DNA of 21,794 bases from a virus. The translations under genes were made by a program, and so were the position numbers. Positions 1 to 21,794 of the stretch are shown one piece after another; position 1 is the first letter of the stretch, and the number at the start of each line of letters is the position of its first letter. Where the stretch lies: IMG/VR virus record IMGVR_UViG_3300023181_000085, positions 1-21,794 of that record; one strand, written 5' to 3'. The notes under the pieces are model-generated. The model had not been told where the DNA came from. It saw only the letters and a list, made by a program, of their open reading frames with translations, and did no database searches.

Positions 1-1395
1 TTAGAGGCTATCCGATGTTTTCGAGGCTCCTGAAACAGCTAATCCAACCTTGCAGTTTATGACTTCCAGTGTGTCTATACGAGCAGAGTTGGCGCGTAGC
101 TGTAGACCGGCGCCACCAGTATCGTTCCCTCGATAATCCTGCATTACGGTGATAGTACCGAAGTGCGGTTTATAGGCCGGGCTGTGCGTGTCAACGGAGT
201 TCGCGCTTCCTTGTGCTACAACATTACGGACCTTAGTCATCATACTGCGACCGCTTAGATCCCAGCGTCCGTCACCGGCTACACGCGTAGGCGTCGTAGT
301 GGTAAAGCCATGTCGCGCATGGTTGCAGCTCAGCGTATCTAGTTGCGTACCGTAGCTGCCACTATCATTGAAGACGTAACCATACTGGGCATTAGTTGGT
401 TCGTTGTTGAGAGTATCGCCGAACACTGGGCCAACGACACCACAGTAATTGCTGGTGAAGTTGAAGAAGGTGGCATTTAGGTCCTCACCCTCGAACAGGC
501 CTGGCATATACGGACGTATAAACCCGCGCACGTTTAGACCTGATGCATTATTAGTGACGCTAGGATCGCTTGATAGGTAGAACCCTGTAGGAATCCGAAG
601 TCGAGCCTTGGATGGCTTGGCTAAGTATATGCCGGAGGTATAGTTTTCAATCAGTGCGCCAGTAGCGTAAACATTTGCGCCGTCTACCTTTGCCACAACG
701 AACCACTCACCAACCATCTGACCGGTGCCATCGGTATCGGGAACTATGTCATTGCTGAAAATCTTTCCGACATCGCCTACCTCGAAGGTATGGCCGGTCG
801 AATTCATCATGGATACGTAGCTGTTTACACCCCCGTTGCCCAGGTCTACCGACACCTTGGCAACAGATGAAACGGCAGTCAGGGGAGACGACAACTTGTT
901 AGCGAATGTGAACGGGACGATGTTACCGTATTGGTGGAACTTGGCGCCGTTAAAGTTACCGAACAAGTCGTCGCCATCACCCAACTCGACTAGTACAGTG
1001 GCGTTGATACCATAGGTCTTTGAGCTGTTAAACTTGAACTCGCGACCGGTTGCTTTCGCCTTCGCGAACATTGCGATAATTGCTGGGGTGTCAATTGCCG
1101 GGTCACCACCTACAGCGCCTTCCATTTCTGGGGTGATCCATGGTACTGCTTGCTGTAGAGTGCCGCCTTGTTCTAACGATACAAGCTGAGAACCAGAAGA
1201 TGATGCCAAATCGCTTCGAAGAAGCTCAGAATCAGCATCACTCTCAATAGCCGAAAGAGTCTTACGCTCAACCCCTAATCGGTCAGTATAGGTTGGCTCT
1301 GTACCATTAACAAACTCGTCAAGATGCTTAGCGTTATCATCCAAATCCCTCGGATCAATAGAAGGAACCGGATTACCAGTATTGTAGAAACTCAT
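1..1395 (-). CDS. Tailspike / tail fiber protein, possibly truncated
   Basis: This is probably the receptor-binding tailspike or fiber at the tail tip. The first ~65 residues (beginning MSFYNTGNPVPSIDPRDL) resemble the virion-anchoring head of phage tailspikes. From about residue 85 the sequence (AIIAMFAKAKATGREFKF, then YGINATVLVEL and FGNFNGAKFHQYG) looks like the entry into a right-handed parallel beta-helix. I chose the ATG at 1395, which forms an ATGA overlap with the upstream gene and has AGGAG 11 nt upstream; the GTG at 1407 would overlap that Shine-Dalgarno. The 464-residue product ends at TAA on bases 1-3, just after VINCKVGLAVSG, which reads like the middle of a beta-helix rung. Related spikes usually continue, so the C-terminus may be lost or sit in another gene. 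No catalytic residues can be assigned. Confidence 0.75.
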   Translation of the reverse strand: MSFYNTGNPVPSIDPRDLDDNAKHLDEFVNGTEPTYTDRLGVERKTLSAIESDADSELLRSDLASSSGSQLVSLEQGGTLQQAVPWITPEMEGAVGGDPAIDTPAIIAMFAKAKATGREFKFNSSKTYGINATVLVELGDGDDLFGNFNGAKFHQYGNIVPFTFANKLSSPLTAVSSVAKVSVDLGNGGVNSYVSMMNSTGHTFEVGDVGKIFSNDIVPDTDGTGQMVGEWFVVAKVDGANVYATGALIENYTSGIYLAKPSKARLRIPTGFYLSSDPSVTNNASGLNVRGFIRPYMPGLFEGEDLNATFFNFTSNYCGVVGPVFGDTLNNEPTNAQYGYVFNDSGSYGTQLDTLSCNHARHGFTTTTPTRVAGDGRWDLSGRSMMTKVRNVVAQGSANSVDTHSPAYKPHFGTITVMQDYRGNDTGGAGLQLRANSARIDTLEVINCKVGLAVSGASKTSDSL

Positions 1396-1904
1396 GGCAG
1401 TGGCCACTCCTGATTAATTGCTTGGTCTGTTTCGAGAATGTAGATTTGCCACGGATTAAGCGGCCATTTTTTGTTCATGGCGATATCGAATATCGCTTGT
1501 TCTGCTACGAAATCAGGGATTAGACCCCAGTCAATCGGAAGTATTGGGCGTTCGCGCAGTTCTAGTTCTGCCGATATAGTCCAGAGCAGCGGACCGAGTC
1601 GATTAGGACCAGAGTAAATATCAGTGAATCGAGCGGTGTAGTCCTGATACCCAAGCGGGGTTTCGAGCGGGCACTCGAACCACTGCGAGCCGTCGATTAA
1701 CTGGTCACGCCACCACGCCTCGAATGCCTGAGCCTGAGCAGAGTTAAAGATCCAGCTAATGCTAGCCATGGTCGGAACGCTAGTGAAATTCCGACGTTGA
1801 CGGGCGCGACCACTAGACAGTTCTGATCGTTTAAGCGGACTAACGGTCTGATAGGTTCGACCGTTATGCAATCCTCGCGGCAGTGATTCTGGATAATTAA
1901 TCAT
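1392..1904 (-). CDS. Conserved phage tail protein between tip and spike, function unknown
   Basis: A 170-residue protein encoded between the tail-tip protein and the tailspike, with ATGA overlaps at both ends (1901-1904 and 1392-1395), so its translation is tied to both neighbours. It starts MINYPESLPRGL. It is rich in aromatic residues: FEAWWRDQLIDGSQWFECPL and WTISAELELRERP suggest a beta-rich fold like small structural tail proteins. The C-terminal 40 residues contain repeated W-P-L elements (KKWPLNPWQIYI, INQEWPLP). Its place suggests a tail-tip or spike-attachment protein, but this is inferred from position alone. I recognise it only as a type of hypothetical protein found in siphovirus tail modules. 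Confidence 0.7.
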   Translation of the reverse strand: MINYPESLPRGLHNGRTYQTVSPLKRSELSSGRARQRRNFTSVPTMASISWIFNSAQAQAFEAWWRDQLIDGSQWFECPLETPLGYQDYTARFTDIYSGPNRLGPLLWTISAELELRERPILPIDWGLIPDFVAEQAIFDIAMNKKWPLNPWQIYILETDQAINQEWPLP

Positions 1905-4555
1905 GGCGGGCTTAGGTCATCTGATGCGTAGACCTCTACATTATACGTCATCGCCTCTACGTTAGCGGAGTCGGTGCCGTTTGGAGAAATAGAGGTAATC
2001 AGGACTGGATAGCCAATACCGAACAGCAAGTGCGGCGGCTCGCGATCTAGAGTTGTATCTGGTGGGAAGTCCAATCCTGAGATAGACAGATGGAAGTCAT
2101 CGATACGGGTTGCGATGTATGGACCGGAACTGCTGCCATCTTCGCGGCGAACGTAAAGATAGAAAGGACCGCCGCCAGACCAGTCGAAAGCCTCGGATGA
2201 TTCAATCACGCCGTTATCGTATTCGACCATGAAGGCAGATTGCGCATAACCTGGCACATCGTCGGCCACTTGCACAAAGCTCAGGTATCGAGAGTTAAGC
2301 GCATCAAGTTCGGTAGCCCAATTGTATTCCCAGCGACGAAACTTCAGTGCGCGACGTTGACGCATGCCGATACGCCATGCTTTCGTGCGGTTAGTGCAAC
2401 CTTCTGCCTTAACCTTCTGGATGCGTGTTCCTGCATCGCCTGGCAGACGGCATTCAACAGTCTCAACCTGCCAGGACACGCCGTCGACGTACTCAACATC
2501 GACGCCGTCATAGTCATCAGGGCGAACGGCAGTGAACGAGCGCTCAAGTCCACGAGTCATGTTCTGTGGCGTGTACATGGATTCAAATGCAATACGAGGC
2601 TCATCACGAGCTGGGCGCAGAAGACCGCGATCAACTGTAAGCTCACTGAACCCGCAAGACAACGCGTCGTTTATAACGCCCTTAGCTGTGCCGTTGGTGT
2701 TAGTTGCTTGGTCGTAGTGGTCGCCGCGATCCTTCCAAATAGCGTCGAGTCGATCCAGCTCTACTAGGTCGATGTCTGCGTCTGTATAGCCAACGTTTTT
2801 GGCGACGTAAGCGAAGAATGGGGCAATGTCGCGCGTTGCAACTGGTGGAGTCCATGCGCCATTGAGGCGAGTAGGAAGCTTGCGTGTAGCTTCAACTGAT
2901 ACAAGCGCCTCAGACTGAGCTGACAGACGATCACCTCCGCGAGCGTTGACGCTCATCACGGTTACGCCTGGATAGGTGATCGGCCCAGAAAGCAGAGAGC
3001 GTGCACCGTACCAGACAGTATCGTTGTTAATCTCGGTCTCGCGCTCAGACTGCTGAATGAATATCTTCTTGATTCGAGCCTCTGGACGCATCGGATATGG
3101 CAAGTCGACACGATTGGTGAAGCCCTGAGAGTCCAGAGACGCGCCTGTATGAGTCTTCTCGATGGTAGTCCATGCGCCTGCAACATCCATATCGCGCCAT
3201 TCGAATTGATGGAATGCGCCGACCTCGTAAACTTGGCCCTCTCGGCCTAGACCACACAGACCGGAAGGCATGAAGACGTCCCACTCGATAGCGGTAGCCT
3301 TTTCGCCAAACGGGCACATTGCGAACGGACCACGGTATCCGCCTTCAAGGTTGGACGGGTCAAGCGTTACCGATGCGGATGCTGTTTCGAGATAGACGAA
3401 GCCAGGGAAATCAGTATCAACGGCACCAGTCGAACCAAGACGCTCAACGGTAATCTGCGAGCCACTGAATACGGTCACACGGAAACGCTGACCACGAGGC
3501 GCAATGCTTGCAGGAAGCGATCCCAGAGTCAATCCAGTTACAGGCGCGCCACCATCAAAGTTAAGCGTCATCTCGGCTGGAATAGGGCCTACAGACGGCG
3601 TGAAGCTGTTTACGACGTACAAGCCTGCGTTCGATCCGGCGATCTCGATTGAGTCGCCAACTGACGGGGCCAGCATGTCGAGATTGAAGCCGCGAATAAT
3701 ATCCCGCGCACCGCCACCACCGTCTACAAAGTCGTATTGATACGATACGAGGATGCGGACGATAAGGCCTGTGAACCAATCTGGCGGGAATGCTCCGGCG
3801 CCTGATGGAATAGTAACTGTGTAGTCGTCAAAGATCTGAGAGGTGGCGACATAGCCGTTAGTCAGCGGTTCGGATACTGTCAGCTCAAGGCCGGACGATC
3901 CGTTAGAGCTAGAGCCAACCTCGGTTACGTCGTTCCACCACAGATGAGCAGGGTTTCCTGATAGATCGGCATTCGGGCCGTAGACATGAAACTCCACGTC
4001 GGCTCCAAGAGAAATAACAGGAGTGTCACCGATAAGGATCTTGTTGGTTGGAACCTCGTGCTCGCCCTTGCCGATACAAAGTAACATCTCGACATGCTGC
4101 TCACGAGGTCCGGCAAAGTAGCGACGCGGAGGCAGTAGGTAGTCAGGGTAAACCTTGCGAGTGCCTGCGATCTCGCGAATAGGTGAGTTCAGCTTGACCT
4201 TGTTACCCTTGATCGAAGCTTCGTTAATCCCTTCGCCATTCTGCGCGGTAGAACTAACCTTTGGAATCTTCGGCGTCAAAGTCTTGATGGCGACGAGAAA
4301 CAGTGCTCCGAAGAACAGTTCTGTACCCTTTGGCTCGATAACAATGTCGACAGTATCAGTGGCGGCGAACGAGCAAATAGTCCATTGCTCAGGCGGAATA
4401 ACCTCGCCATTCAAAGAAACGCTGATCGGGTGAACATCCATATCAGAATAGCTCGGCACGTTCTTGGCCAGCCAGTCGCGCACAGTCACACCGCCTGCGC
4501 GAAACTCTTCGCTAGGCTCATCATTCAGTTTCGATCCGAATACTCTAATTGTCAC
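1901..4555 (-). CDS. TipJ-like tail tip / host specificity protein
   Basis: An 884-residue protein of the lambda gpJ/TipJ type, the central tail-tip component that contacts the host and carries the spikes. The N-terminus (MTIRVFGSKLN to about residue 75) looks like the small ubiquitin-like domain seen in these proteins. It is followed by the conserved region IREIAGTRKVYPDYLLPPRRYF and by long beta-rich tail-hub domains. The start is GTG at 4555, inside the end of the NlpC/P60 gene (11-nt overlap). The only Shine-Dalgarno-like sequence is weak, so translation probably depends on coupling. The order tape measure, DUF1833, NlpC/P60, J-like matches the lambda-like tail-tip module and supports the call. 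At 884 residues it is shorter than lambda gpJ (1132). The long opposite-strand frames here look like shadows. Confidence 0.88.
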   Translation of the reverse strand: MTIRVFGSKLNDEPSEEFRAGGVTVRDWLAKNVPSYSDMDVHPISVSLNGEVIPPEQWTICSFAATDTVDIVIEPKGTELFFGALFLVAIKTLTPKIPKVSSTAQNGEGINEASIKGNKVKLNSPIREIAGTRKVYPDYLLPPRRYFAGPREQHVEMLLCIGKGEHEVPTNKILIGDTPVISLGADVEFHVYGPNADLSGNPAHLWWNDVTEVGSSSNGSSGLELTVSEPLTNGYVATSQIFDDYTVTIPSGAGAFPPDWFTGLIVRILVSYQYDFVDGGGGARDIIRGFNLDMLAPSVGDSIEIAGSNAGLYVVNSFTPSVGPIPAEMTLNFDGGAPVTGLTLGSLPASIAPRGQRFRVTVFSGSQITVERLGSTGAVDTDFPGFVYLETASASVTLDPSNLEGGYRGPFAMCPFGEKATAIEWDVFMPSGLCGLGREGQVYEVGAFHQFEWRDMDVAGAWTTIEKTHTGASLDSQGFTNRVDLPYPMRPEARIKKIFIQQSERETEINNDTVWYGARSLLSGPITYPGVTVMSVNARGGDRLSAQSEALVSVEATRKLPTRLNGAWTPPVATRDIAPFFAYVAKNVGYTDADIDLVELDRLDAIWKDRGDHYDQATNTNGTAKGVINDALSCGFSELTVDRGLLRPARDEPRIAFESMYTPQNMTRGLERSFTAVRPDDYDGVDVEYVDGVSWQVETVECRLPGDAGTRIQKVKAEGCTNRTKAWRIGMRQRRALKFRRWEYNWATELDALNSRYLSFVQVADDVPGYAQSAFMVEYDNGVIESSEAFDWSGGGPFYLYVRREDGSSSGPYIATRIDDFHLSISGLDFPPDTTLDREPPHLLFGIGYPVLITSISPNGTDSANVEAMTYNVEVYASDDLSPP

Positions 4556-4937
4556 GGTAGTAGATCACTCTTAGATATTGGGATTCGAAATCACTAACGC
4601 GCATCAGTCGAGCCCCCTTCTTCGGGTTAATCTCTAGCGCGTGCAATCCATTTTCTAGTTCAATTATAACAGCGACATGGATACACAAAGGTCCACGGAA
4701 CACAGCTGCAATGGCTCCGTGTTCTGGATCGCACTCTTCCATGTTGGCGGATTCTTGTTGATAGGCGCGGGTGAATTCTTTTGGTTGAGTGTTTCGGATT
4801 GCGCCAAATGATGGGAGCAGGCGTTTTCCGCAGTGCAAATTGCGAACCTCGCGACATAAACCCCAGCAATCATACTTTGCAGGTCCACGAGCGCCATCTT
4901 CGTATGTAGCGGCTAGATAAACGTTAAGCCAGTCCAT
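4545..4937 (-). CDS. NlpC/P60-like tail assembly peptidase
   Basis: A 130-residue NlpC/P60-type protein, the counterpart of the lambda gpK peptidase domain. It may trim or position tail-tip proteins or cut peptidoglycan during DNA entry. The likely catalytic cysteine is Cys24 in KYDCWGLC, followed by His87 in CIHVAVI; the third polar residue is probably in ALEINPKKG (Glu102 or Asn104). I chose the ATG at 4937, which overlaps the previous stop as TAATG and begins MDWLNVYLAATYEDG, the usual start of this family. An upstream start at 4991 would add 18 unrelated residues encoded inside the neighbour. Lambda K has an extra JAMM domain that is absent here. Confidence 0.85.
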   Translation of the reverse strand: MDWLNVYLAATYEDGARGPAKYDCWGLCREVRNLHCGKRLLPSFGAIRNTQPKEFTRAYQQESANMEECDPEHGAIAAVFRGPLCIHVAVIIELENGLHALEINPKKGARLMRVSDFESQYLRVIYYRDN

Positions 4938-5425
4938 TATAAATACTTGAGCGCTGGTGCAAACTTGCTCGTATATAGATCGCGAGGCCATTGCATATTC
5001 ATAATATCTAGGAACCCCGCATCGATCTGAACAGTAGTCCCACTAACACTGCCGCCGAGAACAGTCGCATAGAACGGTTTCTCAGATGGCGTAGTCAGAT
5101 CAACATTCAAATACCGACGAAACGTCAGAGTAATTCGCTGCGAAAAGAACAGTGCAGAGTCGATTCTTTTCTGCGCCTCACCTGTAACGTTATCAATCGC
5201 AAAACTAAGCGTCTGATTGCCATGATTGCTTTTCTTTGGAAGCGCAATAGCAATAGGCGCGGCCATGAATGTCTTGAATACGACACCATCCAAGCCTAAT
5301 GTCATGTCTTCGTAACCCTTGACGATGTAAAGCGGCTCATCCCATGCAGGACAAGCTAACTCTACAGTGTCAATAATTACTTCTGATCCTGCCGATGCGT
5401 AGACTCGCTCGATTAGAGTGCTCAA
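4937..5425 (-). CDS. DUF1833 family tail protein
   Basis: A 162-residue protein of the DUF1833 type, found just before NlpC/P60 and tip proteins in siphovirus tail modules, where it takes the place of a lambda L/M-like tip component. Family-like features are RVYASAGSEVIIDTVELACPAWDEP near the N-terminus, LSFAIDNVTGEAQKRID in the middle and MQWPRDLYTSKFAPAL at the end. The start is TTG at 5425, overlapping the tape-measure stop (TTGA). It is supported by GGAGG eight bases upstream and by the lack of any in-frame ATG until residue 42. The gene ends in a TAATG overlap with the NlpC/P60 gene. Confidence 0.82.
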   Translation of the reverse strand: MSTLIERVYASAGSEVIIDTVELACPAWDEPLYIVKGYEDMTLGLDGVVFKTFMAAPIAIALPKKSNHGNQTLSFAIDNVTGEAQKRIDSALFFSQRITLTFRRYLNVDLTTPSEKPFYATVLGGSVSGTTVQIDAGFLDIMNMQWPRDLYTSKFAPALKYL

Positions 5426-7929
5426 GTTCCCTGCCTCCGAGTACCAGTCAATGAGTTAATCATTCTACCGGTTTTGCCATCACCCATTCCGTCGCCCACA
5501 ATCACGTCAACGACCCATGCGCGGTCTGCCTCGCTGAACTTAGTCGATGCCGATGCGTTGTCATTGCCGTAGTTGTGCACGTTAACAACTGGAGCGGCAC
5601 CAGCAGCACCTGCACCACTAGATGCGTCCTTGTTGCTAACCACGTCGCCGCGACTGTTCGGCATCATGTACTGACGACCGTTGGCAGCGTTGAAAATCTC
5701 AGGTGCACCTGTTTCGTTCACTCGATACATGCCGTCTGCCTGCACTGGACCGCCGAGAGCACGACCAGAGAACAAGCCGATAGCGGCTGGGATTGCGCTT
5801 GCCATTGCCGCCAAGCCAGAATATGCAGCACCACCAAACGAAGCTACAGACGCGGCAGCGGCGGCGGGAGCATATGCAGCCGTCAATACGCCAGCACTTG
5901 CCACGCCAAAGCTCGTCGAGGCAGCTTGAGTTGCTTTACCTACAGCGGCCATGATGACTTGTTGCTTAACCCATTCGATACCGGCCTGCACGAACGATCC
6001 GATAACGGCATTCAGCACGGTGTTAGCGACATTACCCAAAGCATCTTGCAGACTCATCGTTCCCGAAAGAAGACCTCCGAGTGCTTGCGTACCTGACTGA
6101 CCCAGTGCATCAAGGCCATCCATCAAAGCTTGGTTGCCGGCAGACTGAGCAGCGAAACGCTGGGTTTCGATCTCCATCATGCGGGCGTTGTAGTCGGTTT
6201 CGGCTTGCTCTTTGAAGGTCAGATAGTCAGTATCGCTAAGCATTTTCGCTTGCTTGAGCGTTTCCAGATCCTTTAGCTGTTTCTCAAGGCCTTGCTGAGC
6301 GCCAGCAGCAGGGTCAACCTGGCCGAGCAATGCCTTGTTAGCCTGGGCCTGATTCAAGTCATACAGAGCGCCCGCCATAGCACGAACCTGCGCAACTTGC
6401 TCAGGAGTTGCGTACTCATTTAGGCTAAGCTCTGCACGCTGCATAGCAACGTCACGCGCATTTTGCCCGACTGCTGCCAACTCAGCACCGAGCTTCGAAT
6501 AGACCTCGATGTTCTGCTCAACGCCGCGCTTTTCTTCGGCTGCTGCACGCTTAGTTAGCTGGTCATTCTCGGTAGTGAGCTTCTTGTTAGTAGCGCCTTC
6601 CTGCTTGCGAGCGTTTTCCAGATTGTAGATTTCTGCTGCCAGCTTCTGAGCTGCTGCGATTTCCTCTGGCTTAGCACCGGCTCCTAGCTTGTTTACGGCT
6701 GCTGCTTTGGCTCGCTCTACTCCGACTAGGCGGGTTAGTTCTGCTTCTTTCTGTAGGTTATCAAGCGCTTTCTGTGAGTCAGTAGCTGGTGCATTGTTTG
6801 AAGGCTTTATATTTAAAGGGCCTCCAGTCGGGGTGCTAGCAGCCATCCCTTTACGAGTAAGCTCAATCTCATCATTAAGCTTAGCCTGAAGGTCTTGCAA
6901 CTGCTTCATTCGATTTTTGTTTGGGCCAAAAAGCCTTTCGTTTTCAAAATTAATAAGACGCGTAGTATCAGCCTGGTCTTCAAGAAGAGAGTTAAGCTTT
7001 TCTTGCGGCGACAGGTTTCCTGATATTTTATTAAGGTTTTCAGCGACAGCATCTAGAAGTCCGGCAAGCTTTTGAGATGCGCCGGCTGCTTGGTCAATCT
7101 TCGAAATTGCCGCACCCATCGAGTTAACGATTGCGTTGGATGCGTCACCAACAGAGCGCGGAACCTTTTTGAATTCCTCGTTTACTTTACCGGTTTGCTC
7201 ATATACAGCGGTAAGAACTCGATCAATCGTCAGCTTTCCATCCAACATTTGCTGGCGAAGTTCATTGAACGGAATGCCAAGACCGTCGGCAATCTTTCGG
7301 CCAAGTTCTGGCATCTGCTCAATAATCGAGTTGAATTCTTCGGCGCGCAGAGTGCCGCCAGCTACCGCCTGGGAGAACTGGCGGAGTGCTGCACTAATCT
7401 CTTCAGCGCTAGAGCCGCCAATCTTGCCGATCTTTTGCAGGGTGTCAGTCAGGCTAAGAACTTGATCGCGAGTAACGCCAAGGCTTCTAAGTGATGCGGT
7501 TAGGCTTTCCCACAGCTTAATTGTAGTAGTAAGGTCCGATCCGCCAGCAGATGAGATCTGTAGCAAAGCAGAGTAGTTTGTTCTTGCATCAGAGGCGCTG
7601 GCTGAGAGCCTTGTAACCCTTGACTGAAGAAGCGTAAATTGCTCGCTTAGTTTCTGTAAGTTAGCAAGCGCCTGAACCGACACTATCCCGGCAATAGCTC
7701 CAGCTAATGGCGCGATTGCGAAATTAAATTTTGACGCGCCAGAACTAGCGCCGACCATGCTCTTCCCGAGAGTGCCCATACTCTTGGAAGAATTAGCCGC
7801 AGCCTTGTCGGTCTTGTTGAAACCGGTCTGCAAGCCGTCAAGACTCTTGTTCACATTTTGCGAGCCAGTCAGGACTTGAGCCGTCTCAATTTCAACCTGG
7901 TATTGGATGGATCCGGCATTGATAGTCAT
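5422..7929 (-). CDS. Tail tape measure protein
   Basis: An 835-residue tape measure protein, which sets tail length and is ejected with the DNA. The conserved domain at about residues 90-290 contains LSEQFTLLQSRVTRLSASASDARTNY, then the hallmark stretches TLRAEEFNSIIEQMPELG and DGKLTIDRVLTAVYEQTGKVNEEFKKVP. Alanine- and glutamine-rich coiled-coil sequence follows (about 380-600). A hydrophobic, Ala/Gly-rich segment (about 610-720) probably inserts into or crosses the cell envelope. The C-terminal region GRALGGPVQADGMYRVNETGAPEIFNAANGRQYMMPN is typical of these proteins. It starts in an ATGA overlap with the chaperone gene and ends in a TTGA overlap with the DUF1833 gene. By the usual rule of about 1.5 angstrom per residue the tail would be roughly 125 nm long; this is an estimate. 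Confidence 0.95.
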   Translation of the reverse strand: MTINAGSIQYQVEIETAQVLTGSQNVNKSLDGLQTGFNKTDKAAANSSKSMGTLGKSMVGASSGASKFNFAIAPLAGAIAGIVSVQALANLQKLSEQFTLLQSRVTRLSASASDARTNYSALLQISSAGGSDLTTTIKLWESLTASLRSLGVTRDQVLSLTDTLQKIGKIGGSSAEEISAALRQFSQAVAGGTLRAEEFNSIIEQMPELGRKIADGLGIPFNELRQQMLDGKLTIDRVLTAVYEQTGKVNEEFKKVPRSVGDASNAIVNSMGAAISKIDQAAGASQKLAGLLDAVAENLNKISGNLSPQEKLNSLLEDQADTTRLINFENERLFGPNKNRMKQLQDLQAKLNDEIELTRKGMAASTPTGGPLNIKPSNNAPATDSQKALDNLQKEAELTRLVGVERAKAAAVNKLGAGAKPEEIAAAQKLAAEIYNLENARKQEGATNKKLTTENDQLTKRAAAEEKRGVEQNIEVYSKLGAELAAVGQNARDVAMQRAELSLNEYATPEQVAQVRAMAGALYDLNQAQANKALLGQVDPAAGAQQGLEKQLKDLETLKQAKMLSDTDYLTFKEQAETDYNARMMEIETQRFAAQSAGNQALMDGLDALGQSGTQALGGLLSGTMSLQDALGNVANTVLNAVIGSFVQAGIEWVKQQVIMAAVGKATQAASTSFGVASAGVLTAAYAPAAAAASVASFGGAAYSGLAAMASAIPAAIGLFSGRALGGPVQADGMYRVNETGAPEIFNAANGRQYMMPNSRGDVVSNKDASSGAGAAGAAPVVNVHNYGNDNASASTKFSEADRAWVVDVIVGDGMGDGKTGRMINSLTGTRRQGT

Positions 7930-8549
7930 TTATTCACCTGATACTGACGCAATCTGTTAATTTCTGCGAGACGGGCCATTGCTTCGTCGTGTTCTTCTGT
8001 AGGCGGTAGTGTTTCAGGCTTTCCGAACTTGGATTGCATGGCTCCTGAAAACTCTGTCATTGTTAGGTTCCAAGCTTCAGCGCTGGACAGGCCGAGATGA
8101 GCAATTGCCTGAGCGACGAATTCACGAGGGCGAAACTCCGGTACATATTCTTCTTTTGGCTTTGCTAGCAAACGACCTTCCGGCTTCACGCCGACGATCC
8201 CATGACGCATAAGGCAGCGGGCAATGTGGACCATATCCTGAGACGGCATTGCGCCGGGAACGAACGATCCCCAGCGACTACCTACATGACCAAGCAAAGG
8301 CGTCAGGTCGGCATCACAGCAAGCCATTAGTACGTCATATGCCGTAGCCATTACCTCACGCTCCCAAGCCCTGTACGCAGGCACAGGCCAGAACGGATTG
8401 ATCTTTGGAGCAGAGAAAAGGATGCCGAATTTGGACACGATCTCGGATGGAGATCCTAGCGAGTCGATAGCAGCGAGACTTGGCCGAAATACGTAGTCGG
8501 TATCACCAAGGCTAACCCCGACCTCGCCCACAGAAGTGATTGCGCGCAT
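7926..8549 (-). CDS. Tail assembly chaperone (DUF6246-like)
   Basis: A 207-residue protein that resembles DUF6246-type proteins found between major tail protein and tape measure, where a tail assembly chaperone is expected. The N-terminal part starts MRAITSVGEVGVSLGDTDYVF and continues with FRPSLAAIDSLGSPSEIV. The C-terminal third (REFVAQAIAHLGLSSAEAWNLTMTEFSGAM) resembles the gpT-like extension, whose helices are often membrane- or tape-measure-interacting. I see one continuous frame covering both parts, so no programmed frameshift is needed. It is the first gene of the last minus-strand unit, 26 nt downstream of the -10-like element at 8576-8581. The Shine-Dalgarno is weak. It couples to the tape measure gene by ATGA. 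Confidence 0.78.
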   Translation of the reverse strand: MRAITSVGEVGVSLGDTDYVFRPSLAAIDSLGSPSEIVSKFGILFSAPKINPFWPVPAYRAWEREVMATAYDVLMACCDADLTPLLGHVGSRWGSFVPGAMPSQDMVHIARCLMRHGIVGVKPEGRLLAKPKEEYVPEFRPREFVAQAIAHLGLSSAEAWNLTMTEFSGAMQSKFGKPETLPPTEEHDEAMARLAEINRLRQYQVNK

Positions 8550-8575
8550 GATTTGCGTCCAGAAATAATTGGACT

Positions 8576-8581
8576 ATTTTA
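8576..8581 (-). promoter_or_regulatory. Candidate extended -10 promoter for the tail unit
   Basis: On the minus strand the sequence reads CATGGTAAAATAGTCC, with TAAAAT as -10 and TG one base before it (extended -10 form). The gap to the chaperone ATG is 26 nt. The same arrangement precedes the genes starting at 13382 and 17603. No convincing -35 is seen. Confidence 0.5.
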
Positions 8582-8651
8582 CCATGCGGGTATTGACTCA
8601 ATCAGAATCATGGATGTACCCTCACAGCTCAATCGAATTAAGGAGCTTGAA

Positions 8652-8861
8652 ATGAAGACATTACTGCTTGTAGCTGCATTGTGCGATTCGAATGGATGCA
8701 CATACATGGACATCACAGATAGGTTTGGAATAAAAAGCGATGCAGAGTGCGCGCATGTCTCCGTTTTTCTGAATGAAGAGAATATTCTCAACAATAAAAA
8801 CCCAAGATTTGCTTGCCTGGAGCCGTCAAAACTAAAGAGCCTTGCAGGGAAAAATATGTAG
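8652..8861 (+). CDS. Small possible winged-helix DNA-binding protein
   Basis: A 69-residue plus-strand gene placed between the major tail protein and the tail chaperone, against the direction of its neighbours. I chose the ATG at 8652 because AGGAG lies six bases upstream (8641-8645); a longer frame from TTG at 8553 would run through the divergent control region. The protein (MKTLLLVAALCDSNGCTY, then MDITDRFGIKSDAECAHVSVF, then LNEENILNN) has the helix, helix-turn-helix and short-loop pattern of small winged-helix regulators such as MarR-type domains. This is by eye only. It lies head-to-head with the tail unit and ends where the major-tail terminator begins, so it looks like a moron-type cassette. 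It could regulate late genes or act on the host; neither is shown. Confidence 0.6.
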   Translation: MKTLLLVAALCDSNGCTYMDITDRFGIKSDAECAHVSVFLNEENILNNKNPRFACLEPSKLKSLAGKNM

Positions 8862-8865
8862 GCAA

Positions 8866-8889
8866 TAAAAAGCCCCCCGAAGGAGGCTC
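8866..8889 (-). terminator. Intrinsic terminator after the major tail protein gene
   Basis: On the minus strand AGCCTCC and GGGGGCT pair (one G-U) around a UUCG loop and are followed by TTTTTATT. It closes the unit that ends with the major tail protein. On the plus strand the trailing sequence (CTGTGTAT) is T-poor, so it would stop the small plus-strand gene poorly. Confidence 0.85.
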
Positions 8890-8905
8890 TGTGTATCTGC
8901 TGCGT

Positions 8906-9637
8906 TTACGCCGTAACAGTGACCACTGTGGTGTCTGTCTTGGTTGGGTCGCTAACGGAAGTTGCTGTGATTGTTGAGGTGCCGACCGCGACACCGCTGA
9001 CCCGACCGCTAGAGTTAACGGTTGCATTCGCTGGAGTGCTGGAGGTCCATGTTACGGCTTGGCTGGCAGCAGCAGGAGTAACAACGTGGTCGATGTTTGT
9101 TACGTTGCCCACAGCTACGGTAGCGGTTGCTGGCGTAGTGATTACTGCGGTAACCGGTACAGGCGTTGCAGTTGTGATAACGCTAGGCAAGCCGCCAGGA
9201 CGCGACGTTGCGCTTGCAGTAGTCGAGTAAGTAGCGATGTCGTCGTAAGGATACTCTTCAGTGTATTCAGTCAGAACGCAGAATGCCATTGTGGTATTGA
9301 TTGGACCGGTAAGGCGCCACCAAACATACGGCTGAGGATCTGTCTCGAAGTGGTTGGCAAGCAGCTGCTGGTTAGAAGTTGTGCCGTCATCACGTTTGGT
9401 AACGCCGTCAATAGACAGATCAAACGTTTTATAGGTAATCAAGGTGTCACGGAAGCTGCCAACCGAATCATCAGCAGTAGCATCTACGGTGTCAGCCGAC
9501 ATGGTTTTAGACTTGTTACGGGCAGCACCAAGAGGCAGCCACGTCAACGTCATAGGATCTACATCGCCGCAAGCAAGCGCGAACTCAGCGAGTACGCTCT
9601 TGCCTACAAATTTGTCCGACGCACAGTTAAGGGCCAC
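8906..9637 (-). CDS. Major tail protein with C-terminal Ig-like domain
   Basis: A 243-residue tail tube protein. Residues 1-150 (MALNCASDKFVGKSVLAEFA to FCVLTEYTEEYPYDDIATY) carry typical tube-subunit features, including FRDTLITYKTFDLSIDGV and a late TEYTEEYPYDDIATYS stretch. Residues ~165-243 are a bacterial Ig-like group 2 domain (VTPAAASQAVTWTSSTPANA, SSGRVSGVAVGTSTITA), which probably decorates the outside of the tail, as in lambda gpV. The start is GTG at 9637 with a near-perfect AAGGAGGTG just upstream, so high expression is expected despite the GTG. An extra -10-like element at 9691-9696 may give it its own transcript. It follows the tail terminator gene and is the last gene of its unit. 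Confidence 0.9.
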   Translation of the reverse strand: MALNCASDKFVGKSVLAEFALACGDVDPMTLTWLPLGAARNKSKTMSADTVDATADDSVGSFRDTLITYKTFDLSIDGVTKRDDGTTSNQQLLANHFETDPQPYVWWRLTGPINTTMAFCVLTEYTEEYPYDDIATYSTTASATSRPGGLPSVITTATPVPVTAVITTPATATVAVGNVTNIDHVVTPAAASQAVTWTSSTPANATVNSSGRVSGVAVGTSTITATSVSDPTKTDTTVVTVTA

Positions 9638-9690
9638 AAGGCACCTCCTTTAAAGTTTGAAAGTACCGCCCAGTACGAGCAGATGCAGAT

Positions 9691-9696
9691 AGTTTA
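9691..9696 (-). promoter_or_regulatory. Candidate extended -10 promoter for the major tail protein
   Basis: The minus strand reads CATGTTAAACTATC: TAAACT with TG one base before it, overlapping the stop codon of the tail terminator gene. It is 53 nt from the GTG start of the major tail protein. It belongs to the same motif set as the elements at 8576, 13410 and 17629. Strong extra expression of a tube subunit would make sense. Confidence 0.4.
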
Positions 9697-10080
9697 ACAT
9701 GTCAGCTCGAAGTTGATTTCGTTCCAGTTCCTGTTCGTCTCGGTGTAATAAGGGCCCCGAACACTGCCAAGAGGCCGGATGTTCACCATGCAGCTAGTCG
9801 AGAAATGCTCAATGGCCGTATCAATAAGTAATTGCGCGAAAAGTTCTGTTTGATCGACATCACCTAAAGCCTTTCCGTTAGATCTTCCAGTTACTATTAC
9901 GCGAATATGTGGATATTGAATATCGCCATTCGGCGTCCTTCCTGGCTCTGACCAAACTGCCACGAACTTCTTGCCAGCGTTAGCTGTTTCTTCCCACATG
10001 CCTTTCCCGAGACTATATCCAGCCGTAGAGACATAAGCCTCTAGCCAGTCGCGGAACAGGTTTATTGGTGTGTGGCTCAT
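9694..10080 (-). CDS. Tail terminator protein
   Basis: A 128-residue protein in the position and of the length of lambda gpU-type tail terminators, which cap the tail tube and join it to the head. The start MSHTPINLFRDWLEAYV, the central PHIRVIVTGRSNGKALGDVDQTELFAQLLIDTAIEHF and the beta-rich end NWNEINFELTC fit the alpha-beta fold of these proteins. It overlaps the gp10-like gene by TAATG (10078-10082). The Shine-Dalgarno would lie within that gene. Function rests on order (neck, gp10-like, terminator, major tail protein) more than on motifs. Confidence 0.72.
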   Translation of the reverse strand: MSHTPINLFRDWLEAYVSTAGYSLGKGMWEETANAGKKFVAVWSEPGRTPNGDIQYPHIRVIVTGRSNGKALGDVDQTELFAQLLIDTAIEHFSTSCMVNIRPLGSVRGPYYTETNRNWNEINFELTC

Positions 10081-10493
10081 TAGACTTTCATCCCGCGCTT
10101 AATGACTGCATCGATTGCCGCACGAGCATCTGAGTCTTCGAATGCTTTGCGTAGGAATTCTGGTTCCCCGTCTTTGTCCCACACGTTTCCTCGTGATGGG
10201 TCTGACGATGAGCGTGGTGTATTGGTTCCAAGCAGAGTGCCTGGAGCATTGTGTACGGCAGCAGCATATGCCGCCGTGTATCCGATTGCGCCAACAACAC
10301 GAGTACCGTATGCAGTGATCTTGCGATATTGACTGTTGATCAGGTTGCTCGTGTCGATTGGCGTCATCGTTGCAGCAAACCCAGCGGCGGTGATCAGGAC
10401 TTCAGTCAGCGTCTTCTCGGCTTTCGGTCCTTGGATATCACCAAAGACGCGCTTGAGTTGCTGTCTGACTTCCTTGAGTCCGCGAACCGGCAT
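10080..10493 (-). CDS. HK97 gp10-like tail completion / neck protein
   Basis: A 137-residue protein resembling the HK97 gp10-like family, which acts at the head-tail joint. It starts MPVRGLKEVRQQLKRVFGD, passes through MTPIDTSNLINSQYRK and has the family's characteristic GAIGYTAAYAAAVHNAPGT, followed by WDKDGEPEFLRKAFED, with a helical C-terminus. The ATG overlaps the stop of the preceding gene as TGATG. It is followed directly by the tail terminator, as in HK97-like and lambda-like modules. Confidence 0.85.
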   Translation of the reverse strand: MPVRGLKEVRQQLKRVFGDIQGPKAEKTLTEVLITAAGFAATMTPIDTSNLINSQYRKITAYGTRVVGAIGYTAAYAAAVHNAPGTLLGTNTPRSSSDPSRGNVWDKDGEPEFLRKAFEDSDARAAIDAVIKRGMKV

Positions 10494-10837
10494 CAGACAG
10501 TCTCCAGCTCGTACTCGTCTTCGTAGTTAAACGCAGACATGCCGTGGCGTGCTACTTTGCGGATCTCTGCTGCCTGCGCTGCATCCCAAGCTTGCGCGGT
10601 GGTATCGCCGTATGCAATGCGGTCCTGATAGCGAGGTCGAACGTCGCCAGTGTAATAGACATCCCGCGTTACGAACTCTGCACCTTCAGTGTCTCGGGAT
10701 TGCCTAGATACGCCTTCGTGACCGCAAAGGATAGTGTATGGCGTGCCGTATGTGACAGCGCCGCCCCATTCGTTCTCTGCGATCCTTGGGTAGATCGTAG
10801 CGGTGTCGATCATGTACCACGCTGACATGAAGGCCAT
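10493..10837 (-). CDS. Putative head closure / connector protein
   Basis: A 114-residue protein located between an adaptor-type protein (10928-11317) and the gp10-like protein, the place usually held by a head-closure (stopper) protein. It is rich in Tyr and Asp and probably beta-stranded (WYMIDTATIYPRIAENEWGG, EFVTRDVYYTGDVRPRYQD). The ATG at 10837 has AAGGAG seven bases upstream, carried in the last codons of the 29-codon frame before it. A second Met four residues in is possible. I infer the role from position and length; the sequence has no motif I can name. Confidence 0.6.
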   Translation of the reverse strand: MAFMSAWYMIDTATIYPRIAENEWGGAVTYGTPYTILCGHEGVSRQSRDTEGAEFVTRDVYYTGDVRPRYQDRIAYGDTTAQAWDAAQAAEIRKVARHGMSAFNYEDEYELETV

Positions 10838-10838
10838 G

Positions 10839-10928
10839 CTAGCGCTCCTTAGGCGGCTGAGGATTTACAGCGCCAGTATCAATAGGCTGATAGCCATTGC
10901 CATTCTTGCCATCGTATTGATTAGCCAT
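10839..10928 (-). CDS. 29-residue small protein in the connector operon
   Basis: A small frame encoding a 29-residue polar protein (MANQYDGKNGNGYQPIDTG, then AVNPQPPKER). Its ATG overlaps the stop of the adaptor-type gene as TAATG, the same junction used elsewhere in this operon, and GGGAAG lies about ten bases upstream. The final codons (AAG GAG CGC TAG) contain the Shine-Dalgarno of the next gene. It fills what would otherwise be a 90-nt gap in a tightly packed operon, so it is either a real small protein or a translated leader that couples the neighbours. It has Gly/Asn/Pro-rich, probably disordered composition. Function unknown. Confidence 0.55.
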   Translation of the reverse strand: MANQYDGKNGNGYQPIDTGAVNPQPPKER

Positions 10929-11317
10929 TAGCAGCACTTCCCGCCAGTTGAAACCCACAGGCCGGCACTTGCGCCAGGAATAGGAGGAATTACAGAGCCA
11001 GTGCATCCAGAAGTATCTAGCATGCTCAGGGTGTTTAGCATTCCCCGATACTTATCCTGCAAATTGTTGTAGCGGAAAGACTGGGAAGCTCCAGAAGGCG
11101 CGGTCTGCGAGCTAATGTACTTGTCGCCAGAAACAATCCCGTACAGGCTCAGCAGGTAGAGATAGATAAGAAGCTGTGTTGAGTCTGAGTATCCAGCACC
11201 ATCTAGACAAGGCTGAATAACTTCAACAGTATCTAGCCAAGCTTGCAGGATAAAATCTGGCGGAATTGGGATACCGATAGAGGTCAGGTATTGTTTAAGC
11301 TGATCTAGAGTCGGCAT
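10928..11317 (-). CDS. Head-tail connector / adaptor-type protein
   Basis: A 129-residue protein of a type found between capsid and neck genes (I associate it with DUF7370). The N-terminal ~75 residues are helical (MPTLDQLKQYLTSIGIPIPP, FILQAWLDTVEVIQPCLDGAGY, STQLLIYLYLLSLYGIVSG), as expected for connector adaptors that line the ring under the portal. The stretch GDKYISSQTAPSGASQSFRY is a strongly conserved feature of these proteins. The C-terminal end is Gly/Pro-rich and finishes GGKCC. The ATG directly abuts the previous stop (TAAATG) and has AGGA seven bases upstream. Confidence 0.75.
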   Translation of the reverse strand: MPTLDQLKQYLTSIGIPIPPDFILQAWLDTVEVIQPCLDGAGYSDSTQLLIYLYLLSLYGIVSGDKYISSQTAPSGASQSFRYNNLQDKYRGMLNTLSMLDTSGCTGSVIPPIPGASAGLWVSTGGKCC

Positions 11318-11617
11318 TTATCGATCCTTAATCTTCAAGTAAATAGACCGAACAGCCGTGCGCCCGTCGACAGTGGTGATTGCGCAGGTAACGTATCCAG
11401 TTGTTCCGTTCGTGCCGCCAGATACCCACGCAGTAGCAGCGGTAGGCGTATTGCTAAACGAGTCCAACACGACACCTACAGGCTCGAACTCAACGCTAAC
11501 AATCGTATCCTCGATATCAGCCAGGTACGCAGACCAGTCAAACGTGTAATCCAGAACCTCTTCAGGATCTTTAACAATCGTAGGCTTATCCGGACCTCCA
11601 GTGTATGTCTCTGTCAT
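11318..11617 (-). CDS. Fiber-tail adaptor-like protein (Gp77 type)
   Basis: A 99-residue protein resembling those annotated as phage fiber-tail adaptor (Gp77-like). Matching features are the KDPEEVLDYTFDWSAYL segment, the strand SVEFEPVGVVLDS, and AWVSGGTNGTTGYVTCAITT followed by DGRTAVRSIYLKIKDR; this is a compact beta-sandwich pattern. Despite the family name it lies here among connector genes, so its exact attachment point is unclear. It overlaps the repeat protein gene by ATGA at 11614-11617 and abuts the next gene. Confidence 0.72.
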   Translation of the reverse strand: MTETYTGGPDKPTIVKDPEEVLDYTFDWSAYLADIEDTIVSVEFEPVGVVLDSFSNTPTAATAWVSGGTNGTTGYVTCAITTVDGRTAVRSIYLKIKDR

Positions 11618-12978
11618 TCTGCGATGTTCCTGTTCTGAGGTTCTGGAGCTAGCGTTCTATTCTGCGCTTCTAGTGATGTCGTGCGATTCTGCGCGATCGT
11701 CGAAACAACTCTGTTCTGCGTTACAGGATAAAACTGTCTTAGCTGAGCGTTAACCGGGTTAATGCGAACCTGAGCGCCTATAAACAGTGTTCTTTCAAGA
11801 GAGAATTCAACCTCTCCAGCAGAAGCCGATGCGGACATTATATCATCGGCGTTTGCGGAAAATAGGCTGCCGTAAATCTCTATACTTGATTCGGACGCTG
11901 CTGAGTCTGAGGATTCATCAATCTGGGCATAAGCCGATATAAATACAGCCGACGACGAGGTAGATGAGTCGCTCGGCACCTGAGATTCCAGAGACGCACT
12001 CACGCTAGACGATAGCGCACTAGATACATAGTCAGACTGAAGCGTTACCGAGGAATGTGCAGAGATCGCTACCGATGACAGCGACGAAGCTTGGTCATTA
12101 GCAAGCTGCACAGCTAACGATGCCGAGATAGAAGACTGCGAAGAGGCTTGGCTTGACACCGAGTCGCCCTGGTTAGTCAGCGATGCAGATCCAGAAACAC
12201 CGACCTGACCTTGACCAGATACAGTATCCGACTGCATGGTAATTGCCGACTGAGCCGCAATCCCAGCAGCAGACGCAGACGAAGCCGAATCGTTAGCCAG
12301 CGTTACAGCCAGAGTCGCGTTAATCCCCGACGATGCAAACGTCAGGTTATCCGCGCTGAACTCAAGGAATGATGCGTGATCAGTGGCAAATGTGTTAGTG
12401 ACCGTGGTCACTACGGCGCCATCGAAGAACAGTGTGCCTGTGCGCGTGACAGCCAGTGTCTGAGTGTGGATCTGCCAGACTTCGCATACCAGCACGTCTC
12501 CAGCTAATGCGGCAACTTGAGTCGTCGCAGTAGTCGTTCCCTGGTTGACTCGCTCGGTAGTGTTGCTGACAATAGCGTCACCAGTCAGACCAAGCGCATC
12601 TCCGACTGTTCCGACCTTAGCCCCTGTAGACGGTCGCCATACGTACACGTTGAACCGTAGATCGCCCCCCAGGGCCATCATGGTTCCGTTCATCGAGTTG
12701 GCAATGTTCAGTGTTACTGTCTGTCCTGCACCGCCTACGTTCTGGTTTGCCGACAAAGGATCAGAACAGAAGAAGCCGTAGAAGCCAGTTTGCTCAGAAA
12801 GCGTTGCAAGACTCGCGGCGACCGTTGAGGATTGCAAAACCCCCTTCGTCGTATCCATTTTCCTAAGCGTGTTCGCGCCAGTTGCCGAGTAGCTAGCAAC
12901 CAACGACGACTGCTCGCCAGCAGGAAACGTGCCGCTTAGCGCATTGCTAGCAGCATGGAAGTACAGCCGCGTTGCCAT
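11614..12978 (-). CDS. Virion protein with serine-rich 21-residue repeats and QNR repeats
   Basis: A 454-residue protein. Residues 1-218 form a beta-rich N-terminal domain (starting MATRLYFHAASNALSG, with VYVWRPSTGAKVG and GDVLVCEVWQIHTQ) that I recognise from phage structural regions without known function. Residues 219-388 are eight tandem repeats of 21 residues (the third is 23), each beginning Ile/Val-x-Ala/Gly and carrying Asp at position 12 followed by a Ser-rich part. Residues 421-454 are four 9-residue units beginning QNR. Such repeats suggest an extended fibrous stalk or a head or neck fiber. The gene overlaps its neighbours by TAATG and ATGA, so it is a regular member of the operon. 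It may be exposed on the virion. Confidence 0.75.
   Translation of the reverse strand: MATRLYFHAASNALSGTFPAGEQSSLVASYSATGANTLRKMDTTKGVLQSSTVAASLATLSEQTGFYGFFCSDPLSANQNVGGAGQTVTLNIANSMNGTMMALGGDLRFNVYVWRPSTGAKVGTVGDALGLTGDAIVSNTTERVNQGTTTATTQVAALAGDVLVCEVWQIHTQTLAVTRTGTLFFDGAVVTTVTNTFATDHASFLEFSADNLTFASSGINATLAVTLANDSASSASAAGIAAQSAITMQSDTVSGQGQVGVSGSASLTNQGDSVSSQASSQSSISASLAVQLANDQASSLSSVAISAHSSVTLQSDYVSSALSSSVSASLESQVPSDSSTSSSAVFISAYAQIDESSDSAASESSIEIYGSLFSANADDIMSASASAGEVEFSLERTLFIGAQVRINPVNAQLRQFYPVTQNRVVSTIAQNRTTSLEAQNRTLAPEPQNRNIAE
11617..11718 (-). repeat. Four tandem 9-codon QNR repeats
   Basis: The end of the 454-residue protein is built of units QNRVVSTIA, QNRTTSLEA, QNRTLAPEP and a shortened QNRNIAE, a 27-bp period in the DNA. 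Only QNR is constant. The short period suggests slippage or gene conversion and may allow length variation between related phages. Confidence 0.85.
11815..12324 (-). repeat. Eight 21-codon serine-rich repeats
   Basis: Eight protein repeats in the 454-residue virion protein, seven of exactly 21 residues and one of 23. Examples are ISASLAVQLANDQASS and ISAHSSVTLQSDYVSS; Asp at position 12 is kept in all eight, position 1 is Ile or Val, and Ser dominates positions 13-21. Identity between units at DNA level is low by eye, so the array is old or under selection for pattern, not sequence. Confidence 0.85.
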
Positions 12979-13382
12979 TACGCGTTGCCGGTGGTCAGCG
13001 TGAAGGAGTTAACGGTTACAACTTGCGATACGGCGATGCTGGTGTTGTCGAGGATCATGTCTCCGCCGCCAGCAGTGATAGTGCATGTGCCTTGCGCGTG
13101 CGTAGTGGTGCCAGCAGTGTCGACGATTCGGAAGTATCCAGCCGTACCAGCAGCAGCGCCAGTGCCGGACCATGTGCCAGCCTTAGCCTTCACGCCTGAT
13201 GCAGCAGCGCCCATCCAGTCAGACGGCAATGCCATCTCGACCAGCAGCGTACCGGTAGCAGCAGCCGCACAGTTAGCTGGAACAGAGCCTGTGTAGATTC
13301 TCAGCTTAGCCGACGTGCCAGCAGCCGTTTCGAATGCGTCAAGGCGTGCGTTGTTTACTGCTACCGAATACTGGAGTGTCAT
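12978..13382 (-). CDS. Conserved phage virion-associated protein, function unknown
   Basis: A 134-residue protein of a type common in phage structural regions (starts MTLQYSVAVNNARLDAFETA). It has a short helix and then Gly/Ala/Thr-rich beta strands (KLRIYTGSVPANCAAAATGT, LPSDWMGAAASGVKAKAGTW, GYFRIVDTAGTTTHAQGT), ending VNSFTLTTGNA. It is the first gene of the unit running to the major tail protein, 27 nt downstream of the candidate -10 at 13410-13415. It is followed by the repeat protein with a TAATG overlap, so the two may act together as capsid or neck decoration. That role is inferred; no homologue of known function comes to mind. Confidence 0.7.
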   Translation of the reverse strand: MTLQYSVAVNNARLDAFETAAGTSAKLRIYTGSVPANCAAAATGTLLVEMALPSDWMGAAASGVKAKAGTWSGTGAAAGTAGYFRIVDTAGTTTHAQGTCTITAGGGDMILDNTSIAVSQVVTVNSFTLTTGNA

Positions 13383-13409
13383 TTTCGTTGCCTGGAAATG
13401 GTTTTGACT

Positions 13410-13415
13410 ATTTTA
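13410..13415 (-). promoter_or_regulatory. Candidate extended -10 promoter for the connector and tail-tube unit
   Basis: The minus strand reads CATGTTAAAATAGTC, with TAAAAT as -10 and TG one base before it. The gene start at 13382 is 27 nt away. The surrounding 26 bp (13406-13431) match 8572-8597 at 21 positions without gaps, at an equivalent divergent junction. Confidence 0.5.
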
Positions 13416-13426
13416 ACATGGAGGGG

Positions 13427-13453
13427 TTGACGCGGATTCGTTGCGGCTATAGA
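13427..13453 (+). promoter_or_regulatory. Candidate sigma70-type promoter for the plus-strand membrane protein
   Basis: TTGACG at 13427-13432 and TATAGA at 13448-13453 are separated by 15 bp, slightly short of the usual 16-18. They lie 28 nt before the start codon at 13482. The -35 is part of the element shared with the 8.6-kb junction. Confidence 0.5.
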
Positions 13454-13481
13454 GTTCGATTCACCAAATACGGAGGTTTCA

Positions 13482-13850
13482 ATGAACGAACAATTGCAGC
13501 AGGCTCTAGCTACAATAATCGGCAAAACCATGCAAGGAGTAGACTCTAGCATCAGCTTCTTGAGCGCTGAAATTCCTGATGTCATTCATCAGTTGCTGGT
13601 TTTTAAATTAGCTCAGGCATGCGTATTGCTGGTCATGGCAATCATATATCTGATTGCTTGGTCGGTATTTTCATACAGGTCGTTTAAGCACGACTGGCAT
13701 GAAGGGATTCAGATGGTAACTGTATTTGCTGGAGGGGCAGTAGCAGTAACATCGGCTATCAGCTTATTCATCAATGGTGGAGTGGCTCTGCAAATCTGGC
13801 TGGCCCCAAAGATCTACCTAATCGAATACGCCGCTTCACTCGCCAAGTAA
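13482..13850 (+). CDS. Small two-pass membrane protein (holin-like candidate)
   Basis: A 122-residue plus-strand protein with two predicted membrane segments, about residues 43-65 (LAQACVLLVMAIIYLIAWSV) and 78-98 (MVTVFAGGAVAVTSAISLFI), separated by a charged loop RSFKHDWHEG. The N-terminal 40 residues look amphipathic. GGAGG lies five bases before the ATG. It is a single-gene cassette with its own promoter-like sequence and a strong bidirectional terminator, opposite in direction to its neighbours. Size and topology would fit a class II-like holin, but no endolysin or spanin is next to it. It could equally be a superinfection-exclusion or other host-acting membrane protein. Confidence 0.72.
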   Translation: MNEQLQQALATIIGKTMQGVDSSISFLSAEIPDVIHQLLVFKLAQACVLLVMAIIYLIAWSVFSYRSFKHDWHEGIQMVTVFAGGAVAVTSAISLFINGGVALQIWLAPKIYLIEYAASLAK

Positions 13851-13853
13851 AAG

Positions 13854-13880
13854 AAAAGCCCCTATCTCAGGGGCTTTTTT
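13854..13880. terminator. Bidirectional intrinsic terminator between convergent genes
   Basis: AAAAGCCCCT and AGGGGCTTTT form a perfect 10-bp stem around ATCTC, followed by more T on the plus strand and flanked by an A-run on the other side. It can stop the plus-strand membrane gene (ends 13850) and the minus-strand unit (ends 13880). Confidence 0.92.
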
Positions 13881-14068
13881 CATTCCTCGTCTTTATCTTT
13901 TGGTGGACGACCGCGCCGAGGGGTTGCTACTTCTAGAGTCTTCTCTTCCACTGGCTTTTCAGGAAGCTCACGCACATTTGGCTTGAGCGCTGGATGAAGG
14001 TTGGCAGTCTCAATGATGTCGCCAACCTTGACCGGATACCACGGGATTACTACTTCAAACCTTGCCAT
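13880..14068 (-). CDS. Small head-region protein with AT-hook-like basic tail
   Basis: A 62-residue protein downstream of the HNH gene and, without that insertion, downstream of the major capsid protein. The N-terminal half (MARFEVVIPWYPVKVGDIIE, then TANLHPALKPNVREL) resembles small proteins often seen between capsid and connector genes. The C-terminus carries PRRGRPPKDKDEE, close to the RGRP core of an AT-hook, after an acidic/proline linker. The ATG lies inside the last codons of the HNH gene (19-nt overlap), which also supply the AAAGG Shine-Dalgarno. A structural or DNA-organising role is possible; none is established. Confidence 0.65.
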   Translation of the reverse strand: MARFEVVIPWYPVKVGDIIETANLHPALKPNVRELPEKPVEEKTLEVATPRRGRPPKDKDEE

Positions 14069-14709
14069 TTAGCACCTTTCTTAATGTTTTCTGACGCCCA
14101 CATAGGGCGCAGATTTGATAGACAGTTTATCATTTTTGCGTCTGTTACCCCTTGCTCAACGAATCTTGCTATTGGCTTTACGTGATCTACGTGCCATTCG
14201 CCGTGATTATCCCAAGACATTCCTGGCTTGAAATTGAACTCTATACGCTCCTTGAATTTTTCTGGCGTGTATCCAAGACGGTCTTTCGTCCTGTCTCCCT
14301 TTCTTCTCTCAGTGCCTGCCTTTATCACACACTGGGTAATCATCGCTCGACACTGTATAAGCCAAGGCTTTTTAGCCTTTATTTTTGCTTGGTACTTCCT
14401 GACGCTAGCTAGAAATGGCTCTGATTTCTGGTAAGCGGCCCTCCTTTCTTGAAATTCAGGGCACTCCTTAGCCTTGTGATAATCAGCCTTTTTCTCTTCC
14501 TTTATTCGATCCTTGTGCTTCTCGTAATATCTTTTTCTTGATTTTGCATGGTATTCGAGAGGCAATGCTGCCTGCCTAAGCCTGGCGCATTCTAGGCACC
14601 CCGTGCTTGATACGGTTCTCTCAGTAACATGCCCTTCTTTGCACGGCTCGCCGGTGAAATACCTCTTCAATCCAAGGCTTGCGGCCTCTTTCCTAGAAAT
14701 AATCTGCAT
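14050..14709 (-). CDS. Free-standing HNH (homing-type) endonuclease
   Basis: A 219-residue HNH nuclease lying between the capsid gene and the next head-region gene, a typical site for a free-standing homing endonuclease. The N-terminus has a zinc-binding pattern, Cys23-x3-His27 and Cys38-x2-Cys41 (YFTGEPCKEGHVTERTV, GCLECAR). Residues 50-115 are highly charged and helical and probably bind DNA. The HNH core is at 171-210: His173, Asp175-His176 in EWHVDHVKP, Asn199 in CLSNLRPMW and Asn208 in SENIKKGAK, so all key residues are present. The ATG is preceded by GGAG 11 bases upstream, but that GGAG is part of a hairpin (see leader feature). It would cut a related phage lacking the gene and spread by repair. 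Packaging-associated HNH proteins exist, but those sit beside terminase, which is not nearby. Confidence 0.88.
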   Translation of the reverse strand: MQIISRKEAASLGLKRYFTGEPCKEGHVTERTVSSTGCLECARLRQAALPLEYHAKSRKRYYEKHKDRIKEEKKADYHKAKECPEFQERRAAYQKSEPFLASVRKYQAKIKAKKPWLIQCRAMITQCVIKAGTERRKGDRTKDRLGYTPEKFKERIEFNFKPGMSWDNHGEWHVDHVKPIARFVEQGVTDAKMINCLSNLRPMWASENIKKGAKWQGLK

Positions 14710-14716
14710 TGCTAAC

Positions 14717-14750
14717 TAATCTCCGCATCCTGACTATGGAGATTATCACA
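14717..14750 (-). promoter_or_regulatory. HNH leader: RBS-hiding hairpin overlapped by a candidate promoter
   Basis: On the minus strand TAATCTCC (14745-14738) and GGAGATTA (14724-14717) form a perfect 8-bp stem with a 13-nt loop; the 3' arm contains the only Shine-Dalgarno (GGAG) of the HNH gene. TGTGATAAT, an extended -10, covers 14750-14742, so its last bases overlap the 5' arm. Transcripts starting about seven bases downstream would lack the 5' arm and leave the GGAG free; transcripts from the capsid unit would contain both arms. This is the logic reported for T4 I-TevI. Confidence 0.6.
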
Positions 14751-14751
14751 T

Positions 14752-14778
14752 AAAAAAGCCCTCATTTAAGAGGGCTTT
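14752..14778 (-). terminator. Intrinsic terminator after the major capsid protein gene
   Basis: A perfect 9-bp stem, AAAGCCCTC and GAGGGCTTT around TTAAAT, is followed on the minus strand by further T residues. It closes the protease-cement-capsid unit before the HNH gene. The plus-strand side has only TTTCTGTG, so it works mainly leftwards. Confidence 0.9.
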
Positions 14779-14795
14779 CTGTGTATCTTTGTGTC

Positions 14796-15848
14796 TTAAG
14801 CGAAGTTCGCGCCGTAGAAAACACCTGCGTGGCCGTCACCATCTTTCTTGACTTGCATGCCCATGCCAGTTAGCAAGCGGAAATTGTAGTTATCTTCCGG
14901 CAGTTGACGTGGGATCGGGGTAACGTTGGTAGCCATTGCGATGATCGGGCTAACGTACTGCTTGCTCAGGCTGATAGCCAGGAACTCGTTACCAACCAGA
15001 GCGTAGGTTGGCACGACTTCCATGCCAGCCAGCCAAGGACCGATTGCAGTCAGCGAAGTGCCAGCCAAAGCGCCGTTGACCACGTAAGGCTTAAGCAGGT
15101 TACCGTAGATCTCGTAAGAGACGTACATGCGATCAACCTTAGTGACCTTGTTGGTGCGAACGGAAGTACCGAAAGCGCCAGTGGTCAGGAAGGCAGCCCA
15201 CTGCTCAGCAGTAGCGGTGGTCAGATCGATGTTGGCGCCGGAAGCATCCAGATCGATTTTGACGGTGTTGCGGTGGTTCTTCAGGCCTTGACCTGGTTTG
15301 CCATCAACAACAATCTCAGCCGAACCGTTCAGCGCGTAGCTTACGAGAGCCTTGTTGTGTTTGATGAGCTTGGCGCGCTGGCTATCCAGAATAAGATCCA
15401 GGCCAGCGTCACGCAGGCCTACAACATGGCGCCAGTTAGCGCCGAAGCCGGAGCGGAACATTGGAACAGGGTCGCCATCGGTTTCGTAACCGGTATGGTC
15501 GAAGCCGTGTTTGCCGTGGCCAGACATGGTGATAACAACTTCGTCAGCGATGTCGGTGCTGGTTACGTACTGGCGAACAGTTGCGCCAATGGACTGAACC
15601 ACTTGCACAGGTTGCAGGTATTCGAGGATCTCGTAACCGTCAGCTGCGCGGGTAGCCTCTACAACGGTGTTGTCCACTGCACGCCAGAAATCGGAAGGCA
15701 GGCCAGCGTTAGCGGCGAACTGGAACGAACCGTATTCGCGCTGTAGACCAGCCTGCTTTGCGTTGAACGCGCCACGGTTATCGAGAACATACTGTGCATG
15801 TTCGCGCAGCTTCTCGTGTTGGAGCAAAGTATTTGCGGTGATAATCAT
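14796..15848 (-). CDS. Major capsid protein (DUF6260-like)
   Basis: A 350-residue capsid protein that I place with the DUF6260-type HK97-fold family. It starts MIITANTLLQHEKLREHAQYV and contains QREYGSFQFAANAGLPSDFW, a long stretch ending in LIKHNKALVSYALNG and MYVSYEIYGNLLKPYV, and finishes VKKDGDGHAGVFYGANFA. It lies directly downstream of the protease/scaffold and cement genes, the usual order, and before a strong terminator. AAGGT overlaps the cement stop codon and sits seven bases before the ATG. I see no long N-terminal delta domain, in keeping with a separate scaffold. The 280-codon opposite-strand frame here is a shadow. Confidence 0.9.
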   Translation of the reverse strand: MIITANTLLQHEKLREHAQYVLDNRGAFNAKQAGLQREYGSFQFAANAGLPSDFWRAVDNTVVEATRAADGYEILEYLQPVQVVQSIGATVRQYVTSTDIADEVVITMSGHGKHGFDHTGYETDGDPVPMFRSGFGANWRHVVGLRDAGLDLILDSQRAKLIKHNKALVSYALNGSAEIVVDGKPGQGLKNHRNTVKIDLDASGANIDLTTATAEQWAAFLTTGAFGTSVRTNKVTKVDRMYVSYEIYGNLLKPYVVNGALAGTSLTAIGPWLAGMEVVPTYALVGNEFLAISLSKQYVSPIIAMATNVTPIPRQLPEDNYNFRLLTGMGMQVKKDGDGHAGVFYGANFA

Positions 15849-15858
15849 TATTCAGACC

Positions 15859-16299
15859 TTACTTGACTTGTACGAGGACGTAATCTACGCCTGCCAGGGT
15901 TACAGTTTCCTTGGCGTAACCTACAGCCACGGCATCAGTGCCGGCGGTTACGGTGCCAAGACCTGCGGCGGTCAGATAGACGCGAACGCCTTCAACATAA
16001 GCACCAGCGGCGCAGCGGACGGCGAACAAGCGGCCCTCAGTGACGTAGTGGCCGGTAGCGGTTTCGCCGGAAGCAATCTGAGCATCAATTGCTTGACCGG
16101 TGATGCTGTGCTCATCCAGAATCCAGAGCTGAGTAGTGCCTGGGTCAACCAAGCCAGCAGCCGCGAACTTGCCAGCGGTCAGCTTAACGAAAGAGCCGGC
16201 GTAGTTAGCTGCTGCCAGCACTGCGCAACGGGTGTCGCCGTTGAGGTATGCGCCAAGGCTAGAGCCGTCTTGGTTAACACGATGGTAACGAGTAGCCAT
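15859..16299 (-). CDS. Capsid cement / decoration protein (DUF2190-like)
   Basis: A 146-residue protein between protease/scaffold and major capsid protein, where siphoviruses encode capsid decoration proteins. It is Ala/Gly/Val/Thr-rich with repeating short strands (FVKLTAGKFAAAGLVDPGT, GEGRL-like turns such as YVTEGRLFAVRCAAG, VRVYLTAAGLGTVTAGTDAVAVGYAKETV), similar to DUF2190-type cement proteins. It would bind the outside of the shell at capsomer junctions and stabilise the full head. The ATG overlaps the upstream stop as TAATG with GGGAG nine bases upstream; the stop overlaps the capsid Shine-Dalgarno. Confidence 0.75.
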   Translation of the reverse strand: MATRYHRVNQDGSSLGAYLNGDTRCAVLAAANYAGSFVKLTAGKFAAAGLVDPGTTQLWILDEHSITGQAIDAQIASGETATGHYVTEGRLFAVRCAAGAYVEGVRVYLTAAGLGTVTAGTDAVAVGYAKETVTLAGVDYVLVQVK

Positions 16300-16637
16300 T
16301 ATTTAATGCTCCCGAAGTGAGAATCAACGGTTACTTTTTCAGCTTCGGCGTTGGTTTCTGGAGCGCCAGACAAGATACCGGCAGCAGTTTGAACGCTGGC
16401 AAACATTTGATCCAGAGCTTCGCCGGACAGGGCGTTTGCAACAACTTCGCCGTGTTTGGCAGCTACTGCGGCGCGCTTGTCTTTCAGGCCTGCTTCTGCT
16501 GCTTCTTGCAGTTTGGCGTTTACAGCGGACAGAGCCTCGGTGTTCTTAGCTTCGAGAGCCGCAAGCGCAGTGTTGAACGCGCCCTGCAACTTGTCAGCTT
16601 GCGCATCGAGCGCCGCTTGCAGTTCTTCGGGTTTCAT
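16299..16637 (-). CDS. Candidate nested scaffold protein from an internal start
   Basis: An in-frame internal ATG (codon 323 of the protease gene) would give a 112-residue protein made only of the helical scaffold region. GAGGAA lies exactly nine bases upstream (16652-16647), a good Shine-Dalgarno. This is the arrangement of lambda C/Nu3, where the scaffold is translated from within the protease gene. A TGCTAAAAT extended -10-like element 59 nt upstream (16697-16702) overlaps one arm of a short inverted repeat, AGCACG/CGTGCT. Initiation here is inferred from sequence; the domain boundary supports it. Confidence 0.55.
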   Translation of the reverse strand: MKPEELQAALDAQADKLQGAFNTALAALEAKNTEALSAVNAKLQEAAEAGLKDKRAAVAAKHGEVVANALSGEALDQMFASVQTAAGILSGAPETNAEAEKVTVDSHFGSIK

Positions 16638-17603
16638 ATCGGATGTTTCCTCGGTCACATTAGCCACTACTGGCTGTTTAGTTTTGGTACTGAAATATTT
16701 TAGCACGCTTCTAACGTGCTCAATCATGGAGTTAGTTTTAACCTTGTACGACGTTTCAACAGTTACTACTTTCGATTCGCCAGTGAGGATTGGATTATCA
16801 CCCTCATAGTGATAGTCGATAGTGTACGTGCCTTCTGGAGTCACGTAGATCAATGCGCGATCATCGAAGTCTTGCACGTATGCGTAACTGTCCGATGTTG
16901 CAAATCGCTCTTTGACTGCCTCGGACAGAATGGCAAGTTTCTCGCCGTATGAGTCGTCTAGGGCGTCTTCGTTAACAACAGGGATCGCAGAGTTGATGAC
17001 GAAGGTCTTGTTGACCATCATGCCAACGCCGTCAGCGGGAGTAGCTGCGCCGGTCTCTCCGAGGAGGACGGCATCATGGTTAAAGTGCATATTGCGCGCA
17101 ATCCAGCCGTAACCGTCAGCGTTCGGAGTCATCTCGCGATCAAGAAAGATGCCGGTCGATGTGTGAATTGGCTCACCCTTGTCGATAGCATTCAGGACTT
17201 TGCGACCAATCTCGCTCTCTTTGGCTTTTTCTACGTCAATAAATTTCTCTACATAGATCCGATTGCCACGGCGCTCGACGTTCTTGTTGAACGCGCCGAA
17301 GTGGTATGCGTTGACAGCCTCTGGACGCTCGGCCCCTACGTATTCACCATCGACCTGCGGGTGACCCAGTGGCGCGAACGTTCCTTCCAGGCTCTTGTAG
17401 GACTTCTCAATCTCATCGTGAGGATAGAGACCGCCGTTCATAATTACTTCGTCTGGGAGCGTGAACGACGGCACTACGATATGCTCTCGACCATTGTGTT
17501 GCTCACGACGAATCGAAGCAGCGTTTACTGCCACTCGGACGTTTACGCGGGTACTTGTGGCATCAGAAGTCGAGTTAACGACGAATGCCTGCTTATGGCG
17601 CAT
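16299..17603 (-). CDS. DUF2213 prohead protease fused to scaffold domain
   Basis: A 434-residue head maturation protein. Residues ~25-205 match the DUF2213 protease pattern: FAPLGHPQVDGEYVG (His81), PIHTSTGIFLD (Ser149) and MHFNHDAVLLGETGAATPAD (His176-Asp177), so candidate serine-protease residues are present. Residues ~245-305 look like a beta-rich linker. Residues 323-434 are helical, Ala/Glu/Gln-rich coiled-coil typical of scaffolds (MKPEELQAALDAQADKLQG, ALEAKNTEALSAVNAKLQEA). I chose the ATG at 17603, with GGAG eight bases upstream and 25 nt from a candidate -10; the frame is open upstream to 17789 but that part reads through a terminator. It probably cleaves scaffold and itself inside the prohead. 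An internal start may make the scaffold alone. Confidence 0.88.
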   Translation of the reverse strand: MRHKQAFVVNSTSDATSTRVNVRVAVNAASIRREQHNGREHIVVPSFTLPDEVIMNGGLYPHDEIEKSYKSLEGTFAPLGHPQVDGEYVGAERPEAVNAYHFGAFNKNVERRGNRIYVEKFIDVEKAKESEIGRKVLNAIDKGEPIHTSTGIFLDREMTPNADGYGWIARNMHFNHDAVLLGETGAATPADGVGMMVNKTFVINSAIPVVNEDALDDSYGEKLAILSEAVKERFATSDSYAYVQDFDDRALIYVTPEGTYTIDYHYEGDNPILTGESKVVTVETSYKVKTNSMIEHVRSVLKYFSTKTKQPVVANVTEETSDMKPEELQAALDAQADKLQGAFNTALAALEAKNTEALSAVNAKLQEAAEAGLKDKRAAVAAKHGEVVANALSGEALDQMFASVQTAAGILSGAPETNAEAEKVTVDSHFGSIK

Positions 17604-17628
17604 AGGACTATCTCCAATAATTGCGCCT

Positions 17629-17634
17629 AGTTTA
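17629..17634 (-). promoter_or_regulatory. Candidate extended -10 promoter for the capsid unit
   Basis: The minus strand reads CGTGGTAAACTAGG: TAAACT with TG one base before it, 25 nt upstream of the protease ATG and just downstream of the preceding terminator. The spacing equals that at 8576 and 13410. Confidence 0.45.
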
Positions 17635-17642
17635 CCACGGGC

Positions 17643-17670
17643 AAAAGAAACCCCGCCGAAGCAGGGTCTT
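17643..17670 (-). terminator. Intrinsic terminator between unit A and the capsid unit
   Basis: On the minus strand GACCCTGC pairs with GCGGGGTT (G-U pairs included) around a UUCG loop, followed by TCTTTT. It separates the 309-residue modular protein from the protease gene. Confidence 0.82.
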
Positions 17671-17688
17671 TTGTGTCTAGGGATTGGG

Positions 17689-18618
17689 TTATGGGCGGGA
17701 GATGAACTTATAACCTCGCCCCCAATCATAGGTTCCAGTGTCATCAGTAGCGCAGATAGGAAGATCGCCGTCGTAATCCTTAACTTCAACCTCCTTAATG
17801 GTCACATGCTTTCCTTGCCACCTATGCATCCACGCACCATCAGGCAAGCATTCGACTACATCGCCAATTCGTAGATTACGCCAATCGCTCATATCGACAT
17901 CATAAGCCTGCATAGCCTTCTTGCTATCAACCTGCATCATCAGGCCTTCAGCGTCGAGCAGGTCTACGTTACGCTGAATTTCGCGCTCGCAGTCTTCGAT
18001 GATGGCTTGGCAGTGGATGATTGTGTCGCGCCAAGCAAGTGGGCCGGAACTTTGGCACCATGTGCCGTTATACGAAGCCTCGTGTTCAGCCTCGCATTCG
18101 CTGCTATGCGAGATATTCTCGGCTGTTGCACTGCATTTCTCGCCCATACATAATTTATTCATCTCTACTTCCTCCGCTTGTGGCTGGCTGATGATTCGCC
18201 AAGCCATGATATCCGCATCAGGCGCGCCATCGTTGTGCGACCAGTTCCACGCCTGACTTGTCCAGCCTTTAGTGATATCGCCGTCACGGTGGCGAACCTC
18301 CATGCGTTGTGGCGTCTCGGTTTCGTACTTTGGTTTGCGGCCACGAGCACGAATCCACTCGCCACCCTTCTGACGGTCGCGCTCGGCTTGCCATTGGGCC
18401 TTCTTGATAATTGCAGTCGAGTAGTCAGATGAAAGATCCATCTTCGTAGAAATCGCCTCATTATTCTGGTCGATGAATCCAGAAGCGCCAGCCCACTGAT
18501 TGCAAAACTCAGGAGTTGACACACATGGATAAACAACCCCATTAGGATCCTGCACATAGCAAGCAGTTGTATCTGCCCAATTCTCAAGTTTTGCCGCCAA
18601 CAATTCAACCAATTTCAT
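17689..18618 (-). CDS. Modular phage protein of early-region type, function unknown
   Basis: A 309-residue protein made of short modules that I recognise from hypothetical proteins of the early or accessory regions of tailed phages. The order is: MKLVELLAAKLENWADTTA with VQDPNGVVYPC (residues 1-40); STAIIKKAQWQAERDRQKGG with RMEVRHRDGD and IMAWRIISQPQAEEVEMNK (about 65-155); a Cys/His-containing stretch (CMGEKCSATAENISHSSECE); GPLAWRDTIIHCQAIIEDCE (about 190-215); and DMSDWRNLRIGDVVEC with a KHVTIKEVEVKDYDGD end that looks like a small SH3-like beta domain. I chose the ATG at 18618, nine bases after AGGAGG. It lies between the inverted portal cassette and the capsid unit with its own terminator, unusual in a structural region. 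Function unknown. Confidence 0.8.
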   Translation of the reverse strand: MKLVELLAAKLENWADTTACYVQDPNGVVYPCVSTPEFCNQWAGASGFIDQNNEAISTKMDLSSDYSTAIIKKAQWQAERDRQKGGEWIRARGRKPKYETETPQRMEVRHRDGDITKGWTSQAWNWSHNDGAPDADIMAWRIISQPQAEEVEMNKLCMGEKCSATAENISHSSECEAEHEASYNGTWCQSSGPLAWRDTIIHCQAIIEDCEREIQRNVDLLDAEGLMMQVDSKKAMQAYDVDMSDWRNLRIGDVVECLPDGAWMHRWQGKHVTIKEVEVKDYDGDLPICATDDTGTYDWGRGYKFISRP

Positions 18619-18678
18619 CCGTACCACCCTCCTATTAATGTCCACAAACCTTAGCCGAATCCAACCTTCCGCGCAAGG

Positions 18679-18684
18679 TATAAT
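18679..18684 (+). promoter_or_regulatory. Candidate -10 for the portal unit in the divergent spacer
   Basis: A perfect TATAAT lies 26 nt before the portal ATG in the 92-nt spacer between the divergent genes at 18618 and 18711. No -35 is evident at 16-18 bp spacing, so an activator or phage factor may be needed. GAGG nine bases before the ATG is the likely Shine-Dalgarno. On the minus strand I see no clear promoter for the gene at 18618, though TTGACA occurs across the portal start. Confidence 0.5.
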
Positions 18685-18710
18685 GGAAATAATTTACGAG
18701 GCCCTATTTT

Positions 18711-20084
18711 ATGACTGTCAATGCACCACCTGAATTGATGATGGCGCTGAATAACCTGGCTGAGCGGCAGATTGCTGCGTCCAGGCAGTTGGCGGCGTTT
18801 GGTACTGGGGCGCTGGATACAAAGCGTCACGAGAGAGCGTACTGCGAGTACGGCTTCCCTGATAATCCAGGTTTCAGTGAGTTCTATCGCGTTTACAAGC
18901 GTCATGGCGTTGGTCATGGGGCGTTGATGCAGATCCTGAACAAGACATGGCAGACGAACCCTTGGGTTATCGAGGGAGAAGATGAGTTTGATGAATCTCG
19001 CGATGAAACCCAGTGGGAAAAGGATGTCAAGAGACTTTTCAAGAAGAAAAGCGTATGGGCCGCCATCAAAGAGACCGACAAGCGCAAGATGGTTGGCGGG
19101 TATGCCGGCCTTATCATCCAAGTTCGTGACTCCAAGCAATGGAATCAGCCGCTCAAGAACGTCAGCGCTGCGGCAATCGTTAAGTTTATTCCTGCATGGC
19201 GCGGCTCGCTCACTGTATCGGTGTGGGACACTGAGCAGGCTAGCCCGACATACGGCGAGCCGCTCATGTACACCTACAACGAACACAGTGAAGCGTCGGG
19301 GAGCTCTCCGCGCCAAGTAGAGATGCATCCTTCTCGCGTTATCGTGTTTGGCTCGATTACTGAGCCAGAGTCGGTATACGAGCCAATCCTGAACGCGCTC
19401 ATATCGCTGGAGAAGGTGACTGGCGGTTCTGGCGAGGCATACATCAAGGCTGCTGCTCGTGCTATCCATGTCGGATTCAGCAAAGATGCAGATTTGCAGA
19501 GCATTGCCCGCGCTCACGGAATGCAGCTATCAGAAATCGGGACGCTATACGACTCCGTGGTGGATGGCCTTAACCGAGGCATTGACTCGGCAATCATCAC
19601 GCAAGACGGCACAGTTACCGCTATCACGTCTGCCGTACCTGATCCTGTAGGCCCGTTCGAAGTCAACCTGCAAGAGGTAGGCGCGGGTATCGGTGTAGGC
19701 TCAACGATCATCGTAGGCCGTCAGACTGGCACATTAGCAAGCAACGAGGACATCAAGGCGTTCAACCGGTTCGGCCAAGGTCGCCGCCTAAATGAAGTCG
19801 GTCCTAACTCGCGCCTAGTGGTTGAATGGATGATGGATCACGGCGTCATTGAGCGCCGCGAAGACTTCGAGGTTATGTTCGATGAGCTGACTGAATCGAC
19901 TGATGCTGAGAAGTTGTTGAACGTCAAGACCATGAGCGAGGTCAATGCTTCCAGTCTTGCAAGTGGCGAAATGATCTTTAGTCCAGAAGAGATGCGTACG
20001 GCAGCAGGTTACGAGAATACAGAGGCTCTTACTCCGCTTCCTGATGTAGAGCCGACAACAGATCCTACGGCAACCGTGCAATAA
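18711..20084 (+). CDS. Portal protein (DUF1073 / phage portal type)
   Basis: A 457-residue protein of the DUF1073 portal family (starts MTVNAPPELMMALNNLAERQ). Portals form the twelve-subunit ring through which DNA is packaged and ejected. Family-like segments are YCEYGFPDNPGFSEFYRVYKR, LNKTWQTNPWVIEGEDE, GGYAGLIIQVRD, EMHPSRVIVFG, and the crown-region helices EKVTGGSGEAYIKAAARAIHV; the conserved RQTGTLASNEDIKAFNRF comes near residue 345. It is followed by a head-morphogenesis gene as in most phages, but both are on the strand opposite to capsid and tail. Databases often name this family 'anti-CBASS Acb1-like'; that name does not describe this protein. Confidence 0.9.
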   Translation: MTVNAPPELMMALNNLAERQIAASRQLAAFGTGALDTKRHERAYCEYGFPDNPGFSEFYRVYKRHGVGHGALMQILNKTWQTNPWVIEGEDEFDESRDETQWEKDVKRLFKKKSVWAAIKETDKRKMVGGYAGLIIQVRDSKQWNQPLKNVSAAAIVKFIPAWRGSLTVSVWDTEQASPTYGEPLMYTYNEHSEASGSSPRQVEMHPSRVIVFGSITEPESVYEPILNALISLEKVTGGSGEAYIKAAARAIHVGFSKDADLQSIARAHGMQLSEIGTLYDSVVDGLNRGIDSAIITQDGTVTAITSAVPDPVGPFEVNLQEVGAGIGVGSTIIVGRQTGTLASNEDIKAFNRFGQGRRLNEVGPNSRLVVEWMMDHGVIERREDFEVMFDELTESTDAEKLLNVKTMSEVNASSLASGEMIFSPEEMRTAAGYENTEALTPLPDVEPTTDPTATVQ

Positions 20085-20086
20085 TC

Positions 20087-20109
20087 AAAGGCCCTACGGG
20101 GCCTTTCTT
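20087..20109 (+). terminator. Intrinsic terminator between portal and head-morphogenesis genes
   Basis: AAAGGCCC and GGGCCTTT form a perfect 8-bp stem with a UACG loop, followed by CTTAATT. The T-run is short and interrupted, so termination may be partial and lower the downstream gene relative to the portal gene. The palindrome could also act leftwards. Confidence 0.7.
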
Positions 20110-20123
20110 AATTAGAGGTTTAC

Positions 20124-21029
20124 ATGGCAGCAGGTAGCCCAATTCTTCCCCGCAGTTTGGCAGACGCGACCGGCCAAGATGCTCGCGAAAGGCGATTCAT
20201 GAAGGACTTCGACCGTCGCGTTAACGCAATCGGTAAAGAGGTTCTGCGAATCTTAGGCGAACAAAACTACACCGTCGTCACGCTGAACGCTCTAGAAGTA
20301 AATGCCAGTACTTATCAGTTCGCCCTGGATCAGGCGATCCTATCTGGCATCAATTCAGAAATCGAGCGTATCTGTAACTTGATACTTCTTGAGGGCGGTG
20401 AGGCTGAATTATGGAGCATGCGCGCATACATAGAAGGCGCATATCAGCAGGGCACAGCTATGACTGCGGCCAACCTAACCGTCCAATCTGAGCTGTATGC
20501 ACTAACCAAGCCAACCATAGACGCAATCCTGTTCAGCCCTCCATATCGCAAGCGCATCAGTCTGCTAGCCGCCCGAGAATTCGAACTTATGCAGGGTTTC
20601 AGTCAGCAGATGAAATCGGATCTTGCACAGACGTTAACGCGAGGGATGATCGCCGGCCAGAATCCACGAGTGATCGCCAAAGACATTCAGGCGCGTACAG
20701 GCGTGAACCGTTCGCGTGCTGAGCGGATTGCGCGGACCGAGGTTACTTCTGCGTTCAGGAAGGCAAGGATGGATGAGGCGCAGGCAGCGCAGACGGATCT
20801 AGGTATCAATACTCGTCTCATGCACCTAAGCGCTCTGAGCCAAACTACCAGGCCCTCGCATAGAGCAAGACATGCGCATCTGTATACCATTCAGGAGGAG
20901 CGGGATTGGTGGGCTGTAACGCCTAATTCCATAAACTGTCGATGCAGCACCGTGGAAGTCTTGACCGACTCTAAAGGCAATCCCCTATCCCCCTCAATCA
21001 TCGAGCGAGCAAAGCGCAAGCTAGGCTAG
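20124..21029 (+). CDS. Head morphogenesis protein (SPP1 gp7 / Mu F-like)
   Basis: A 301-residue minor head protein. The C-terminal half has the SPP1 gp7/Mu F signature: GMIAGQNPRVIAKDIQARTG, RSRAERIARTEVTSAFRKAR, then HRARHAHLYTIQEERDWW and the metal-binding-like NSINCRCSTVEVL. The N-terminal ~150 residues are helical. In SPP1 and Mu such proteins bind the portal, enter the prohead in few copies and affect DNA entry. AGAGG lies five bases before the ATG. It is the last gene of the inverted head cassette and ends about 40 bases before the large hairpin. Length is normal for the family. Confidence 0.9.
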   Translation: MAAGSPILPRSLADATGQDARERRFMKDFDRRVNAIGKEVLRILGEQNYTVVTLNALEVNASTYQFALDQAILSGINSEIERICNLILLEGGEAELWSMRAYIEGAYQQGTAMTAANLTVQSELYALTKPTIDAILFSPPYRKRISLLAAREFELMQGFSQQMKSDLAQTLTRGMIAGQNPRVIAKDIQARTGVNRSRAERIARTEVTSAFRKARMDEAQAAQTDLGINTRLMHLSALSQTTRPSHRARHAHLYTIQEERDWWAVTPNSINCRCSTVEVLTDSKGNPLSPSIIERAKRKLG

Positions 21030-21068
21030 CGTCCGCAGTCCTAGGACCAAGGACACTATCTAGCACAC

Positions 21069-21154
21069 TTGACAAATAGAAAAACACCAAACCTAAACTG
21101 TCCACGGTTTATGGATCGTGGACAGTTGTGGAATGGTGTTTTTGTTGCTGTCAA
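21069..21154. terminator. Large interrupted hairpin, probable bidirectional terminator
   Basis: Three nested complementary pairs share one centre: TTGACA/TGTCAA (21069-21074 and 21149-21154), AAAAACACCA/TGGTGTTTTT (21080-21089 and 21134-21143) and AACTGTCCACG/CGTGGACAGTT (21096-21106 and 21117-21127), around a 10-nt loop. It lies between the convergent head-morphogenesis gene and the small gene ending at 21151. The A- and T-runs in the middle arms would give U-tracts both ways. It is much longer than the other terminators in this window. Confidence 0.65.
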
Positions 21155-21357
21155 GGTAACTGCGTATTGTCAGGCTTCTTTATTGGGTTATCACTATACT
21201 TCATGTGATTTTCCTTCCATCCAATTTTCTCTCGACCCTCAATGCAGATAAACTGCCTTATTCCTCTGTTCTTGATCCAGTGCGCCCTCCATATTTCTGT
21301 TTCAGGCTGATAATGCGTAACGCCTAATGGCGCGATACTCCAATCTACATTAATCAC
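21151..21357 (-). CDS. Small conserved phage protein ('DWS-AP-G-TH' type)
   Basis: A 68-residue protein beginning MINVDWSIAPLGVTHYQPET. The pattern DWSxAPxGxTHxxPExE is familiar from many small phage proteins of unknown function in early or accessory regions. It then continues IWRAHWIKNRGIRQFICIEG and ends in a basic, Lys/Pro-rich tail. The start is GTG at 21357, overlapping the upstream stop as GTGA, so translation is probably coupled to the preceding gene. Its last bases run into the large hairpin. Function unknown. Confidence 0.62.
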   Translation of the reverse strand: MINVDWSIAPLGVTHYQPETEIWRAHWIKNRGIRQFICIEGREKIGWKENHMKYSDNPIKKPDNTQLP

Positions 21358-21794
21358 ACCACCTCCCGCTTAAAGCCTGCACGATCTAGGCGGACCGCCA
21401 ACCAATCAATTGCATGTGGAGTGAGGTGCATGCAGTAATCTTGGCTTAACTCGTCCAATACCTGTTTGAAATCGATAACCGCCTTCTCCCGCTCTTCTGC
21501 GGCTAGTTGTTCTGGTGTGCGGATAGGTCGAAAGCACGCCTCAACCAGCGCGTGATATTCGTCAAGACCGTCAAGGCCGGATACGTGATAAACAGCAACA
21601 GGCTCAGAATACGAGCCAATCCGATGAGCAAGAATTGTCGCGCTCTTACCGCAATGGTGCGCGTAACACTTATGCGGCTCTTGATCCCGCACCTGCACAG
21701 TAGATCCGACTGGCGGCAACCCATCTTCCGGGCCTGACCAGGGTTTAGGTCGGCGCTCGCAATCTTTCTCAGATGTTCCTACTGCAACATCCCA
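21354..21794 (-). CDS. C-terminal part of a modular early-type phage protein (runs off the window)
   Basis: The frame is open to the right edge of the window, giving at least 146 residues; the TTG at 21719 is not a needed start, since in-frame sequence upstream (CERRPKPWSGPEDGLPPVGS) continues the domain. The visible order, PWSGPEDGLPPVG, SATILAHRIG, ALVEACFRPIRTPEQLAAEEREKAV and a helical end WLAVRLDRAGFKREVV, is the usual C-terminus of modular hypothetical proteins from phage early regions, the same broad group as the 309-residue protein at 17689-18618. It is coupled to the next gene by GTGA. Function unknown. Confidence 0.75.
   Translation of the reverse strand, partial: WDVAVGTSEKDCERRPKPWSGPEDGLPPVGSTVQVRDQEPHKCYAHHCGKSATILAHRIGSYSEPVAVYHVSGLDGLDEYHALVEACFRPIRTPEQLAAEEREKAVIDFKQVLDELSQDYCMHLTPHAIDWLAVRLDRAGFKREVV

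Follow-up and report, generated by a model that had tools for sequence, protein, structure and literature searches.

The 454-residue protein encoded on the minus strand (complement(11614..12978)) of a 21,794-base virus record, analysed here over its full length as the window, probably serves as the string in a beads-on-a-string fibre at the neck of the virion. Fibres of this beaded kind are already known from a few structures. Our searches of the literature and of Pfam, PHROG and PDB turned up no description of a recognisable, widespread family of 21-residue string repeats, or of its pairing with bead and adaptor genes. Individual phages have been found by cryo-EM to carry beaded appendages, whose flexible strings have given poor predictions and in some cases lack an assigned protein. 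A string signature combined with bead and adaptor genes would make beaded fibres recognisable in genomes.

Repeats and tail of the string protein

The string protein consists of an N-terminal domain, an array of 21-residue repeats and a tail of 9-residue repeats (Table 1). A first-pass annotation of the DNA had singled out positions 11617-12324, which do cover residues 219-454, but the feature also includes the N-terminal 215-residue domain and two flanking genes. Its description of eight Ser-rich units in residues 219-388, each opening with Ile or Val and carrying Asp as its twelfth residue, held in all eight units. The Asp is the sole invariant column, and an invariant Asp across eight units arose in none of 3000 shuffles of the region that were allowed the same freedom of phase and insertion. 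Units start at residues 219, 240, 261, 284, 305, 326, 347 and 368, and a two-residue insertion behind the third unit makes one spacing 23. Autocorrelation of the repeat region peaked at lag 21 (z 6.4), with a second peak at lag 42 (z 4.9).

Autocorrelation of the tail (residues 389-454) gave lag 9 with z 6.5. The four 9-residue QNR units noted there in the first pass are real, in that the last four units, and these alone, read QNR, but the tail is longer: [EQ]xR recurs at 403, 412, 421, 430, 439 and 448 and is preceded by ERT at 395, for about seven units.

Across the protein repeats, Tandem Repeats Finder detected no DNA tandem repeat, and the repeats have therefore diverged at the DNA level. 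The whole 454-residue string matched no phage record by tblastn up to E 1 and no PDB sequence up to E 5. It has no Pfam family, and its best PHROG match was phrog_38872 at E 0.8. The same PHROG was matched by one of eight orthologues (0.0038) and by two of ten other repeat proteins (L087 at 1.5e-20 and L043 at 6.2e-8; L numbers are our labels for loci). Matches of ten other strings to Pfam were at chance level, except for Laminin_G_3 in L102.

Table 1. Features of the string cassette and neighbouring genes in the window.
Feature	Position	Strand	Basis
Major capsid protein	14796..15848	-	PF19774/phrog_771
134-aa bead protein, phrog_3758	12978..13382	-	phrog_3758 E 1.3e-33; garland-type fold (predicted)
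String protein	11614..12978	-	454 aa; N-terminal domain followed by eight 21-aa string units and about seven 9-aa anchor units
Residues 1-215, N-terminal domain; presumed adhesin or cap at the distal tip	12334..12978	-	dN/dS, stand-alone copies
Eight 21-residue string repeats, residues 219-388	11815..12324	-	Lag 21, shared profile
9-residue [EQ]xR anchor repeats, residues 389-454	11617..11814	-	Lag 9, constant number, Gp77 association
Gp77-family fibre-tail adaptor of 99 aa; presumed to form a ring on the neck that holds the strings	11318..11617	-	PF23148 E 2.9e-25
129-aa DUF7370 protein; first of the connector/tail-completion genes	10928..11317	-	PF24085 E 1e-41, phrog_786

Bead and adaptor genes beside the string

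The bead gene lies upstream of the string and the Gp77-family adaptor gene downstream, and this order was the same in all seven other members of the window clade (L017-L023). After the adaptor come the DUF7370 gene, a match to tail completion/Neck1, the tail terminator and the major tail protein. The cassette sits between capsid and connector genes, in agreement with the earlier observation that the protein is encoded among connector genes and not with the tail fibres. By tblastn, the major capsid protein matched 332 phage records. No sheath gene was seen in this 21.8-kb fragment, and for that reason the phage looks like a siphophage.

An AF2 model of the bead monomer, built from an alignment of 72 sequences (the window plus 71 of 80 kept loci, see below), reached pLDDT 93 and pTM 0.86. 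Its closest structural match was 9rkv_A (Z 13.5, rmsd 2.4 over 131, VIA; Foldseek E 2.7e-6; profile E 0.0057), from an entry titled 'Agrobacterium phage 7-7-1 tail fibers'. Going by lengths, entry title and papers, this chain would be the 7-7-1 garland protein gp014, and on the same grounds 9c39_K from the Sf14 neck (Z 11.0) would be the whisker protein gp31. The model also resembled 9mt4_K of the Bas63 connector (Z 11.1) and A511 gp105 (Z 6.7), as well as, weakly, 8jou_a of GP4 fibre I at Z 7.3 (rmsd 3.5 over 101; Foldseek E 0.26), a value in the tool's range for 'possibly only a common arrangement'.

Profile comparison linked the bead to the Milano garland proteins gp125/gp127 (hhalign 98.0%, E 1.9e-13), with controls A2 and A6 below 0.5%. 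Against GP4-type beads the same comparison gave 0.6% (E 0.1), using a shallow profile of three gp80-type proteins. The bead also matched 44nx_B, by phmmer with a single sequence and by the 72-sequence profile at 3e-11; a six-sequence bead profile gave only chance-level matches to PDB. By profile and modelled fold, the bead is of the garland type and kin to the beads of Milano and 7-7-1.

The downstream neighbour scored 89 bits against PF23148, 'Podophage GP4 fiber-tail adaptor protein gp77', for which the cut-off is 27 bits, and matched 8jou_D weakly (E 0.027). This score bears on the alternative that the cassette is a head decoration or head fibre, in which the Gp77-like protein would be no more than a capsid Ig domain. 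Phage heads often carry Ig domains, phrog_3758 (a virion structural family) is filed under head and packaging, and the cassette follows the capsid gene here, as the bead does in Mwe-JY26. However, the PF23148 score is far above its cut-off, and the bead lies away from head genes elsewhere, after J in Seuss and after tail genes in Pan4. The GP4 adaptor is also reported, in an abstract, to surround the tail with 15-fold symmetry. Another report (PMC10925440) mentions a 15:12 mismatch 'like in the podophage GP4'. We regard a head location as unlikely. The first-pass proposal of a head or neck fibre is thus retained as to a virion fibre, likely on the neck, with the head placement kept only as this rival.

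A bead gene predicts a 21-residue string across viruses

We scanned viral contigs with the bead alignment, collecting bead genes without reference to any string. At least 517 relatives were confirmed, from which 80 loci were kept. Together with the window and phage records, 84 loci were counted after removal of five duplicates (L001, L002, L097, L015 and L078), which were also left out of the tail and cluster counts; 48 of the 84 have at least 4 kb on both sides and are referred to as having full context. A locus was scored as string-positive when a same-strand ORF within 5 kb had a periodicity of 20-23 residues with z above 6.

Among the matches listed, a periodic ORF lay near the bead in 40 of 48 full-context loci and in 13 of the other 36, and the best lag was 21 in 47 of these 53 string-positive loci. 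When beads were clustered at 80% identity and z above 5.5 was required, 26 of 30 full-context clusters had a periodic ORF near the bead, again among the matches listed, with a best lag of exactly 21 in 22 of the 26. The background was 6 of 708 ORFs with such periodicity, and these six include two strings near Gp77 genes (L102 and L011) and two antisense ORFs overlapping them. Across the 26 clusters, the string was adjacent downstream of the bead in 7, further downstream in 17 and upstream in 2.

Four clusters were without a string under these criteria. L024 has a 21-residue string just past 5 kb. For L084, one of two runs gave z 6.1, and the periodicity in L044, close to the 5-kb limit, is of 18 residues; in L054 no periodic ORF was seen within 5 kb. 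Shagrat gp4 and gp5 were also considered and ruled out as 21-residue strings, their best lags being 17 and 35.

The strings resemble one another in their columns as well as in their period. We assembled 37 strings from 27 bead clusters, leaving out L040, L073, L074 and the whole window clade besides the five duplicates, and rotated them to a common register. They share a 21-column profile, with a power of 2.148 (a figure raised by kinship among the 37 strings) against 0.891 for permuted columns (sd 0.025, 40 runs). The profile reads roughly A-G-T-V-x-V-x-G-S-L-S-x-T-L-x-x-A/D-T-L-S-S. The held-out window units scored 2.223 against this profile, compared with 0.835 for permutations (sd 0.231), none of 5000 reaching the observed value. 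The window's invariant Asp falls at profile position 17, where other strings mostly have Ala, Asp or Leu. The window string therefore has each of the features by which we define a string repeat, namely lag 21, the shared column profile and an adjacent bead gene. Hydrophobic residues of the profile alternate at positions 4-14, which suggests, at the level of sequence, that the 21-residue unit is one strand followed by a polar linker.

The first-pass annotation had instead favoured repeats that fold on themselves as a beta-solenoid or beta stalk; under such a reading the stalk may be trimeric and the bead would be a separate neck or decoration protein. Twenty-one residues is a possible length for a solenoid coil, positions 17 and 19 of the profile are hydrophobic in addition to those that alternate, and AF2 placed strands in the repeats, mostly at pLDDT 30-47, all of which count toward a stalk. 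However, the window unit has a single strand-like stretch and a long Ser-rich remainder (residues 219-388 are 31% Ser, and 49% Ser plus Ala), and a stalk would leave the strong association with a garland-type bead gene unexplained. Nor was there a confident solenoid model: the AF2 model of the whole string, from 8 sequences, had a mean pLDDT of 35.6 and is uninformative on a stalk either way. As regards whiskers of the T4 fibritin kind, which are segmented coiled-coil trimers, the same model shows no long helices but commands no confidence. For the C-terminal part of the large LSH1 protein, the authors doubt their own poor-confidence beta-helix (PMC13243795). A self-supporting fold is accordingly unsupported and, in our judgement, quite unlikely, comparative genomics pointing to an extended string with separate beads.

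Whole units vary and the tail is kept

Via the bead gene, seven orthologues of the window string were found among the matches listed (454 to 524 aa), the first in viral contigs being L017, a 92% copy. Comparison among relatives, which the first pass had proposed, showed that the repeat number does vary: strings of the window clade have 8, 10 or 11 Asp-spaced units, the 8 of L020 being an automatic count that breaks within the array. In an alignment of the eight orthologues, the strings differ in length by three gaps that each span exactly 21 columns, along with small gaps of 1-3 columns, and all eight have six [EQ]xR in their last 75 residues. The string part therefore changes by whole units, and the number in the tail is kept.

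Between the window and L017, dN/dS was 0.02 for the N-terminal domain, 0.25 for the repeats and, on few changes, 0.42 for the tail. The faster divergence of the repeats relative to the N-terminal domain would fit a low-complexity, weakly constrained spacer with no defined partner, and a linker under little selection is one option that the LSH1 authors offer (PMC13243795). Nevertheless, the repeat dN/dS is still well below 1, and the 21-residue spacing and shared column profile in 27 bead clusters would be unexpected of an unconstrained spacer, making this explanation highly improbable.

To compare tails, we defined a tail chain as at least three [EQDN]xR at 8-10-residue spacing within the C-terminal 85 residues, across 59 strings. 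Such a chain was found in 11 of 19 strings with Gp77 next to them, eight of the 11 belonging to the window clade so that the association rests on about five lineages, versus 2 of 40 strings without. Both exceptions have Gp77 in the same gene run: in L009 it is cut by the locus end, and is whole and directly next to the string in L015, and in L011 it is the third gene downstream. Eight of the 19 Gp77-adjacent strings are without a chain of three or more, and four of those have a chain of two. Because copy number is constant in eight orthologues and the tail goes with a Gp77 gene, the [EQ]xR tail of the window string is more likely a docking segment than the flexible end read into its QNR units in the first pass, and is probably not loose.

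A Gp77 match was found within the stretch in only 26 of 89 bead loci, some stretches ending early, and the adaptor is therefore one of several anchors, or is encoded elsewhere. The string of L071, a locus with no Gp77, ends in 9-residue AVQPGMTFS units. Such other terminal short repeats in strings with no Gp77 suggest, from their sequences, other adaptors.

Comparison with known beaded assemblies

The window cassette appears to have parts suited to the beaded-fibre assemblies of several known systems. One of the closest is fibre I of the Ralstonia podophage GP4 (PDB 8JOU), which likewise has a Gp77-family adaptor gene and a bead of about 140 residues. A J Mol Biol abstract of 2023 reportedly describes this fibre as five gp80 dimers joined by a rope protein, and the 8jou entry holds ten copies of a 140-aa bead chain. 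However, no sequence link between the bead families was found (hhalign 0.6%), GP4 is a podophage whereas the window phage is siphophage-like, and the units here are of 21 rather than 20 residues. In BcepMigl, a relative of GP4, a repeat gene (lag 20, z 4.6) adjoins the gp80 homologue two genes upstream of the Gp77 gene. No 8jou chain matched BcepMigl gp28 by sequence, within a library of chains with known residues. Counted by eye, gp28 has about seven 20-residue units, compared with the ten 8jou bead chains; if gp28 is the rope, this is a counterpoint to one unit per dimer.

The bead itself is closest to that of the Agrobacterium phages Milano and 7-7-1, by profile for Milano and by fold for 9rkv_A, although their garland circles the baseplate whereas a neck fibre is proposed here. 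For 7-7-1, a garland of homodimers is described as encircling the baseplate (PMC12796354). The Milano garland dimers are said to resemble T4 gp8 and A511 gp105, and A511 dimers of this fold to be beads on a string, with an extended chain across each dimer; the authors leave the Milano string unclear, name gp126 as a possible candidate and count 18 dimers and 6 unassigned blobs in the garland (PMC10811340).

We scanned 132 open segments of Milano, from two stretches covering about 55 of 68.5 kb, at a threshold of z 4.5. Three passed, of which one, Milano_003 (annotated as hypothetical), did so at lag 21, with z 8.1 at this lag in its last 100 residues; the other two had lags of 28 and 29 and are not near. 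The neighbouring Milano_002, annotated as virion-associated, fell below the scan threshold but has DYP repeats, which give z 5.4 at lag 41 and z 4.0 at lag 21. Both are near the garland genes gp125 and gp127 across the ends of the record, and their repeats make Milano_003 and Milano_002 candidates for the string of the Milano garland. The question of the Milano string thus becomes directly testable.

Three further systems share particular aspects with the cassette. The Sf14 whiskers (gp30/gp31) also sit on the neck and combine a threading partner with a dimer that, taking 9c39_K as gp31, shares the bead fold, but they are only short. One gp30 chain is described as threading both whiskers, with the gp30 dimer binding a gp31 dimer that completes them (PMC11821841). 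A-1(L) gp80-82 correspond to what is proposed here in forming five bead-chain fibres on a neck ring, a 15-mer (PMC10966104), but differ in that the beads are trimeric and linked head to tail, with no separate string described in the available part of the report.

LSH1 gp34-36 can be likened to the cassette by description. This three-gene module, always found together, comprises a large protein whose C-terminal part is a doubtful beta-helix or disordered, a dimeric protein that HHpred matches to 8JOU_g, and a third protein that is Ig-like; the authors could build no assembly (PMC13243795). LSH1 gp34 differs from the window string in having a lyase-like beta-helix as its N-terminal domain. Slickus01 is named in the same report for spacers that fold poorly (PMC13243795). 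In a scan of Slickus01, one of 173 segments exceeded z 5.5, namely WGH49876.1 (2,313 aa, lag 20, z 10.4). As a bead carrier Slickus01 was set aside, with no bead match up to E 1.

Proposed fibre and its tip

From the comparisons above we infer that the string physically threads the beads, that the beads form dimers with one repeat to each, how the string is oriented, that the fibre sits on the neck and what its tip does. The C-terminal 9-residue [EQ]xR repeats would attach to a ring formed by the product of the neighbouring gene, the Gp77-family adaptor. In each 21-residue repeat, a single amphipathic, strand-like stretch (I-x-A-x-L-x-V-x-L) would be clamped by a dimer of the 134-aa bead, and the Ser-rich rest of the unit would serve as a linker between beads. 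The N-terminal domain would be the distal tip. The count of 21-residue units would set the number of beads, and so the length of the fibre, at 8 here and at 8, 10 or 11 in orthologues.

Whether this arrangement is general is, to us, an evenly balanced question. In siphophages, myophages and podophages alike, garland-fold dimers would then be strung on repeats of about 21 residues, with the repeat number setting bead number and length, the N-terminal domain acting as a swappable tip and the terminal repeats being matched to the adaptor. If true, such a general string code would identify what strings the Milano garland (Milano_003 and perhaps also Milano_002) and would explain the unmodelled C-terminal part of LSH1 gp34. 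Fibre length and tip may evolve by gain or loss of one 21-residue unit or by domain swap.

The N-terminal domain, which would form the distal tip or cap, had no convincing match in Pfam, PHROG or PDB, the best PDB profile match being at chance level (E 1.4). Relatives of this domain occur in seven further viral contigs. In L098 (226 aa) and L099 (225 aa) the domain is a stand-alone protein. In L102 it forms the start of a protein of 1659 aa that also has a Laminin_G_3 lectin domain (E 3.3e-13) and 20-residue repeats, with a Gp77 gene next to it.

Bead genes and proposed string genes in other loci

The contig carrying the 92% relative of the window string (L002) has a bead/string pair nearly identical to that of the window, although the two capsid-position proteins share only 27% identity. 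This contrast suggests that modules have been exchanged.

Two proteins of phage Milano, Milano_002 and Milano_003, are candidate strings of its garland, the ring of bead dimers around the baseplate. DYP units recur along Milano_002, and the final 100 residues of Milano_003 are periodic at lag 21 (z 8.1). Only one of 173 Slickus01 segments passed z 5.5, namely a 2,313-aa protein whose repeats carry Asp.

Strings in three loci lacking a Gp77 adaptor gene (L071, L063, and L068) end in different short repeats: AVQPGMTFS 9-mers, SETW-type 10-mers, and ~11-residue units. These alternative C-termini are perhaps for adaptors other than Gp77.

Coordinates of features discussed
Feature	Location	Strand	Character
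Capsid-position protein	L002:3720-4727
Capsid-position protein	window 14796-15848
Milano_002 and Milano_003	L105:1527-3916		repeat periodicity
Slickus01 protein	L109:5380-12321	minus	20-residue repeats
Portal (Phage_portal_3) and Mu F-like head protein	window 18711-21029	plus
Major tail protein	window 8906-9637		C-terminal Ig-like Big_2 (PF02368, E 2.1e-9)
219-aa ORF	window 14050-14709		between capsid and bead genes
122-aa ORF	window 13482-13850	plus	hydrophobic segments

Other genes of the window

Pfam searches returned no match for the 219-aa or the 122-aa ORF. By motif, the former resembles an HNH-type endonuclease; the latter lies on the strand opposite to the adjoining structural genes. 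Apart from the portal and Mu F-like head protein genes, the head and tail genes are on the minus strand.
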